A stretch of 64,000 nt of DNA from positions 62,001-126,000 of the forward strand of contig NZ_JAMJPL010000001.1 in the NCBI RefSeq assembly GCF_023555055.1, in the 5' to 3' direction. Origin of the DNA: Marinobacter sp. ATCH36. GTDB taxonomy: Bacteria; Pseudomonadota; Gammaproteobacteria; Pseudomonadales; Oleiphilaceae. A model generated the notes under the pieces. It saw only the letters and a list, made by a program, of their open reading frames with translations, did no database searches and was not told the DNA's origin. Below, piece by piece: positions 1-64,000 of this stretch; within the stretch, counting starts at the first letter, position 1; the number at the start of each line of letters is the position of its first letter. Made by a program: the position numbers and the translations under genes.

Positions 1-669
1 GTCATCGTGGCTGCGGCCATCGCGGGCGCTCATCACCAGGGTTTTGCAACGGGCAACGGAAGACGGGCTCTGTTTGCCGGCCATCTCCGCCAGCTCCAGG
101 GCTTTGTCCAGGGCCGCGCCCGCAGGCACCACCTCTTCCACCAGCCCTATGCTCAGCGCCTTGTCCGCCTTGATGCGCTCGCCACAGAGAATTATGCGCT
201 TGGCCCAGCCTTCACCCACCAGCCAGGGCAGGTTCTGGGTTCCGCCGGCGCAGGGCAAAAGCCCTACGGTTGCCTCCGGCAGTGCCATCTGAGCGTGCTC
301 CTCAGCGATGCGAATATCGCAGGCCATGGCGCATTCCAGGCCACCGCCCATGGCATAACCGTTTACAGCAGCGATGGACACACCACGGAAGCGGCTCAGG
401 GCACTGAATGCCCGGCCGAAGGCCTTCCCCATTAATTCGGCGTTGGCGATATCGCCGTCGGCAAAACTTTTAAGGTCGGCACCGGCTGAGAAAAACTTCT
501 CGCCCTGGCCGGTTACCACCAACGCAAAGATATTGCGGTCCTCGTTCAGCGCCTCGATGGTTTCCTCCAGCGCCTTCAGGGATGCCAGCGTCCAGGTATT
601 CGCCGGTGGATTATTGATGGTGATGATTGCGGTATGACCGCGCTTTTCCAGCTGAATCAGATCACTCAT
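1..669 (-). CDS. Enoyl-CoA hydratase/isomerase, C terminus cut by window edge
   Basis: Crotonase-fold enzyme that adds water across an enoyl-CoA double bond, probably acting on methacrylyl-CoA or a similar short branched substrate. The 223 visible residues start MSDLIQLEKRGHTAIITIN and contain the oxyanion-hole segment SAGADLKSF, the helix GYAMGGGLECAMACD and LPEATVGLLPCAGG; the two glutamates sit where the hydratase catalytic pair lies. The reading frame is open to base 1, so perhaps 30-40 residues are missing. The start ATG lies 14 bases past the acyl-CoA dehydrogenase stop, in the same operon. Valine catabolism is inferred from the neighbouring mmsA; an isomerase or a 3-hydroxyisobutyryl-CoA hydrolase of the same fold is less likely given both glutamates. 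Confidence 0.9.
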   Translation of the reverse strand, partial: MSDLIQLEKRGHTAIITINNPPANTWTLASLKALEETIEALNEDRNIFALVVTGQGEKFFSAGADLKSFADGDIANAELMGKAFGRAFSALSRFRGVSIAAVNGYAMGGGLECAMACDIRIAEEHAQMALPEATVGLLPCAGGTQNLPWLVGEGWAKRIILCGERIKADKALSIGLVEEVVPAGAALDKALELAEMAGKQSPSSVARCKTLVMSARDGRSHDD

Positions 670-683
670 GGGGTTTTTCCTTG

Positions 684-1850
684 TTATTGAATAGCTTCGG
701 CGACACCCGGCTCCAGAAGCCTGCGGGCCACGATGAGCCGCATGATTTCGTTGGTGCCTTCCAAAATCTGGTGTACCCGAAGATCACGCACATAGCGTTC
801 CAGCGGGTATTCGCGGATATAGCCGTAACCACCGTGGAGTTGCAGCGCCTCGTTGCAAACGTCAAAGCAGGCATCGGTGGCAAAGCGCTTGGCCATGGCA
901 CATTGGAGCGTGGCTTCGCCATCACCCTGATCCACTCGGTAGGCGGCCAGGCGAACCATCTGCCGGGCAGCCACCAGTTTGGTGGCCATATCCGCAAGCT
1001 TGAACTGCAGGGCCTGAAAGCTGCCCAGAGACTGACCGAACTGCTCGCGCTCATGCATGTAATTGCGAGCCCTGAGCAGTGCAGCCTGGGCACCGCCGAT
1101 AGAACAGGTGGCGATATTCAGGCGGCCACCGTCGAGGCCTTTCATGGCAATCTTGAAGCCCTCGCCCTCTTCACCCAGACGGTTATTGGCCGGCACACGG
1201 ACATTTTCGAAGGTGATCTGGCGGGTGGGCTGGCTGTTCCAGCCCATCTTTTCTTCGGCCTTGCCATAGTGGATGCCATCGCTGTCAGCCGGCACCACAA
1301 AGGCACTGATGCCTTTAGCTCCACTGTCCGGCTCACCGGTACGAGCCATGACCACCAGCATCTGCGTGGCGCCCGCGCCGGAGATAAACACCTTGCTGCC
1401 GTTGAGCAGATAGCTGTCGCCGTCACGGGACGCCTTGGTTCGCAGGCTGCCGGCATCAGAGCCAGCACCCGGTTCGGTAAGGCAGTAGGAACCCAGCCAT
1501 TCGCCACTGGCCATCTTCGGGGCAATCTGTTGCTGGATGTCGGCATTGCCGAATTTCGCCACCATCCAGGTTGCCATGTTATGGATGGTGATGTAGGCGG
1601 CTGTGGAAGGGCAGGCAGCCGCCAGCTCCTCCACGATCACGCTGGTATCCAGCCGCGACAACCCCATACCACCCTGGGCCTCCGGGGTATAGATTCCGCA
1701 AAAGCCCATGTCACCAGCTTCGCGGATCACTTCCACCGGAAACACATGCTCGGCGTCCCATTTCGCAGCGTGGGGCGCCATGGCCTTTTCCGCGAACGCC
1801 CTGGCGGCCTCGCGGAAGGCCAGTTGATCTTCCGTCAGATCAAAGTTCAT
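684..1850 (-). CDS. Acyl-CoA dehydrogenase (isobutyryl-CoA type likely)
   Basis: FAD enzyme of 388 residues that oxidises an acyl-CoA to the 2,3-enoyl-CoA and passes electrons to ETF. N-terminal helical domain starts MNFDLTEDQLAFREAARAFA; the middle beta domain carries the signature CLTEPGAGSDAGSLRTKA near residue 120; the C-terminal helical domain holds EREQFGQSLGSFQALQF and LQLHGGYGYIREYPLERYVRD, with the catalytic-base region QILEGTNEIMR near the end. The start follows GGAGAACCC. It sits between mmsA (10 bases upstream) and an enoyl-CoA hydratase (14 bases downstream), the usual order of a valine-degradation operon, which points to isobutyryl-CoA as substrate. Sequence alone cannot exclude 2-methylbutyryl-CoA or another short chain. 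Confidence 0.93.
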   Translation of the reverse strand: MNFDLTEDQLAFREAARAFAEKAMAPHAAKWDAEHVFPVEVIREAGDMGFCGIYTPEAQGGMGLSRLDTSVIVEELAAACPSTAAYITIHNMATWMVAKFGNADIQQQIAPKMASGEWLGSYCLTEPGAGSDAGSLRTKASRDGDSYLLNGSKVFISGAGATQMLVVMARTGEPDSGAKGISAFVVPADSDGIHYGKAEEKMGWNSQPTRQITFENVRVPANNRLGEEGEGFKIAMKGLDGGRLNIATCSIGGAQAALLRARNYMHEREQFGQSLGSFQALQFKLADMATKLVAARQMVRLAAYRVDQGDGEATLQCAMAKRFATDACFDVCNEALQLHGGYGYIREYPLERYVRDLRVHQILEGTNEIMRLIVARRLLEPGVAEAIQ

Positions 1851-1859
1851 GGGTTCTCC

Positions 1860-3350
1860 TTACCGCATGCGGATGGAGAAGTTGGTTTCCGCAACCGCAT
1901 CGCTGCTGAACCATCGCGCAGTGATGGTCTTGGTTTCGGTATAGAACTTCACCGCTTGCTTGCCGTAGGCATGCTGGTCACCGTAGAAGGAGCCCTTCCA
2001 GCCGGTGAAGGAGAAGAATGGCAGGGGTACCGGAATGGGTACGTTAATACCTACCTGTCCCACGTCAATTTCATGCTGGTAGCGGCGAGCTGCCCCACCG
2101 GAGTTGGTAAAGATGGACGTGCCGTTACCGTAGGGGCTGTCGTTCACCAGGGCGATAGCGTCAGCCAGCGTATCCACTTCCATGCAGGCAAGCACCGGGC
2201 CAAAGATTTCTTCCTTGTAGATATCCATGTCCGTCTTGACGCCAGAGAACAGTGTGGGGCCAACCCAGTTGCCATTCGGCAGACCGTCAACAGTGCAGTT
2301 GCGTCCGTCCAGTAGCAGGTTGGCACCTTCCTCTTCACCGCGGGTGATCAGCGATTCTACCCGCTCCTTCGCTTTCTGGCTGATGATCGGGCCAAAGCTG
2401 GCCGACTTGTCGTTCCAGGCGCCCGGCTTGGCCGTGGCCAGTGCTTCCTTCACTTCCGGAATCCACTTCTGGGCCTCGCCCACGAAAACCGCCACGGAAA
2501 TAGCCATGCAACGCTGTCCGGCGGCGCCCACAGACGCACCTACCAGTGCCCTGACCACCTGATCCTTGTCTGCGTCGGGCAGCACGACCATGTGGTTCTT
2601 GGCACCGGCAAAGCTCTGTACACGCTTCATGTTGCGGGTGCCGGTTTCGTAGATGTAGCGGCCTACCGGCACGGAACCGACAAAAGACACTGCCTTGATG
2701 GCGGGATCGGTCAGCAGCACGTCCACCTGTTCCTTGGCACCGTGGACAACCTGCAACACACCCTTGGGTGCACCGGCCTGCTCGAACAACTCGGCCAGTT
2801 TCATCGGAGTCAGCGGATCCTGCTCGGACGGCTTTAGGATAAAGGTGTTACCGCAGGCGATGGCCATGGGGAACATCCACAGCGGGATCATGGCCGGAAA
2901 GTTGAACGGGGTGATACCGGCACAGACGCCCAGGGGCTGGGTGTAGGAATAGGTATCGACTTCACGAGCCACGTTCTCAACGGTTTCACCCATCATCAGG
3001 GACGGGATGTTCGCTGCATGCTCCACAACCTCGATACCGCGCCAGACATCGCCCTTGGCATCTTCAAAGGTCTTGCCGGTTTCACTGGAAAGGATCTCGG
3101 CAATTTCGTCATGGTGTTCTTTCAGCAGAGCCTGGTAGCGCATCATAACCCTGGCACGCTCGGAAACCGGGGTTTCCTTCCAGGCCTTGAACACCTCACC
3201 GGCATTGTCGATGGCGCGACGCATTTCAGCGTCCGTGGTGCACGGGGCCCGCGCAATCACTTCGTTGGTGGCTGGATCGGTAACATCAATCCACTGGTCA
3301 GTCTGGCTTTCTACGAATTCACCAGCGATATAAAGGGGTACGTTTTTCAT
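1860..3350 (-). CDS. mmsA: Methylmalonate-semialdehyde dehydrogenase (CoA-acylating)
   Basis: Converts methylmalonate semialdehyde plus CoA and NAD to propionyl-CoA, the last step of valine degradation, also used for malonate semialdehyde. The 496 residues have the aldehyde dehydrogenase fold with family features: [17 protein letters not shown], the nucleotide-binding [15 protein letters not shown], and the catalytic cysteine in [11 protein letters not shown]. The tryptophan-lysine segment [18 protein letters not shown] near the C terminus is typical of MmsA. I chose the ATG at 3350 because AGGGAA lies about 9 bases before it and the length matches known MmsA; an in-frame ATG at 3368 has no ribosome site. 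First gene of the operon, divergent from an AraC regulator. Confidence 0.95.
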
Positions 3351-3430
3351 AGCAATGTTCCCTGTCATTGTTTTAGGTATTGGGGTCGATGCCCTCAGGT
3401 TGTCATCAAGCCTAGCACAGCCATCTGCCG

Positions 3431-3461
3431 CATCATGATTGACTAAGTTTCGACCATGATG
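3431..3461. promoter_or_regulatory. Inverted repeat in mmsA/mmsR divergent intergenic region
   Basis: CATCATG at 3431-3437 and its exact inverse CATGATG at 3455-3461 are separated by 17 bases. The pair lies in the roughly 130-base gap between divergent mmsA and the AraC-type gene, 81 bases from the mmsA start. It is a plausible operator for the regulator, but AraC proteins often bind direct repeats, so this is a candidate only. Confidence 0.35.
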
Positions 3462-3484
3462 GATTATCTTTCGTTACATGAACA

Positions 3485-4375
3485 ATGCAGCTATCGATTA
3501 TGACCAGAACTTCCCAGTGGCCGGTACCACCTGACAGCATCCGTTACGTGATCCCTGACCCGGTAATACGAAGCCTGTCGCGGCACCCCCTGACCCGAGA
3601 CCTCTACCCGCTGGCTTTTGGCCACTACCGCCGCGCCGCAGGCCACCATATGCACCGGGAACACCATAATGACGATCTTTTGATCCACTGCACCGAGGGA
3701 GAAGCCTACCTCAGTGTCGAAGACGAACCCTGCGTGGTCCGGGCCGGCGACCTGGCGCTGATCCCCGCCGGGGCTGCCCACCGGTACACCGCCTCGCCGG
3801 AGAACCCATGGACAATCCATTGGGTGCACTATGCCGGCCCACTGGCGGAAAACTTCCGCGAGCACATGGGGTTTACCGATGACATCCGCATTCAGCACAT
3901 CGGGCGGCAGCCCAGATTGCTGGTGGATTTCAACGGCCTGCTCTCGGTACGGCAGACCGGATTCCGTACCCCTGGCCTGGTGCACGTGGCCAACCGATTG
4001 CGGCAGTTACTGGCGGCGGTCCCACTGAGCGTGGTCGAAGCCGGTGAAGCTCAGCAACCGGACCTGGACATCATCCACAGCTTCATGCGGGAACATCTGG
4101 ACGAGCGCATTTCCCTTGCCCAACTGGCAGACCTGACTGGCCTCTCCCCCGCCCATTTTGCCACCCGCTACCGGGCCCTGACCGGGGTATCGCCCATTCA
4201 GCATTTTCTGCACCTGAAAGTGGAGCAGGCATGTCAGTTGCTGGACACTACCGACAACTCGTTTACCCGGATCAGCAACATGCTGGGCTACGACGACAAT
4301 TATTATTTCTCTCGGCTGTTCAAAAAAGTCATGGGTCAGTCTCCCACCGACTACCGACACACGCATCGCCATTAA
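3485..4375 (+). CDS. mmsR: AraC-family regulator, MmsR-like
   Basis: Predicted activator of the divergent mmsA operon. The 296 residues have an N-terminal cupin sensor (about 40-170; EGEAYLSVEDEPCVVRAGDL and IPAGAAHRYTASPENPW) and a C-terminal double helix-turn-helix (about 200-294) with LAQLADLTGLSPAHFATRYR and the recognition pattern ISNMLGYDDNYYFSRLFKKV followed by MGQSPTDYR. The name is inferred from position: in Pseudomonas an AraC protein of about this length, MmsR, controls mmsAB from next door. Neither ATG 3485 nor ATG 3500 has a clear ribosome site, so the start is uncertain. It could respond to a valine catabolite; the ligand is not visible from sequence. Confidence 0.85.
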   Translation: MQLSIMTRTSQWPVPPDSIRYVIPDPVIRSLSRHPLTRDLYPLAFGHYRRAAGHHMHREHHNDDLLIHCTEGEAYLSVEDEPCVVRAGDLALIPAGAAHRYTASPENPWTIHWVHYAGPLAENFREHMGFTDDIRIQHIGRQPRLLVDFNGLLSVRQTGFRTPGLVHVANRLRQLLAAVPLSVVEAGEAQQPDLDIIHSFMREHLDERISLAQLADLTGLSPAHFATRYRALTGVSPIQHFLHLKVEQACQLLDTTDNSFTRISNMLGYDDNYYFSRLFKKVMGQSPTDYRHTHRH

Positions 4376-4544
4376 TGACTCATGATATTCTTTTAACGAA
4401 AACAACTTACGGTTGAAAAACTGATTCAAACCCGAAGCTAATACCTACTCATGCACCACTGAAGAATTGATACAGAATGTTCACTGAGTGTAACCGGTAC
4501 AAGCGCTAGAATATTGGCGAGAAAGCCTATCTTCACGGAAGACC

Positions 4545-5732
4545 ATGGAATTCGAAGTACACCTGCCGACACTGCTGCTATTGTCTGTCGCGATCAATCT
4601 CATGATCGGTGCATTGTTGTGGGCGATTTTCCGGTTGCGTTCCCGCCAGGATTGTTTCCGGCTTTGGGCGCTGGCCTGCGGGGCATTCGCTGCGGGTAGC
4701 CTGTTAGCTGGAGCAAGAGCGTTTCTCGATTCTCAGTGGATCACTGTTTTCCTGGCACATGGCTTCCTTGGCCTGTCGCCATTGCTGGTTCTGGCAGGCC
4801 TCCAACGTTTTTCGGGCCAGGCGCCAGGAAACTCCCGACGATTCCGTTACGCCCTGCGGGCGTCCGCAGTCGGTTATTGCCTGATCCTGCTGTTCACATT
4901 CCATGACACCCCCCTGAATGCCCGCTTTCTGACAGCCCTGTATTCCGCAGCCATATTCAGTTTTGCGGTTTATCACCTGTCGAGGCTGGACAGCACGCCT
5001 TCCCTGCCCCGCAGGATTCTGCAGGTGCTGTTCACCGCCCATGGTGTGCTGATGATGATCCAGGCCCTGGTTATCTGCGCAGGTTGGATCGGCATAAACC
5101 AGCACGAAACCGGTTTCGTTCTACGAATAATCCTTATCAACCACATTCTGCTGGCCACCGCTACCGTACTCGCCTTACCGCTACTGGCATTTACCCAATC
5201 TGAACAGCGACTGCGAATCATGGCGGAACGGGATGGCCTCACAGGACTCTACAACCGGCGTTCACTGTTCCGGGACGGCATCCAAGCCTTTAAAAAAGCA
5301 GAACAGAAACAAGTGCCGCTGGCGGTTCTGATGATGGACCTGGATTACTTCAAGCAAATCAATGACCGATGGGGACATGCCACGGGTGACGCCGCTTTAT
5401 GCCTTGTCGCCCGGATTCTGAAACAGGAATTGCGGGATGACGACATTGTCGGTCGGATCGGTGGCGAGGAGTTTGCGATCATTCTGAACATTACCGCCGA
5501 GGATGATATTCGCCTGATAACCCGCCGGCTACTCGACGCCATCGTCACCAATGGCGAGGAAATGCAGGGTTTACCGGTGTCACTCTCCGCCAGTATTGGC
5601 GGCGTTGAGAAAGCGGACCGACATAAAACCTTTGCCGACATGATGAACGAAGCGGACTCCGCGCTATACAATGCCAAAAACAAAGGCCGCAACCGGGCAG
5701 AATTCCAACAGCTGACACCGGAGATTCCCTGA
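4545..5732 (+). CDS. Membrane-anchored diguanylate cyclase (GGDEF)
   Basis: Makes c-di-GMP from two GTP. The first 215 residues or so are strongly hydrophobic and predicted to form about six or seven membrane segments with no recognised sensor name. The GGDEF domain begins near residue 225 with ERDGLTGLYNRRSL, has the metal/substrate segment LMMDLDYFKQINDRWGHATG, and the intact active-site motif GGEEF near residue 306. RDDD five residues before GGEEF forms an RxxD inhibitory site, so product feedback is expected. The start is preceded by GGAAG. Monocistronic; 35 bases separate it from the next gene. Confidence 0.93.
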   Translation: MEFEVHLPTLLLLSVAINLMIGALLWAIFRLRSRQDCFRLWALACGAFAAGSLLAGARAFLDSQWITVFLAHGFLGLSPLLVLAGLQRFSGQAPGNSRRFRYALRASAVGYCLILLFTFHDTPLNARFLTALYSAAIFSFAVYHLSRLDSTPSLPRRILQVLFTAHGVLMMIQALVICAGWIGINQHETGFVLRIILINHILLATATVLALPLLAFTQSEQRLRIMAERDGLTGLYNRRSLFRDGIQAFKKAEQKQVPLAVLMMDLDYFKQINDRWGHATGDAALCLVARILKQELRDDDIVGRIGGEEFAIILNITAEDDIRLITRRLLDAIVTNGEEMQGLPVSLSASIGGVEKADRHKTFADMMNEADSALYNAKNKGRNRAEFQQLTPEIP

Positions 5733-5767
5733 CACGGCCCGATAATAATAACCACCAGGAGGCCCTT

Positions 5768-5962
5768 GTGACCCGCCCGTCCGTTTACACCGAGATCAAT
5801 TCCGCCATTCATCAGTGGGACAGGGAATTGGCCGAGGCATTGGCTGCGGAAGGCGCCGGAGGCTATCCTGTGGTCTTCGAAGAAGCGATTGAGGGTGCCG
5901 GCCGGTTTGCCGGTGGCGCCGGACGTCACGGAGCTTTCAACAAACCCAGTGAGACATCATGA
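5768..5962 (+). CDS. Small protein of unknown function, coupled to phosphoesterase
   Basis: I do not recognise this 64-residue protein. It begins at GTG with a perfect AGGAGG six bases upstream, which is the best ribosome site in the area, and its TGA overlaps the ATG of the next gene (ATGA), so the two are translationally coupled. The N-terminal half is polar and helical (TEINSAIHQWDRELAEALA); the C-terminal half is glycine and alanine rich (GAGRFAGGAGRHGAF). No signal peptide, membrane segment or cysteine. The strong ribosome site and the overlap are the reasons for calling it a gene despite its length. Confidence 0.72.
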   Translation: MTRPSVYTEINSAIHQWDRELAEALAAEGAGGYPVVFEEAIEGAGRFAGGAGRHGAFNKPSETS

Positions 5963-6588
5963 GACTGGTCTGTATATCGGATACTCACAGCATGCACCGC
6001 CAGATAACGGTGCCGGATGGCGACATCCTGATCCACGCCGGTGACTGCCTGGGGGTGGGCACCCTCGAAGAGCTGGAAGACCTGGACAACTGGTTTTCCG
6101 AACAGCCGCACCGCTATAAGATCCTGATTGCCGGCAACCACGACTGGTGCCTGCAGGATGAGCCGGCAGACGCCGAGGCACTGATCAGGAATGCCATTTA
6201 CCTGCGGGATAGTGGAACCGAGATCGAGGGCCTGAGGTTCTGGGGCAGCCCCTGGACACCAGTGTTCTTCGACTGGGCCTTCAACCTTGCGCGCGGCCCG
6301 GCGATTGCCGAGCGCTGGGCACAAATCCCCGCCGATACTGACGTTCTGGTGACTCACGGGCCACCGGCAGGCATTCTCGACCAGGTGATCACGGATACCC
6401 ACTCCCTGTCCGTCGGCTGCGACGACCTGACCCACGAACTGGAACGTTTACAGTTAAAGATGCACGTATTCGGACATATTCACGAGAGCCATGGCAAGCA
6501 AAGCCTGGATGACCGCCTCTTCGTCAACGCCAGCACCTGCAACGGAAGTTTCAAACCGCTGAATCCGCCAATTGTTGTGGACCTTTGA
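5959..6588 (+). CDS. Calcineurin-like metallophosphoesterase
   Basis: Predicted cytoplasmic two-metal phosphoesterase of 209 residues. All family motifs are present in order: ISDTHSMH near residue 6, HAGDCLG near 30, GNHDW near 58, VTHGPPAG near 133 and FGHIHESHG near 170. These supply the Asp, His and Asn metal ligands. Such short proteins resemble eukaryotic metallophosphoesterase MPPED-like and bacterial YfcE-like enzymes; substrate (cyclic nucleotide, phosphodiester or phosphoprotein) is not predictable. The ATG overlaps the stop of the preceding 64-residue gene. It runs tail to tail into the peroxidase gene. Confidence 0.9.
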   Translation: MRLVCISDTHSMHRQITVPDGDILIHAGDCLGVGTLEELEDLDNWFSEQPHRYKILIAGNHDWCLQDEPADAEALIRNAIYLRDSGTEIEGLRFWGSPWTPVFFDWAFNLARGPAIAERWAQIPADTDVLVTHGPPAGILDQVITDTHSLSVGCDDLTHELERLQLKMHVFGHIHESHGKQSLDDRLFVNASTCNGSFKPLNPPIVVDL

Positions 6589-6598
6589 GTCCGCGGTT

Positions 6599-7156
6599 TC
6601 AGCGGTCAGCAACCACCCGCTCAACCGCACTGCGGAGCTCGGATGCATCCGGTTTTACACGGCTGGGAAAAGCCTCGACAACTTCACCCCGGGCATTCAA
6701 CACATACTTGTGAAAGTTCCAGTTTGGCTGACTGCTCTGGCTGTTGATCGCCTTAAACACAGGGTTGGCGTCGTTTCCAGTCACCGCTGTCGGGGCGATC
6801 ATGGTGAAGGTTACGCCAAAGTTCTTGAAGCAAACGTTGGCCGCCTCCTCCTCGGTTGCTGCCTCCTGACGAAAATCATCGCTGGCAAAGCCAACCACCA
6901 CCAGGCCCTTGTCACTGTACTCCCGGTGCAGGGCCTCCAGGCCCTCAAACTGCCCGGTGTAACCACAGCGGCTGGCGGTGTTCACAACCAGCATGGGCTT
7001 TCCGGAAGCCACATCGCACAGATTGACGGAATCCGAAGAGTGCAGCTTGCGCAGGTCATGGTTGAGGAAGGCCGGACACTCCGCGGCCACCGCCGACGCC
7101 GGGGCCAGCATCGAAATCGGGGCAATCAGCGCAATGAGAGCAATAAGGACTCGCAT
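6599..7156 (-). CDS. Secreted glutathione peroxidase-family protein
   Basis: Thiol peroxidase of the glutathione peroxidase family, 185 residues, exported by a signal peptide (MRVLIALIALIAPISMLAPA, cleavage near AVAA). The peroxidatic cysteine lies in NTASRCGYTGQ, and the Trp-Asn part of the tetrad is PNWNFHKYVLN. The usual loop FPCNQF is FASDDF here, so both the resolving cysteine and the glutamine of the tetrad are replaced; another cysteine (ANVCFKNFGV) may resolve. I prefer ATG 7156, with GGAG eight bases before it, over the in-frame ATG at 7180. Likely a cysteine, periplasmic peroxidase for lipid or hydrogen peroxide; reductant unknown. Confidence 0.88.
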   Translation of the reverse strand: MRVLIALIALIAPISMLAPASAVAAECPAFLNHDLRKLHSSDSVNLCDVASGKPMLVVNTASRCGYTGQFEGLEALHREYSDKGLVVVGFASDDFRQEAATEEEAANVCFKNFGVTFTMIAPTAVTGNDANPVFKAINSQSSQPNWNFHKYVLNARGEVVEAFPSRVKPDASELRSAVERVVADR

Positions 7157-7225
7157 ATCGGATTCTCCATAGGGCATCATCAGTGATCATTCTATGCTTA
7201 CGCTCTGGCCAGCAAAACAGTTTCT

Positions 7226-8932
7226 ATGACGCCCGCATCAACCAGACATTCCTCCGTTCCCGGCACTGCCGACCTGGACAATCCGCTGTACTATCTCGAA
7301 AACTTCGAGACGGTAGTGCGCTGGGTTCGTCAGCACCACAGCGATCTGCTGACCACCGAGGAAACCGGGCACATTGACAGCCTGCTGGCATTGCATCAGC
7401 CGGAGCGGGCCCTGCTGGCCCGGCTGGTGATGCGCTCTGGCGACCTGTTCCGGATGGAAAAACTCAACTATCCGGAGCTGGTCTTACCGGCGGCTGAGGT
7501 AGCGAAAAAGCTCTCGCGTAGCGGCTGGATTGAAGACAGTCCGGACGTGCCCCTGGCCGAACTCTTTCGCCTTTTTACCCTCGCCGAACTTCGCCCTGCC
7601 CTGGCTGAACAGATTTCTGCTGCCGGTTTGCCCGGCACGGCAGCCAAGGGGCTGTTGAAAGACACCCTGATTCCGCTTTATCCCGAACCCGCTCCCGTGA
7701 AGCAGTGGCTGCCGGACATCCCCACGCAAGTGATCCGCCTGAAGCATATGGCGCTTTTTGATCGCCTGAGGTTAATGTTCTTCGGCAACCTCCGACAAAG
7801 CTGGTCCGATTTCGTGCTGGTGGAGCTGGGGCACCAGCAATACGAACAGGTACCGCTTAACGCTGCATCCCGTGCCTTTGACGAGCGCGACGACGTTGAC
7901 CGCTATCTCATCATGCACCGCTGCCGTGAACGCCTCGAGGAAAATGAGCCGCCGGAAGCAGTATGGCAGGACATTCCCCCGGCCAACGAGAACCCCTGGC
8001 TTGAGAGTCGGCGCGGCCGCCTGTTGTTCGAGCTGGGCAAACGGGCGGAGCGCGGCGGCAATACAGAGCTTGCCTTGGCCGCCTACCAACGCAGCGGCCA
8101 CCGCGAAGCGCGCCTGCGGCAACTACGACTACTGGAACGGCTGAAGCGGCACCGCGAAGCCTGGTCGCTGGCCATTACCGCCGGCGCCAAAACCAGAACC
8201 GGTACGGAAGAAAGAGGGCTGGAGCGCATCCTGTCACGACTGGCGAAAAAACTGGGAGAAGCCCCGCCTCAGCCATCCGCACGCCCGGCGCTCACCGCTT
8301 TTACCATTGAGGTGGACAATCCGCAGGGTAACTCGGTGGAATGGGCGGCCCTGCAACACCTCACGGAACCTGAAGCCCCGGTTGCCTATGTGGAAAACAC
8401 CCTGATCAACGGTCTGTTTGGACTGCTGTGCTGGCCTGCCCTGTTTGCCCCGGTGCCCGGTGCATTCTTCCATCCATTCCACACCGGTCCGGTGGACCTG
8501 TACCGGGAGGATTTCGTGGAACGCAGGCAAACACTGTTTGGCGACTGCCTGAGCGCCCTGGCCACCGACGACTACAAAGCGCGGATTCGCAATAACTGGC
8601 GTCGGAAACGGGGCATTGCCTCTCCGTTCGTGATCTGGCCCGTGCTTTCCGACGATCTCCTGGATCTGGCGCTGGAATCCATTCCCGCGCGTCACCTTGA
8701 GTTGATATTCCTGCGCCTGCTGGACAATCTGCGGGAACACCGAAGCGGTTTCCCCGACCTGATCCGCTTTCAACCTGATCATCCGGATCCGGACCGACGC
8801 TATGAAATGATCGAAATAAAAGGCCCCGGCGATCGCCTGCAGGACCATCAGACCCGTTGGCTGGAGTTCTGTGTCAGCCACGGCATCCCGGTATCCGTCT
8901 GCTACGTGCGTTGGGGCGGAGCTGCCGAATGA
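7226..8932 (+). CDS. FAN1-type nuclease with C-terminal VRR-NUC domain
   Basis: Structure-specific DNA nuclease of 568 residues related to bacterial FAN1, which cuts 5' flaps and helps remove interstrand crosslinks. The C-terminal VRR-NUC domain (about 450-566) has the PD-(D/E)XK residues in SGFPDLIRF and EMIEIKGPGDRLQDHQTRW. The middle is helical and repeat-like (RSGHREARLRQLRLLERLKR), as in FAN1 TPR-like regions, and the N-terminal part matches the size of the DNA-binding region. The last four bases overlap the next gene (ATGA), a helicase, so the pair should be made together. The start ATG has only a weak ribosome site. Confidence 0.88.
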   Translation: MTPASTRHSSVPGTADLDNPLYYLENFETVVRWVRQHHSDLLTTEETGHIDSLLALHQPERALLARLVMRSGDLFRMEKLNYPELVLPAAEVAKKLSRSGWIEDSPDVPLAELFRLFTLAELRPALAEQISAAGLPGTAAKGLLKDTLIPLYPEPAPVKQWLPDIPTQVIRLKHMALFDRLRLMFFGNLRQSWSDFVLVELGHQQYEQVPLNAASRAFDERDDVDRYLIMHRCRERLEENEPPEAVWQDIPPANENPWLESRRGRLLFELGKRAERGGNTELALAAYQRSGHREARLRQLRLLERLKRHREAWSLAITAGAKTRTGTEERGLERILSRLAKKLGEAPPQPSARPALTAFTIEVDNPQGNSVEWAALQHLTEPEAPVAYVENTLINGLFGLLCWPALFAPVPGAFFHPFHTGPVDLYREDFVERRQTLFGDCLSALATDDYKARIRNNWRRKRGIASPFVIWPVLSDDLLDLALESIPARHLELIFLRLLDNLREHRSGFPDLIRFQPDHPDPDRRYEMIEIKGPGDRLQDHQTRWLEFCVSHGIPVSVCYVRWGGAAE

Positions 8933-11208
8933 GTGAACTCAAGGTTGCGGTGCGAACCCTCTGCGAGTTTGCCGCCCGCAAAGGTGACCTGGATTTACGC
9001 TACACGCCGGCGCCGACGTCGGAAGAAGGCATCGCCGGCCACGGTGCTGTGCAGGCCCGACGCGGGCCAAGGTATCAGAGCGAAATTGCCCTGGCCGGCC
9101 AGTGCGGCAAGCTAATGGTCAGTGGCAGAGCCGATGGTTACGACCCGGTCGCCGGCAGGCTGGAAGAAATCAAGACCCACAGGGGCGACCTGTCACAGGT
9201 GCGGGAAGCCCAGCGCAACCTCCACAGGGCGCAGTTGCGGGTATACGGGGCGCTGTTGTGTCGTCAGGAGAAACTGAACACGCTCGACCTGGCGCTGATC
9301 TACTACGATGTCGGCAAGGACAAGGAGACTGCCATCACCGAAACCGCCAGCGCTGACGAACTCTGGCACGAACTTGAGCAGCTCTGTGCGATATACAGTG
9401 GCTGGGCGAAACAGGAGGCCACACACCGGCAAGACAGGGACCAGGCCCTGTCGCGGCTAACGTTTCCCTTCCCTGAATTCCGCCCCCGGCAACGCGCTCT
9501 GGCAGAGACCGTTTATAAAAACACCATTCGCAACCGAACACTGCTGCTGGAAGCGCCCACTGGCCTGGGCAAAACACTGGGCACTCTGTTCCCGGCCCTC
9601 ATGGCCATGCCTGCGGCCGGACAGGACCGGCTGTTCTACCTGACCAGTCGCAACACCGCCCGGCAACTGGCAGTGGACGCCGTTCACCTGTTACGGGAGA
9701 AGCAACCCGGCGCCCTGCCACTGCGAACCCTGGAACTGGTAGCGAAGGACCATGCCTGCGAACACCCGGACAAAGCCTGCCACGGGGATGCATGCCCGTT
9801 GGCCAGGGGCTTTTTCGACCGCCTGCCGGAGGCCCGGGCAGACGCTGCAAACACCACCGGCGCGCTGACACAACCGGTGCTTGCCAGTATCGCCGGCCGG
9901 CATGGCATCTGCCCCTATTTCCTGGCCCAGGAAATGGCTCGCTGGAGCGACGTGGTGGTGGCTGATGTGAACCGGATGTTTGACCAGTCCGCCCTGCTCC
10001 ATGCCCTGATCCGGCAGAACGACTGGAAAGCCAGCCTGCTGATCGACGAAGCCCACAACCTGGTGGACCGGGCTCGGGGCATGTACTCGGTCGAGTTAAG
10101 CCAGGCCCGTCTTCTGAGGGTTCGAAAGTCGGCACCTAAAGCGTTGAAATCCAGACTCGACGGAGTATCCCGGGCCTGGCAATCGCTGATCCGCGACCAT
10201 GCCCCCGATATCAGCCGCGAACCGGTCATTCTGGACAACCTGCCCGGTTCACTGACCGGTGCTCTGAACCGCCTGGTCTCTGCCATTACCGATTACCTGG
10301 CCGACTACCCGCCAGATCTGGCCCTGCAGGAACTGATGTTCGAGAGCCTGGCTTTTACCAAGCTGGCGGACGTGTTTGGCGACCATTCCCTGTGCGAACT
10401 GGTCAGGCCTGGCCGCGGCAAGGCGCAGCTGGCCATCCGCAACCTGATTCCGGCGGATTTTCTCGGCCCGCGCTTCAACGCCGCTGACAGCACGCTGCTG
10501 TTTTCAGCCACGCTCTCACCTGGCATCTACTACCGAGACCTGCTGGGCATGCCCGAAGACACCTGTTTCCAGTCGCTGCCTGGTCCATTTTCGGCTGAAC
10601 AGCTAAGCGTGCACTTCACCCCACAGATCAGCACCCGCCAGGCGGACCGCGAGCGCTCCCTGGCTCCCATTGCCGAAATCATCGCACGGCAGTACCGCGA
10701 ACGGCCCGGCAACTACCTGGCTTTTTTCAGCAGTTTTGCCTACCTCAACCGCGTGCGGGATACCCTGGCCAGTCTGGCTCCGGATATTCCACTGCGCAGC
10801 CAGCAACCAGGCATGTCCGGCGAGGCACGCACAGCCTTTCTGGAAGACTTTCAGGAAGGCAATTCCGGCGTTGCCTTTGCCGTGCTCGGTGGCGTGTTCA
10901 GCGAAGGCATCGACCTGCCCGGCGACCGTCTGATCGGCGCCTTCGTAGCCACCCTCGGCCTGCCACCTTTCGACGCCTGGCATGAGATCCTGCGCCAGCG
11001 ACTGGAACAGCGATTCGGCGCAGGCCAGGCCTACACCTATTTGATCCCCGGCCTACAGAAAGTGGCCCAGGCCGCTGGCAGGGTGATCCGCACACCAGAG
11101 GACCGTGGCGTAATCTGGCTGATCGACGACCGCTTTCTGAAGCCTGACATCCAACAGTTGTTTCCGCGATGGTGGATGGCGGACTGCAATACCGGGCACT
11201 CCCTATAG
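8929..11208 (+). CDS. XPD/DinG-like iron-sulfur helicase with nuclease-like N terminus
   Basis: Predicted 5'-3' DNA helicase of 759 residues. Residues 1-190 resemble a PD-(D/E)XK nuclease ([20 protein letters not shown], then [18 protein letters not shown], a QxxxY-type motif). Walker A is [10 protein letters not shown] near residue 212; four cysteines near 276, 285, 290 and 327 ([14 protein letters not shown] and GICPYF) match an XPD-type 4Fe-4S cluster; Walker B is LLIDEAHNL near 370; later motifs include [14 protein letters not shown] and [14 protein letters not shown]. Start at 8929 is fixed by overlap with the FAN1 stop. A joint role in lesion processing with FAN1 is inferred from that coupling. 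Confidence 0.9.
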
Positions 11209-11264
11209 CGGCACGTACGCCGGTTTTTGTTATGCTGCGGGATAGTTCAAAACCGGAGCATTCA

Positions 11265-12269
11265 ATGTCGCAGTATTCCAGCGCCCAATTCCCTTCTTTT
11301 TCCCTACTGGAGCTGGCCTCGGTCCGCGAAGGTGATTCCGTGGGCCAGACTCTTGCCAACAGCGTTGCCTATGCCAGGCATGCGGAAAACCTCGGTTTCC
11401 AGCGCTTCTGGCTGGCTGAACACCACAACATGGAAGGCATCAGCAGTTCCGCGACGGCGGTTCTGGTCGGCCATATTGCCGGTGCCACGACAACCCTGCG
11501 TGTGGGCTCCGGCGGCATCATGCTACCCAACCACCCGCCGCTGGTGATTGCAGAGCAGTTCGGCACACTGGAGAGTCTCTACCCCGGTCGAATCGACCTT
11601 GGCCTTGGCCGGGCTCCGGGTACCGACCCGATTACCAGCCGCGCCTTGCGCAGGGACGGCCTGGGGGCGGAGCAGTTTCCCGAAGATGTGGCCCGCCTGC
11701 AGACGCTGCTCGGTCCGCTGCAACCCGGCCAGCAGGTAAAGGCGATTCCCGGCGCCGGAACCAATGTGCCCATCTGGCTGCTGGGTTCCAGCCTTTACAG
11801 TGCCCAGCTCGCTGCCATGCGGGGTCTGCCCTACGCCTTTGCCGGCCACTTCGCGCCCCGCCTCTACCGCGAAGCCATCCAGGTATACCGGGACAATTTC
11901 CAGCCCTCCGAACAGCTGGACAAACCTTACGTGATACTGGCCGTGCCTGCTGTCCCTGCGGATACCGATGAAGAGGCACGGTTCCTGGCCACCACCAGTT
12001 ATCAGCGCATTCTGTCACTGTTCCGTGGCCAGCCACTGTGGATGCGGCCACCGGTGGAATCCATGGAAGGCCTGTGGAACAGCGGCGAGCGCGCCGGCGT
12101 GAAGGACTTCCTGTCGCTGCAGCTTCTGGGCAGTGAAGCAAGCATCCGCCAGCAATTGGAGCGATTACTGCAAACCGTGGAGGTGGACGAACTGATGTTC
12201 ACCGTGGACCTGTACGACCCGGAAAAACGCCGGCACGCGCTGGATATTCTTTCTGCAACCCGACTCTGA
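11265..12269 (+). CDS. Luciferase-like flavin-dependent oxidoreductase (YhbW/MsnO8 type)
   Basis: Flavin monooxygenase-fold protein of 334 residues, the length of E. coli YhbW. Family features are [20 protein letters not shown] at the N terminus, [32 protein letters not shown] and [19 protein letters not shown], which form the TIM barrel and flavin-binding edge. Substrate is unknown; members are annotated as MsnO8-family oxidoreductases. GGAG lies eight bases before the chosen ATG; an upstream in-frame start would run into the preceding helicase gene. Followed closely by a small hydrolase gene. Confidence 0.9.
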
Positions 12270-12290
12270 ACCCGCTCATCGGAGGTGATC

Positions 12291-12821
12291 ATGGCGACAT
12301 CCGACATTCACGTATTCCTGTCACACGGTCTGGAAAGCGGCCCCGGCGGCACCAAGGTTCAGGCCCTGAAAGCGGAAGCGGAAAGATTTCCCGGTGTGAC
12401 CGCCATCGCCCTGGACCATCGCAGCACGAAAGTGCCCATGGAACGCCTGCAGCAGATGAAGGAGGCCATGGCAGAGACAGGCGCCAGCCCGGAACGCACC
12501 ATACTGGCCGGCTCCAGTATGGGGGGCTGGGTGTGCGCCCGTACCAGTGCGGAAACCCCGGTATTGGGGTGTTTCCTGCTGGCGCCGGCACTGGCGATGT
12601 CTGCCTATCCACAGTCCAGCCCGCGGATTCAGGCCCGAAAGACCCAGATCATTCACGGCTGGGACGATGATGTGGTGCTGCCCATGCCGGTAATCGAACT
12701 GGCGCGGGAACAGAAGCTGCCATTGCTGATGCTGCCGGACGGGCACCGACTGGAAAACAGCCTGGAACGGCTGGTGAGTGAGTTCAGGGATTTCATGACC
12801 CGCTGCCTGCCCACAAACTGA
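12291..12821 (+). CDS. Small alpha/beta hydrolase (YqiA/YcfP-like)
   Basis: Compact alpha/beta-hydrolase of 176 residues, likely an esterase. The oxyanion region is FLSHGLESGPGG, the nucleophile serine is in AGSSMGGW near residue 80, the acid is in HGWDDDVVLP and the histidine in LPDGHRLENS, a complete triad. Length and motifs resemble YqiA/YcfP. GGAGG five bases before the ATG fixes the start. It follows the luciferase-like gene by 21 bases, so they probably share a transcript. Substrate unknown. Confidence 0.85.
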   Translation: MATSDIHVFLSHGLESGPGGTKVQALKAEAERFPGVTAIALDHRSTKVPMERLQQMKEAMAETGASPERTILAGSSMGGWVCARTSAETPVLGCFLLAPALAMSAYPQSSPRIQARKTQIIHGWDDDVVLPMPVIELAREQKLPLLMLPDGHRLENSLERLVSEFRDFMTRCLPTN

Positions 12822-12832
12822 CAGGCACGCCC

Positions 12833-13291
12833 CTATTTCATCCGCGAGGCCTCGAACACCGCCAGCTCTTCGCCGGCCTCGCCCAGAAGCCGGAGCTCGA
12901 TGCCTTCCAGGTTGACGCCCACCGTCTTGGCCAGTGCGGCGAACAGCTGGCCTTCCGTCTGGCTGTCAGGGCAAGCCATACGGGTGCTGCTCATTGAATC
13001 GAATAGCAGATTTTCGCCCTCGACGCGATAGTTACCCATGTACTGATTGCAGCCACTGAAACCACTCACCCGGCCATCGTCCAGGAACAGGACATGAGCC
13101 TTCTGCTCACGGTCGGTTTCCGGCACAGGTTGGCCGGCTACGCTCACCAGCTGCCAGTAAGTGTTCGTCAGCGGCATCGCCACAACATCGCGGCGCGAGC
13201 TATCCGTAGCCGGAGAGCCTGCGCAACCCGCCAGCAACAGCACAGCGAACAGAGCTACCACACACTGCGGTATCCGTATTGTCCCTTTCAT
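12833..13291 (-). CDS. META-domain lipoprotein
   Basis: Lipoprotein of 152 residues with signal peptide and lipobox LLLAGC, followed by a META (HslJ-like) domain: TNTYWQLVSVAGQPVP, FLDDGRVSGFSGCNQYMGNY and MSSTRMACPDSQTEGQLFAAL are the conserved blocks. HslJ-like proteins are envelope proteins linked to stress such as novobiocin or heat response; this function is not proven. GGAGG six bases before the chosen ATG supports it over an in-frame ATG at 13318. It lies 37 bases after recD on the same strand and might be cotranscribed. Confidence 0.85.
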   Translation of the reverse strand: MKGTIRIPQCVVALFAVLLLAGCAGSPATDSSRRDVVAMPLTNTYWQLVSVAGQPVPETDREQKAHVLFLDDGRVSGFSGCNQYMGNYRVEGENLLFDSMSSTRMACPDSQTEGQLFAALAKTVGVNLEGIELRLLGEAGEELAVFEASRMK

Positions 13292-13328
13292 TCGATTCCT
13301 CCGCTGGGAATAAGTCATGGCCGAGAAC

Positions 13329-15527
13329 TCAAGACAACAATCTGGCCAGCCCCGATGCTCTGACCACGCCGCGGCCCACTGCCTCTCTCAGCACACCCTC
13401 CTGGCTCACCACCAGGCTCAGCCAGTGACGGGCCCGGGTGATGCCGGTATAAACCAGTTCCCGGGTCAGCACCGGGGTCAGCCGGTCCGGAAGCACCAGG
13501 CAGGCATGGGTGAATTCCGAGCCCTGGGATTTGTGCACGGTCATGGCGTAGACGGTCTCCAGTGACTGCAACCGGCTGGGGGAGATCCACCGGATGGTGT
13601 CACTGCCATCGTTTGACGGAAACGCCACCCGCAGGGTATCGACCGGCTCGCCCGCTTCATCACGTTCCCAGGGCACGCTCAGGGTAACGCCGATATCACC
13701 GTTCATCAGGCCCAGATTATAGTCGTTTCCGGTGATCAGTACCGGGCGACCAGCATACCAGCCCTCCGTACGATCAATCAGTCCGGCCCAGCGCAGGCGC
13801 TCGGAGATTTCCCGGTTAAGCCCTTCCACCCCGAATGGCCCCTGTCGCAGGGCGCACAAAATCTTGAAATGGTTGAAGGCGTTGAGTACCTCGATTGCCC
13901 AGGTATCCCATTGATCACGGGCCTCCCTTTCACCGCCGGCGGAAGGCTTCTGGTCCCGGATGATACCCAGGTAGTGGCCATAACCTACCGGCGGAGCGAC
14001 AGGCTCTTCGTTGACCAGACGCCCCTGCCCGTTGTTGCAGAAACCTTCCGGGGTGCCGGTAAGGGCATGATCCGCCAGTAGCGCGACCCCTGGCTCGTTG
14101 ATGCCGGGGCGCGCCGAGTGACTGTCCGGTGTGAGCCAGGCCACGTCTTCAAACGCCTGCTCACGGCATTGGCGAATGAGCGGTTTATCCAAGCGACCGG
14201 CGTTAGTGGCCGATGCCAAAACACCGATACCGCTGTGTTCGTCGAAACGATAGCTCTTGCGAAGCATGGCAACCGCCTGGTCCAGCGGCAGGCCCTCGGT
14301 ATCGGTCAGGTGCGCTGGCAATGGGCAACCCGTCACTGACTCCAGCCATTGGGCTGTCTCCGGCAGGTAATGGGCTCCCTCGGCACGCTGGCATAGCTCA
14401 CCCAGCACGGCGCCGGCGTCCACTGAAGCCAACTGATCTTTATCCCCCAGCATGATCAGACGTGCCCGGTCGGGCATCGCCGCAAAAACCGAGGCCATCA
14501 GGTCGACATCCACCATGGAGGCTTCGTCGATCACCAGGATATCCAGTGGTAGTGGGTTGTCTTCATTGTGCCGGAAGCTCCGCGAACCGGGTCGGCTGCC
14601 CAGCAACCGGTGCAGGGTGGTCACCTGCGTTGGAATGGCGGATTTGTTCGGGCTGCCAGGCAGCTTTGCCAGAGGCAGGCGGTCAACCGCACCACCAATC
14701 GACTCGCTCAGTCTTGCGGCGGCTTTCCCGGTGGGGGCTGAAAGACGGATACGCAAATATGCATTGGTTTCATTGCTTCCGACTGATTCGCAGGCCACCG
14801 ACTGCAGGGCCGCGAGCAGGTTTACAACCGTAGTGGTTTTGCCAGTACCGGGACCACCGGTGATCACGCTGAAACGGTTCCTTGCCGCCAGAGCGCAGGC
14901 TGCTTTCTGATAGTCAGGCTGACTATCCGGTTTCGCAGTCGCCCCGAACAGGACATCCAGCGTTCGTGTCAGCAGCCCCGAATCCACCCGCTCTGCAGGA
15001 CTTTCAAGGCGGGCCCGGATACCGGCGGCAATGGCCTGTTCGTAGCGCCAGAACCGCCGCAAATACAGCCTCGACCCGTCCAGAACCAGCGGGGTCGCCT
15101 GCTCGCCGTCACTGACCGCGCAGCTTTGCATGAGATTGGCGAGAATTTCGTCCGGGCCGATTCCGGCAAACAGGTCTGACGGTCGCGGACTGTCAGCCGG
15201 GAGTGCACCCCCCCCTTCCGGTGGCAGCACCAGCGTGGGTTCGGTATCGATACAAAGCTGCCTGATATCGAGGCAGACGTGCCCCCGCCCCACCTGATGG
15301 GAAACCATGGCAGCCAGCAACGCCAGCATGGTTGACGGCTTCTCGCCATTGTCACCGACCATGTTGCAGACAAAGGCTGCAAAGGCATGATCCAGGGCGC
15401 GAATCCAGCTCCGTTCTACCCAGTCGTCCAGAAGGGCCAGCGCTTGCTGGGCGTTTCCGGGTAATGACGCCGGCTCCTCCGGAACAGTGTCGAACAGGTC
15501 CTGCATGGTTCCGCTCTCCCCGATCAT
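13329..15527 (-). CDS. recD: RecBCD exonuclease subunit RecD
   Basis: The 5'-3' helicase subunit of RecBCD, 732 residues. Walker A is ITGGPGTGKTTTVVN near residue 220, followed by the RecD-specific APTGKAAARLSESI, ASMVDVDLMASVFAAMP, LGDKDQLASVDAGAVLGEL and the C-terminal VHKSQGSEF and TGITRARHWL. The ATG overlaps the recB stop (ATGA), which decides the start over an internal ATG at 15506. Last of the recC-recB-recD set. Confidence 0.95.
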   Translation of the reverse strand: MIGESGTMQDLFDTVPEEPASLPGNAQQALALLDDWVERSWIRALDHAFAAFVCNMVGDNGEKPSTMLALLAAMVSHQVGRGHVCLDIRQLCIDTEPTLVLPPEGGGALPADSPRPSDLFAGIGPDEILANLMQSCAVSDGEQATPLVLDGSRLYLRRFWRYEQAIAAGIRARLESPAERVDSGLLTRTLDVLFGATAKPDSQPDYQKAACALAARNRFSVITGGPGTGKTTTVVNLLAALQSVACESVGSNETNAYLRIRLSAPTGKAAARLSESIGGAVDRLPLAKLPGSPNKSAIPTQVTTLHRLLGSRPGSRSFRHNEDNPLPLDILVIDEASMVDVDLMASVFAAMPDRARLIMLGDKDQLASVDAGAVLGELCQRAEGAHYLPETAQWLESVTGCPLPAHLTDTEGLPLDQAVAMLRKSYRFDEHSGIGVLASATNAGRLDKPLIRQCREQAFEDVAWLTPDSHSARPGINEPGVALLADHALTGTPEGFCNNGQGRLVNEEPVAPPVGYGHYLGIIRDQKPSAGGEREARDQWDTWAIEVLNAFNHFKILCALRQGPFGVEGLNREISERLRWAGLIDRTEGWYAGRPVLITGNDYNLGLMNGDIGVTLSVPWERDEAGEPVDTLRVAFPSNDGSDTIRWISPSRLQSLETVYAMTVHKSQGSEFTHACLVLPDRLTPVLTRELVYTGITRARHWLSLVVSQEGVLREAVGRGVVRASGLARLLS

Positions 15528-18500
15528 GCTGCATTCTCCCGCTGGCCACTGAACAGCTGGTCCAGTTCTTCGATCAGTGCCCGTCCCGGTCGCTCGGTAA
15601 AGACGCCAGCCCCCGGCGAGTCACACCCGCGCAGAAACAGGTAGACCGCACCGCCAACATGGGTGTCATAATCATAGTCTGGCAGTCGCGACTTCAGCAG
15701 ACGGTGTAACGCCAGCAGATAGATGACGTACTGCAGGTCGTACCGGTTTTCCAGGATTTTTGCTCTCATGGTGCCGGTCGTATAGGCCTGATCATCTTCA
15801 CCGAGGTAATTCGACTTGTAGTCCAGGACGTAGTAGCGGCCGTTGTGCTCGAACACCAGATCGATAAAACCCTTGAGCATGCCGTTAAAGGTGGTTTCAT
15901 GGGCTTCAGGCCGGTCTTCACCGTTCAGGGTTTGTCGGCGAACCAGTGTGTCCATGGCCCGGGTGTTTACCTGATGGCTTTCGAACCAGAACTCCAGCTC
16001 CGCGCGAAAGGTTTCAAGGCCGGCGAGTGAGCAGGTTCCACCGTTATCTGGCAGGGGCATGTTCACGGTGACCAGTGTGTGGATGAAGGTTTTCAGGGTG
16101 TCCGCCCAGTCGCTCCAGTTGCGCAGTTTGCAACGGCGTTCCACCAGTTCATAGAGCTCGTCTGGCGCTTCGGCCACCGTACGGAACCCCCGGGTGGCAC
16201 ACCACTCCAGAAGATCGTGGAGGAAGGTGCCGGGTCCGGCGCCCTTGGGAAAGCTGTGCTGATTGAAGGGTTGCGGCGCTCTGGAGGCTGCGCCGGTGGC
16301 GGTATCGGTGCCCGAATCCTCCTCTTCCTCCCGCAAGTTTTCCTGTTCCGCGTCTTCACTGGCGGGGGCGAAGCCGTCATTGAAGCCACTACGGGCGCCA
16401 TAGGTGATGGCCGAGTAACTGGCAATCCACCAGTTTTCCTTCGCCTCACGCACCGGTTCCAGCGCCATGCCAAGCTCCGGTTCCATCTCGCCAACGTAAA
16501 CATCTTCCCCTGGCTCGGGAACTGGCGCCACCGCTATTGCAGGCTCACCAGCGGCCATGGCCTGCAGGAAAGGCATCAGATCCGTATCGTCCTCACTGGC
16601 GTCAAGGCCGACCAGGTACCCCAGGCCACTCTGGCGCCAGCCCTTGATGCCGGCCGCGCCTACCCAGGTTGCATGGCGGGAACGGGTCAACGCCACATAG
16701 AATTTGCGGATGTCCTCACCCAACCGTTCATGATCAGCCCGGGCGAGCGTGTCGTCGTCCGGCTCCAGGGAAATCTGCAGTTTGCCCTCGTCATCGTGGT
16801 ACTTGATAAAGGCCTGGTTCGGTTTTTCCTCGCGAACCTCGGTGGCAAACGGCAGGAACACCAACGGGTACTCCAGGCCTTTGGACTTGTGCACGGTAAC
16901 TACCTTGACCAATCCGGCGTCGCTTTCCAGGCGCATGGTCCGGTGTTCGTCCTCGTCGTCGGATTCCCGCAGCATCTCGGTAAAATGATGAATCAGGGCG
17001 TGTTCGCCATCCAGTTGCTGGCTGTCCTGCTGCAGCAGTTCGGCAATGTGCAGGATATCGGTCAGGCCACGCTCACCATCCGGCCCCGCCAGAAGTTTTG
17101 CGGGCACGTCGTAGTCCATGAGCAGGCGACGTAACATTGGCAGCACGCCCTGTTGTTGCCAGAGTTCCCGGTAGCCCTGGAAACGGTTGATTTGCCGATC
17201 CAGGGCATTTTCGTCGCTGAGCAGCCGGTCCAGGTCCTGGTAGGCCAGGCCCATGGTGGGTGTGGCCAGTGCGGCGCGAATCAGCGAAAGCTGACCGGGC
17301 TCGGCACAGGCCTGAAGCCACTGCAGCAGCTGCATCGCCTGCGCCGACTGCAACACGGAGTTACGGTCCGACAGATACACGCTGCGGATACCCCGGGCAC
17401 TCAGGGCTCGCCTGACGGCATCCGCCTCATCACGCTTGTTCACCAGTATGGCAAAGTGCTCCGGCCGCAGCTGCTCGAGGGGCTGACCCTCGGCGGCAAA
17501 ACCGGCCTCACCGGCCTGACCGAGATTCAGCAGGCGGGCAATCTCCGCTGAGCAGACGTCCGCCATGGCCTCTCGACCGGCTTCCTTGGCGACAGGACGG
17601 TCGTCCGCCAGGGTCCAGAAGGTCAGTGGCGGCTGCGGCTGACCCTGCACGCACCACTGACGGTCCGTACCCTTGGCATTCACCGGATTGAATGGCAGCG
17701 GGTTGTGACTACCGGCCCGGAACAGGAAGGCTCCTTCGGACAGCTCCTGATCGGCATGGGCGAACACCCGGTTGACCCCATCCACCATGGTAACGGCGGA
17801 ACGGAAGTTGGTAGCCAGCGTGTAGGTGCGGCTGCTGACCGCAAGGCGCGCGTCCAGGTAGGTATAGATGTCGGCACCCCGGAAACCGTAGATGGCCTGC
17901 TTGGGGTCGCCGATCATCAGCAGGCTGGTATCCTGGTGGTTGCCAGCTACCCGGTAGACGCGGTCAAAGATCCGGTACTGGACCGGGTCGGTGTCCTGGA
18001 ACTCATCGATCATCGCCACCGGGAACTGGCGGCGGATGGTCTCGGCCAGTCTATCGCCCTGGGGGCCGCCCAGAGCATCATCCAACCGGGTCAGCAGGTC
18101 GTCAAAACCCATGCTCGCAAGACGCTGTTTTTCACTGTCCATTCGCCGGGCAATCCAGCAGGCAGCGTGGTTGAGGATGTCCGGCTTTGCCACCGGCATG
18201 GCTTTCAGCGCCGGTTTGAGCTCGGCAATCGCATCCATGGCGGGGTGGTGGGGCGGATCGTCATCGCCAGTCCACTTTTCTGCAAAGGCGTCTGCTTCCA
18301 GGGTATCGAAACCCTTGGTACGCTTGCTGGAGAGAAATTCATGGGGTTCAATGGCGTCTGTGGTGGCCCATTCTCTCAGGTAGTCCACGGCCTTCTTAAT
18401 GGAGTTTTTCGTGGTTCCGTGCAAAGGCTTGGGCTTCCGTTTGGCGGTTTCCGCCAGCAATTCATCCAGCTCATCACACCAGGCCAGCCAGGGGGCCTTG

Positions 18501-19225
18501 AGTTCCTGAAGCCTCGACTCGCGGCGGCTTTTTGCGTTTTCCGCCGCGGCCACCGGTTTGCGGCTGGGCACCGGCAGGGCATCAACATGGGGCAGAAGAT
18601 TGCGAACGGACTGGCGCAGGCTCTCGGGGGTTTTCCAGTTATCCAGCACCTCGTTCATCAATTCCGGCGGTAACGGGTACACGTATGTGCGCCAGTAGTC
18701 CCGGACCACATTGTCCAGCAGATCCGTCTGGCTGGTTTCCAGGGTCTGGCGGAACAGGCTGCCGCTGTCGAAGGCGTGTTCACTGAGCATTCGATTACAC
18801 CAGCCATGAATGGTGGAGACGGCGGCTTCATCCATCCATTCGGCCGCCAACAACAGTTTGCGGCGACAGACCGGCCAGTCTTCCGGAGGGCAGGCATTAC
18901 GCAGGTTGACCAGTGGGTCTTTTGCATCAGCGTTGGCATCAACGGTATCCGACGGCATGGCAAACAGGGCTGCGGCTTCGGTCAGGCGGGAGCGGATACG
19001 GTCCCGGAGTTCCTTGGTGGCGGCTTCGGTAAAAGTCACCACCAGCAGGTTGGGTGGCAGTATGCCTTCTCCAAGCGGTTCCTCGGCGGCGCGGTGTCCG
19101 ATTACCAGACGCACATACAGCAGGGCCAGAGTAAAGGTTTTTCCGGTGCCGGCGCTGGCCTCAATCAGCTGACTGCCGCGCAGTGGCAGTGTTAAAGGAT
19201 CCAGTGTGCGAACATTTTCGGTCAT
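15524..19225 (-). CDS. recB: RecBCD exonuclease subunit RecB
   Basis: The 3'-5' helicase and nuclease subunit, 1233 residues. UvrD-like motor: EASAGTGKTFTLALLYVRL at residue 22, VTFTEAATKELRDRIRSRL, IDEFQDTDPVQYRIFDRVY, IGDPKQAIYGFRGADIYTYL and VTVHKSKGLEYPLVFLPF. The C-terminal nuclease has RAELEFWF, GFIDLVFEHNGRYYVLDYKS and NYLGEDDQAY, giving the Asp-Asp-Lys metal site near residue 1130. Start overlaps the recC stop (TAATG) and the stop overlaps recD. Repairs double-strand breaks together with RecC and RecD. Confidence 0.96.
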   Translation of the reverse strand: MTENVRTLDPLTLPLRGSQLIEASAGTGKTFTLALLYVRLVIGHRAAEEPLGEGILPPNLLVVTFTEAATKELRDRIRSRLTEAAALFAMPSDTVDANADAKDPLVNLRNACPPEDWPVCRRKLLLAAEWMDEAAVSTIHGWCNRMLSEHAFDSGSLFRQTLETSQTDLLDNVVRDYWRTYVYPLPPELMNEVLDNWKTPESLRQSVRNLLPHVDALPVPSRKPVAAAENAKSRRESRLQELKAPWLAWCDELDELLAETAKRKPKPLHGTTKNSIKKAVDYLREWATTDAIEPHEFLSSKRTKGFDTLEADAFAEKWTGDDDPPHHPAMDAIAELKPALKAMPVAKPDILNHAACWIARRMDSEKQRLASMGFDDLLTRLDDALGGPQGDRLAETIRRQFPVAMIDEFQDTDPVQYRIFDRVYRVAGNHQDTSLLMIGDPKQAIYGFRGADIYTYLDARLAVSSRTYTLATNFRSAVTMVDGVNRVFAHADQELSEGAFLFRAGSHNPLPFNPVNAKGTDRQWCVQGQPQPPLTFWTLADDRPVAKEAGREAMADVCSAEIARLLNLGQAGEAGFAAEGQPLEQLRPEHFAILVNKRDEADAVRRALSARGIRSVYLSDRNSVLQSAQAMQLLQWLQACAEPGQLSLIRAALATPTMGLAYQDLDRLLSDENALDRQINRFQGYRELWQQQGVLPMLRRLLMDYDVPAKLLAGPDGERGLTDILHIAELLQQDSQQLDGEHALIHHFTEMLRESDDEDEHRTMRLESDAGLVKVVTVHKSKGLEYPLVFLPFATEVREEKPNQAFIKYHDDEGKLQISLEPDDDTLARADHERLGEDIRKFYVALTRSRHATWVGAAGIKGWRQSGLGYLVGLDASEDDTDLMPFLQAMAAGEPAIAVAPVPEPGEDVYVGEMEPELGMALEPVREAKENWWIASYSAITYGARSGFNDGFAPASEDAEQENLREEEEDSGTDTATGAASRAPQPFNQHSFPKGAGPGTFLHDLLEWCATRGFRTVAEAPDELYELVERRCKLRNWSDWADTLKTFIHTLVTVNMPLPDNGGTCSLAGLETFRAELEFWFESHQVNTRAMDTLVRRQTLNGEDRPEAHETTFNGMLKGFIDLVFEHNGRYYVLDYKSNYLGEDDQAYTTGTMRAKILENRYDLQYVIYLLALHRLLKSRLPDYDYDTHVGGAVYLFLRGCDSPGAGVFTERPGRALIEELDQLFSGQRENAA

Positions 19226-22200
19226 TACGCGGTTTCCCTTTTAGCGCCGCCAGGCTTCGACCGGCCCGCCTGCTCGGCGTGCCAGAGCGGTTCATATAAC
19301 GACCGTACCAGCTGCGGGAATTGTTCGCCGGCAAGCAGCTGCCCGAATTCCGGGTAAACCCTGCGCAGGTAGCCGCTGTCCCGGGCCAGGGCCTTGTTGA
19401 ACGCCTCCTCTGCTTTGAGTAACGCCTTGTCTTCGCTGCCCTCACCCCGGGAGGGATACAGACCCCGAAGATAGGCGAAGGCAGCGCCGGACTCGATCGG
19501 CAACGGTTGAGTCTGGCCCTGTATCCAGATGTCCAGCACCGTGGCCAGGCATTCGCCGGCGGCGGTACTGCCCATGGGCAGCAGGTTGACCACCCGCTGT
19601 TCCTCCTTGGCGATAACCAGGGTATGGAAAGCTTCAAAGCGCAGGTTGCCCGCCAGATGCGCCACCCAATGGTCAAGCAGAGCCGGGAATCGCAGCTGGC
19701 GATAGCCCCCGGCTCCTTCCAGAAGGTTACTACTGGCAATCACTACCCTGCATATCTCTCCATCCGCACGGGTGCGCAGATTGCCAAGGCGGTCGCTGAC
19801 AGCCACGGAATCTTCGCCTCGCTGGTGCTGGTACTCAAACCCAATCACTTCCTCAATGGCCTCAGGCCAGAGCGCCAGGGCCTCCCGGTAACGCTTGTGC
19901 AGGTCCGGCATGCGGTTTTCCAGTTGCCGGGTCAGAGCAAATTCAGTCAGCCCCATACCCAATTCGCCCCGGCGGGCCATACTGGCCAGAGAGGTTTCGA
20001 TGCGTTGCTGCAACTCCTCTTCGGTATCGGCTTTCATCACCGCCTGGCGAATCAGCTCATCCTCCAGTCGCCAGTGGTGTAAACCATCCATGGCAAACGC
20101 TTCATTATCGGTATCCAGACTTTCCACATCGGTAAACCGCACCTGCAGGCGACGCTGGAAAAAGCTTTCCACTGGCCGTTTGAGGAAAGCGCCAATATCC
20201 GCAAGAGTGAGCGGATCTGCCGGCGGCAGGTACGGCAGCGGGGCATGTTCAGCCTCGACTTGCAGGGATTGGTGGGCGCTGAGCCATTCACTGTCGTAAG
20301 TAAACAGGCGCCGGGCCGACACCACGTCGTTGGCTTTTGGGGAGCCGTCCTGCCCTACTCCGCGATTCGCAAGCGGAAAATACTCCCGGCTGAACGGTTG
20401 CAATGGGTGTTCAGTAGTAAGCGCGGCCGACGCCGACTGATCTGATTCCGACACCTGCCACACCGCATCCAGATGATCCCGTAACTGGCTTACCAGCACC
20501 GATGGCGGCCGCTCTGAGTCATCACGGATGCTGCGCCCCACCCAACTGATATAAAGCTGCTCCCGCGCCGACAGCAAGGCCTCAAGAAACAGGTAGCGGT
20601 CGTCTTCCCGGCGGGAACGGTCCCCGGGGCGGTAATCCAGCGCCATCAGGTCAAAATCCACCGGTGGCCGAGAGCGCGGGTAGTCACCATCGTTCATGCC
20701 CAGCAGGCAGACCCGACGGAAGGGGATGGCCCGCATCGGCATCAGGGTGGCGAAATTGACCTTTCCCGCCAGGAAACGCTGATTGAGCCCACCCTCTTCC
20801 AGTCCCTCCAGCAGGATTTCGCGAACAATGTTCAGGGGCAGCTCCACCTGCTCCATTCCGGCGCTGTCACAGTCCTGCAACCACTGCTCGGCCTGCCGGC
20901 GCAGGCGATTTACCAACAGCAGTTCATCGTCGGAAAGGTCATCAAAGAAACGCTCCAGTATCGATTGCAGGAGGTCCAGCCACCCTGACGGTGTCGCGGT
21001 GGCCCTGAGTTCGTGCCAGAGCACTTCCAGCCGGTCGATAAAACGGCAGAGGTTGCCCGCCACACTGGCCTGCAAGCCGCCAATTTCCTCGTAGGGCTCG
21101 ACGCCCTGCCAGGGTTCGTCGCGGCCAGTACCATAGCCCAGCAACATCCGCCGCAGGCCCGCCTGCCAGGTGTTACGCTCCAGCCCGCCTGGCAGGTCGA
21201 GGCTGCTGCGGTGATCGCCGTGCAAACCCCAGCGAATATTGGCGCCTTCCACCCATTGGCGCACCAGAGGCAGATCGCCTTCGGCAATACCGAACCGGTT
21301 TCGGACCGCCGGCACTTCCAGCAAGCTGATGATCTCGCTGACGCCAAACCGGCTTTCCGGCAGCGCCATCAGGGTATCCAGCGCAATCAACACCGGTTGG
21401 CGGTGGCGCTGGCCCTGGTCGGAAATGGTAAACGGAATATAGCGGCGGGATAACGCGGAGTAACGGCCGAATACAGCCTGGATGTGGGGCGCATAGGTAT
21501 CCACATCCGGCACCATGACGATCACGTCCCGGGGGCGCAGCTCCGGGTTGCTGTTGAACGCTGCCAGCAGCTGGTCGTGGAGAATTTCCACTTCCCGCTG
21601 AGGACTGTGAGCATTGTGGAATACCACCGAATCGTCGCGGAACGGATCCAGTGCGCGCCCCTGTTCGAGCATTTCCTGTTGCGATGCAAGAGTGCGAATG
21701 TCGTTCTGGATCTGGTGCAGTATTGCCGCCTGTTCCGACACTCCGTGAGGCGTGAATATATCGATCCGGCCGTCCGGGGTGGCAATACGGCCCTGATAAC
21801 CCTCGGGGTTGTCGAATTCATCCAGCAGGCGGATGTAGTCCCGCCCCTGCTTGCCCCACGCCGCCAGGAGTGGATTGGCGTGCTGGTGCAGATCGTCCGG
21901 GTTGGTCAGTGTTGTCAGTTTCGGGTGAGCCAGGCCCCGTTTGCGGTCAGCATTGAGCAGATCGCGATCACTGATAATGTCGGCCCAGTAGTATTCACTG
22001 GGGTTATGGACACAGAGCACCACCTGGCTGACCCGGCTGAGGATCGAGAGCGCCTCCAGTGCCTGCTTCGGCAGCGAGGAAACACCAAAAACCACAATGC
22101 GCCGTGGCAGGTCAGATGGCCTGTCCACCGCTGTCAGATTTTGTCCCTCATCCATGAAACGGGTGTGGATGCGGGAGCGGCTGGTGCCGGCAAGCTCACC

Positions 22201-22821
22201 GACATCCTCCACCAATCTGCGCCACAGCACAGGCTGCCAACGCAAATCTTCACCCAGTTCCTTGTATTCGCCCCGGGCCATTTGCAGGCGATCATGCCCG
22301 GCTTCCCAGTCCGCCAACCAGTCAGCACGGAATACCTGGTACTGGTCGAACAAATCGGCAATCTTGCCAGCCAACTGATACCGGCGGGTTTCCGTATCGG
22401 ACCCCGCCATAAACCTCTGCAGCGGAGCAAATACCTCGTCTTCCGCAATCAGATCCGGCAGTAACCGGAACAGGCGCCAGACCAGGCGGGATTTGTCGAA
22501 AGCGGACTGTTCCGGCACCTCCGCAGAGGGCAACACCGCACGATAGGCCTGCCAGATAAAACGCGCAGGAAACAGGAAATCCATTCCTGCTGCGATACCC
22601 ATGCCGCCGTTGTCATTACCGTTCCTGGCATTGGACGGATCTTCCGCCAGTGCAAGCTTCAGCCACTGGGCAATGCCGTTGCTCTGCACCAGGAAAGTTT
22701 CGCTTTCCAGGGGAGGAAGGGGACTGTTCTGACAGATCCAGACCACTGCCCGGCGCAGGTCTTCCAGGTGGTTCGCGTGGATGGCATGAAAGCCGGGTTC
22801 AATGATTGGTGTTGCTGGCAT
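19225..22821 (-). CDS. recC: RecBCD exonuclease subunit RecC
   Basis: The Chi-recognising subunit of RecBCD, 1198 residues from the ATG chosen here. Conserved blocks are FLVQSNGIAQWLKLALAE near the N terminus, MVPDVDTYAPHIQAVFG, IPFTISDQGQRHRQPVL, VCLLGMNDGDYPRSRPPVDF and DDRYLFLEALLSAREQLYIS. A GTG 30 bases further upstream (22851) is an alternative; neither has a strong ribosome site, and alignment with E. coli RecC slightly favours the ATG. First gene of the operon; stop overlaps the recB start. Whether Chi is the E. coli octamer cannot be judged from this sequence. Confidence 0.94.
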   Translation of the reverse strand: MPATPIIEPGFHAIHANHLEDLRRAVVWICQNSPLPPLESETFLVQSNGIAQWLKLALAEDPSNARNGNDNGGMGIAAGMDFLFPARFIWQAYRAVLPSAEVPEQSAFDKSRLVWRLFRLLPDLIAEDEVFAPLQRFMAGSDTETRRYQLAGKIADLFDQYQVFRADWLADWEAGHDRLQMARGEYKELGEDLRWQPVLWRRLVEDVGELAGTSRSRIHTRFMDEGQNLTAVDRPSDLPRRIVVFGVSSLPKQALEALSILSRVSQVVLCVHNPSEYYWADIISDRDLLNADRKRGLAHPKLTTLTNPDDLHQHANPLLAAWGKQGRDYIRLLDEFDNPEGYQGRIATPDGRIDIFTPHGVSEQAAILHQIQNDIRTLASQQEMLEQGRALDPFRDDSVVFHNAHSPQREVEILHDQLLAAFNSNPELRPRDVIVMVPDVDTYAPHIQAVFGRYSALSRRYIPFTISDQGQRHRQPVLIALDTLMALPESRFGVSEIISLLEVPAVRNRFGIAEGDLPLVRQWVEGANIRWGLHGDHRSSLDLPGGLERNTWQAGLRRMLLGYGTGRDEPWQGVEPYEEIGGLQASVAGNLCRFIDRLEVLWHELRATATPSGWLDLLQSILERFFDDLSDDELLLVNRLRRQAEQWLQDCDSAGMEQVELPLNIVREILLEGLEEGGLNQRFLAGKVNFATLMPMRAIPFRRVCLLGMNDGDYPRSRPPVDFDLMALDYRPGDRSRREDDRYLFLEALLSAREQLYISWVGRSIRDDSERPPSVLVSQLRDHLDAVWQVSESDQSASAALTTEHPLQPFSREYFPLANRGVGQDGSPKANDVVSARRLFTYDSEWLSAHQSLQVEAEHAPLPYLPPADPLTLADIGAFLKRPVESFFQRRLQVRFTDVESLDTDNEAFAMDGLHHWRLEDELIRQAVMKADTEEELQQRIETSLASMARRGELGMGLTEFALTRQLENRMPDLHKRYREALALWPEAIEEVIGFEYQHQRGEDSVAVSDRLGNLRTRADGEICRVVIASSNLLEGAGGYRQLRFPALLDHWVAHLAGNLRFEAFHTLVIAKEEQRVVNLLPMGSTAAGECLATVLDIWIQGQTQPLPIESGAAFAYLRGLYPSRGEGSEDKALLKAEEAFNKALARDSGYLRRVYPEFGQLLAGEQFPQLVRSLYEPLWHAEQAGRSKPGGAKRETA

Positions 22822-22930
22822 ACCTGCTCTGTGTGGTTGTCCGGTTGACACAGGAAGCCTACCACAACTGCTTACGAATTCAGTTCAGGCCACGTGGGAT
22901 TGACGCAGATCAGCTCAAAGTCATCCGATC

Positions 22931-22958
22931 TTGCCCACACCCCGAACAACTTTATACG
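22931..22958 (+). promoter_or_regulatory. Possible sigma-70 promoter for the HiPIP gene
   Basis: TTGCCC at 22931 and TATACG at 22953 are 16 bases apart and lie about 66 bases before the iron-sulfur protein start. The gap between recC and this gene (about 200 bases) shows nothing else clear. Match to consensus is moderate. Confidence 0.3.
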
Positions 22959-23023
22959 GTGAAAGCAAAAAAACACCGAAGAAACAGTAAAACACAAAAT
23001 GAAATGAGAGAGAGGAAATCACC

Positions 23024-23347
23024 ATGAGCAAAATCAATGAAAGCCGCCGCGTGTTCCTGCGCACTGCAGCCCTGGGTGTAGCGGCTATCCCGCTGGCACG
23101 GTTCGCTACTCATTCGCCCAATGTGCGGGCCGACATGCCCAAGGCCGAAGATGGTCACGCCCTGGACTACGTCAACAATGGGGCCGATTCGGATCACAGC
23201 AAATATCAGGAAGGCCGCCAATGCGACGGCTGTGCATTCTGGGCGGGTGAAGAATCCGACGGCTGGGGCAAATGCCGCCACCCCGAATTCAGTGACGTGC
23301 TGGTCAATGCCAAAGGTTGGTGCAACACCTGGGTACCCAAGGGCTAG
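23024..23347 (+). CDS. High-potential iron-sulfur protein (HiPIP), Tat-exported
   Basis: Small periplasmic electron carrier with a 4Fe-4S cluster of high redox potential, 107 residues. The N terminus is a twin-arginine signal (ESRRVFLRTAALGVAAIPLA). The mature part has the four cluster cysteines in the HiPIP spacing: RQCDGCAFW, WGKCRHPEF and GWCNTWVPKG. AGAGAGG lies before the ATG. Likely donates electrons to a terminal oxidase or reductase; no partner gene is adjacent. Stands alone between recC and the tea operon. Confidence 0.95.
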   Translation: MSKINESRRVFLRTAALGVAAIPLARFATHSPNVRADMPKAEDGHALDYVNNGADSDHSKYQEGRQCDGCAFWAGEESDGWGKCRHPEFSDVLVNAKGWCNTWVPKG

Positions 23348-23366
23348 ACTGATCGCGCTGCATATA

Positions 23367-23401
23367 GGCTACGCCGAGGCGTCTATACTTCTGGCGTAGC
23401 C
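23367..23401. terminator. Hairpin downstream of the HiPIP gene
   Basis: GGCTACGCC (23367-23375) pairs exactly with GGCGTAGCC (23393-23401) around a 17-base loop, 20 bases after the HiPIP stop. No T-run follows, so it could be a factor-dependent end or an mRNA stabiliser and not a classical terminator. Confidence 0.4.
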
Positions 23402-23598
23402 TCAATCCAAAAAACGCCCCATTCCGGCGCGCACTTCACCCAAGACTTCTTCAATTGCGAATATTTACCAAACATAGCGCCAGATAGCCGGCGTTTGAAA
23501 AATCTATTCAGCCAATTTCTTGCGAAAACAGCATTGTTTTGCCAGTCTAAATAAATGTAACAGTTCATTTCAGCAGAAAAATAAGCGGAGAACACGCG

Positions 23599-24627
23599 AT
23601 GAGCAACATAAGCAAGTTCAAGAAACTCGCAGGATTTTCTGCGTTTGCCTTTGCCGCAATGACAGCGGCAAATTCGGTAAACGCCGCTAATTGGCGCTAT
23701 GCGCACGAAGAATATGAAGGTGATGTCCAGGACGTATTTGCCTATGACTTCAAGGAATACATTGAAGACAATTCCGACCACACCGTTCAGGTGTACCGTT
23801 TTGGTGAGCTTGGCGAATCCGACGACATCATGGAACAGACCCAGGCTGGCATTCTCAACTTCGTCAACCAGTCTCCGGGCTTTACCGGCTCGTTGATCCC
23901 GGAAGCACAGATTTTCTTCATTCCTTACCTGATGCCAACCGACATGGACACGGTGATCAAGTTCTTCCGTGAAAGTAAGGCGATCAACGAGGACTTTCCC
24001 GAGCTTTATGCCCAGAACGGCCTTGAGTTGCTGAAGATGTATCCGGAAGGCGAAATGGTTGTGACGGTAGACGAACCCGTAACCAAGCCGGAAGACTTCG
24101 ACAACAAAAAAATCCGCGTAATGACCAACCCGCTGTTGTCAGAGACCTATGCGGCATTCGGTGCAACGCCTACGCCTCTGCCCTGGGGTGAGGTTTACGG
24201 TGCACTGCAGACCAACATGATCCAGGGCCAGGAAAACCCGATTTTCTGGATCGAGTCTGGCGGTCTTTACGAGGTATCACCTAACCTGGTCTTCACCAGC
24301 CATGGCTGGTTCACTACCGCAATGATGGCGAACAAGAACTTCTACGATGGCCTGTCTGACGAAGACAAGAAGCTTGTGCAGGATGCTGCAGACCATGCCT
24401 TCGAAGAAATCATCGATCACATCGACGGCCTCGCTGACGAAGCGCTTGCTAAAATTCAGGAAGCCAGCGACGAAGTAACCGTTACCCGCCTGAACGACGA
24501 GCAGATCGAGGCCTTCAAGGCCCGTGCACCGCAAGTCGAAGATAAATTCATCGAAATGACTGGCGAAGGCGGCGAAGAGCTGCTGAACCAGTTCAAGGAA
24601 GATCTCAAGGCGGTTCAGAACAACTGA
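23599..24627 (+). CDS. teaA: Ectoine/hydroxyectoine TRAP transporter, binding protein
   Basis: Periplasmic DctP-type binding protein of 342 residues with a signal peptide ending near SVNA. The mature sequence looks very close to Halomonas TeaA as I recall it: NWRYAHEEYEGDVQDVF, VYRFGELGESDDIMEQTQ, IPYLMPTDMDTV and ENPIFWIESGGLYEVSPNL. TeaA captures ectoine and hydroxyectoine for osmoprotection. The downstream order of small membrane protein, large membrane protein and universal stress protein is the teaABCD order, which supports the name. GGAG precedes the ATG by nine bases. Substrate assignment is from remembered similarity, not an alignment. Confidence 0.93.
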   Translation: MSNISKFKKLAGFSAFAFAAMTAANSVNAANWRYAHEEYEGDVQDVFAYDFKEYIEDNSDHTVQVYRFGELGESDDIMEQTQAGILNFVNQSPGFTGSLIPEAQIFFIPYLMPTDMDTVIKFFRESKAINEDFPELYAQNGLELLKMYPEGEMVVTVDEPVTKPEDFDNKKIRVMTNPLLSETYAAFGATPTPLPWGEVYGALQTNMIQGQENPIFWIESGGLYEVSPNLVFTSHGWFTTAMMANKNFYDGLSDEDKKLVQDAADHAFEEIIDHIDGLADEALAKIQEASDEVTVTRLNDEQIEAFKARAPQVEDKFIEMTGEGGEELLNQFKEDLKAVQNN

Positions 24628-24641
24628 ACCTGAAGGAACCG

Positions 24642-24667
24642 TTCCCGCCGGCAATGCCCGGCGGGAA
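24642..24667 (+). promoter_or_regulatory. Intercistronic hairpin between teaA and teaB
   Basis: A perfect 10-base stem, TTCCCGCCGG and its inverse, closes a six-base loop 15 bases after the teaA stop. No T-run follows. Such hairpins after binding-protein genes usually protect the upstream mRNA or cut read-through, so that the binding protein is made in excess over the membrane subunits. Confidence 0.65.
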
Positions 24668-24734
24668 GCTGTATTAACCCCGCCCCGCCGGGGACTCCTA
24701 CCGGCCGGGAGCGATTTGTTCTGGAGCGGAACCC

Positions 24735-25328
24735 ATGTCCGAGAACTCCCCGGATCTAGAAGACGATACCGGCACCTATGAGTCCGGCCTGCCCGGGTTT
24801 CTGGGAACCATTGACGAACTCATTGCCAAGACCGAAGCCGTAATGCTCGCGGTTGGCGTGATCCTCATGGCCGTTAATACATGCGCCAACGTTATTGCGC
24901 GCTTTGTCTTCGGTGAAGGCATGTTTTTCTCCGGTGAGATCAACCGGATTCTTATTATCCTGATTACCTTTGCAGGTATTGGCTATGCGGCCCGCCATGG
25001 CCGTCATATCCGGATGTCTGCGGTTTACGATGCTATCCCCCCGAAAGGGCGCAAGGTACTGATGATTTTCATAGCCCTGTTTACATCAGTGGTGATGTTC
25101 TTCCTCTGTTATCACTCTTATGGATTCGTAGAAACCATGCAAAGCCGCGGACGAATTCTGCCGGCGCTGGGTTTTGAAATCTGGTGGATTTACATCTGGG
25201 CCCCAGTGGGCTTTGCGATTACTGGCATCCAGTACTTCCTCACCGCCATCAAAAACCTCACCAGCAAGGATGTTTACCTGTCCACCGGTGTGATTGATGG
25301 TTACGCAGATAGTGAATCGGAAGTCTGA
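24735..25328 (+). CDS. teaB: Ectoine TRAP transporter, small membrane subunit
   Basis: DctQ-type subunit of 197 residues with four predicted membrane segments (starting near AVMLAVGVILMAVNTCANVI, then ILIILITFAGIGYAARHGRH, VLMIFIALFTSVVMFFLCY and IYIWAPVGFAITGIQYFL). The conserved GYAARHGRHIRM block is the usual DctQ loop. The soluble ends are acidic. It couples the binding protein to the large subunit in sodium-driven import. Lies 107 bases after teaA with the hairpin between, and 34 bases before teaC. Confidence 0.92.
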   Translation: MSENSPDLEDDTGTYESGLPGFLGTIDELIAKTEAVMLAVGVILMAVNTCANVIARFVFGEGMFFSGEINRILIILITFAGIGYAARHGRHIRMSAVYDAIPPKGRKVLMIFIALFTSVVMFFLCYHSYGFVETMQSRGRILPALGFEIWWIYIWAPVGFAITGIQYFLTAIKNLTSKDVYLSTGVIDGYADSESEV

Positions 25329-25362
25329 CCCCTGCAGCTGCTCTGACGAAGGATAGAAACTC

Positions 25363-26646
25363 ATGGCGACTATAATGATGGTGATCATGATCGGGCTGCT
25401 ACTGCTGGGCTTCCCGATGATGGTTCCGCTGATTGCCGGTGCGGTAGTCGGCTTTGTAATGATGTTTGATGGCTTCGGCCAGATGGGTACCTTCATTCAG
25501 CAGATGATGGGCGGCATCCGCCCCGCATCGCTGATTGCCGTACCCATGTTCATTCTGGCGGCGGATATAATGACCCGCGGCCAGTCAGCCGACCGCCTGA
25601 TCCACATGGTGATGGCGTTTATCGGACACATAAAGGGCGGGCTGGCAATCAGTACAGCCACTTCATGTACGCTCTTCGGTGCGGTTTCCGGCTCGACCCA
25701 GGCCACCGTTGTGGCTGTTGGCTCACCGCTGCGGCCAAAACTGCTCAAGGCGGGTTATTCCGACTCGTTTTCACTGGCTCTGATAATCAATTCCAGCGAT
25801 ATCGCTTTTCTGATTCCTCCCAGTATCGGCTTCATCATTTACGGTGTTATTTCCGGAACCTCCATTGCCGAACTGTTCATTGCCGGCATCGGCCCCGGCG
25901 TCATGATTCTGATCATGTTTTCCATTTATTGCCTGATCTATGCATATATCAACAAGGTCCCCACCGAGGAAAGAGCCGGCTGGAGAGAGCGGGGAGTTGC
26001 TGTTCGTGAAGCGCTATGGCCGCTGTTCTTCCCGGTTATTATTGTGGGCGGTATTTATGGCGGCATATTCAGCCCCACAGAGGCAGCCGCTGTCTGTGTG
26101 CTTTATGCCTTCTTGCTGGAATTCGCGGTTTTCCGCTCGCTGAAGTTGCCGGACATCTATCGGATCGCCAAATCCACTGGCTTGATAACGGCCGTGGTTT
26201 TCATACTGGTTGCCGTGGGCAACGGCTTCTCCTGGATCATCTCCTTTGCACAGATCCCGCAAACAATACTGGAAGCGGTTGGCGTCAATGAAGCCGGACC
26301 GGTCGGCGTTCTGATTGCGATCTGTATCGCCTTCTTTGTGGCCTGCATGTTCGTCGACCCGATCGTGGTGATCCTGGTGCTGACACCAATCTTTGCACCG
26401 GCCATTGAAGCCACTGGCCTGGACCCGGTGCTTGTCGGGGTTCTGATCACGCTTCAGGTGGCCATAGGTTCTGCTACGCCACCCTTCGGTTGTGACATAT
26501 TCACCGCCATAGCCATATTCAAACGCCCATACTGGGAAGTGATCCGCGGTACGCCACCATTTGTCTTTATGCTGGTGGCAGCAGCGGGCCTGATTATCGC
26601 CTTCCCGCAAATTGCGCTGTTCCTGCGTGACCTGGCATTTCGCTAA
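25363..26646 (+). CDS. teaC: Ectoine TRAP transporter, large membrane subunit
   Basis: DctM-type transport subunit of 427 residues, about twelve membrane segments. Family marks include LLLGFPMMVPLIAGAVVGF at the N terminus, the sodium/gate region CTLFGAVSGSTQATVVAVGS, LIINSSDIAFLIPPSIGFII, GIFSPTEAAAVCVLYA and PIVVILVLTPIFAPAIEATG. It uses a sodium gradient to move substrate handed over by TeaA. No truncation. It follows teaB by 34 bases and precedes teaD by 32. Confidence 0.94.
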   Translation: MATIMMVIMIGLLLLGFPMMVPLIAGAVVGFVMMFDGFGQMGTFIQQMMGGIRPASLIAVPMFILAADIMTRGQSADRLIHMVMAFIGHIKGGLAISTATSCTLFGAVSGSTQATVVAVGSPLRPKLLKAGYSDSFSLALIINSSDIAFLIPPSIGFIIYGVISGTSIAELFIAGIGPGVMILIMFSIYCLIYAYINKVPTEERAGWRERGVAVREALWPLFFPVIIVGGIYGGIFSPTEAAAVCVLYAFLLEFAVFRSLKLPDIYRIAKSTGLITAVVFILVAVGNGFSWIISFAQIPQTILEAVGVNEAGPVGVLIAICIAFFVACMFVDPIVVILVLTPIFAPAIEATGLDPVLVGVLITLQVAIGSATPPFGCDIFTAIAIFKRPYWEVIRGTPPFVFMLVAAAGLIIAFPQIALFLRDLAFR

Positions 26647-26678
26647 GGGCTGAAGAGACCAATTTCAGGGAGAAGAAT

Positions 26679-27119
26679 ATGTTCAAAAGAATCCTGGTGG
26701 CTGTTGACGGTTCCAAGTCATCCTTCAAGGCCATGGACAAGGCCATTGAACTGCAGAAACTCATGGATACCGAGATCTATCTGCTATGCGTCTACAAACA
26801 CCACAGCCTGTTCGAAGCTTCGCTATCGATCGGGCGCCCTGAAGCCATGGATATCCCCGACAAGGTGTTGTCAGAGTACGCCAAGGATATAGTCAACCAC
26901 GCCAAGGAAAAGGCAAAAGAAAAGGGCGCTGTTAAGGTCCGGGGATTCGTCAAGGCCGGACGCCCCTCCAGTGTTATCGTCAAGTTTGCCCAGGATAAAG
27001 ATGTGGATCTGATTGTGGTCGGCACCAGGGGTACTCACAGTGACAAGGATGGCATGCTACTTGGCAGCGTGTCGCACCGCGTCGCGTCCAAGGCGAAATG
27101 TCCGGTGCTGGTCGTTTAA
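26679..27119 (+). CDS. teaD: Universal stress protein of the tea operon
   Basis: UspA-fold, ATP-binding protein of 146 residues. It starts MFKRILVAVDGSKSSFKAMD and has the nucleotide-binding end VVGTRGTHSDKDGMLLGSVS HR-type, that is the G-2x-G-9x-G(S/T) pattern near residue 116-130. In Halomonas the equivalent TeaD binds ATP and tunes ectoine uptake by TeaABC. GGGAGAAG precedes the ATG. Its place at the end of the operon matches teaABCD. Confidence 0.92.
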   Translation: MFKRILVAVDGSKSSFKAMDKAIELQKLMDTEIYLLCVYKHHSLFEASLSIGRPEAMDIPDKVLSEYAKDIVNHAKEKAKEKGAVKVRGFVKAGRPSSVIVKFAQDKDVDLIVVGTRGTHSDKDGMLLGSVSHRVASKAKCPVLVV

Positions 27120-27150
27120 GAGCAACCGTTTCTTGTAAGAGCAGCCGTTT
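27117..27150. repeat. Imperfect 15-base direct repeat after teaD
   Basis: TAAGAGCAaCCGTTT (27117-27131) recurs as TAAGAGCAgCCGTTT (27136-27150), one mismatch, with a four-base spacer. It begins on the teaD stop codon and ends 11 bases before the next ATG. Probably a local duplication; it might affect the ribosome site of the symporter gene. Confidence 0.7.
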
Positions 27151-27161
27151 AAGGAAGAACA

Positions 27162-28574
27162 ATGACCGCTATCGTGGATTTTCTTAACTCGATTCTCTGG
27201 GGTTACGTACTGGTTTATGGCCTGTTGGGTGTTGGTATTTTCTTCACCGTACGCCTGGGCTTCCTGCAATTCCTGAATTTCGGTGAGATGATCCGTGCCA
27301 TCCGTGGCTCGCGGGAAAGCGATGTCCATGGTATCTCGCCCTTCCAGGCCCTGTGTACCAGTCTCGCATCCCGAGTAGGTACGGGTAACCTGGCCGGTGT
27401 TGCAGTTGCGCTCTACCTTGGTGGCGCCGGTGCCATTTTCTGGATGTGGATGGTGGCGCTGGTGGGTATGGCAACCGGCTACGCGGAGAGCACATTGGCG
27501 CAGCTCTACAAGGTGCGTGACGGCAAAGGGCAATACCGTGGCGGCCCGGCGGTTTATATCACCAAAGGCCTCAAGGCTCCCTGGGCGGGCAGCATCTTTG
27601 CGGTGTGTCTGATTCTCTCCTTTGGACTGGTATTCAATGCGGTACAGGCCAATTCCATTGCCGATGCCATGGAAGGTGCGTTTGGTATCCCCAAGCTCTG
27701 GGTCGGTATCCTGATTGCGGTACTGGCGGGCGTTGTTATCTTTGGCGGCCTGCGCTCCATCGTGCGCTTTGCGGAACTGGTAGTACCGTTGATGGCGGGC
27801 ATCTATGTGCTGATAGCACTGGTGATCATGGCCATCAATATCACCGAAGTGCCGGGCGTGCTGATTACCATTGTGAAGAGCGCGTTCGGTCTGGAAGAAG
27901 CCGCCGGTGGCGCGGCGGGCTCCATTACCGCCGCCATGCTGAACGGTATCAAACGCGGCCTTTTCTCCAACGAAGCGGGCATGGGCTCTGCCCCCAATAT
28001 CGCGGCGACCGCGACACCCGCGCCCCATCACCCCTCTTCCCAGGGCCTGGTTCAGGCATTCGGGGTATTTATTGACACCATTATCATCTGTACCGCCACA
28101 GCGGTCATGATCCTTCTATCCGGGGTGATGGAGCCCGGTTCCGGCGTCACCGGCACCCAGCTGACCCAGGATGCCATGCAAAGCCATATCGGGATTTCCG
28201 GCGCCTACTTCATTGCCATCGCAATCCTGTTCTTTGCCTTCACCTCCATTGTTGCCAACTACACCTACGCGGAAAACGCCCTGATTCATCTGGGTGGTGA
28301 TAACAATATTGCTATTACGGTGCTTCGCTCCGCGGTTCTCGGGATGGTGATCTGGGGCAGCTACGAAGCCGTGATAACCGTCTTCAACGCGGCTGACGCG
28401 TCCATGGGCCTGATGGCTACAATTAATCTGATTGCCATTGTGATGCTTTCCGGCACGGTGGTGAAGCTGACCAAAGACTATCTGGCGCAACGTAAACAGG
28501 GCGAGGTGCCGCACTTCAAGTCGAAGGAGTACCCGGAACTGCACGAAAAAATTGACAGCAATATCTGGCACTAG
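27162..28574 (+). CDS. Sodium:alanine/glycine symporter (AGCS family)
   Basis: Inner-membrane cation-coupled amino-acid carrier of 470 residues, about ten membrane segments. AGCS signature regions are RAIRGSRESDVHGISPFQAL, ASRVGTGNLAGVAVALYLGG, QYRGGPAVYITKGL, and LNGIKRGLFSNEAGMGSAPN, followed by FGVFIDTIIICTATAVMILL. Likely imports alanine, glycine or a related solute with Na+. It lies 42 bases after teaD and could be read from the tea promoter, which would tie it to osmotic adaptation; that is inference. Confidence 0.93.
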   Translation: MTAIVDFLNSILWGYVLVYGLLGVGIFFTVRLGFLQFLNFGEMIRAIRGSRESDVHGISPFQALCTSLASRVGTGNLAGVAVALYLGGAGAIFWMWMVALVGMATGYAESTLAQLYKVRDGKGQYRGGPAVYITKGLKAPWAGSIFAVCLILSFGLVFNAVQANSIADAMEGAFGIPKLWVGILIAVLAGVVIFGGLRSIVRFAELVVPLMAGIYVLIALVIMAINITEVPGVLITIVKSAFGLEEAAGGAAGSITAAMLNGIKRGLFSNEAGMGSAPNIAATATPAPHHPSSQGLVQAFGVFIDTIIICTATAVMILLSGVMEPGSGVTGTQLTQDAMQSHIGISGAYFIAIAILFFAFTSIVANYTYAENALIHLGGDNNIAITVLRSAVLGMVIWGSYEAVITVFNAADASMGLMATINLIAIVMLSGTVVKLTKDYLAQRKQGEVPHFKSKEYPELHEKIDSNIWH

Positions 28575-28588
28575 CGAATTGCTGCTGG

Positions 28589-30862
28589 CTACAAGATTTC
28601 CACCCGATCCCGGCCTGCCTCCTTGGCCCGGTATAATGCCCGGTCGGCAAGGCCCAGCAGGCTGTCCGGGGAATCGCTGTACTCAGGCCAACTGGATACA
28701 CCCACCGATATGGTGACGTGACCCAGGTCATTGTCTCCGTGCTTCACCGACACCGTACGAACAGCTCTGGCAAGTTCCCGGGCCTTGTCACAGGCGGCCA
28801 TGGCGCTGGAGCCCGCCATAGTGATAACAAACTCTTCTCCTCCGAAGCGGCAAACCACATCGCTGTCCCGGAAGTGCCGCGCCAGTATATTCGCCACCGC
28901 CTTGAGGGCAGCATCACCGGCTTCATGGCCGTGGGTGTCGTTAAACTGTTTGAAATGGTCAATGTCCACCATCAACAGCGAAAGGGGTTGTTCACTACGC
29001 ACGGCAACAGCGGATTCATGCTCGAACAACTGATCGAAATAACGTCGGTTTTTGAGCCCGGTCAGCGCATCTTCGTAGGAATATTTCTGCAATTCTTCCC
29101 GCAAGCTGATACTGGACAGCACTATCCCTATCTTCTGGACACCCTGGCTGAGTGCCTGAAACAGTCGGGCTGATCCGTAATCCGTGCCGTCTGCCGTAAA
29201 TTCCTCCGGGACTTCGACAAACAGCAGAGCCATGGTCACCGGTCCCTCGGTTGCCGACTGCAGATTGATCCACAAACACAACGAATCCTCCACGCCATCC
29301 TGCCACTCAGACTGGGAGAGGCCTGAATCCACATCGTAAGGAGTCGGCACCTGGCTGTGGGATGGCGGACCGTCCGGAGTCTCGATACGGGGAAGCGACT
29401 CCGGCTCTCCGGCGTATCCCCAGCGAGTCAGCAACTCGAAGGCTCTACCCTGTTCCACTCGTTGGTAAAGCATGCCTCTCAGAGGGCTACAGAGGTCAGG
29501 AAGTCGGCGCGCCAGTATATGGAATGTCTGATTCAGGCTGATGCAATCCTGCAACTCGGCAATAATGTCATTTAGCACGCGGGTTTTCTCATTCTCGAAG
29601 GTCAGCATGCGTACCCTGGCCTGCTCCCGGCGGGCCAGCGCTTCCGCCTTTTCAGTGCGTTCGGCAACCTGTTGCTCGAGGGACAGGTTCAGCCGATACA
29701 GTGCCTGTTGTGTGCGGCCATAATGCCATAGCGAGATCATCACCACCGCGAGGGAAAAAATCAGCGTGCCCCAACTGACGGGTACCCGCCACCAGGGAAG
29801 GAATCCATGGGCAACCGCCATATCCAACACCAGTAGGCTGCAGAATATGCCGTAAGCGCCGAGTATCACCTGCTGCTCGATTTTCAGGTGGCGGAAGCGT
29901 CTTGCCACCACAACCGTGATTGCTGCAAGAGAGGCCAGCAACAGGGCATCGAACACAGGGAATGTCGCTGACAGATCCACTGCACCCGCCAGTGCCAGCC
30001 CGAGAGCCGCCACGGCGTAGACCAGATGAAACTTCCAGACCAGGTTGATCAGCCAGGGCCGGTTATCACTGAACCACTGTTCCAGCAGGAGCCCCATCGC
30101 CACTGGCAACAGATAATAGGAGCCGGCAGCCAGGTAGTCCCACAACAGTGGCGCATTCCAGAGCAACTGACTGGCCTGACTCTCTGAGAGCAGTAAAATT
30201 GCCGAGGCAAGGGAGAACAGCGCAATACTGCCGAAGCTTTTCTTTTCCGCCTGCAGCAGGGCAAAAATCATCGCAAGCAGAGCAATCAGGGCCGAGAAAC
30301 CTGCGATCACCAGTGCTTCCAGGGAATTTTTCAGGATAAAGAGGGTAAGGTCGGGCCGGTTCATAATGGAGACTTCACCCCACAGACCGATATCCGTGTA
30401 ATCGGAAAATACCCGGAAATAAGCCTTTTTGCCGCCAAAACCCTCAGGCAGGGGAATCGCGTGCCAGGGCCAGCCCTCGAAGCGCCCCCTGCCCTGATCA
30501 TCAAAGGTTCCGTACTGATAGATCTGTTCGCCGTCCAGCCAGACCTGGACAATCAAATCCACACTGAAGATGTACAGCACTGGCTCCTGCCACTCGGTGT
30601 CCGGCAGTGTCACGCGATACCAGGCATGCTCGCGCCCGTCACGCCCGGGAGGATTCGAGGGAAAACCAATACTTTGCCATTGGCCCGGCTCATCGGTCTG
30701 AGTCCATTGCGGTACTCCGTCGTCCGTAAACGGAGAATCCCCCCAGCGATACTCCCAGCCCTCATCCAGGTCAACGGCAGCAACGGCAGCCTGCGGAGCA
30801 AAAAAGCTCAAGGCGAACAGGAAAATCAGGCTTGTGACTCTTGGGAGGTACAGCATCTGCAT
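28589..30862 (-). CDS. 7TM-receptor diguanylate cyclase (7TMR-DISM type)
   Basis: Membrane sensor that makes c-di-GMP, 757 residues. A signal peptide (about 1-29) leads to a periplasmic jelly-roll domain (35-185; HAWYRVTLPDTEWQEPVLYI, VWLDGEQIYQYGTF) like those in 7TMR-DISM receptors, which are thought to bind carbohydrate-like ligands. Seven membrane segments span about 190-395, then a coiled coil (QQVAERTEKAEALARREQAR), a GAF-like stretch (about 445-570) and a GGDEF domain with DALTGLKNRRYFDQL, MVDIDHFKQFNDTHGHEAG and intact GGEEF near 670. RDSD five residues earlier gives an RxxD feedback site. Convergent with the symporter gene, 14 bases apart. Confidence 0.92.
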   Translation of the reverse strand: MQMLYLPRVTSLIFLFALSFFAPQAAVAAVDLDEGWEYRWGDSPFTDDGVPQWTQTDEPGQWQSIGFPSNPPGRDGREHAWYRVTLPDTEWQEPVLYIFSVDLIVQVWLDGEQIYQYGTFDDQGRGRFEGWPWHAIPLPEGFGGKKAYFRVFSDYTDIGLWGEVSIMNRPDLTLFILKNSLEALVIAGFSALIALLAMIFALLQAEKKSFGSIALFSLASAILLLSESQASQLLWNAPLLWDYLAAGSYYLLPVAMGLLLEQWFSDNRPWLINLVWKFHLVYAVAALGLALAGAVDLSATFPVFDALLLASLAAITVVVARRFRHLKIEQQVILGAYGIFCSLLVLDMAVAHGFLPWWRVPVSWGTLIFSLAVVMISLWHYGRTQQALYRLNLSLEQQVAERTEKAEALARREQARVRMLTFENEKTRVLNDIIAELQDCISLNQTFHILARRLPDLCSPLRGMLYQRVEQGRAFELLTRWGYAGEPESLPRIETPDGPPSHSQVPTPYDVDSGLSQSEWQDGVEDSLCLWINLQSATEGPVTMALLFVEVPEEFTADGTDYGSARLFQALSQGVQKIGIVLSSISLREELQKYSYEDALTGLKNRRYFDQLFEHESAVAVRSEQPLSLLMVDIDHFKQFNDTHGHEAGDAALKAVANILARHFRDSDVVCRFGGEEFVITMAGSSAMAACDKARELARAVRTVSVKHGDNDLGHVTISVGVSSWPEYSDSPDSLLGLADRALYRAKEAGRDRVEIL

Positions 30863-31001
30863 ACAGTAAATTCGCCTGTCGCTTTAGAGTACAGTCTCAA
30901 CATTATACAACACTCATAGAGGTAAGCTCGCCGGAGCCGCTAATAAACACAAGTGTTTCTTTCATCTGCCTGACGAGCCACTTCACCTTTGCACTTCCGA
31001 T

Positions 31002-31049
31002 TTGTCACAAAACCATCACACAGTTTCCGTAGTGTCATATTCACGTCAC
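31002..31049 (+). promoter_or_regulatory. Two Pho-box-like sites upstream of phnD
   Basis: TTGTCAC-AAAA-CCATCAC (31002-31019) and GTGTCAT-ATTC-ACGTCAC (31032-31049) each have the 7-4-7 layout of the PhoB box (CTGTCAT repeated every 11 bases). They lie 72 and 42 bases before the phnD start, in the 210-base gap after a divergent gene. CATATT at 31036 could serve as a -10 for the first site. Placement before a phosphorus-uptake operon supports PhoB control. Confidence 0.6.
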
Positions 31050-31073
31050 CAACCGGACACAAGGAACTGCCCC

Positions 31074-32024
31074 ATGAACCGAACAATGACCGCTGTCGCC
31101 TTTGCATCTGCAATGCTGCCTATAGTCGCCCATGGCGCTTTCAAACTGGATTCCCGATACCAGGACACTGACGGCGACCTTGTTGCCGATATCCCCTCTG
31201 AGGCCGAAAACCAGCAAGACCCATCCACCCTGGTATTTGCTTACACGCCGGTTGAAGACCCCGCCGTGTACCGGGAAGTCTGGTCAGGCTTTCTGGATCA
31301 CCTCTCCGAGGTGACTGGCAAAAAAGTACAGTTCTTCCCTGTGCAGTCCAACGCAGCCCAGATCGAAGCCATGCGTGCAGGCCGCCTGCACATTGCCGGC
31401 TTCAACACGGGCTCCAATCCCCTTGCCGTGGCCTGCGCCGGTTTTCGTCCGTTCACCATGATGGCAGCCGCCGACGGCTCTTTCGGTTATGAAATGGAAA
31501 TCATCACCTACCCGGGCTCCGGTGTTGAAGAAGTGGAGGATATCCGCGGTGGCGAACTGGCTTTTACGTCCCAGACATCCAACTCGGGCTTCAAGGCGCC
31601 TTCGGCCATTCTCAAAGCGGACTACGACATGGTCCCGGAAGTGGACTTTGAGCCTAAGTTTTCCGGCAAACACGACAACTCCATTCTGGGTGTCGCCAAC
31701 AGGGACTACCAGGCCGCCGCCATCGCCAACTCAGTCCTCGACCGGATGCTGCGCCGGGACGTGGTGAGCGAAGACCAGATTACCAGCGTCTACAAGTCGC
31801 AGACTTTCCCAACCACCGGCTATGGCATCGCCCACGATCTGAAGCCGGAACTGCAGGAGCAGATACAGGAAGCCTTCTTCTCGTTTGACTGGGAAGGCTC
31901 TGCGCTGGAAGAGGAGTTCTCCAAATCTGGCGAGGCCCAGTTCATTCCCATCACTTTCAAGGAACACTGGGAGGTTATCCGCAAGATCGACGATGCCAAT
32001 GGCGTGGAATACAACTGTCGTTAA
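31074..32024 (+). CDS. phnD: Phosphonate/phosphite-type ABC transporter, binding protein
   Basis: Periplasmic PhnD-family binding protein, 316 residues, with signal peptide ending at AHG. Family blocks are FAYTPVEDPAVYREVWSGFL, RAGRLHIAGFNTGSNPLAVA, GGELAFTSQTSNSGFKAPSA and FPTTGYGIAHDLKPELQEQI. Just after the signal lies DTDGDLVAD, an EF-hand-like acidic loop that may bind calcium. AAGGA eight bases before ATG 31074 sets the start. The ligand could be phosphonate, phosphite or a phosphate ester; no C-P lyase or phosphonatase gene is in view. First gene of phnD-phnC-phnE-phnE-HAD. Confidence 0.9.
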   Translation: MNRTMTAVAFASAMLPIVAHGAFKLDSRYQDTDGDLVADIPSEAENQQDPSTLVFAYTPVEDPAVYREVWSGFLDHLSEVTGKKVQFFPVQSNAAQIEAMRAGRLHIAGFNTGSNPLAVACAGFRPFTMMAAADGSFGYEMEIITYPGSGVEEVEDIRGGELAFTSQTSNSGFKAPSAILKADYDMVPEVDFEPKFSGKHDNSILGVANRDYQAAAIANSVLDRMLRRDVVSEDQITSVYKSQTFPTTGYGIAHDLKPELQEQIQEAFFSFDWEGSALEEEFSKSGEAQFIPITFKEHWEVIRKIDDANGVEYNCR

Positions 32025-32044
32025 CCTGACCATGGCAACTCACT

Positions 32045-32863
32045 GTGCTTGAACTGAAACAGCTCTCGAAAACCTATCACACCGGCGACCGGGCCCTGAC
32101 CGACATCAGCTTTACGGTGCCGGCGGGCCAGGTAGTGGGGCTGATAGGGCCCTCCGGCGCCGGCAAGTCAACGTTGATCCGTTGTATCAATCGTCTGGTT
32201 GAGCCTTCCGGAGGCAGCATTTCTCTCGCTAACACCGAGCTTACCTCGCTGCGGGGCCGGGCTTTGCGCAAGGCCCGCAGGCGGATTGGCATGATCTTCC
32301 AGGAATACGCCCTGGTGGAGCGGCTCACGGTGATGGAGAACGTGCTGTCGGGCCGACTGGGCTATGTGCCCGTCTGGCGCTCATTTCTCCGCCGCTTCAA
32401 CGGTGATGACATCGCTCTGGCCTTTTCACTGCTGGAGAAGGTCGGGCTCGGAGAGCACCATAACAAGCGTGCGGATGCACTGTCTGGCGGCCAGCGGCAG
32501 CGTGTCGGCATTGCCAGGGCGCTGGAGCAGAACCCGGAACTGTTGCTGGTGGATGAACCCACCGCTTCCCTCGACCCGAAGACTTCGCGCCAGATTATGC
32601 GACTTATCCAGACCGTATGTCGGGAACGTAACCTGCCGGCTATCATCAACATTCACGACGTAATGCTGGCCCAGCAGTTTTCAGACCGCATCATCGGCCT
32701 GCGGGCAGGCGAAGTAGTGTTCGACGGCAAGCCGGAAGGCCTGACAGACGACGTTCTGACCAGAATCTACGGCCAGGAAGACTGGGCCCAGGTACGGCAG
32801 GACCAGTCGGGCACCGATACTGAAAAACGATCGCCCGCCATTGATGTGGCGGAGGGGGTCTAG
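32045..32863 (+). CDS. phnC: Phosphonate/phosphite-type ABC transporter, ATPase
   Basis: ABC ATPase of 272 residues that powers uptake. It has Walker [11 protein letters not shown]-loop [14 protein letters not shown], signature [15 protein letters not shown], Walker [13 protein letters not shown] and the switch histidine in [27 protein letters not shown] after the Q-loop is characteristic of PhnC. The start is GTG, 20 bases after the phnD stop. Cytoplasmic, paired with the two permeases that follow. Confidence 0.93.
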
Positions 32864-32865
32864 GT

Positions 32866-33669
32866 TTGTCCAACACCATGCCCACCACCTGGAAGCGCCC
32901 CCCGGTTGTGCTGAAAAACCCGTTCTGGCGGCGAGTGTTCTACCTGGGTGTACTTGTCTACCTGGTACTTGCGCTGCAAACGGTCGATGTCAACTGGACA
33001 CGGGTCTACGAGGGCCTGGAACGCGGCTGGCGTTTTATCGAGGGCTTCCTGCTACCGGATTTCACCACCCGCTGGACAGACATCCGTGCAGGATTGATTG
33101 AAAGCCTGACCATGACAGTCACCTCTACCGTGGCCGGCGTACTTGTCTCCGTGCCTATCGGCATTGGTGCCGCCAGAAACCTGGCGCCCGCACCGGTCTA
33201 TCTCTTCTGCCGCAGCATTATTACCCTGTCACGGTCGTTCCAGGAGGTCATCATCGCCATCCTGCTGGTGGCCATGTTCGGATTCGGGCCCTTTGCCGGT
33301 TTTCTGACCCTGGCTTTCGCCTCCATCGGTTTTCTCTCGAAATTGCTGGCAGAAGACATCGAAGCCTGTGACCACAATCAGATAGAAGCCATCCGGGCAA
33401 CCGGGGCAAGCTGGTGGCAAGTCGTCAACTACGCGGTCCAACCCCAGGTGATGCCAAGACTGGTGGGGTTGTCCCTGTATCGCATGGACATTAATTTCCG
33501 CGAATCCGCGGTGATTGGCATCGTGGGCGCCGGCGGCATAGGAGCCACGCTCAATACCGCCATCGACCGCTATGAATACGACTCAGCCGGCGCCATCCTT
33601 ATTATCATCATCGCCATTGTACTGGTGGTTGAGTATTCATCCTCCCATATCCGCAGGTGGGTCCAGTGA
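32866..33669 (+). CDS. phnE: Phosphonate/phosphite-type ABC transporter, permease 1
   Basis: PhnE-type inner-membrane permease, 267 residues, about six membrane segments. The transport domain has SLTMTVTSTVAGVLVSVPIG and the EAA-type loop EAIRATGASWWQVVNYAVQPQ (ATP-binding-subunit contact), ending with FRESAVIGIVGAGGIGATLN. The reading frame starts at TTG 32866, seven bases after GGAGGGGG; an ATG at 32878 is possible. The stop overlaps the next permease start (GTGA). Confidence 0.9.
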   Translation: MSNTMPTTWKRPPVVLKNPFWRRVFYLGVLVYLVLALQTVDVNWTRVYEGLERGWRFIEGFLLPDFTTRWTDIRAGLIESLTMTVTSTVAGVLVSVPIGIGAARNLAPAPVYLFCRSIITLSRSFQEVIIAILLVAMFGFGPFAGFLTLAFASIGFLSKLLAEDIEACDHNQIEAIRATGASWWQVVNYAVQPQVMPRLVGLSLYRMDINFRESAVIGIVGAGGIGATLNTAIDRYEYDSAGAILIIIIAIVLVVEYSSSHIRRWVQ

Positions 33670-34481
33670 CGCAGGCGCAGACTCAAACCGGTCCGACCTG
33701 GCAGTTTCGCTCCGGCAAACAACAGCTGCTGCGCTGGGCCGGCTGGTTCTGGCTGGTAGCCCTGACGGTGTTCTGCTGGGAACTGATGAACCGCGACACC
33801 ATCTGGGCTTTCGTCGCGGACGCTCCTGACCAGGCTGCCGATATTGGCGATCGCATGTTCCCACCTGCCTGGGGCTATGTGAACGAGCTCTGGGGCCCGC
33901 TCTGGGACACCCTTAACATTGCCACGCTGGGCACCATAATAGGCGTTGTTATCGCCATTCCGGTGGCTTTTCTGGCCGCCAGCAACACCACACCCAGCCG
34001 CCGCTTCGTCCGGCCGGTAGCCCTGCTGATCATTGTCACTTCCCGTTCCATCAACTCGCTGATCTGGGCGTTGTTGCTGGTGGCCATTATCGGCCCGGGA
34101 CTGTTGTCCGGTATTGTCGCCATCGGGCTGCGCTCGATCGGCTTTGTGGCGAAGCTGTTGTATGAAGCCATAGAGGAGATCGACGTCAGGCAGGTGGAGG
34201 CGGTTCGCGCCACCGGTGCATCCGGCGCACAGATTATTGACTACGCCGTGGTGCCACAGATCCTGCCGGCATTCTGGGGTATCAGCGTGTTCCGCTGGGA
34301 CATCAATATCCGCGAATCCACTATTCTGGGTCTGGTTGGTGCTGGCGGGCTTGGGCTTCAGCTACAGGCTTCCCTGAGCACCCTGGCATGGAACCAGGTC
34401 ACCATGATCTTTGTGGTGATACTGATCACCGTCGTCGCCTCGGAATGGGTTTCCGCGAGAGTACGACAGGCGGTACTCTAG
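33666..34481 (+). CDS. phnE: Phosphonate/phosphite-type ABC transporter, permease 2
   Basis: Second PhnE-type permease, 271 residues, with DTLNIATLGTIIGVVIAIPV, the loop EAVRATGASGAQIIDYAVVPQ and IRESTILGLVGAGGLGLQLQ. Two different permease chains together would form the channel as a heterodimer, as in phnCDE1E2 systems. The GTG at 33666 overlaps the previous stop and has AGGTGGG in front, so I prefer it to the GTG nine bases earlier. The HAD gene follows after four bases. Confidence 0.9.
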   Translation: MTQAQTQTGPTWQFRSGKQQLLRWAGWFWLVALTVFCWELMNRDTIWAFVADAPDQAADIGDRMFPPAWGYVNELWGPLWDTLNIATLGTIIGVVIAIPVAFLAASNTTPSRRFVRPVALLIIVTSRSINSLIWALLLVAIIGPGLLSGIVAIGLRSIGFVAKLLYEAIEEIDVRQVEAVRATGASGAQIIDYAVVPQILPAFWGISVFRWDINIRESTILGLVGAGGLGLQLQASLSTLAWNQVTMIFVVILITVVASEWVSARVRQAVL

Positions 34482-34485
34482 CTGG

Positions 34486-35448
34486 ATGATCGACACGCAC
34501 CCAACTTCGTTCAACGGCATCACGCCCACACCCGACTGGGCGTTCAGGCATTACGAACAGCTGAGACTGGGGGAAAGGCTGCCCGCTGGTTTGCCCGCGC
34601 AACAACAACCAGGCTCGCAATGGCTGGACAATCTGGCCCCGCTGATCAGCTCTTTCGATGTGTTCGTGTTCGACGCCTTTGGCGTTCTCAATGCCGGGCC
34701 AAGGGCATTTACCGGGGCCATTGCGCGGTTTCGTGAACTGCAATCTCTCGGCAAGGAGGTGCAGATTCTTTCCAATGCAGCAACCGCCACCCACCCGCGA
34801 CTGGTGGAGAAATACCGGGGCATGGGTTACGTAATCGAACAGGAGCAGTTGATATCAAGCCGCTGGCTGCTGGAGCAATCCCTGGCGCACTGGCCTCGGA
34901 AAGGCCGGTGGGGTGTGATCGCGCCGGATAAATCCGACCCGGCTACACTCCCTGTCGACTGGGTTCCGATAAGACCACCCGTCACCCCCAAACTCATCAA
35001 TGCACTGGACAGCTGCGACGGGCTCATCATGCTCAGCAGCGAAGACTGGAACGAACCCATGCAGGCGGCCCTCGAAAGCAGCCTGCTGCGACGCCCCCGC
35101 CCACTGGAAATTGCCAATCCGGACCTGGTTGCCCCGCGTGGCGATTGCCTGACCCTTGAGCCCGGCTTCTTTGCCCACAAAGCCGCAGAGCTTTGCAGCA
35201 TCGCACCCACGTTTTACGGCAAGCCCTACGCACCTGCCTTTAGCGCGGTATTGGACCGTTTCAGCGCAGTGCCACCGGAACGCATCCTGATGGTGGGAGA
35301 CACCTTACATACCGACATCCTTGGCGGCCAGAATGCGGGCATGAAAACGCTGCTGATTACCGCAGAGGGCTCGCTGCAGGGAATGAATATCAGCGAATGT
35401 ATTGCAGCGTCAGGTATTGCACCAGACTTCGTGGCACCGGTCATTTAA
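34486..35448 (+). CDS. HAD-superfamily class IIA phosphatase of the phn operon
   Basis: NagD-like HAD hydrolase, 320 residues, cytoplasmic. Nucleophile motif FDVFVFDAFGVLNAGPRAF near residue 62 (DxF instead of the usual DxDG-type second Asp), motif II QILSNAATATHPR, and the late motif LMVGDTLHTDILGGQNAGMK with the metal-binding aspartates. The cap between them is of the C2 type. It lies four bases after the second permease, so it is almost certainly in the transporter operon and probably dephosphorylates what is imported or a product of it. Substrate is unknown. Confidence 0.88.
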   Translation: MIDTHPTSFNGITPTPDWAFRHYEQLRLGERLPAGLPAQQQPGSQWLDNLAPLISSFDVFVFDAFGVLNAGPRAFTGAIARFRELQSLGKEVQILSNAATATHPRLVEKYRGMGYVIEQEQLISSRWLLEQSLAHWPRKGRWGVIAPDKSDPATLPVDWVPIRPPVTPKLINALDSCDGLIMLSSEDWNEPMQAALESSLLRRPRPLEIANPDLVAPRGDCLTLEPGFFAHKAAELCSIAPTFYGKPYAPAFSAVLDRFSAVPPERILMVGDTLHTDILGGQNAGMKTLLITAEGSLQGMNISECIAASGIAPDFVAPVI

Positions 35449-35477
35449 ACGTCAACAAAGCGTAAACAGGCCGTCAT
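35449..35477 (+). promoter_or_regulatory. Three 11-base-spaced Pho-box-like half sites before the nucleotidase
   Basis: ACGTCAA (35449), GCGTAAA (35460) and CCGTCAT (35471) start exactly 11 bases apart, the period of PhoB repeats, beginning right after the HAD stop. TTCTATAT at 35491 lies where a -10 would be expected. The middle repeat is weak. It suggests that the nucleotidase has its own phosphate-controlled promoter. Confidence 0.5.
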
Positions 35478-35528
35478 GCGTTGTGGGAGATTCTATATGC
35501 ACGAATAATGCAAAACAGAGGATCTACC

Positions 35529-37562
35529 ATGCGCTCAATTCTGATCACTGCCGGAATCTCCGGCACGCTGTTGTTGGCGGGCTGCAACAGCTCCGACAAC
35601 GATTCCCCTGAAACGGAACAGGACGACCGGTTCACCCTGCAATTGCTCCATCTTGCCGATGTGGATGGCGGCGGCACTGCCGCCATGTTCAACGTGGACG
35701 AGTTTTCTGCCCTGGTCGACCATTTCCGCTCTGAGATGCCGGATAACACTGTTGTTGCCAGCTCGGGTGACAACTATATCCCCGGGCCTATTTTTCAGGC
35801 CAGCCAGGATACTCGCATGGATGCCGTTGTTGGAGCTGCCGGCGAAGGCCGCGGCGAGACCCAGATACAGAACCGTATGGGTATTCAGGTCTCGGCAGTT
35901 GGCAACCATGACCTTGATACCGGGCCGTCCGGATTTGCGGGAATCATCAGCGCGGACGGGAACTACCCGGGAGCACTCTACCCGTATATCTCGGCCAATG
36001 TCGACTTCACTGCAGACCCGGACACAGCCAGCCTGGTTGAAGACGGCGGACAGGAAGCGAGCGACATACCCGGAAGGATCGCCCCATCTGCAGTCATCAC
36101 CGTTGATGGTGAACGCATCGGTTTCGTCGGAGCCGTGACTCCGACCCTGCCGCAGATTACTTCCACCGGCACGCTTGAAGTTTTGCCTTCCGACTACACC
36201 AGAGACGATGCCGGATTGGAGACGCTGGCAGCCAGCCTGCAACCGGAAATAGACGCGTTGCTTGATGACGGTATCAACAAGATCGTACTGCTTTCCCACA
36301 TGCAGGTACTGGATATCGAGAGGGGCCTGGCTACAAGGTTAGAAGGTGTGGACATCATCGTGGGCGGAGGCTCCAATACCCTGCTTGCCGATGCCAACGA
36401 CACACTCAGGGACGGCGACAGCGCACAGGGAGACTATCCGGAGATATTCACCAGCCCGGCAGATGAGCCAGTGCTTCTGGTCAACACCGACGCCGATTAC
36501 AAGTATCTCGGACGTTTGCTCGTCGATTTTGACGATCAGGGCCGGGTGATCACTGACAGCATCGACCCGGCTACCAGCGGCGCTTATGCCGCCATTGATG
36601 CCGTTGTCGACCCTCTGATGACAGCGCCCATCGCTGGTGTTGTAGAAGTCGCTGATGTGATCCGCGAAATTCTTGGCGAACTTGACGGTTCAGCCTTCGG
36701 TATCACCGAGGTCTTCCTTGATGGTCGCCGGGAATTTGTACGCAGCCGGGAAACCAATCTGGGCAACCTGTCTGCGGATGCCAATCTCTGGTACGGCCAG
36801 GTGATGGTAGGCACTGATAACCCGCCCGTCATCTCGGTGAAAAACGGCGGTGGCATTCGTGCGCCAATCGGTCAGATCGTCAGCCCTGCCGGCTCCACGT
36901 CCGCGGATGATGTCCAGCTGTTACCGCCTGAATCCAACGAGTTTGGCAAACCCCAGGGCGGCATTTCCCAGTTGGATATACAGACGGCCTTCGCCTTCAA
37001 TAACGGCCTGGCTCTGGTCAACATGACCGCAGCGGAGTTACATGACCTGGTTGAGGAGATGATCAAGGGAAACTTCACCCACACTGGTGGCCTGAGGGTT
37101 GAGTTTGATCCAGAGGCTAACGCCCGCTCCGATGGAGACGAGAACCTGGGTCTGGGTACAGACGGTAAGAGGGTACTGAAACTGGAGGTACTGGTTGACC
37201 CGGATGCAGCAGACGAAGCCGACCGCTGGGACCTGGTGGTGGAAAACGGAACCCTGGTCGGCGAACCCAGCCGGTCCTTCCGCGTTATCGCCCTGGACTT
37301 CCTGGCATCCTGCGCTGAAGTTACCGATGGCAGCGCAAACTGTGGCAGCGGCTGGCCATTTAACGGACTTACAGACCCGCGGTACGTTGAGTTGGCAGAT
37401 CCGGATCTGGCCGAAAATGACCCGGGCTTGACGGACTTCTCTAACACGGGAGGAGAACAGGACGCGTTTTCAGAATACCTGAAGGTATTTCATCCTGATG
37501 CAGCCAACGCTTACAACGTTCCTGTGGACGTCAATGAGCGCCTGATTCCAGTTAATCCCTGA
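35529..37562 (+). CDS. Lipoprotein of the 5'-nucleotidase/metallophosphatase family
   Basis: Exported lipoprotein of 677 residues (lipobox LLLAGC at the N terminus) with a calcineurin-like N-terminal domain and a 5'-nucleotidase C-terminal domain. Visible motifs are LLHLADVDGGG, ASSGDNYIPGP, VGNHDLDTG, LLSHMQVLDIERGL and VDIIVGGGSNTLLAD; C-terminal parts include VKNGGGIRAPIG and QTAFAFNNGLALVNMTAAEL. In classical enzymes the first motif is NDxHG and the last GGHxH; here both histidine positions are changed, so this is an atypical subgroup. Expected to release phosphate from organic phosphates outside the cell. AGAGGA before ATG 35529 sets the start. Followed by a strong terminator. Confidence 0.87.
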   Translation: MRSILITAGISGTLLLAGCNSSDNDSPETEQDDRFTLQLLHLADVDGGGTAAMFNVDEFSALVDHFRSEMPDNTVVASSGDNYIPGPIFQASQDTRMDAVVGAAGEGRGETQIQNRMGIQVSAVGNHDLDTGPSGFAGIISADGNYPGALYPYISANVDFTADPDTASLVEDGGQEASDIPGRIAPSAVITVDGERIGFVGAVTPTLPQITSTGTLEVLPSDYTRDDAGLETLAASLQPEIDALLDDGINKIVLLSHMQVLDIERGLATRLEGVDIIVGGGSNTLLADANDTLRDGDSAQGDYPEIFTSPADEPVLLVNTDADYKYLGRLLVDFDDQGRVITDSIDPATSGAYAAIDAVVDPLMTAPIAGVVEVADVIREILGELDGSAFGITEVFLDGRREFVRSRETNLGNLSADANLWYGQVMVGTDNPPVISVKNGGGIRAPIGQIVSPAGSTSADDVQLLPPESNEFGKPQGGISQLDIQTAFAFNNGLALVNMTAAELHDLVEEMIKGNFTHTGGLRVEFDPEANARSDGDENLGLGTDGKRVLKLEVLVDPDAADEADRWDLVVENGTLVGEPSRSFRVIALDFLASCAEVTDGSANCGSGWPFNGLTDPRYVELADPDLAENDPGLTDFSNTGGEQDAFSEYLKVFHPDAANAYNVPVDVNERLIPVNP

Positions 37563-37580
37563 TCTCACCGGCAACAAGCC

Positions 37581-37619
37581 AAAACCGGAGCAGGAGAATT
37601 TCTCCCCTGTTCCGGTTTT
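37581..37619. terminator. Bidirectional Rho-independent terminator
   Basis: AAAACCGGA at 37581 and TCCGGTTTT ending at 37619 close a long stem that continues through CAGG/CCTG and AGAA/TTCT with small mismatches. A-tract and T-tract flank both sides, so it can end the nucleotidase transcript and the pot operon, which converge here. Confidence 0.88.
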
Positions 37620-37624
37620 CTGGT

Positions 37625-38668
37625 TTACTGGCCCGACTTCAGCATTTCCCAGTATTTGGTGTACACCTGCATGGCGTCGTCACCCACGTCTTCCTGGAAT
37701 TCGGCGTTGGTGAGATCTGCCGGCGCCGGGTAGCTGGTGCGGTCGTTGGCCACTTCGTCACTCAACAATTCGCGGGCGGCAAGATTGGGCGTGGCATAGC
37801 CGATTTCCTCGCTGATCAGCGCCGAGATTTCCGGTTGCATCACGAAGCTGATGAACTGGTGGGCGGCGTCCGGATTGCCGGCATTCTTGGGAATCACAAA
37901 GCTGTCCAGCCAGACAATGATGCCCTCTTCCGGGTAAACGTATTCCAGAGACGCCATGTCTTCCTTGCCCATCACCGCTTCACCATTCCAGATCATGCCG
38001 ATGTCGGTTTCACCTTCCAGGTAAGGCATACGCGGTGCGTCCGAGTTGAAAGTGCGCACCGAAGGCATCAGCTCCGTCAGCTTTTCATAGGCCTCCTCGA
38101 TCTCATCCGGGTCAGTGGTGTTACCGGAGTAACCCAGCACCCTGAGGCCGATATGGAACACTTCGCGCATGTCGTTGGTCAGCATAACGCGACCTTGGTA
38201 TTCCTCGTCCCAGAGATCCTCCCAGGCTGTTACCTCGTCACCGTCAACGTCGCTGGCATCATAGGCCAGGCCAGTCGTGCCCCAGAGGTAGGGAATGCTG
38301 TATTCGTTATCCGGATCAATATCCAGATTGATCAGTTCCGGATCCAGCTTTTCAAAACCTTCGATCTGGCTATGATCGATTTTCTCCAGCAGTCCCTCCT
38401 GGCGCATCTTGCTCACGTAATAGGTCGAGGGCAGCGCCAGGTCGTAATCCCCGCTTTCGTCCAGCAGTTTCAGCCGCGCGTACATGGCCTCGTTACTGTC
38501 GTAGGTGGTGTAGACCACCTGGATGCCGGTTTCTTCCTCGAAGCGGTCGAGGACTTCCTGGGGCATGTATTCGGACCAGTTGTACAGGTTCAGTACTTGG
38601 GGTTCTTCCTGAGAACTGCATCCGGTCAGGGTTGCAGCCACCAGGCCAGCCAGCGCCAGTTTTTTCAT
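37625..38668 (-). CDS. potD: Spermidine/putrescine-binding lipoprotein
   Basis: Polyamine-binding protein of 347 residues with a lipobox (ATLTGCSS) instead of a free periplasmic form. It tracks E. coli PotD closely: LYNWSEYMPQEVLDRFEEET, YDSNEAMYARLKLL, DLALPSTYYVSKMRQEGLL, SIPYLWGTTGLAYD, VLGYSGNTTDPDEIEEAY and GMIWNGEAVMG, including the acidic and aromatic residues of the polyamine pocket. AAGGAG precedes ATG 38668, which overlaps the potC stop (ATGA). Last gene of the pot operon. Confidence 0.94.
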   Translation of the reverse strand: MKKLALAGLVAATLTGCSSQEEPQVLNLYNWSEYMPQEVLDRFEEETGIQVVYTTYDSNEAMYARLKLLDESGDYDLALPSTYYVSKMRQEGLLEKIDHSQIEGFEKLDPELINLDIDPDNEYSIPYLWGTTGLAYDASDVDGDEVTAWEDLWDEEYQGRVMLTNDMREVFHIGLRVLGYSGNTTDPDEIEEAYEKLTELMPSVRTFNSDAPRMPYLEGETDIGMIWNGEAVMGKEDMASLEYVYPEEGIIVWLDSFVIPKNAGNPDAAHQFISFVMQPEISALISEEIGYATPNLAARELLSDEVANDRTSYPAPADLTNAEFQEDVGDDAMQVYTKYWEMLKSGQ

Positions 38669-39435
38669 CGTTTGCTCCTTGTCAGTATCCATTGGGACAG
38701 CATCAACATCGTCAGGGAAAACACCAGTAAAAGAGTGCCCAGGGCATTCACTTCGGGTTTCAGGCCCACACGCACCATCGAGTAGATGCGCAACGGCAGG
38801 ATTTCATAGCTGGGGCCGCTTACGAATGTGCTCACCACCACATCATCCAGTGACAGGGTAAAGCCCAGCAGCCACCCTGCCAGAAGAGCCGGCATGATGA
38901 CCGGGATAAGCACTGTCCGGGTCATGGTGAAATCATTGGCTCCCAGATCCCGCGCGGCTTCAGGCAGGCTTTCATCAAACCCGCTCAGCCTGGCCATCAC
39001 CGTTATCACCACGAATGGCAGGCAAAAGGTCACATGGGCCAGAAGCAGGGATATGAACCCGAGCTGAATCCCCACCAGCAGAAACAGCGCCAGCAGGGAA
39101 ATCGCCAATACGATTTCCGGCGACATCATCACCACAAACAGCATGCCCCTCAGCATTCGCTTGCCCCTGAACCGGTATCGGTGGAGAGCCAGAGCCGTCA
39201 GTGCCCCGATAATGGTAGAAACCGTTGCCGCCACCAGCGCAAGCCAGAGTGAATTCCACATGGCCTGCACCATGGCATGGTTATTGAACAGTGACTGATA
39301 CCATTCCAGGCTCAGCCCACCCCACCGATAGCCGGTACGGGAACTGTTGAAGGAGAAGACCACCAGCACCAGGATCGGCAGGTACAACAGGATGTAAACC
39401 AGAGTCAGATAAGTTTTCGGCAGCCAGCGGCTCAC
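38665..39435 (-). CDS. potC: Polyamine ABC transporter permease PotC
   Basis: Permease of 256 residues with six membrane segments. NSLWLALVAATVSTIIGALT and the EAA loop LPEAARDLGANDFTMTRTVL followed by LSLDDVVVSTFVSGP are PotC marks. Start is GTG overlapping the potB stop (GTGA); the stop overlaps potD. Forms the channel with PotB. Confidence 0.93.
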   Translation of the reverse strand: MSRWLPKTYLTLVYILLYLPILVLVVFSFNSSRTGYRWGGLSLEWYQSLFNNHAMVQAMWNSLWLALVAATVSTIIGALTALALHRYRFRGKRMLRGMLFVVMMSPEIVLAISLLALFLLVGIQLGFISLLLAHVTFCLPFVVITVMARLSGFDESLPEAARDLGANDFTMTRTVLIPVIMPALLAGWLLGFTLSLDDVVVSTFVSGPSYEILPLRIYSMVRVGLKPEVNALGTLLLVFSLTMLMLSQWILTRSKR

Positions 39436-40292
39436 GTTTGCGCCTCCTCACCCAGCCGTCGCTGGCTAAGCCTGTGGGCAAACAGCAATACCGCCATGGC
39501 CAAAGTGAGCAGAACGCTGGCAGCGGCACCGAAAGGCCAGTTCCGGGCATCCAGGAACTGGTTCTTGATGACATTGCCCACCAACAGGTTGCGGGAGCCA
39601 CCCAGGATATCGGCCACGAAAAAAAGCCCCATGGCCGGCAGCAGAACCAGCATCACGCCCGCCAGCACGCCGGGCAGGGTCAATGGCACGGTGACGTGCA
39701 GGAATGTCGAAAGTTTACCGGCTCCCAGATCATGGGATGCCATCAGTAATTCCCGCTTAAGATCATCAAATACGGAGTACAGCGGCAGGATCATGAACGG
39801 CAGCAAGAGATACACCAGCCCGATAATCACAGCGCCTTCGGTGTAGAGCATTTTCAGGGGCTCATTAATGAGCCCGAGGCCCATCAGCGTGTTATTGGTC
39901 AGCCCGTTTGTGGCTAATAGCAGTTTGAGAGCATAGGTGCGCACCAGGGAGTTGGTCCAGAACGGCACGATCAGCAGGAAAATCAGCAGAGTCTGGCGTT
40001 GCTTGCCCAGCCCGGATAACGCCCAGGCAAAAGGATAGCCAATCAGTAGACAGAAAAAAGTGGTTACCCCCGCCATATAGAGGGAATTCAGGAAGACGTC
40101 CAGATACAGGGGGTCAAACAGTTGCCGGTAGCTGTCCAGGGTCAGTGGCAGCGAGAGGAAGCTGCCCGGGTCCCGGGTCATCACACTGGCACCCACCACC
40201 AACAGGTTTGGCGTCAATACCAGAAGCAGCAGCCAGCCCCAGACCAGCAACAGCACAGCGGTTTTGAAGGGCTGCTGAAACACTCTATGCAT
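39432..40292 (-). CDS. potB: Polyamine ABC transporter permease PotB
   Basis: Permease of 286 residues, six membrane segments, with [39 protein letters not shown] and the loop [20 protein letters not shown], and the typical [19 protein letters not shown] near the end. I place the start at ATG 40292 ([10 protein letters not shown]), overlapping the potA stop by eight bases; a longer frame upstream lies inside potA and is unlikely. Confidence 0.9.
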
Positions 40293-41412
40293 CCGTGGCC
40301 AGCCCTTCCGCCTCTTCATTAACTGGCTCCAGTTCCACTGGCAGCAACCACTCCCAACCATCCACCCAACTGACCCGCACTAGTTCGCCGAGTTTGTAAT
40401 CAAAGGTGGGATCGTCTTCATCGAAGAATTCACTGGCCAGCACCTCGGTGCCATCCTCAAGGTGAATTACCGAATCCAGCGTGCTGCCCTTGTAGTTTCG
40501 CTCAACAATCTTGCCGGCCAGACCCTGCTCATCCTCCGGTGCCAGTACGCGAATATCCTCCGGGCGCAGCAACACACTGACCTGCTCACCTTTGCGTACA
40601 TCAAAAGCCGGTTTCTGAAGGGTTCTCCGAAGGCCCAGAATGTCCACCGTGATGGCCTCATCTCCAACCGAGGCAAGGTAACCGGGAAACAGATTGGTCT
40701 CGCCCACGAAGCGCGCCGTGAAGAGGTTGGCGGGCCGCTCATAGATTTCCCGGGGCGTCCCCAGTTGCTGAACAGCGCCATCTTTGAGCACCACCACCCG
40801 GTCCGACATCGACAGGGCCTCTTCCTGGTCGTGAGTGACAAACACAAAGGTGATACCCAATTCCCGCTGCAGACGTTTCAGCTCTACCTGCATGGTGCGG
40901 CGCAGCTTGTAGTCAAGTGCAGAAAGGGGTTCGTCCAATAACAGGAGTTGTGGCCGCTTGACCACGGCACGGGCAATGGCCACACGCTGCTGCTGGCCGC
41001 CGGACAACTGGTGGGGCTTACGACGGGCAAAGTTCTGCAACTGTACCATCGCCAGTACGTCGTCCACCCGCTGGCGAATCTCGTCCTTGGGCCGCCTCTC
41101 CATTTTCAGGCCATAGGCCACGTTGTCGTAAACCGACATGTGGGGAAACAGCGCATAGTTCTGGAACACAGTATTCAGCGGGCGGTGCTCGGGAACCGCG
41201 TGGGTAATATCGTGACCGGACAGGGTCACCGACCCGGTGTCCGGCTGCTCGAAACCCGCCACCAGCCGCAGAAGCGTGGTTTTACCGCAGCCGGATGGGC
41301 CCAGCAATGTGATGAACTCGCCGTCCAGAATATTCAGGTCCAGCGAATCCAACACGGTTTTGCCGTCGAACGCCTTGGAGACGTTCTTCAATGATAGCAG
41401 GGTCTCTTTCAT
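40285..41412 (-). CDS. potA: Polyamine ABC transporter ATPase PotA
   Basis: ATPase of 375 residues. Walker [15 protein letters not shown]-loop [14 protein letters not shown], signature [15 protein letters not shown], Walker [13 protein letters not shown], switch [16 protein letters not shown]. The C-terminal third is the TOBE regulatory domain ([19 protein letters not shown]). The ATG overlaps the stop of an upstream TRAP binding-protein gene (ATGA), an unusual partner discussed separately. Confidence 0.94.
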
Positions 41413-42479
41413 TCACCCGAAACGCTGTTCAAATACGCCTTGTCGGAGATGTTGGTCCACTGGCGAACCTGCTTCAGGTAATCACGCTGGGAGGTGATGA
41501 TTTCGTTCGCCAGTTCGTCTTTCTCGGCTTCCTCGGCCAGCAACTTTTCCGTTGCCTCACGCAGGGCTTCAATGACTTCCGGCGGGAATGTCTTGTGGGT
41601 TACATCCGGATAGTCTTCCTTCATGCGGTCCCAGGCGATACCGCTTTCATGGGTGCTTTGCATATACATGTCATAGGCGGCGGTGCGCATGGAAACACGC
41701 AGAATTTCCTGCAGATCGGCCGGCAGCTTGTCCCAGGTTTTCTGGTTGATCAGGAACTGTACTTCCGCACCCGGCTCCTGCCAGCCCGAGTAGTAGTATT
41801 TTGCAATCTGGTGGAAGCCCATATTGAAGTCAAGTGCCGGCCCTACCCATTCCAGAGCGTCAATGGTGCCCCGCTCCAGCGCACTGTAAAGTTCACCGGG
41901 CGGAATATTGGTAACCGCTACACCTAGCTCGGACATGACTTCACCAGCAAAACCGGGGGTGCGCATTTTCAGTCCGTCCAGATCTTCCACGCTTTCAATT
42001 TCCTCGCGGAACCAGCCACCCATCTGGTTACCGGTATTGCCTCCGGGGAACGAGAGAAGGCCGTGGGGACGGTAAACCTTTTGCATCAATTCCATGCCAT
42101 CGCCGTAGTAGAACCAGGCGTACTGCTCGGGCGCGATCATCCCGAAAGGCACGGTGGTGAAGTACATGGCGTTGGGAATTGAGCCTTTGTAGTAATAGGA
42201 CGCGGTGTGACCCATGTCGTACTGGCCCGCTTTCACCATGTCGAAGATACCGAAAGGTGCCTTGTGCTTGTTGGAGGAATCAATGCGGAATTGCAGCCGG
42301 CCATCGGACATTTTCTCTGCCATGGCTGCCATGTTGCGGGGTGTTTCACCCAGGATCGGGGAGTTGGGTCCCCAGGTTTCCGCCAGGCGGATAGTGTAGG
42401 TTTCCTGAGCAGCCAGCGAGGAACTCGCAAGGGCAAGTACCAGGGCAAACGCAGTTCTGAATGGTTTTTTTAGTGTCAT
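41409..42479 (-). CDS. Orphan TRAP-type (DctP) binding protein, TakP-like
   Basis: Periplasmic binding protein of 356 residues with signal peptide ending LAAQ. It belongs to the DctP/TakP branch that binds 2-oxo acids or other carboxylates: [40 protein letters not shown] and [18 protein letters not shown], including the arginine and tryptophan that normally hold a carboxylate. No DctQ or DctM gene is adjacent. Instead its stop overlaps potA, making it the first gene of a polyamine ABC operon. It may use membrane subunits encoded elsewhere, or act as a sensor; neither is shown. Confidence 0.88.
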
Positions 42480-42582
42480 GGCTAGTTCATCTTCCGTTTT
42501 TGTTGTGGTCGATCAGATCGACTTCATCATAGCCTGCTGACGGGCTGGCGCCAAACGCAGCCTGTCAGCAACAATGTGAGGC

Positions 42583-44259
42583 CTATACCTTGAACTGCCC
42601 TACCAGGTCCCGCAGGCTCTCACCCAGCCGCGCCAGTTCATGGCTGGCTTCGTTGGTCTGTGTGACACCGGTGTCGCTGCGCTGTGCCGCATCAACAATA
42701 CGCACCACGTTCTGGTTAATTTCCTCGGCCACCTGGCTTTGCTGCTCTGCGGCGGTGGCAATCTGGGTGACCTGATCGTGAATGTGGCCTACTGACTTTT
42801 CAATCGTGCGCAGGGCATCAGTGGCATGGTTGATACGCTCAACCGTTTCGGTGGAGCGTGTGCGGGAGGCGTCCATCCGTTCTACGGCCGCGCGGGACTC
42901 AGTCACAAAACCATCAATCATACCGCGAATCTGGTCTGCCGATTCCGCACTGCGCTTGGCCAGTTGACGCACTTCGTCTGCTACAACCGAGAAACCTCGG
43001 CCATGCTCGCCGGCACGAGCAGCTTCGATGGCGGCGTTCAGGGCCAGTAGATTAGTCTGGTCCGTGACCGCGTGAATCACGTCCAGCACCTGGGTGATTT
43101 CATCGGTTTTCTCGGCCAGATTACTGATACGGGTGGAACTTGCGTCGATTTCTTCCGACAGCTGATTGACCGAGGACTGCGCATTGGCAATCGTTTCGCC
43201 ACCATCCCGTGCCAGCTTGTCAGCATCGGAAGCCGCGCTTTCCACTTCGTTGGCATTGCCGGAGATCTGCTGAATAGTAGCCGCCATTTCGTTGATTGCC
43301 GACGCAATCTGGTCTGTCTCCGAGCCTTGTTCCTGCACCGATGCACGGGTTTCAGTGGCGACACGGCTGAGCTCTTCAGCCGCAGAGGCGACCTGATCGG
43401 TCGTGGCCCCGACTTCCCGAATGGTGTCCTGAATTTTCACTACGAAGGCATTGAATCGACGGCCCAGTTCCGCCAGTTCGTCGTTACCCTCATCCGGCAG
43501 GCGATGGCGGAGGTCACCCTCACCCTCGGCAATGTCTTTCATCATGGCAATGACTTTGTTCAGAGGGTTGGTAACCGTGCGCCCGACAAAAACGCCGATA
43601 ATCAGCGCAATAATCACCACAACTGCAGAAACCAGAACAAAAAAGACCAGTGTCTGTGCAATCTCTTCTTCAATATCTGCCCGGGCTGCAGCGACCACTC
43701 GTTCAACATCGGTGACATAAACGCCGGCACCAATCATCCAGTCCCAGTCAGGAATGATGGTGGAATAGGACACTTTGGGCTCAACGTTTCCGGATTCGGG
43801 ATTTGGCCAGTCGTATCCGAAAAAGCCTCCTTCTTCGGCCGCGTCAAACAGCGAGCGCACCAGCTTCTGAACGTCCGGATTGGTCGTGGGCCCCTCTCGC
43901 GAGGGATCCGGTGCATAAGCCAGATTCTCCAGATCACGGGCATAGGCAAAAACATAGTTGCCACCCTCAAAGCTGATGGAACGCAGTCGATTCCTGGCCT
44001 CTTCACGGGCTTCGGCGGCCGAGAATTCCGGGTTATTCTTGGCTTCAAGAACCACGGAACGGGCCGTATCCACCAGGTTTTTCAACCCTTCTTTACGCGC
44101 CTCCAGCAAGCTTGCTTCCAGGCGTTCAAGCTCAGCCTCACCACCGCTTTTGATCTGGCCCACTGTAATCCAGGCGAGCGTGGCCGCCGTAACAACTACT
44201 GGTATAAGAACGCCCAGCAAAAGACGGGAGCGAATGCGTAGCCGGCTCAGAAAGGTCAT
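42583..44259 (-). CDS. Methyl-accepting chemotaxis protein with sCache_2 sensor
   Basis: Chemoreceptor of 558 residues. First membrane segment about 10-32 (LLLGVLIPVVVTAATLAWIT), periplasmic single-Cache domain about 38-188 (FEGGNYVFAYARDLENLAY, PKVSYSTIIPDWDWMIGAGV), second membrane segment about 190-212, HAMP, then the signalling coil with the conserved tip EAARAGEHGRGFSVVADEVR. sCache_2 sensors often detect small organic acids. No C-terminal CheR pentapeptide (ends LVGQFKV). Monocistronic; a sigma-28-like promoter lies upstream. Confidence 0.94.
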   Translation of the reverse strand: MTFLSRLRIRSRLLLGVLIPVVVTAATLAWITVGQIKSGGEAELERLEASLLEARKEGLKNLVDTARSVVLEAKNNPEFSAAEAREEARNRLRSISFEGGNYVFAYARDLENLAYAPDPSREGPTTNPDVQKLVRSLFDAAEEGGFFGYDWPNPESGNVEPKVSYSTIIPDWDWMIGAGVYVTDVERVVAAARADIEEEIAQTLVFFVLVSAVVVIIALIIGVFVGRTVTNPLNKVIAMMKDIAEGEGDLRHRLPDEGNDELAELGRRFNAFVVKIQDTIREVGATTDQVASAAEELSRVATETRASVQEQGSETDQIASAINEMAATIQQISGNANEVESAASDADKLARDGGETIANAQSSVNQLSEEIDASSTRISNLAEKTDEITQVLDVIHAVTDQTNLLALNAAIEAARAGEHGRGFSVVADEVRQLAKRSAESADQIRGMIDGFVTESRAAVERMDASRTRSTETVERINHATDALRTIEKSVGHIHDQVTQIATAAEQQSQVAEEINQNVVRIVDAAQRSDTGVTQTNEASHELARLGESLRDLVGQFKV

Positions 44260-44418
44260 TGGTTATTACTCCGTAAGATGTTGGATACTCGGCGCAATTA
44301 TCCACAATGGCGCGCCAGGGTGTGTTCCAGTTTGTAAAACGCACGTAAACAGGCAGACTGGATCCGTGTAGCCCCTAGCCGTAACTCCTTAACGCCCTGA
44401 TGTTTATTGGTGAAGGGG

Positions 44419-44445
44419 TTATCGGCTGAAAATTACAGTGCTTGA
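44419..44445 (-). promoter_or_regulatory. Sigma-28 (FliA)-like promoter for the chemoreceptor
   Basis: On the minus strand TCAAGCAC, 11 bases, then GCCGATAA. The -10 half is an exact match to the FliA consensus, the -35 half matches TAAAG in four of five. It lies about 160 bases before the chemoreceptor start, and chemoreceptor genes are usual FliA targets. Confidence 0.6.
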
Positions 44446-44524
44446 ACCGGGTTTAGACTAAAGATTCAGGACGTGACTACCGAATGACAAAACAAGCCCC
44501 TGAAACGCCGGCCCAGAGACGCAG

Positions 44525-45904
44525 ATGAAATACCTGTATCTGATCCGACACGCCAAATCCAGCTGGACCGACGACAGCCTTCGTGACCACCAGCGCCCTC
44601 TGAACAGCCGCGGCCAGAAACAGCTTGGCCCCATAAGCGGAGCTTTGCGGGCTGCAGGTGTTCTGGATGGCCCGATATTCTGCAGTAATGCGACCCGCGC
44701 GCAGCAAACCCTGGCCGGCCTGATACCGGACGATCTGCGCCAGAACACTCATACCGAGCCCGAGCTCTATACCTTCAACTACAAGGTGCTGATCGACTGG
44801 TTGCGCCAGAGGCGGGACGAGGACAGCATCACCCTGATTGGCCACAACCCTGCCTTGCAAGAACTGGCAGACTATCTTTTGAAACAGGCACCAGAAAGCT
44901 TTCCGACCTGCGCTTTCATGCAAATCTCGTTGCCCATAAAGCACTGGCACAAGCTCGCACCGGGAAAGGGTCAGCTGGAGCAATTCCTGACACCCAAAGA
45001 TGTCAGCTACGGGCATTTCAACCGCAAACGCAAAAAGGTCCCCGGCGACGCAGACGCTCCTTTGGCCCGATATATCCCCGAAGCACTCCAGCACCAGTAT
45101 CAGCGCATGCGGGATCTTGAAACCGGGGTGGTTCAGGGCTTTGACGACGAGTTCCTGCACCAGTATCGCATTGCCATCCGGCGCAGCCGCGCTATCGCGG
45201 AATCCGTCAGCGAGATCCGCGGTGACACTGAACTGCGCAAGCAGATAAAGCCGTTAAAAAAACATGCCCAGGCCACCAGCCAACTGCGCGACCTTCACGT
45301 TTTTCTTGCAGACCTGGAGCAGTGGCAGCTTGATGGGGGCACACACGCAGCACTGACCTGCTCTGGCGCGAGAAGCTATTTTGCCAACCAGGCAGACATT
45401 GAGCACCAGGCACTCGCCAGGCGAATAGCCAGCAAGAAATATCGAAAAGATATGGATGGCTGGCATCGGCTCATCACCTCTCGCCACTTTGAAAAAATAA
45501 CCCGGAGGCTGACGACGAAAGACATCCAGAAAGCACTGAGCAAGCGTATGACCCAGTACAGCAAGCAGACGCGTCAGTTAGGCAGTCAGGCGCCAGACGA
45601 AGACTATCATCGCCTGAGAAAACTGCTGAAACGCATACGTTACCTGGCCGAGCTGGACAAACCTGTATTCCGTGAAATGCTCAGACAGCTGAAATACCGT
45701 CAGCAACGATTCGGTGATTTTCAGGACCTGCACGTGCAGATCAGTCTGCTGACAGGTTTCCGCGACAGCATTGCCACTGAACCCGATATGCTGGAATCCG
45801 TTGCGGGGTTGAACAGCCTGATAGGACGCCTTGAGTCGGATAAATCCGGCGTACGAGATGACATCCTAAACCTTGGAGACATTGATGGACACCCTGTTCT
45901 ATGA
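44525..45904 (+). CDS. SixA-like histidine phosphatase fused to a CHAD domain
   Basis: Two-domain cytoplasmic protein of 459 residues. Residues 1-155 are a SixA-type phosphohistidine phosphatase: YLIRHAKSSWTD (RHG-type active histidine), FCSNATRAQQTLAGL and LIGHNPALQELAD with the second histidine. Residues about 185-445 are a CHAD domain, all helical with conserved basic positions: QYRIAIRRSRAIAES, HAQATSQLRDLHVFLADLEQ and LRKLLKRIRYLAEL. CHAD domains bind polyphosphate. The fusion suggests phosphatase activity brought to polyphosphate, or regulated by it; this is inference. Overlaps the next gene by 20 bases. Confidence 0.9.
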   Translation: MKYLYLIRHAKSSWTDDSLRDHQRPLNSRGQKQLGPISGALRAAGVLDGPIFCSNATRAQQTLAGLIPDDLRQNTHTEPELYTFNYKVLIDWLRQRRDEDSITLIGHNPALQELADYLLKQAPESFPTCAFMQISLPIKHWHKLAPGKGQLEQFLTPKDVSYGHFNRKRKKVPGDADAPLARYIPEALQHQYQRMRDLETGVVQGFDDEFLHQYRIAIRRSRAIAESVSEIRGDTELRKQIKPLKKHAQATSQLRDLHVFLADLEQWQLDGGTHAALTCSGARSYFANQADIEHQALARRIASKKYRKDMDGWHRLITSRHFEKITRRLTTKDIQKALSKRMTQYSKQTRQLGSQAPDEDYHRLRKLLKRIRYLAELDKPVFREMLRQLKYRQQRFGDFQDLHVQISLLTGFRDSIATEPDMLESVAGLNSLIGRLESDKSGVRDDILNLGDIDGHPVL

Positions 45905-46238
45905 CGGCCAATGTCCTTTGTGCGCAAAGGAAATCGCTACCCTCAGAAAACTTCAGCGGGGCGACCTGGTTTTTGCCGACATCCATGTTCAACAGAATCG
46001 CAAAGGCATGCTGCCGGATCGTGAAGCACTTCTGCGCCGGCTGCACCTGCTCACTGGAGAAGGTGACTGGGTAGTCGGCCTGCCCGCCAACGTGCGCGCC
46101 TGGTCCCACACCCGCTTCGGGTTTCTCTTCAAGCCACTGCTGTGGCCTGCCGTTTATCCCGTGGCATCTCGAATCTACGAGAACTGGGCTGACAAGCGTT
46201 ACGACAAGAAATATGCTTGCGGTACCTGTGAGGTTTAG
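45885..46238 (+). CDS. DCC-family thiol-disulfide oxidoreductase (DUF393)
   Basis: Protein of 117 residues starting MDTLFYDGQCPLCAKEIATL, the DUF393/DCC signature with a CxxC pair. PGDREALL-type segment (LPDREALLRRLHLL) and the cysteine-containing end KKYACGTCEV give a second CxxC. GGAG six bases before ATG 45885 supports this start. It overlaps the SixA-CHAD gene by 20 bases, so the two are cotranscribed. Members are thioredoxin-like but their substrates are unknown. Confidence 0.85.
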   Translation: MDTLFYDGQCPLCAKEIATLRKLQRGDLVFADIHVQQNRKGMLPDREALLRRLHLLTGEGDWVVGLPANVRAWSHTRFGFLFKPLLWPAVYPVASRIYENWADKRYDKKYACGTCEV

Positions 46239-46240
46239 TT

Positions 46241-47131
46241 TTAAGCCAGGCGGGGCCGGCCGGCCCAGGCCGACCAGGAATAAAGCCCCAGTGCCACCCA
46301 GATCATCGCAAAGCTCAACAGCTTTTCACCGCTCATAGGCTCGTCAAATACATACAGCGCGATAAAGAACTGGAGAGTGGGATTGATGTACATCAGAAAG
46401 CCCACGGTAGCCAGTCGCAACCGGCGGGCAGCGCCGGCAAAGAGCAGCAGCGGAATAGCCGTGACAATACCGCTGGAGACCAGTAGTAACGTGATGCTGT
46501 TGCTGTCGCTGAAATGGGCGTGGCCGGTGGAGCCCAGCCAGGCAAGAGCGAGCAATCCTACCGGCAGTAGCAGAAGGGTTTCCACGAAAAGGCCGGACAG
46601 GCCATCCAGTTCTACCTGTTTCCGCAGCAGGCCGTAAGTGCCGAAACTGAAAGCCAGCACCAGTGTTATCCAGGGCACCAGGCCCAGCAGGAACAGCTGA
46701 TACAGAATCGCAATGGTGGCCAATGCGACCGCCACAACCTGCATCCGGGAGATAGTCTCTTTAAGCACCAACATGCCCAAAGCGACGTTTACCAGAGGGG
46801 TCAGGAAATAACCCAGGCTGGCCTGAAGCACGTGGCGGGTTTCTACGGCATAGATATAGACGCCCCAGTTAATGGCAATGAATACCGCACAACCGAAGAC
46901 AAAGCCAAGCTTTCCAGGGCGAACCAGCGCCATTCTTACAGGCTGCCAGCGTTTAAGAAGAGTCACCACGATAGCCAGAAAAACGCAGGACCAGATAACC
47001 CGATGAATCAGCACTTCGTAAGAAGGCACTCCAGCGAACAGAGCGAAATACAACGGAAAACAGCCCCAGATGGTATAGGCTGACAGGCCGAATAAGACTC
47101 CTTTGGTCGCTTCTGGTGTAGCAGTTTTCAT
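46241..47131 (-). CDS. rarD: EamA-family permease RarD
   Basis: Ten-segment inner-membrane exporter-like protein of 296 residues. RarD features are GVLFGLSAYTIWGCFPLYFA at the N terminus, EVLIHRVIWSCVFLAI, INWGVYIYAVETRHVLQASL and GFLMYINPTLQFFIALYVF. Function in E. coli is poorly known; the name follows sequence family only. GAGGAAGC precedes the ATG. Ends two bases from the convergent DCC-family gene. Confidence 0.92.
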   Translation of the reverse strand: MKTATPEATKGVLFGLSAYTIWGCFPLYFALFAGVPSYEVLIHRVIWSCVFLAIVVTLLKRWQPVRMALVRPGKLGFVFGCAVFIAINWGVYIYAVETRHVLQASLGYFLTPLVNVALGMLVLKETISRMQVVAVALATIAILYQLFLLGLVPWITLVLAFSFGTYGLLRKQVELDGLSGLFVETLLLLPVGLLALAWLGSTGHAHFSDSNSITLLLVSSGIVTAIPLLLFAGAARRLRLATVGFLMYINPTLQFFIALYVFDEPMSGEKLLSFAMIWVALGLYSWSAWAGRPRLA

Positions 47132-47235
47132 AGCTTCCTCATTGTCTGATGCGACAATTTAACACACCACTGATGACGCCTGCCCAATCAATGCCTTACT
47201 CTCTGTGTAATTGTTCATTATGTTGAGGAGCCACC

Positions 47236-47616
47236 ATGAAAACTGCCCATGATCTAGTTGCCGAAGCCAAACAGGATATTCGCGAAGTGCCACTGGAGCA
47301 GGCGGATGATGCCATCAAGAAAGCCGATTTACTGCTTGATGTGCGCGACGCCGACGAATACCGGTCAGGCCATATTCCGGGGGCGGTGAACATTTCCCGG
47401 GGGCTTCTGGAGTTCAAATTTACCAACGATCCGGCATTCGAGAACCGCGATCTGAATATCGTTTGCTACTGCAAGACCTCAGGCCGCGCCGCTCTGAGCG
47501 CCCGGTCACTCAAGGAGATGGGTTACATGCACGTACAGTCTATCGCGGGTGGTTTTGATGCCTGGCAGGAAGCGGGCAAACCCATAGCCAAGCCGGAGTT
47601 ACCGTCGTTCGAGTAA
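47236..47616 (+). CDS. Rhodanese-like sulfurtransferase
   Basis: Single rhodanese domain of 126 residues, cytoplasmic. DADEYRSGHIPGAVNISRG is the CH2-like motif and the active-site loop is CKTSGRA with the catalytic cysteine. Closely follows the PspE/GlpE type in size. GAGGAG precedes the ATG. Seven bases before a TauE/SafE permease gene, a pairing often seen in sulfur-compound transport, so a role in sulfane handling is a fair guess. Confidence 0.92.
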   Translation: MKTAHDLVAEAKQDIREVPLEQADDAIKKADLLLDVRDADEYRSGHIPGAVNISRGLLEFKFTNDPAFENRDLNIVCYCKTSGRAALSARSLKEMGYMHVQSIAGGFDAWQEAGKPIAKPELPSFE

Positions 47617-47623
47617 CCTGCTT

Positions 47624-48355
47624 GTGACCGATCTTCCCCTGCTACAGATAATCCTCGCCAATCTGGCCCTGCTGGCCGGTTCCTGTTTGCAGGGCATCGC
47701 AGGCTATGGCATAGGCACATTGGCAGCACCGCTACTGTTTCTGATCAGCCCGATGCTGGTGCCCGCTCCACTGGTTCTCAACGCCGTGGTGTTAACCGTT
47801 TTTATGTTACTGAGGAACCGGGGGGCATTGCAGATTCGCGAGGTACGCTTTGCCATTGGCGGCGGTGTTGTGGGTATGTTTTTAGCGGGCATAACGCTGC
47901 TGCTGATCTCACCCAAAGGCTTCGAGCTTGTATTCGGCATTCTGATCCTGATCGGGGTAATGCTCAGCGTAGCTGGCCTGCGGCCAGCACTGAACGCCCG
48001 CAACAGCATTCTGGCAGGAGCCGCCTCAACCTACATGGGCACCATCACTGCCGTAGGCGGACCACCGATTGCACTGATCTACCAGAACCAGAAGGGGCCA
48101 CTGGTGCGGGCCAATATGTCAGCATTCTTTCTGGTGGCAAGTTTCTTCAGTATCGCGGCCCTGGTTGCATCGGACTATCTGGGGCTGAGAGAGCTGCAAC
48201 TCTTTGCGGTGACTTTTCCGGGCGTGCTGATTGGCTTCTGGCTCTCCGGCAAGCTGGTCAATCGCATGCCATTCGAAGGTCTGAGGCCGGTGATTCTGGG
48301 AATTGCCGCCATCGCCGGTATGGCAGCGCTGGTGCGTGGACTGATGTCGCTGTAA
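47624..48355 (+). CDS. TauE/SafE-family permease
   Basis: Membrane protein of 243 residues with about eight predicted segments and two related halves (LLAGSCLQGIAGYGIGTLAA and ILAGAASTYMGTITAVGGPP). The family exports or imports sulfite, sulfoacetate and related organic anions. Start is GTG seven bases after the rhodanese stop, so it is in one operon with it. No substrate can be assigned. Confidence 0.9.
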   Translation: MTDLPLLQIILANLALLAGSCLQGIAGYGIGTLAAPLLFLISPMLVPAPLVLNAVVLTVFMLLRNRGALQIREVRFAIGGGVVGMFLAGITLLLISPKGFELVFGILILIGVMLSVAGLRPALNARNSILAGAASTYMGTITAVGGPPIALIYQNQKGPLVRANMSAFFLVASFFSIAALVASDYLGLRELQLFAVTFPGVLIGFWLSGKLVNRMPFEGLRPVILGIAAIAGMAALVRGLMSL

Positions 48356-48363
48356 TCCAGCGC

Positions 48364-49044
48364 TCACTCTGCCCACAAACGCGCACGAAAGCGGCTCTGT
48401 TTCCACAGTACCGCGACCCAGATGGCATGCACGTTGATCAACAGCGCCAGTATCCATTCAAAGGCATCATCCATCTCGCTGTATATCTCCGGCACCACAG
48501 CCGTGAGAATAACGGAAAGAATACCCACCGCGAGGGCCAGTTCGCACAGCCATAAAAGATGTTTTCCATTCCTGTGCCAGCGCGGATGCCCTTTGAGCGC
48601 GGAACTTATCAATAGCTGCGCGATGTAAGTCAGGGAAAAGTAGAACACCACACCAATGCGGCGGGTCAGGTTGAAACCGTCCCCCTCATGGCCCAGCGCC
48701 AGGGTGTAGGCCGCCAGCGATGCGCAGGCAACAAAGCCCAGCCAGGGAATCCAGGGGCGCCCTCGACTGGTAGCCCCCAACTGCAACAGCCAGCGGCCGT
48801 TGAGGAACCAGAACAACATGCCCAGAATCGCCGCCGGTAGCATGGTGCCTTTGAAAATGAAGTAGGCAGTGCCGTAGCGGCCGGTGCGACTTATGCTGGT
48901 GCAACTGTCCCAGTAGGGCACGCACCAGGAGATGTGGCCTTCCAGTACCGACACCGCGAAAGTAATGTGGATGGTTACCAGCGGAGTCAATGCGGCGGCC
49001 ATAGCCAGCCACCACAACGGTACGCCGATTCGTGCACTGTTCAT
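48364..49044 (-). CDS. Frag1/DRAM-like membrane protein
   Basis: Membrane protein of 226 residues with about six segments. CVPYWDSCTSISRTGRYGTA is the conserved luminal motif of the Frag1/DRAM/Sfk1 family, which is mostly eukaryotic but has bacterial members. HEGDGFNLTRRIGVVFYFSL lies in the second half. Bacterial function is unknown. Convergent with the TauE gene, eight bases apart. Confidence 0.75.
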   Translation of the reverse strand: MNSARIGVPLWWLAMAAALTPLVTIHITFAVSVLEGHISWCVPYWDSCTSISRTGRYGTAYFIFKGTMLPAAILGMLFWFLNGRWLLQLGATSRGRPWIPWLGFVACASLAAYTLALGHEGDGFNLTRRIGVVFYFSLTYIAQLLISSALKGHPRWHRNGKHLLWLCELALAVGILSVILTAVVPEIYSEMDDAFEWILALLINVHAIWVAVLWKQSRFRARLWAE

Positions 49045-49145
49045 GGCGCTGTTCCCGATTCGCTGGAAATCAGACCTTCAATCTGAATGTTAGCGAGTGT
49101 GTGCTAGGCTCAAAGATATCAATATGCCACTTTTGGTTACAGCAT

Positions 49146-49175
49146 TTGACAATATTTTAGATAGCACACGATACA
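49146..49175 (+). promoter_or_regulatory. Possible sigma-70 promoter for the HD-GYP gene
   Basis: Perfect TTGACA at 49146-49151, with GATACA at 49170 after 18 bases (TACAAT at 49172 would need a 20-base spacer). It lies about 100 bases before the HD-GYP start in a 230-base gap. Confidence 0.4.
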
Positions 49176-49274
49176 ATGAAGTCACATTCACTCATACTTT
49201 GGTCGTGGTGATCAGGGTATGGCCAGAGTGCAAACCAGTCAGCGTGCCATTGTCGATTCAACAGAGTATGCAGT

Positions 49275-50612
49275 ATGCCCACGGCCCGTCAGGACATTAT
49301 AGAAACAGAAGTTCCTGTATCCCAGCTGCAAATCGGGATGCATGTGGTTCGTCTGGACCGCCCGTGGAAAGATACCGACTTCCTGCTTCAGGGTTTTATC
49401 CTTCAGACTGAAGACGACGTTCTCGCCGTTCAGCAACAGTGTCATACGGTGTTCGTCGAGGGCCGGGTTAACGTCTCGCCGGAACCCTTGGAAAGATCCT
49501 CTGTAAGCAAACGGAAAACCGTCGACAAACCGGTTTCTTCTGGCCCATCGAGACACCAATCTTCCATTCCCAAACGCAAAGTCACCTACATCAACAAGGT
49601 CGACGCCAGCCGTGAAATGACCACGGCGCGGATGAGTTATACCGAGGCCAAGGCCACAGCAAAGAACATCATGTCCAGCCTGCGGCTTGGACGCACCCTG
49701 GAGATGAACCAGATTCACCAGGTAGTGGGTAGTTGCGTAGACAGTGTGCTGCGGAATGACAACGCCCTGCTGCTGCTTACCAAGATCAAGAACAAAGACG
49801 AATACACTGCTGAACACTGCATCAACGTGTCTATTCTATCGGCAGCATTTGCAAAGCATCTGGGACTGCTGGAAGGAGAGATTCGAACAGTCGCCCTGTG
49901 TGGACTGCTACATGATGTAGGCAAGATGCGCATCGACGACGAAATACTGAACAAACCCGGCGCTCTAACCCCTGAAGAATTCGCGGTGATGAAAAACCAC
50001 ACCACGTTCGGTCGCGATGTTTTGGCCGCCCTGCCCCGTCTCGCCCATTCGGCGGTCGACGTTGCTTACTCCCATCACGAGCGAATGGATGGCAAAGGCT
50101 ATCCGCGAGGCCTGGCAGGACATCAGATTCCGCTGTTCGCCAAAATTGTGGGACTGGTGGACACCTACGATGCCATCACCAGTTCCCGGGTTTACGATAA
50201 AGGCCGGGCGTCAATGGAGGCGCTGCAGATCATCCACCGCAACAAGGGCGCGCAGTTCGATGCGGAGCTGGCAGTGGAATTTATCCGCATGATCGGCGTT
50301 TACCCGCCCGGCTCCATCGTGGAAATGGCCAATGACGAAGTAGGCATCGTGGTGGCCAGCCACCCCACCAGCAAACTTAAACCTCGCGTACTGCTGGTGC
50401 GGGATGCCAACAAGCACGCGCTTGCCACCTTCCGCGAAGTGGACCTCCTGAAAGGTACGCTGGACAGCGCCGGGCAACCCTACAAGATTGCCCGGGAAGT
50501 GCCGGATGAGAGTTACGGCATTGTGATGAAGGAGTTTATCGAGCAGGGCATTCTCAACCACAAGGCCCCCGAGATATCAGCCCCGGTCAATGACGGCCAT
50601 GGTAAGCCTTGA
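49275..50612 (+). CDS. HD-GYP c-di-GMP phosphodiesterase with DUF3391
   Basis: Degrades c-di-GMP. Of 445 residues, about 10-140 are a DUF3391 domain (VSQLQIGMHVVRLDRPWKDT), and about 170-340 the HD-GYP domain with LCGLLHDVGKMRIDDEIL (metal-binding HD), HHERMDGKGYPRGLAG (GYP motif intact) and VDTYDAITSSRVYDKG. The C-terminal 90 residues (GSIVEMANDEVGIVVASHP) are usual for this class. Its last 36 bases overlap the convergent thioesterase gene. Confidence 0.94.
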   Translation: MPTARQDIIETEVPVSQLQIGMHVVRLDRPWKDTDFLLQGFILQTEDDVLAVQQQCHTVFVEGRVNVSPEPLERSSVSKRKTVDKPVSSGPSRHQSSIPKRKVTYINKVDASREMTTARMSYTEAKATAKNIMSSLRLGRTLEMNQIHQVVGSCVDSVLRNDNALLLLTKIKNKDEYTAEHCINVSILSAAFAKHLGLLEGEIRTVALCGLLHDVGKMRIDDEILNKPGALTPEEFAVMKNHTTFGRDVLAALPRLAHSAVDVAYSHHERMDGKGYPRGLAGHQIPLFAKIVGLVDTYDAITSSRVYDKGRASMEALQIIHRNKGAQFDAELAVEFIRMIGVYPPGSIVEMANDEVGIVVASHPTSKLKPRVLLVRDANKHALATFREVDLLKGTLDSAGQPYKIAREVPDESYGIVMKEFIEQGILNHKAPEISAPVNDGHGKP

Positions 50613-51005
50613 GATACAGGTCAGTTTACCTTCCTCGTTTTCCAGCCTTATCTCCCACACCTGTGTTGTACCGCCAATATGGACGGGACGCGCAGTACCA
50701 TAAACCCAGCCTTTGCTGGCTGAGCGAATATGGTTGGCATTGATGTCCAGCCCCACTGCTATCTGGTTTTCCTTGCGCAGGCAGTAGTTGGCGGCCATGC
50801 TGCCCAGCGTTTCCGCCAGCACCACTGACGAGCCACCATGCAGAATACCGAAAGGCTGCACTGTGCGTTCATCCACAGGAATACGGCCGATCAGGTAGTC
50901 GTCACCAATTTCCACAAATTCAATGCCCATAGTGGCGACAGCGGTATTTTTGCTCCCTTCGGCCATTTGCTCAAGGGTGGGAATACTTCGGGTCCAGATT
51001 GCCAT
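50577..51005 (-). CDS. Hotdog-fold acyl-CoA thioesterase (PaaI/YdiI type)
   Basis: Cytoplasmic thioesterase of 142 residues. The active helix FGILHGGSSVVLAETLGSMA holds the catalytic glutamate, and GLDINANHIRSASKGWVYG is the conserved strand of the YdiI/MenI group, which hydrolyse aromatic or 2-naphthoyl CoA esters. Menaquinone synthesis genes are not in view, so a general CoA-ester role is as likely. Tail-to-tail overlap of 36 bases with the HD-GYP gene. Confidence 0.9.
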   Translation of the reverse strand: MAIWTRSIPTLEQMAEGSKNTAVATMGIEFVEIGDDYLIGRIPVDERTVQPFGILHGGSSVVLAETLGSMAANYCLRKENQIAVGLDINANHIRSASKGWVYGTARPVHIGGTTQVWEIRLENEEGKLTCISRLTMAVIDRG

Positions 51006-51233
51006 TGACTGCTACCTCCTGGTTTGGGGAGCCCACGGACAGCCGCGAGCCTAGAATTCCCGAGTTTATACAGATAGGTAGCGAACGACCATAGGGGACA
51101 ATAAACGTAACGGCGCCCGTGAACTGCTAAAGACCCAACCTCTTAAGTCAATACCTGCGCGACCGGGTGGCCAACCCTACCGCGTTTCTCAAACGCAGCG
51201 TGAGATTAATCCGGGTTTCGTGTGCCAATTAGC

Positions 51234-51497
51234 TCACCGAAACGCCAATATCAGAATCACAGCAAGTCCGGCCAGGCTTACAAGACCCAACCAGAACAAC
51301 ACGCCGACAGCCCAACCTGAGAGAGCAATGCTGGCAACCAGTGCAGCGCCCAGACCTAGCCAGCCTCCACACCTCCACAGGACACGTGCCCGAGCAGATA
51401 TGGGGCGGTGGAACACCTTCCGGTGATGCCGGTCCATGGACAGTGACAAGGCAAACAACCCAGCGAAAGTAAGGACGGTAGACAGTAAGAGGATCAT
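51234..51497 (-). CDS. DUF3325-like small membrane protein of the iron locus
   Basis: Membrane protein of 87 residues with three predicted segments (LLLSTVLTFAGLFALSLSM, WLGLGAALVASIALSGWAVG, LGLVSLAGLAVILILAFR). The stretch SMDRHHRKVFHR is typical of DUF3325. Its ATG overlaps the PepSY gene stop (ATGA). Together with DUF3649 and PepSY it forms a recurrent accessory set beside siderophore receptors; function unknown. Confidence 0.75.
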   Translation of the reverse strand: MILLLSTVLTFAGLFALSLSMDRHHRKVFHRPISARARVLWRCGGWLGLGAALVASIALSGWAVGVLFWLGLVSLAGLAVILILAFR

Positions 51498-53149
51498 TTA
51501 GCGGATTCTGCCGGATCGGATAATTCTGACCAATGCAGCGCTGTTTCATCAGCCGGTTCGCGCGACCATTTCCGCATCAGATGTCGCGTGACCATCGCCC
51601 ATGTACCCCCAATGGAAAACATCGTGAGATCAAAACCCGCCAGTGCCCAATCGCCCTGAATCAGCGTCCTCCCCAAGTGTTGGTCAGCTGTCAACGCATT
51701 CAATAGCGGAAGTAAGGCAAAAGCCACCGACGCACATAACATCAGCTCAAGCCAGGCCTTTCTGATCGGACGCAAAGCACCGTATAGGAGCGTCAGGCCC
51801 CAGGTAATAAAAAGAACGTGAACCTCCCAGGCGGCACGGGCCTCGAAATCAACGGGCAACAGACGGTTTGCCCAGAAATATGCGGCAATCCCGACGGGAA
51901 GACCCACGATGGTTCCAACGTTCAGTTTCTCTACAAGGCGTAACCCTGCATTTACCGTATTGCCCTTTCGTTCTGATCGCTCTCGCCGTTTTGCTGCCCA
52001 CAGCACCAGTCCGGTCGCAACCATGCCAGTGCCCAGCAACCCGGAGAAAAAATACAACCAGCGCAACAATGGCCCGGCAAACAACCCCTCATGCAAACCG
52101 ATGAACACGCTTCGGATATTCTTTGAAGAGGACAGCGCTGGTGCGACTGAATGCAGCAGCTCGCCAGTAATTCCGTCAAATACCAATTGCCTGGCGCTGT
52201 TGCTCACAGACCGATCGATGTTTTCGCGAAAAATGATACGGGCATTGCGATCTCCCGGGTGACGGATATCCATACTACGAATCCGGCCTTCGCCCCAGCG
52301 AGCTTCCGTCGATGCAATTGGCGTGGTGAGCGATACCAACTCCCCTGGCTTATTGGCCGGATCAACCATGCCGGGCGGGTCGAAAACCTCAGCTATGAAC
52401 TGACTGCGATCTTCAGCATCAGCACCGTAGTGCGCCACCACAACCAGTGGCATGTAAGCGAATGCCATAAAGATAAGGCCTGAATAAGTAATCATCAGGT
52501 GAAACGGCAAGCCCAGCACACTCAGAACATTATGGGCGTCCAGCCAGGAACGTTGGCCTTTCTTTGGCCGGAAGGTAAAGAAGTCCTTGAAGATCTTCTT
52601 GTGAATGATAATCCCGCTGACCAACCCAACCAGCATAAACAGCGTCGCAAACCCTACGATAACGTCTGCCTGGTTTCGGCTCAGGTAATGCAGCCGCCAG
52701 TGCATCTGATAAAGAAGCTGCCCGCCACCGGTGTCCCGCGCCTGAAAGTCTCTGCCGTTTTCGCCGTTCAGTTTCAGGCTGCCGCTGGTAGCGCTTGCGC
52801 CGGCGTCGACAGACGCTCCCTGCCAGAAAACTTCCGGATACAGCTGATTACGATCAGTCGGGAGGCTTAAAAACCAACGCTCGGCCTGGGGGGCTTCTTT
52901 CCTCAGCCGGGCCAACAACGTTTGCGCAGTATCTGCAGCTTCCAGTCTAGTCTGGGGAGGTGGTAGCTCTGGCTGCATCCAGCGGTCAATCTCGGTGTCA
53001 AAGTAGCCGGCAGTGCCAGTGACAAACATCAAAAACAGGACCCACCCCAGGGTCAGCCCGGCCCAGGTATGAAGCCACGCCATCGCCTGGCGGAAACCTC
53101 CTTTCGGGCCATCATTAGGCCCCGCGCTTTGCGAGCTGGATCGGATCAC
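51494..53149 (-). CDS. PepSY-domain membrane protein, putative iron reductase
   Basis: Membrane protein of 551 residues of the PepSY_TM family, with a first segment WLHTWAGLTLGWVLFLMFVT, a long periplasmic part, further segments near FATLFMLVGLVSGIIIHKKI and WLYFFSGLLGTGMVATGLVL, and a helical bundle at the end. Histidines in segments (MHWRLHYL, HNVLSVLGLPFHLMI) could hold haem. In iron loci these proteins are thought to reduce ferric siderophores at the inner membrane. GTG 53149 overlaps the previous stop (GTGA); a longer frame upstream lies within DUF3649 and is rejected. Confidence 0.85.
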   Translation of the reverse strand: MIRSSSQSAGPNDGPKGGFRQAMAWLHTWAGLTLGWVLFLMFVTGTAGYFDTEIDRWMQPELPPPQTRLEAADTAQTLLARLRKEAPQAERWFLSLPTDRNQLYPEVFWQGASVDAGASATSGSLKLNGENGRDFQARDTGGGQLLYQMHWRLHYLSRNQADVIVGFATLFMLVGLVSGIIIHKKIFKDFFTFRPKKGQRSWLDAHNVLSVLGLPFHLMITYSGLIFMAFAYMPLVVVAHYGADAEDRSQFIAEVFDPPGMVDPANKPGELVSLTTPIASTEARWGEGRIRSMDIRHPGDRNARIIFRENIDRSVSNSARQLVFDGITGELLHSVAPALSSSKNIRSVFIGLHEGLFAGPLLRWLYFFSGLLGTGMVATGLVLWAAKRRERSERKGNTVNAGLRLVEKLNVGTIVGLPVGIAAYFWANRLLPVDFEARAAWEVHVLFITWGLTLLYGALRPIRKAWLELMLCASVAFALLPLLNALTADQHLGRTLIQGDWALAGFDLTMFSIGGTWAMVTRHLMRKWSREPADETALHWSELSDPAESAK

Positions 53150-53424
53150 GGATGCCACTCCCGAAGCATTAATCCAGACATGGCTAATAAGGCGCTGGCC
53201 AGGAGAAGACCCAGCCAGGCGAGCAAAGGCCGACGCAGGATAAATACCCATAGGATCGCGCCTACATAAAAGACAAAGCTGGCCATGGTACCCGTCAGAG
53301 CGGCGCCTCCCCTGGAATCAGGAAGCACGCCCCCGAGAAAAATACCCGCCGCCGCAGCCAGGGCGTAGCCGCCAATCAACGCGGCGCCGATCAGCGAGAC
53401 CAGGCGCCATCCGTGCAGGCCCAT
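53146..53424 (-). CDS. DUF3649-like small membrane protein
   Basis: Membrane protein of 92 residues with three predicted segments; SFVFYVGAILWVFILRRPLL and the early LIGGYALAAAAGIFLGGVLP are its main features. It lies between the TonB receptor (13 bases) and the PepSY gene (overlap), in the order DUF3649-PepSY-DUF3325 commonly seen in siderophore loci. Function unknown. Confidence 0.78.
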   Translation of the reverse strand: MGLHGWRLVSLIGAALIGGYALAAAAGIFLGGVLPDSRGGAALTGTMASFVFYVGAILWVFILRRPLLAWLGLLLASALLAMSGLMLREWHP

Positions 53425-53437
53425 GGTTCAGTGCCTC

Positions 53438-55876
53438 TCAAAAATCAATCTGTGCGCCCAGCTTAATCGTACGCGGGCTGCCCTGCTCCAGGGACGAGCG
53501 GCCAGATTGCGAATACCAGAAGGCTTCATCAGTGAGATTCTCAACGTTCAGCCGCAAGGTCACGGGTGTTCCTCCGGCCTGCACGTCATACCGTGCGCCA
53601 GCATCGAAAAGCGTTACTGGATCAACGTTCCACCTGCCCTGGGGGTCCACGGGGCGCTCACCCACATACTGCGCGCCAGCACTGAGCGTTAATGGGATAC
53701 CCGCAACCCGATACTCTCCGTATAACTTGACCTGCTCGCGGGCAACGCCCTGGACTCGTTCACCATCAAGGCTGGGGTCACCGGTTTTCTCATTGCGGGC
53801 ATCCAGCCACAACGCACTCGCCGACAGCAGCCATTGCGAACCAATGCGAGCTTTGGTCGACAGTTCTAACCCCTCGTAACGAGCTTCGCCATTCTGGGTG
53901 AAAATGTTGTCAGAATTGGTATAAGTCAAACCGCGCTGCAACCGGAAGACCGCCGCGTTTGCTGACCAGTCATCTCTGCCAATCTTGACCCCCAGCTCCA
54001 GTTGTTCACTAACAAGAGGGTCAAACACTTCCCCCGCATTTGCGGCTCTTTCCGGCGCAACATTGCCCTGCTCAAACGCCTCAATGTAACTAGCATAGAC
54101 AGACAACCATTCAGCGGGGCGGTGAATAACGGCTAGGCTTGGCGTGATTTCGGACTCGTCATAATCGCCGAACTCGTCTTTCAGATTTCCGTGGCGCAAG
54201 CCTGCAATGAAGTCCCAGCTTTGACCCACCCTCAAGGTATCTGAGAGAAACAGTTCCTGGCGTTTGACTCGCGAATACTCCTGCTTTTTAGCAGCGCTCT
54301 TGGGCAGACGTTGGCGAGGCTCCATAAACTCCTCAGGGTCTGACAGATTACCCGACCCCAGATCTACAAACAGATTCAACGGCCCACTGTTGGACGCTAC
54401 GGTCTCGTTGTAAGAAGCACCTGCTACCAGTTCGTGGCGAACGAATCCTGTGTTTGCCTCACCTGAAACCATCAACTGGGTCTGCTCACTTTCGAACAGG
54501 TTGTTATAGCTATACAAAGTCGCCGTGTAATCGCCGTCAACGTTGGCAACAATGCCGGGCATATGGAACAGTCGATAGTTATCGGATTGGCGATGGGCGA
54601 TCTGCATACCCCACGTCTGGGACCACTGCCAGTTCAGTGTGGTACCCCAGGTTTCCTGAATGGATTCGTAGCTGGCCCATTCCGGTGCCAGGCGCTCGTC
54701 ACCACCGATGGGATCAAGGGGCTCGGCAGGGGTAAAGTTACCGCTCTGGCCGTCGGCGTTAGGCGTCACTGAATAATGGCCGCCTACGCGATTATGGTTG
54801 GCTTTGAGCGCATCAACCTGCCAGAAAAGATCTGGAGTAATGCGCCAGTCCAGCGCTACGGACGCCGAATTTCTTCGAGATTCTCCATCATTGATATAGG
54901 TATCGCCGGATTCGTGTACGGCGTTTATTCGATAGCCAAACTGGTCTTCAGTGCCGAATCGGCCGCCTAGATCGCCATGAATCAAAGCCAGACCACTGTC
55001 CATTAGCTGAAGGTTAAGAGTACGGGTTGGCGCCTCCGTGGGGCGCTTCAGGGTGTAATTAATGATGCCACCCGGAGCACCAAATCCATACAGGAAACCA
55101 CCAGCGCCCTTGAGAATTTCCACAGTCTCAACGTGTTCCAGCGGCAGATCCTTTGCCCTGCTGCGAAAATTCATACCGTCCAGTTTTTGACCTGTATCAA
55201 AATCCGGAGAAAGGCCCCTGATAGCCAAAGTGTTGTTTTCCGCAACCAGATCACCGGCAGATGAAGTCACAGATGCATCCAGCTTGGTCACGTCGGAAAG
55301 GGATCGGGCCTGAAGATTGTCCATCAATTCCCGGGAGTAGACATCAACGCTATAGGGGGTATTCTGCAGACTTTTATTTCCCAGCACGCCAACTGATGCG
55401 GCCTCCGAACGATAGGCGGCACCGGCGGAGCCGGGCACGCTGTCACCGCTGATCGTTAATTCCGGCAGAGTTGTCAACGCTCCTTTGTTCTCGCCGTTGT
55501 GAAGAATGACCGTGTTAGCGTCAGCAAACCGCGCGCTCAGTCCCGTTCCTGCAAGCAGCTTCTCAAGCCCCTGATCCACCCCATAACGGCCTAGAAGAGC
55601 CAGGGCGCGCTTGCCTTCAACCATGGCGGGATCAAACGACAGGGTTATTCCCGCTTCACTGGCAAACTGGTTCAACGATTGCGCCAATGGGCCCGCAGGG
55701 ATGGTGTAGCTTTTCTGTTCCTCAACCTGCGCCTGCGCCAGGTTCATCGGTGTCCAGGCCAGTGCCAGCCCCACCCCGAACAGACTGGCCCGCAAAGCAA
55801 ACGTCAAAGGCTTCAGGCGAAACGGATTGGGGCATTGGTCAGCCAACCTGACCCGTGTAGTAGGGAACGACGGCAT
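53438..55876 (-). CDS. FecA-type TonB-dependent siderophore receptor
   Basis: Outer-membrane receptor of 812 residues. A signal peptide is followed by an STN signalling domain (about 58-128; IPAGPLAQSLNQFASEAGIT, LAGTGLSARFADANTVIL), which talks to FecR, a plug (about 160-280; VETVEILKGAGGFLYGFGAP, GGIINYTLKRP) and a 22-strand barrel ending KLGAQIDF with terminal Phe. The presence of STN plus adjacent FecI/FecR says it both imports and signals. Siderophore not assignable, though resemblance is to FpvA/FoxA-type receptors. First of the receptor-DUF3649-PepSY-DUF3325 block. Confidence 0.93.
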   Translation of the reverse strand: MPSFPTTRVRLADQCPNPFRLKPLTFALRASLFGVGLALAWTPMNLAQAQVEEQKSYTIPAGPLAQSLNQFASEAGITLSFDPAMVEGKRALALLGRYGVDQGLEKLLAGTGLSARFADANTVILHNGENKGALTTLPELTISGDSVPGSAGAAYRSEAASVGVLGNKSLQNTPYSVDVYSRELMDNLQARSLSDVTKLDASVTSSAGDLVAENNTLAIRGLSPDFDTGQKLDGMNFRSRAKDLPLEHVETVEILKGAGGFLYGFGAPGGIINYTLKRPTEAPTRTLNLQLMDSGLALIHGDLGGRFGTEDQFGYRINAVHESGDTYINDGESRRNSASVALDWRITPDLFWQVDALKANHNRVGGHYSVTPNADGQSGNFTPAEPLDPIGGDERLAPEWASYESIQETWGTTLNWQWSQTWGMQIAHRQSDNYRLFHMPGIVANVDGDYTATLYSYNNLFESEQTQLMVSGEANTGFVRHELVAGASYNETVASNSGPLNLFVDLGSGNLSDPEEFMEPRQRLPKSAAKKQEYSRVKRQELFLSDTLRVGQSWDFIAGLRHGNLKDEFGDYDESEITPSLAVIHRPAEWLSVYASYIEAFEQGNVAPERAANAGEVFDPLVSEQLELGVKIGRDDWSANAAVFRLQRGLTYTNSDNIFTQNGEARYEGLELSTKARIGSQWLLSASALWLDARNEKTGDPSLDGERVQGVAREQVKLYGEYRVAGIPLTLSAGAQYVGERPVDPQGRWNVDPVTLFDAGARYDVQAGGTPVTLRLNVENLTDEAFWYSQSGRSSLEQGSPRTIKLGAQIDF

Positions 55877-56002
55877 CGTTTAAATCTCCACTGCTTGGCA
55901 AACAAAAATCATTAAGGTTTCTAGGAGGTATGCCGTGTAACCAGGAAAAGAGGGACAGAATTCGGAAAATATTATGCAAAACCAGCAAGCTTGGCGGGGT
56001 AT

Positions 56003-56971
56003 TCAGACCGGAACCACCGTCACCCAGTAGCCTGTTACGCGGCTGACCCTCACGGGCAGCGTGTTGGCGAGAATCTCCAGTACCTGATCGGTGTTATTCA
56101 ATTGGAAGACTCCGGAAATACGCAGGTTGGCCACCGCCGGGTCCACTCGCAGAACCCCGGGGCGATAGCGCGCCAGTTCCATCAGAAACTGATCCAGGCG
56201 CTGGTTGTCCGCAATCAGTTGCCCTTTTACCCAGGCTTGTGATTGATTGGATGCCGATTCTGGCGGATGCACACGCTGCTCCGAGAAAGCGGCTCTGAAA
56301 TCTGCTCGAACAACCGTCTCTTCCCGCTCTTCATTTGGGGCAATCGCTACGGCGTGACGGGTGACGGTAACTTCTGTGTGAGGCCTGGTCCCGGGATAGC
56401 CCGGCGCATTGGTGCGAACGATAAACTGCGTACCCATTGCCCGAATCCGACCCTGTTCCGTTGTCACCGTAAATGGCCTGGGTGAGGCGGCGGGGTCCGG
56501 CGCGGTGGTGACCCGGATCTCGCCACGATGCAGTTTGAGGGCGCGGGCATTCTCGCTGTAGGCGACGTCCACGGCGGTGTCAGTGTTGACGACCAGTTCA
56601 CCACTGTCGGGCAGGGTTACAATTCTTTGCTCGCCTTTGGCCGTGCGCATGTCAGCCTGCCAGATCTCCCAGGGCAGTTTGGCATAACCAAGCCAGCCAG
56701 TGGCCGGCAAAACGGCAAGGGCTGCAAGCGATTTTAGCAACGTGCGACGGTCCATTCGTCGGCGGCCCAGGGTAGAAGCTCCCATTTCAGAGGGCACAGC
56801 ACCCAACATTGACCTGAGCCGGCAGGCAGCCTGCCAGGCTCGCTCGTTGTCCGGGCTTTGGCGTCGCCAGGCAGTCAGCTCCCGCTCGGAGTCTTCATCC
56901 AGTGCGTTTTCATCCGACTTGACGAGCCAGTCCGCCGCTTCCTCCAGAACGCGCTCAGCAGCATGTTTCAT
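56003..56971 (-). CDS. FecR-type anti-sigma regulator
   Basis: Inner-membrane signal relay of 322 residues. Cytoplasmic N terminus with the DUF4880-like block EEAADWLVKSDENALDEDSE and AWRRQSPDNERAWQAACRL, one membrane segment near SLAALAVLPATGWLGYAKL, then the FecR domain (TAKGEQRIVTLPDSGELVVN, ARALKLHRGEIRVTTAPDP) and a C-terminal secretin/STN-like part (VANLRISGVFQLNNTDQVLE). ATG 56971 has GGAGGAG 11 bases upstream, eight bases after the fecI stop. It should hold the sigma factor until the receptor binds its siderophore. Confidence 0.9.
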   Translation of the reverse strand: MKHAAERVLEEAADWLVKSDENALDEDSERELTAWRRQSPDNERAWQAACRLRSMLGAVPSEMGASTLGRRRMDRRTLLKSLAALAVLPATGWLGYAKLPWEIWQADMRTAKGEQRIVTLPDSGELVVNTDTAVDVAYSENARALKLHRGEIRVTTAPDPAASPRPFTVTTEQGRIRAMGTQFIVRTNAPGYPGTRPHTEVTVTRHAVAIAPNEEREETVVRADFRAAFSEQRVHPPESASNQSQAWVKGQLIADNQRLDQFLMELARYRPGVLRVDPAVANLRISGVFQLNNTDQVLEILANTLPVRVSRVTGYWVTVVPV

Positions 56972-56979
56972 AACCCGAT

Positions 56980-57489
56980 TCACTCCTCCACCATTAATGC
57001 CAGACACCGGGTGAAGGCGTGTTTCATATCCCGCTTCACCGTCCGTACAGAAACCCTCAGGAGCAAGGCGATATCGGAGTAGGAAACGCCCTCCAGTTGC
57101 GACATCAGAAAAGCCTGTCGTATGCGCTCTGGCAAGCGGTCCAGCATAGCGTCAATGCGATCCAGGGTTTCCAGTAGAGCTTCCCGTTCCTCAGGCGACA
57201 CAGACTCGGGTTCCGGCATTTGCGCCAGCGCCTCCAGGTAGGCCCGCTCCAGCGACCGACGGCGGTAATAATCGATCACCAGTCCATTTGCAATCACCCG
57301 CAGATAGGCCCGAGGCTGCTCAACTTCCGAGACCGACATCCCCCGTTTACGCCGCAATAGCCTTACAAAGGTATCCTGTGCCAGGTCGGCCGCACTGTGA
57401 GAGCACTCGAGTTTTCCACACAGCCAGTGGTGCAACCAACCGTGGTGCTCCCGATACAGAGTGATGATGCTGGTTTGTGAACTACCCAT
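56980..57489 (-). CDS. FecI-type ECF sigma factor
   Basis: Sigma factor of 169 residues. Region 2 has LYREHHGWLHHWLCGKLECS and DLAQDTFVRLLR; region 4 has LPERIRQAFLMSQLEGVSYS, DIALLLRVSVRTVKRDMKHA. It matches FecI/FpvI regulators that switch on a cognate TonB receptor gene. I chose ATG 57489 over a TTG at 57519 because FecI proteins usually begin ten residues before LYR. Its promoter region holds a Fur-like box. Heads the fecI-fecR pair, with the receptor following after about 125 bases. Confidence 0.92.
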   Translation of the reverse strand: MGSSQTSIITLYREHHGWLHHWLCGKLECSHSAADLAQDTFVRLLRRKRGMSVSEVEQPRAYLRVIANGLVIDYYRRRSLERAYLEALAQMPEPESVSPEEREALLETLDRIDAMLDRLPERIRQAFLMSQLEGVSYSDIALLLRVSVRTVKRDMKHAFTRCLALMVEE

Positions 57490-57538
57490 GAAATGCTCGC
57501 TGGTGAACTCGATTGCCAAATAGTCACTGGGAACAAAC

Positions 57539-57557
57539 GTTAACGATTATCATTTCC
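57539..57557. promoter_or_regulatory. Fur-box-like site upstream of fecI
   Basis: The 19 bases at 57539-57557 match the Fur consensus in 14 positions, including the core GATTATCATT. The site lies 50 bases before the fecI start and 102 before the divergent small gene, so both could be repressed by iron. A weaker AT-rich match follows near 57580-57598. Confidence 0.65.
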
Positions 57558-57658
57558 AAACGCAATGTGAGTTTTATTAATACGAATTATTTTCATTCGC
57601 GTTTTTTGCTGCTAATCTCAAAAGAACAGTGGCACAGAAGCAACTAGGAGACGGCGTG

Positions 57659-57856
57659 ATGAGCAGAACAGCGATCCAACTGGCCGGCAATACCAGCAGC
57701 ATTTTTCAGGCATGGCTGGATTTGAAACAACATACCAGCGCCAACCAGCGCCGCATGGCTCACAAAGAGGCGACTTCTTCTAATCGTCAGCAAAGGCACG
57801 AAAACTCAGCCTCCCGATGCGGAACAGCCACCTGGCAGATGTCTGACGGCAGTTGA
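57659..57856 (+). CDS. Small hypothetical protein divergent from fecI
   Basis: I do not recognise this 65-residue protein. AGGAG lies eight bases before ATG 57659 and the protein is strongly basic and polar (WLDLKQHTSANQRRMAHKEA, then SNRQQRHENSAS), with one cysteine and no membrane segment. It shares the control region of fecI and its Fur-like box, so an iron-regulated role is possible. It may equally be a chance frame with a good ribosome site. Confidence 0.5.
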   Translation: MSRTAIQLAGNTSSIFQAWLDLKQHTSANQRRMAHKEATSSNRQQRHENSASRCGTATWQMSDGS

Positions 57857-58181
57857 GATTTCCGATGATCACTGACCAATCTGGGCCGTGGTTATAAATT
57901 TTAATAGGAATCATTTGTATTTGTGGACCGAGATGCTACTCTTTCCACGGTTGGTGGACCCATGGAGTCTCTCTCGCTGCCGCATCAAATCAGGTTGTGC
58001 GCCAGCCGCCAGGAAGGCAACCAACTCTGCAGGTCCTGGCCGTTTTGCGTCTTTCGGTCAGGCGCCTGCAATCCCTCCTGCCCGACTCCAATGGCCTGCG
58101 AATTCCGGCTGCTACTCCCTTTCACAAGCCTTTCGCTGAACTGTGCACGGAATAATGCAACGGCGGGGGTTCACATTTAGG
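57857..58181. other. Gap between the iron and zinc loci
   Basis: About 325 bases up to the first Zur-like box. Open frames of 83-85 codons occur but have no convincing ribosome site and no protein pattern I recognise. The start is AT-rich with an AATCATT Fur-like half site at 57909 after TATAAAT, so an untranslated or iron-regulated short RNA is conceivable. I see no clear gene. Confidence 0.4.
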
Positions 58182-58198
58182 ATGTTATAACATAACAT
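58182..58198. promoter_or_regulatory. Zur box upstream of the DUF1826 gene
   Basis: ATGTTAT-AAC-ATAACAT is a perfect 7-3-7 palindrome and matches the gammaproteobacterial Zur consensus AATGTTATANTATAACATT at nearly every position over 19 bases. It lies 61 bases before the DUF1826 start, at promoter distance. Confidence 0.85.
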
Positions 58199-58259
58199 TT
58201 GCCTTGAAATCGATGACAACGGGTTAATCACTCATATCTCCCTGCACCAGGACGACGCC

Positions 58260-58892
58260 ATGACCCTGCAACCATCAGCGCTGGAAAAGCCAATTGCCAT
58301 CACGGGCGATCAGCCAGAATGCCTGACCGAAATCTTTCGGGATGAAGTCAACCTCGCTGTCTGGAACCGGGCTTTACACCCACGGATTGCGCCATTTGTG
58401 GAAGAACTGACGGCCTGGGAGGGGCGACTGGAACGTTTCGTCAGTCTCTCGAAGGGCGATAGCGCGGAAACGGCCCTTCCGAATTGGGCCATGACGATCA
58501 AAGGCGCGGAGGCATGGATAGATGACGCCAATGAGCTTATCGAGATGTACCGATGCCTGTTCGAGCCCGAAACCGTCGGCCTTCGGCTCCATGTCCTCAA
58601 GGGCACCATGTGCCCACGCTTTCACGTCGACCGGGTACCGGTGCGTTTGCTATGTACGTACCGGGGAGTCGGTACCGAATGGTTACCGGAAGGGTCGGTA
58701 ACCCGACCCGACACGCCGGGCCCGCTGCCGGATCAGTTGGTTGACCCCGGCAGCGTGGGACGCCTGGCGACAGGTGCAGTGGGGCTGCTTAAAGGTGAGG
58801 CCTGGGAGGGCAACGAAGGCAGAGGCCTTGTCCACAGATCGCCCTCACCCGGCAACCATCCTCGCCTGGTCCTGGCGCTGGATTGGCTTTGA
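58260..58892 (+). CDS. DUF1826 protein, zinc-regulated
   Basis: Cytoplasmic protein of 210 residues of the DUF1826 family, which occurs in Zur regulons beside zinc GTPases and transporters. Conserved pieces are IFRDEVNLAVWNRALHP near residue 25, GLRLHVLKGTMCPRFHVDRV near 115 (Cys, His and Asp that could hold a metal) and LLCTYRGVGTEWLPE. The C-terminal HRSPSPGNHPRLVLALDWL is typical. Biochemical function is unknown. It stands behind a strong Zur box, 50 bases before the AztD gene, which has its own box. Confidence 0.88.
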   Translation: MTLQPSALEKPIAITGDQPECLTEIFRDEVNLAVWNRALHPRIAPFVEELTAWEGRLERFVSLSKGDSAETALPNWAMTIKGAEAWIDDANELIEMYRCLFEPETVGLRLHVLKGTMCPRFHVDRVPVRLLCTYRGVGTEWLPEGSVTRPDTPGPLPDQLVDPGSVGRLATGAVGLLKGEAWEGNEGRGLVHRSPSPGNHPRLVLALDWL

Positions 58893-58906
58893 TTTTATCC
58901 AAAAAA

Positions 58907-58926
58907 GTAACGTTATAACGTTTTAC
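58907..58926. promoter_or_regulatory. Second Zur-like box, before the AztD-like gene
   Basis: AACGTTATAACGTT (58909-58922) is a perfect 14-base palindrome inside a GT...AC frame of 20 bases, resembling GTAATGTTATAACATTAC-type Zur sites. It ends 16 bases before the next ATG and so could overlap the start of transcription or translation. It would give the zinc operon its own control. Confidence 0.7.
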
Positions 58927-58942
58927 AACAAGGAGTTTCAGA

Positions 58943-60304
58943 ATGATCACCAAAAACAACTCACACACCAGAAGGATCTGGGTTCACGCCCATCGCGCTC
59001 CCCTGGCTGTTGCACTTTCCGCCGCTCTGATTGCCGGATGTGGCGGTAGCAGTTCAGATGACGACGAAGCCCATGAGCATACCGATATCGATACCTCTGG
59101 ACGCCTGGCCCTGTTCGACACCGATGCCGGTGCCATCAAGATCCTGGAAATCGATGACAATGGCGAGACGCTGGCTTCGTTTGCGGTAGACGGCGAAGCG
59201 CCAAGGTTGTACAGCAGCCCCGACCGCCGCTACGCCGTAGCCATTCAGCGGGCCGACGACCTGGTTTCCTTTTTTGACAGCGGCCTTTACACCGAAGACC
59301 ACGGCGACCACATGCATGACTACGCAGAAACGCCGACCATGCTCAACCTGTCGTTGAACGACAACCGCCCGACCCATTACTCATTGGGTAATGACCGGGG
59401 CATCGTTTTTTTTGATGGGTCTGCTTCTGCCAGCTCCAAGGTCACCGTTTTTACCGACGAATCTCTCGGCAACGGAGACGCCGAAGCGTCTCTGGATCTC
59501 GATAACAATATGCACGGCGTCGCCAAGCTGGCCGACGGCAAGCTGTTTGTTACCTATCGCCCGTCGTCAGTAACCGACACGACTCTACCTTCCCAGATAG
59601 AGAGATACGGCTTTACAGACGGTGGATTCAGCTTCGAAGATCGTTATGACGAAACCTGCCCTCGCCTACATGGCGCCGCTGCCAATGCCCATGTTGTCGC
59701 CTTCGGATGCAGCGATGGTGTACTGGCCATCGATCTTCATGATGCCAACTATCCCGTCATCAAACTCGGCAACCCCGATTCGCTGGCCGATGACAGCCGG
59801 ATAGGCACCCTGGCCGGTCACCCGGATGTCGAGGAGCTCGTAGGGATCGCGGGCGATCAGGTCTTTGTAATTGATGCCGAAGCCGCCACGGACAACTACA
59901 GTGAATTGGTTCTTGATGACGGCGTGGGTCCTATCGCTCAGGGCTTCGATGCTCACGGCGAAGTCTTCTATGTAATGGGAGACGACGGCAAGCTCCGGCT
60001 TTTCCAGCCTGAAAACGCCTGGACCCTGGCTACGACGATAGACGTGACCGACCCACTCGGAGAAGACAGCGCCTCACCAGCCATCGCCCAATCGGCTGCC
60101 GATGACCGCCTGTTCGTGTTGAATCCCAACAACCAAACCATCACCGAAATCGATACTCACGATGGCGAGGTTGTCCGCACCATGGACCTGGGCTTCTCCG
60201 CTTCCGGACTGGTCTGGCTGGGCCTGCCGGACAGTGATCATTCTCACGACGACCATGAACATGATCACGACGATGATCACGACCACGAAGATGACGAATC
60301 CTGA
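58943..60304 (+). CDS. AztD-like zinc metallochaperone lipoprotein
   Basis: Predicted periplasmic zinc chaperone of 453 residues with a lipobox (AALIAGCGGS). The body is a beta propeller of repeated short blades, with DTDAGAIKILEIDDNGETL, LYSSPDRRYAVAIQRADD and YVMGDDGKLRLFQPEN. Histidines typical of zinc sites sit in AHEHTDID near residue 45 and DHGDHMHDYAE near 120; the last 23 residues are a His/Asp tail. In Paracoccus, AztD hands zinc to the ABC binding protein AztC. The binding-protein gene is two genes downstream. AAGGAG precedes the ATG. Confidence 0.87.
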   Translation: MITKNNSHTRRIWVHAHRAPLAVALSAALIAGCGGSSSDDDEAHEHTDIDTSGRLALFDTDAGAIKILEIDDNGETLASFAVDGEAPRLYSSPDRRYAVAIQRADDLVSFFDSGLYTEDHGDHMHDYAETPTMLNLSLNDNRPTHYSLGNDRGIVFFDGSASASSKVTVFTDESLGNGDAEASLDLDNNMHGVAKLADGKLFVTYRPSSVTDTTLPSQIERYGFTDGGFSFEDRYDETCPRLHGAAANAHVVAFGCSDGVLAIDLHDANYPVIKLGNPDSLADDSRIGTLAGHPDVEELVGIAGDQVFVIDAEAATDNYSELVLDDGVGPIAQGFDAHGEVFYVMGDDGKLRLFQPENAWTLATTIDVTDPLGEDSASPAIAQSAADDRLFVLNPNNQTITEIDTHDGEVVRTMDLGFSASGLVWLGLPDSDHSHDDHEHDHDDDHDHEDDES

Positions 60305-60337
60305 TTCAGGGTTTGTCACAATTTTTCCTGAAGTCAG
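60301..60337 (+). promoter_or_regulatory. Hairpin between aztD-like gene and the barrel gene
   Basis: CTGATTCAGG (60301-60310) pairs with CCTGAAGTCAG (60327-60337) with one bulged base. It overlaps the aztD-like stop codon and ends just before the ribosome site of the next gene, so it could affect its translation or protect the upstream message. Confidence 0.4.
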
Positions 60338-60346
60338 AGGAACACT

Positions 60347-61489
60347 ATGAAACTCCTGAACACTCAAGCCGGCGCTCTCGCGCTGGCCATTCTCCCGTTT
60401 ACCGCAATTCAGGCCAACGAAATGAACCCGGATGTCAGCGTGGTGCTGGATGGCTATTACAAGCAGAACCACACCGCCCTGTCACACCGTGACGAGGGCT
60501 TTGGGCTCGGCCATACCGAGCTGTCTCTCTCCTCTCCTATTGACGACCTATTCGAAGGCCGACTGACAGCCGTACTGGAGGATCACGAAGGCGAAACCGA
60601 ACTGGGCCTGGAAGAAGCCTTCCTGCAGACCACTGGTATGCCCTACAACCTCAGCGTTCGCGGTGGCCGCTTTCTTTCTCAGGTAGGCTACCTGAACAGC
60701 CGTCACCTCCATGAGGATGACTTTGTGGAGCGGCCCGCCGCATACCGGGCATTGCTGGGCAGCCATTATTTCGACGATGGGTTGCGTGTGAACCTGCTTT
60801 TGCCCACACCCTTCTACTGGCAGATCGGCGCCGAAGCGTTTGATGGTAACCAGCTGTCCGAAGGCGAGGAAGACATCGGCGTGTACACCGTCAATACCCG
60901 ACTCGGCGGCGACCTCACCCCTTCGCAAAGCTGGCAGGCCGGCCTGTCGTACCTGAATAACCGTCAGGTCCATGGCGGCCATGGTGACCACGGCGACCAC
61001 GGCGATCACGGCGATCACGGCGATCACGGCGACGACCATGATCATGGCGGCCATTCCCACGGCGCCCAGTACACCGGCGAGAATCTCTACATGGCGGATC
61101 TGGTGTGGAAATGGGCGCCGGGTGGCAACAACCGCCAGCAACAGCTGACCCTCAGCGGCGAATACCTTTATGTCGACGACCTGAATGAGCATGCGACATC
61201 GGATGACGTTCACGAAGGCTGGTATGCGTCCGCGGTTTACCAGTTCGCGCCACAATGGTCGGCCGGTGCCCGCTATGGCCAGGTCGAACTCAGGGAAGCC
61301 CATGGCGACCACTTCCACGACCAGGAACTGAAAGAAACGGATGTCATGCTGGCCTGGTCTCACTCCCACTTCTCGACGGTGCGTCTGCAGTATACCCATC
61401 AGGAAGCCCACGGATTCGAGAAAGCCGACAACACCGTAATGCTGCAGTACGTCATGAGTTTCGGAGCGCACGGTGCCCATGGTTTTTAA
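60347..61489 (+). CDS. Zinc-regulated outer-membrane barrel with His/Asp repeat loop
   Basis: Exported protein of 380 residues: signal peptide ending IQANE, then alternating strands typical of a porin-like beta barrel (VVLDGYYKQNHTALSHRDEG, LTLSGEYLYVDDLNEHATS, VRLQYTHQEAHGFEKADN) and a C-terminal aromatic residue (HGAHGF). Residues about 209-240 are a loop rich in His, Asp and Gly with five exact GDH units, followed by HDHGGHSHG. Such a loop should bind zinc at the cell surface or in the periplasm. There is no TonB plug. Position between the chaperone and zinc-transport genes, behind Zur boxes, points to zinc passage across the outer membrane. Confidence 0.83.
   Translation: MKLLNTQAGALALAILPFTAIQANEMNPDVSVVLDGYYKQNHTALSHRDEGFGLGHTELSLSSPIDDLFEGRLTAVLEDHEGETELGLEEAFLQTTGMPYNLSVRGGRFLSQVGYLNSRHLHEDDFVERPAAYRALLGSHYFDDGLRVNLLLPTPFYWQIGAEAFDGNQLSEGEEDIGVYTVNTRLGGDLTPSQSWQAGLSYLNNRQVHGGHGDHGDHGDHGDHGDHGDDHDHGGHSHGAQYTGENLYMADLVWKWAPGGNNRQQQLTLSGEYLYVDDLNEHATSDDVHEGWYASAVYQFAPQWSAGARYGQVELREAHGDHFHDQELKETDVMLAWSHSHFSTVRLQYTHQEAHGFEKADNTVMLQYVMSFGAHGAHGF
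60983..61027. repeat. Five in-frame 9-base repeats encoding Gly-Asp-His
   Basis: Five tandem copies of GGYGAYCAC (Y is C or T) lie inside the barrel gene; the last three are identical. A unit change keeps the frame, so the number of histidines in the loop can vary by replication slippage without breaking the protein. Confidence 0.92.
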
Positions 61490-62408
61490 ACAACTCGTTA
61501 CCGGCGTGATGCTCGGGCTGGCCATGATGCCCGCCCAGGCAGCTCTCAATGTCTTCGCCTGCGAGCCGGAATGGGCAGACCTGACCAGGATTCTGGTGCC
61601 GGATGCGGAGATTCGAACCGCAACCACCGCCTGGCAGGATCCGCATTACATCGAGGCACGGCCCAGCCTGATTGCAGCCATGGGTCGTGCGGATATTGCC
61701 GTCTGCACCGGTGCTTCGCTGGAATCAGGTTGGCTACCTGCGCTGATCAGCCGCGCATCCAACCGCGGCGTCCAGCCGGGTAAGCCGGGGTTATTCTTCG
61801 CTGCCGAGCAGGTCGAGCTGCATCAACCCCACGACCACGTGGATCGCAGTATGGGCGATGTGCACCCGGAGGGTGACCCCCATATCCACCTCGACCCTGA
61901 CAGGCTGCCCGATATCGTGGAAGCGCTCGCGGATCGACTCACCGAGCTCGCACCCGACCGTGAGAACGCGATCCGTCTGCGCCAGCGGCAATGGCACGTG
62001 GGCTGGAAACTCAACACCGCACGATGGCGCGAGGCCGCAACCAGCCTGGAGGGTATGCCGATTGTGGTTCAGCACTCCACATTTGGTTACCTTCTGCGCT
62101 GGCTTGGGGTGGAGGCAGCCATCGATCTGGAACCCAAGCCGGGTTTGCCACCCAGCGCAGCTCATCTGGGCAAAGTACTGTCCGATCCGGCGCTTGACGA
62201 GGTTAAAGTGGTGCTGATTGCAAGCTACCAGAATGATCGCCCGGCGCAGTGGCTATCGGAAAAGGCCGGGCTACCGGTTGAAGTTTTACCCGGCACCGTG
62301 ACGGAGGAGCCGAAAACCAACAGCCTTGCCGAACTGATCAGCCATATTATCGAGCGCCTCCAGCAATACAATGACAAGGCGGCCCCGGAGAGCGCCGATC
62401 ATGGCTAG
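61473..62408 (+). CDS. znuA: Zinc ABC transporter binding protein (ZnuA/AztC-like)
   Basis: Periplasmic cluster A-I metal-binding protein of 311 residues with a signal peptide ending MPAQAA. Candidate zinc histidines are in WQDPHYIEARPS near residue 54, GDPHIHLDPDRL near 130 and VVQHSTFGYLLRWLG near 200, the three ZnuA positions. Between them lies a short His loop (HQPHDHVDRSMGDVH). The fourth ligand, an Asp near the C terminus in ZnuA, is not obvious. Start is GTG 61473, six bases after GGAG, overlapping the barrel gene by 17 bases; ATG 61479 is an alternative. Confidence 0.87.
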   Translation: MPMVFKQLVTGVMLGLAMMPAQAALNVFACEPEWADLTRILVPDAEIRTATTAWQDPHYIEARPSLIAAMGRADIAVCTGASLESGWLPALISRASNRGVQPGKPGLFFAAEQVELHQPHDHVDRSMGDVHPEGDPHIHLDPDRLPDIVEALADRLTELAPDRENAIRLRQRQWHVGWKLNTARWREAATSLEGMPIVVQHSTFGYLLRWLGVEAAIDLEPKPGLPPSAAHLGKVLSDPALDEVKVVLIASYQNDRPAQWLSEKAGLPVEVLPGTVTEEPKTNSLAELISHIIERLQQYNDKAAPESADHG

Positions 62409-63186
62409 CTGGTTCTGGCTTTTGACCCCACTGGCGGCGAGCCTCTTGATGGCCCTGTGTCTGGTTCCGCTGGGCCACCGGGTTCTTGAGCGGGGCGTGG
62501 TGTTTGCAGACCTTGCTATTGCCCAGTGGGCGGCACTTGGCTCCCTGACTGGCCTGTCCCTGATGCCGAACCACACCATTGCCGGCATACCGGCCAGCGG
62601 GCTTTTGTTTGCCCTGTTGGCGGTGGCAATGGTGCACCTGATCCTGAAGCTGGTGCCCGACTATCGCGAAGCGATGATCGGAACCCTGTATGTGCTGGGG
62701 GCCAGCCTGGCTACCCTGGTGGTCAGCCAGGACCCCCACGGTGCCCAGCAGCTGGCAAAAACCCTCAACGGCGACCTGCTCTGGGTCACCAGTTTTTCGC
62801 TGATTCCAATGGCTGTGATCACCCTGGCCGTTTTGCTGTGGCGTAACACCGGCTCCGAACATTTTCGTGCACGGCTGTTCCTGCCGCTGTTTGCGGTGGC
62901 AGTCACCATGACCGTGGAAACGGCGGGGGTCTATGTGGTGTTCGCGACCCTGATTGCGGCACCACTCATGCTTTGCTGCCTGAGGGGATATGGTCTGGTG
63001 ATGGCGTCCGCGGTCTGTTTTACCGGCCATGGCATCGGGCTCTGGCTGTCAGCGAGCTATGACATACCGGCTGGTCCGGCCATTGTGGTATCGGTGCTCG
63101 GTAGCTGCCTGCTGGCAATGCTGGTTTTCAGAGAGCCCGCACTGGGAACGGCTTTTCGCGGATGCCAGAAAACGGATTCGCCATGA
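62401..63186 (+). CDS. znuB: Zinc ABC transporter permease (ZnuB/AztB-like)
   Basis: Metal-type ABC permease of 261 residues with about eight membrane segments. It has VPLGHRVLERGVVFADLAIA QWAALG-type N terminus, DYREAMIGTLYVLGASLATL and the conserved end VETAGVYVVFATLIAAPLML. ATG 62401 overlaps the binding-protein stop by eight bases. No ATPase gene accompanies it in the cluster: downstream is an unrelated convergent gene. The ATPase must be supplied from elsewhere or lie outside this window. Confidence 0.88.
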   Translation: MASWFWLLTPLAASLLMALCLVPLGHRVLERGVVFADLAIAQWAALGSLTGLSLMPNHTIAGIPASGLLFALLAVAMVHLILKLVPDYREAMIGTLYVLGASLATLVVSQDPHGAQQLAKTLNGDLLWVTSFSLIPMAVITLAVLLWRNTGSEHFRARLFLPLFAVAVTMTVETAGVYVVFATLIAAPLMLCCLRGYGLVMASAVCFTGHGIGLWLSASYDIPAGPAIVVSVLGSCLLAMLVFREPALGTAFRGCQKTDSP

Positions 63187-63195
63187 CGGCCGGGA

Positions 63196-64000
63196 TTAAC
63201 GCGTCATCTTTGAACGGCCATCATCAGGCTGTTCAACCAACCTTTCAAACTCGGCAGAAGGCAGAGGCCTGCTAAAAAAATACCCCTGGAAACGCTTACA
63301 GCCCATTTGAATCAGCCGCTCCAACTGCCCTCTGGTTTCTACGCCTTCTGCCACTGCCGATAACCGAAGCGCAGAAGCCAGGGCAAGGATGGTCTCTGCG
63401 ATTGCAGCATCATTGGGGTCATCAAGGATGTCCCTGACAAAGCCCTGATCAATCTTGAGCTCATCCAGCGAAAGTCTCTTCAGGTATCCCAGCGACGAAT
63501 ACCCTGTACCAAAGTCATCCAGAGAGACGCGGATTCCCATGCTTCTCAGTGTACGGAGCGTTTCCTCAACCATCTCCAGATCATAAGCGAGCGCACTCTC
63601 GGTAATCTCAATTTTCAGATTTCGGGGCGAGGCGCGGGTCTTTCTCAGTAAAGCCATCACCGTTGTGCAGAATGACGGCAGCCGAAACTGCTTTGCACTC
63701 ACGTTTACCGCAACCGGAAGCTTCGACAACCGATCGCCCCTGCGCTGCCAATCGGCAACCTGCGAGAGAACTTCCTCCAGAACCCAATAGCCCACCTGTT
63801 CAATCAGCCCACTCTCTTCCGCCAGGGGAATGAACTCGGCGGGTGAGACCATTCCGCGACCGGGGCATTGCCAGCGCAACAGGGCTTCCGCACCTATCGG
63901 GCTGCCACTCTCGTCGACCTGCAGCTGGTAATGAACAGAAAACTGTTCCCTTCGTACCGCTGCGCGCAAATCCGATTCCATTGCCAGGCGCTCAGACACG
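63196..64000 (-). CDS. EAL-domain c-di-GMP phosphodiesterase, N terminus cut by window edge
   Basis: Degrades c-di-GMP to pGpG. The visible 268 residues are an EAL domain: GAEALLRW (EALxR with the catalytic Glu), KIEITESAL, SLDDFGTGYSSL and the late AVAEGVETRGQLERL and FQGYFFSRPLP, all active-site groups intact. The residues at the edge (RLAMESDLRAAVRREQFSVH) are the usual linker after a GGDEF domain, so the full protein is probably GGDEF-EAL and starts beyond the right edge. Convergent with the zinc permease, 9 bases apart. Confidence 0.93.
   Translation of the reverse strand, partial: VSERLAMESDLRAAVRREQFSVHYQLQVDESGSPIGAEALLRWQCPGRGMVSPAEFIPLAEESGLIEQVGYWVLEEVLSQVADWQRRGDRLSKLPVAVNVSAKQFRLPSFCTTVMALLRKTRASPRNLKIEITESALAYDLEMVEETLRTLRSMGIRVSLDDFGTGYSSLGYLKRLSLDELKIDQGFVRDILDDPNDAAIAETILALASALRLSAVAEGVETRGQLERLIQMGCKRFQGYFFSRPLPSAEFERLVEQPDDGRSKMTR

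Follow-up and report, generated by a model that had tools for sequence, protein, structure and literature searches.

A putative Zur-controlled zinc-scavenging island of Marinobacter with a TonB-free porin and an ABC-3-type permease that lacks an ATPase gene and the coupling segment

On balance, we favor the view that five co-directional genes of Marinobacter sp. ATCH36 make up a Zur-repressed zinc-scavenging island that ends in an ATP-independent permease. No ATPase gene adjoins the permease gene, and the permease is missing the segment for docking an ATPase, which is a hint of ATP-free zinc uptake. The zinc substrate of each part, the direction of transport, the ATP independence, and the driving force are what we infer. 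The window, which is the whole stretch of DNA analyzed, is 64,000 nucleotides long. Its features discussed here are listed by position and strand.

58170-58198, + strand: sigma-70-like promoter overlapping the Zur box (9 of 12 hexamer positions match; a consensus match only)
58183-58197, no strand assigned: Zur box TGTTATAACATAACA, an exact match to TGTTATANNATAACA
58260-58892, + strand: DUF1826 protein (PF08856, 196.8 bits)
58943-60304, + strand: predicted AztD-like exported zinc chaperone (NCBIfam AztD, 113.8 bits, E 7.1e-33)
60292-60318, + strand: terminator-like stem of 12 base pairs, 5 being G-C, with a T-rich tail after it; lies between the aztD and barrel genes
60347-61489, + strand: 16-strand porin-like barrel of 380 aa (AlphaFold2 pLDDT 85.3; best PDB match OprO, E 8.1e-12)
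60677-60769, + strand: predicted constriction loop L3, barrel residues 111-141, between strands 5 and 6 of the model
60962-61081, + strand: loop L5, rich in His and Asp (barrel residues 206-245), joining strands 9 and 10 and predicted to be extracellular from porin numbering
61473-62408, + strand: predicted ZnuA-like zinc-binding protein (PF01297, 114.9 bits; PDB AdcA 7jj8, E 3.2e-13)
62401-63186, + strand: ABC-3-type permease without the coupling segment and with no adjoining ATPase gene (PF00950, 36.4 bits)
62509-62670, + strand: span with D37, Q42, and E90, around the ABC-3 metal-site positions by alignment
62839-62874, + strand: 12 codons replacing 31 ABC-3 profile positions (the coupling segment), seen as the gap between the two PF00950 stretches and in the ZnuB alignment

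The coordinates and profile matches bore out the run of DUF1826, AztD-like chaperone, barrel, zinc-binding protein, and permease genes described in the original prediction. The ZnuA-like gene overlaps both the barrel gene and the permease gene. Terminator-like stems were observed 7 times against 4.3 expected in shuffles, and hence the stem at 60292-60318 is weak; with it in place, a single transcript across all five genes is not certain.

The exact Zur box lies over the promoter-like site (3 such sites were observed in the region against 1.8 expected), which predicts Zur control of the cluster. The same 15-mer recurs in the Marinobacter genome about 40 bp 5′ of where a COG0523 gene probably starts, and a copy with 1 mismatch lies 114 bp 5′ of the point at which the PF01297 match begins in the main znuA. 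A second FUR-family gene adjoins znuCB in this genome. Two Zur palindromes had been claimed, of which the box at 58183-58197 stood. The other, AACGTTATAACGTT (about 58908-58921), is palindromic but, counted by hand, departs from the Zur consensus at about 4 positions; this is the chance level, and we rejected it as a Zur box.

The AztD-like protein scores below the NCBIfam AztD equivalog cut-off of 400 bits, while its match to PDB 6cmk (E 8.6e-22) makes it a clear relative of the solved AztD. By our own reading, it has a lipobox-like start and a His/Asp-rich C-terminus. The binding protein reached 74.2 bits with NCBIfam AztC, below the cut-off of 350. Genes for DUF1826 proteins are mentioned in Zur-linked contexts (PMC2770081, PMC5786701). 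The exact box, together with the DUF1826, AztD, and ZnuA relatives, supports the proposal that these genes are a zinc-uptake set with a Zur box in front.

Inspecting the AlphaFold2 model of the barrel, we counted 16 strands (51-64 taken as one) with a 31-residue loop after strand 5. The structure matches were OprO, OmpC, and MOMP, placing the predicted fold in the 16-strand porin superfamily. None of the 47 barrel members examined matched a Plug or TonB-barrel profile, so that a TonB receptor was ruled out and the claim of a non-TonB barrel holds. The window barrel exceeds no Pfam or NCBIfam cut-off; assignment to a known family was set aside, as the family matches were weak (Porin_4 in 9/47 members, BBP2 in 7/47, Porin_O_P in 1/47, and LbtU porin in 1). 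Across the 47 barrels, both L3 and the C-terminus show conserved histidines, with H120, H122, and H140 of L3 invariant in all of them. In L5, modeled with pLDDT <50 at residues 211-236, a 9-bp tandem repeat coding for GDH (60970-61033, 7.1 copies) had been singled out as a component of the zinc route. The region is acidic and contains His in all 30 family rows, and the tandem array occurs in the Marinobacter sequence only; the relatives carry other H/D/E-rich text at the same place. We therefore dropped the GDH repeat as the key feature; His-richness is what the family shares. The barrel profile was matched by 110 of 369 genomes of the class.

The permease scored above the PF00950 cut-off of 20.1 bits, with a match in two stretches (profile positions 8-139 and 171-256). 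It belongs to the ABC-3 transmembrane domain family, as 28 of 29 permease members match at E <= 0.001, and its fold resembles PsaB (7kyp, TMq 0.72). Between the anchors, 52 residues stand against 71 in ZnuB, about 19 fewer. We take the missing segment, as aligned with ZnuB, to be the coupling helix by which members of the family contact the ATPase. The D-H-D metal triad is also incomplete: D37 and E90 are retained and the His is absent. The metal-site His position corresponds to Q42 in one alignment (where the first Asp is shifted by one column) and to A41 in another, with no His either way. In MntC, D47, H51, and D94 are essential (PMC8487065). Estimated against two relatives, dN/dS was about 0.10-0.15 for the permease and 0.05-0.08 for the barrel, and both are under purifying selection.

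We next considered how constant this arrangement is. The barrel, binding protein, and permease occur together in 30/30 fetched family loci, a stable linkage, and in 78 of 80 loci from genome contigs (L079 has no permease match, and L082 is cut at a contig end). In total, 177 barrel loci were collected. Eleven without a usable binding protein or permease were dropped (L079, L082, L176, L202, L224, L234, L236, L238, L242, L247, and L257), leaving 166; setting aside L168, which lies at a contig end, and L256, whose genes are broken, left 164 for counting. Duplicates were each counted twice (L081/L182 and L085/L183 with identical permeases, L208/L249 with nearly identical ones). At L079 and L202, the barrel and binding protein are present with no adjoining permease, and at L242 and L247, an ATPase gene lies 3′ of the binding protein with no permease found. 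Outside Pseudomonadota, one module copy came up incidentally, in Campylobacterota.

Different permeases were found according to the presence of an ATPase gene. All 18 permeases from loci with an ATPase gene between the binding protein and the permease keep the coupling segment. From loci without it, 142 of 146 permeases lack the segment and 4 are intermediate. These 142 type I permeases have 48-56 residues between the anchors, and D37, Q42, and E90 are invariant in every one. The ATPase search extended 2.6 kb beyond the binding protein. L080, L081, and L182, which have an ABC ATPase match (80-83 bits) 3′ of the short permease, were counted as the short type. The four intermediate permeases keep part of the segment though no ATPase gene was found near them. 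Outside the 2.6 kb, same-strand ABC ATPase matches occur at two short-permease loci (L069, 98 bits; L196, 157 bits). In a quick tree of 130 rows, ZnuB falls next to the intermediate permeases, a long branch carries 17 of the 18 permeases that come with an ATPase gene, and the short permeases are largely of one ancestry. Given this shared ancestry, and because the barrel was the route to every locus, the association does not represent 142 independent events. Among the literature matches listed, with most subscription journals outside their scope, none deals with an ABC-3 permease that lacks an ATPase.

Scanning the 2.6 kb upstream of the barrel, we found an exact Zur box in 33/144 type I loci, compared with 0/432 Markov-shuffled regions and 0/137 downstream regions. 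Allowing 0-1 mismatch gave 42/144 type I loci. The Shewanella loci showed no box at 0-1 mismatches, and Zur control was rejected for them. We also searched 69 chosen barrel-bearing genomes, the barrel neighbors being inspected in all but G031 and G385 (neither among the 26 that follow). A canonical ABC-3 permease is absent in 26 of the 69. These 26 have no ZnuC orthologue either, their best ZnuC-like match being background (72-97 bits), whereas four genomes with ZnuB, including the Marinobacter query genome, gave 279-585 bits. The module is present in each of the 26, of which 8 are single-contig. A ZIP protein exceeds its cut-off in 20 of them, so that the module need not be the sole zinc importer there. 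A Zur box at 0-1 mismatch was seen in 2/26 of these genomes. With this count and that for the type I loci, a zinc substrate is supported here and not family-wide. By our own reading of both surveys, a regular link between ZnuBC presence and the Zur box is not clear outside Marinobacter.

How could such a cluster work? Under scarce zinc, Zur would leave the box at 58183 and the genes would be expressed. The His/Asp-rich surface loop L5 of the TonB-free 16-strand porin may gather zinc, and the L3 constriction loop with its invariant His may favor zinc passage. In the periplasm, the AztD-like and ZnuA-like proteins would take over the ion. The binding protein would then dock on the ABC-3-type permease that has lost its coupling helix, and the permease would probably move zinc, driven either by the membrane potential and the gradient of the ion itself or together with protons via D37, Q42, and E90. 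The original prediction saw each compartment covered. The genes do extend from the surface to the inner membrane, but the absence of the ATPase gene and coupling segment had been overlooked, and the coverage is complete only if the permease is ATP-free or borrows an ATPase.

Could the permease be part of an ordinary ABC importer, sharing ZnuC or another ATPase that is encoded elsewhere? We consider this unlikely, though an unlinked ATPase other than a ZnuC orthologue may serve the permease. Some ABC importers do share one ATPase, for example FhuC, the subject of PMC10147376. The Marinobacter genome has znuCB, beside the second FUR-family gene, and a separate znuA, and canonical znu genes lie near the module in L075, L076, L169, and L173. 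However, the 142 permeases have lost the stretch that aligns with the coupling helix, 26 of the 69 barrel-bearing genomes offer no canonical ABC-3 permease or ZnuC orthologue, and D37, Q42, and E90 do not vary among the 142, whether or not the genome has ZnuBC. In the Marinobacter genome, moreover, the best match to the ATPase of a sister cluster is ZnuC itself, at 67 bits. Somewhat less probable still, the permease may not be an importer and may serve as the binding protein's membrane receptor, a zinc-equalizing channel, or an exporter. The loss of the coupling segment, ATPase gene, and metal-site His would suit such a role, whereas the PsaB fold and the ZnuA-like protein adjoining in nearly all loci inspected argue against it. 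Import also fits the induction of Vibrio omr, znuAII, and znuBII by 1034-, 543-, and 283-fold, respectively, under zinc limitation (PMC9817125).

If the cluster were no more than a second ZnuAB set of the usual kind beside a common general porin, the His-rich loop and short permease would be products of decay or drift; we regard this as very improbable. The GDH repeat is peculiar to the Marinobacter genome among the 30 rows, broken module copies exist (L256, G047), and three low-scoring barrel matches have no adjoining binding protein (L234, L236, L238). Against this stand the low dN/dS, the invariant D37/Q42/E90, the His kept in L3 and the C-terminus over 47 barrels, and the spread of the barrel profile through the class.

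Returning to an ATP-independent permease, we extend the idea only tentatively to a widespread group of binding-protein-dependent metal importers. These may have evolved from ABC-3 permeases that lost the ATPase and docking helix, replaced the metal-site His, and fixed D37/Q42/E90, and would be encoded with a His-lined porin to give an envelope-spanning zinc route without TonB or ATP; they are known from loci found through the porin. If so, a large group of proteins annotated as 'metal ABC transporter permeases' would not belong to ABC pumps at all, and some ZnuBC-less bacteria would import metal via an ATP-free permease fed by a binding protein. The outer membrane would have a TonB-free zinc channel, and the name 'zinc-regulated TonB-dependent receptor' would need correction. 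Such permeases would also be a natural test of what the ABC membrane domain is capable of once the motor is gone.

Comparing the cluster with known systems, we find that it shares the permease fold, ZnuA-like binding protein, and, here, the Zur box with ZnuABC and the ABC-3 importers PsaBC and MntBC. Unlike them, it has no ATPase gene, coupling segment, or metal-site His. It resembles AztABCD of Paracoccus in its AztD-like chaperone, AztC-like binding protein, and weak AztB match (27.8 bits), but it has a porin and no AztA, and the AztD, AztC, and AztB matches are all below their cut-offs (400, 350, and 280 bits). Solitary ECF S-components (BioY, BtuM) are kin of an ATP-driven transporter that work alone; they are unrelated to the permease in fold and substrate, and they are not known to use a periplasmic binding protein. 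A likely counterpart is omr-znuAII-znuBII, described in Vibrio parahaemolyticus, V. vulnificus, and V. campbellii (PMC9817125). There, genes for an outer-membrane protein, a second ZnuA, and a second ZnuB follow one another in the order seen here, within the Zur regulon and with no ATPase gene named alongside. With this Zur-linked set in print for Vibrio, the cluster as such is not new. PMC9817125 differs from our reading in treating ZnuBII as a second ZnuB and the barrel, omr, as a zinc-regulated TonB-dependent receptor. It also reports that a V. parahaemolyticus strain deleted for znuAII alone grew in chelator like the wild type. In the three Vibrio loci of our set (L130, L131, L138), no AztD or DUF1826 gene was found by the module. 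The V. campbellii locus L138 carries the barrel of this family along with its binding protein and a short permease, and an exact Zur box lies 81 bases 5′ of the barrel match. Judged by synteny and not by sequence, the Marinobacter module would correspond to omr-znuAII-znuBII, VP_RS21420-21430. As a channel for a scarce metal, the barrel also recalls MnoP, the manganese outer-membrane channel that Bradyrhizobium needs for uptake (PMC9334652), with a different metal.

The cluster belongs to a genome of 4.29 Mb (window, G000:C11:62001-126000) and is laid out as follows, with the gene that comes after it.

58260-58892, + strand: DUF1826 protein
58943-60304, + strand: AztD-like protein
60347-61489, + strand: porin-like barrel
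61473-62408, + strand: ZnuA-like binding protein
62401-63186, + strand: ABC-3 permease
63196-63999, - strand: gene downstream of the permease that reads like an EAL-domain protein

The last three of the five cluster genes (barrel, ZnuA-like protein and permease) overlap. Since the next gene after the permease runs on the opposite strand, no ATPase gene lies directly downstream. Upstream of the cluster, the - strand at 53438-57519 carries a TonB receptor with an STN domain, a FecR and an ECF sigma factor, i.e. a FecIR-type set.

In a PF00950 search, the window permease aligns as two separate segments (profile 8-139 and 171-256), and 12 codons (62839-62874) stand in for 31 absent profile positions. 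In an alignment with the genome's own ZnuB, the missing residues are those around STIHEELAKVEGVPVER, which in this family would form the coupling helix. For PsaBC, PMC11779740 describes the coupling helices as the link to the ATPase, in passages that give no residue numbers. An AlphaFold2 model of the permease (pLDDT 90.1) resembles PsaB (7kyp; E 2.4e-7, TMq 0.72) and next BhuU. In this model, four residues separate helices 131-148 and 153-175, and the turn between them is predicted to be cytosolic by the positive-inside rule. The dN/dS against two relatives was about 0.10-0.15 for the permease (for the compared locus L010, over part of the gene only) and 0.05-0.08 for the barrel; with values this low, neither gene is decaying.

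We sorted 166 loci, each located through its barrel, on two features: whether an ATPase gene separates the binding-protein gene from the permease gene, and how many residues lie between two permease anchors (52 in the window permease, 71 in ZnuB). All 18 loci with the ATPase gene have 70-71 residues. Of 148 loci without it, 142 have 48-56 residues (type I), four have intermediate permeases with 64-68 (L240, L241, L245, L246), one is truncated at a contig end (L168) and another is broken (L256). In 3 of the 142 short-type loci, the permease is followed by an ABC ATPase hit scoring 80-83 bits. The association of coupling segment and ATPase gene is complete, but it is confounded by ancestry: a quick tree places the short forms in nearly a single group and the ATPase-bearing forms in nearly another. 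The sister architecture (barrel, binding protein, short ATPase, ABC-3 permease with coupling segment) occurs at L173, L174, L175, L225-L233, L235, L237, L239, L243, L244 and L248, some with Zur boxes; three ATPases read have 192-208 aa. In the four intermediate loci, the coupling segment is partly shortened, no ATPase gene was found nearby, and each genome has just a single PF00950 match.

The residues D47, H51 and D94 are required in MntC (PMC8487065), and ZnuB of the window genome has D, H and D at the metal-site positions. All 142 type I permeases and the four intermediate ones carry D37, Q42 and E90, a set not kept in the 18 ATPase-bearing sister permeases. One alignment places Q42 on the His column and D37 one column off ZnuB's first Asp; the other, with ZnuB, places D37 on Asp and A41 on His. 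The metal-site His is absent from the type I permease in both.

The main rival to import by the permease without ATP is that it shares an ATPase encoded elsewhere. We chose 69 barrel-matching genomes, with the module of barrel, binding protein and permease seen in 67 (G031 and G385 were looked at for the barrel only). The PF00950 search found a canonical full-length permease in 39, the intermediate form alone in 4 and the short split form alone in 26. These 26 genomes are at least 90% complete, eight are single-contig, and the module was seen in every one. With ZnuC of the window genome as query, only background ABC ATPases were hit there (best hits, 72-97 bits), versus 279-585 bits in four ZnuB-bearing genomes, the top being the query itself. 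Therefore, the permease in the 26 genomes has no ZnuC orthologue to borrow, and some other unlinked ATPase may serve it. A ZIP protein scored over the cut-off in 20 of the 26 and none did in six (G361, G744, G681, G701, G650, G508); a Zur box at 0-1 mismatch was present in only two. We hold import without ATP to be the best reading, at roughly even chances; as a guess, membrane potential or protons would drive it.

The window barrel had no match over the cut-off in Pfam or NCBIfam. Among 47 aligned members, 9 match Porin_4 and 7 BBP2 weakly, and no TonB plug family is among the listed matches. Its AlphaFold2 model (pLDDT 85.3, pTM 0.82) has 16 strands, provided residues 51-64 count as one, and among PDB structures it best matches OprO, OprP, MOMP and OmpC-type porins. 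In standard porin numbering, the predicted constriction loop L3 is the 31-residue loop that follows strand 5. There sit H120, H122 and H140, invariant in 47/47 barrels, including a Campylobacterota plasmid copy. G373, H375 and H378 of the C-terminal GAHGAHxF are likewise invariant. The His/Asp-rich residues 206-245, modelled with low confidence, would by the same numbering be L5 on the outside face. The original prediction singled out a GDH array; this in-frame 9-bp tandem repeat (60970-61033, 7.1 copies) is confined to the window genome among 30 family rows, the others having different H/D/E-rich text. It is a candidate length-variable site in the predicted surface loop. The barrel is probably a TonB-free porin favouring zinc.

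A barrel match was found in 39/151 genomes of the family (weak matches counted), 110/369 of the class and 22/398 of the phylum; in a search of genome contigs, the nearest named relatives by the barrel were Marinobacter (best 80 kept of at least 582 contigs encoding a relative). Binding protein and permease follow the barrel in 30/30 fetched family loci and in 78/80 of those best loci. In the same two sets, AztD and DUF1826 are optional, mainly in Marinobacter relatives. In one such relative (L011:2741-3041), a DUF1826 match split across two frames next to the barrel is probably a broken copy. A small exported-looking protein of ~95-120 aa is encoded ahead of the barrel (e.g. L116:7619-7909); it contains His, CxxC and, at its C-terminus, an RxPP motif that often reads (S/A)RAPP. 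Its gene is upstream in 90/164 loci (downstream controls, 0/153), in both ATPase-less and ATPase-bearing clusters, and is absent from the Marinobacter loci among them. A looser pattern finds one with HAPP for RAPP in Sulfurovum (L139:3842-4195). Of five such proteins tried, three matched only DUF2946, below the cut-off.

The sequence TGTTATAACATAACA at 58183-58197 fits the Zur consensus exactly and overlaps a promoter-like hexamer pair (58170-58198). PMC9817125 gives a similar Zur site, TGAGTGTTATATTATAACACCCG. The second palindrome in the original prediction is a true palindrome that does not fit Zur. Elsewhere in the genome, an identical 15-mer lies ~40 bp 5' of where a COG0523 gene probably starts, and a 1-mismatch copy is located 114 bp ahead of the point at which the PF01297 match in the main znuA begins. 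A 1-mismatch Zur-like site also lies just 5' of a His-rich gene named DUF2796/ZrgA-like from its translation (L042, G000:C11:1071607 region), so a third zinc system may exist in this genome. Among 79 measurable loci of the best 80 from at least 582 contigs encoding a relative, the best upstream site is exact in 28 and one base off in 7; the downstream control gave 0/75 exact and one at 1 mismatch, and shuffles 0/790 exact and three at 1 mismatch. A separate count of type I loci found an exact box in 33/144 and one mismatch in 9/144 (Markov shuffles, 0 exact and 2 one-mismatch of 432; downstream regions, 0 and 1 of 137). The Shewanella and Cognaticolwellia loci examined all lack a Zur site at 0-1 mismatches. 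Shewanella loci (e.g. L083, L087, L104) have conserved blocks upstream of the barrel, including a TTGACTT ... TA-rich promoter-like stretch that precedes the small CxxC gene. Zur-governed zinc uptake by the cluster is very probable.

A related cluster, omr-znuAII-znuBII, belongs to the Zur regulon of V. parahaemolyticus and also occurs in V. vulnificus and V. campbellii, according to PMC9817125. There, zinc deficiency raised omr, znuAII and znuBII expression 1034-, 543- and 283-fold, single deletion of znuAII caused no chelator growth defect, and the authors assign znuAII a minor role upon zrgA deletion. DUF1826 and OMR, an outer-membrane protein, are both named in the legend to a figure of Zur-regulated clusters in PMC2770081. 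The passages of the literature examined contain no discussion of the missing ATPase. The V. campbellii locus L138 has a Zur box followed by barrel, binding protein and short permease. From this synteny we conclude that Vibrio omr is the present barrel, for which 'TonB-dependent' is a misnomer.
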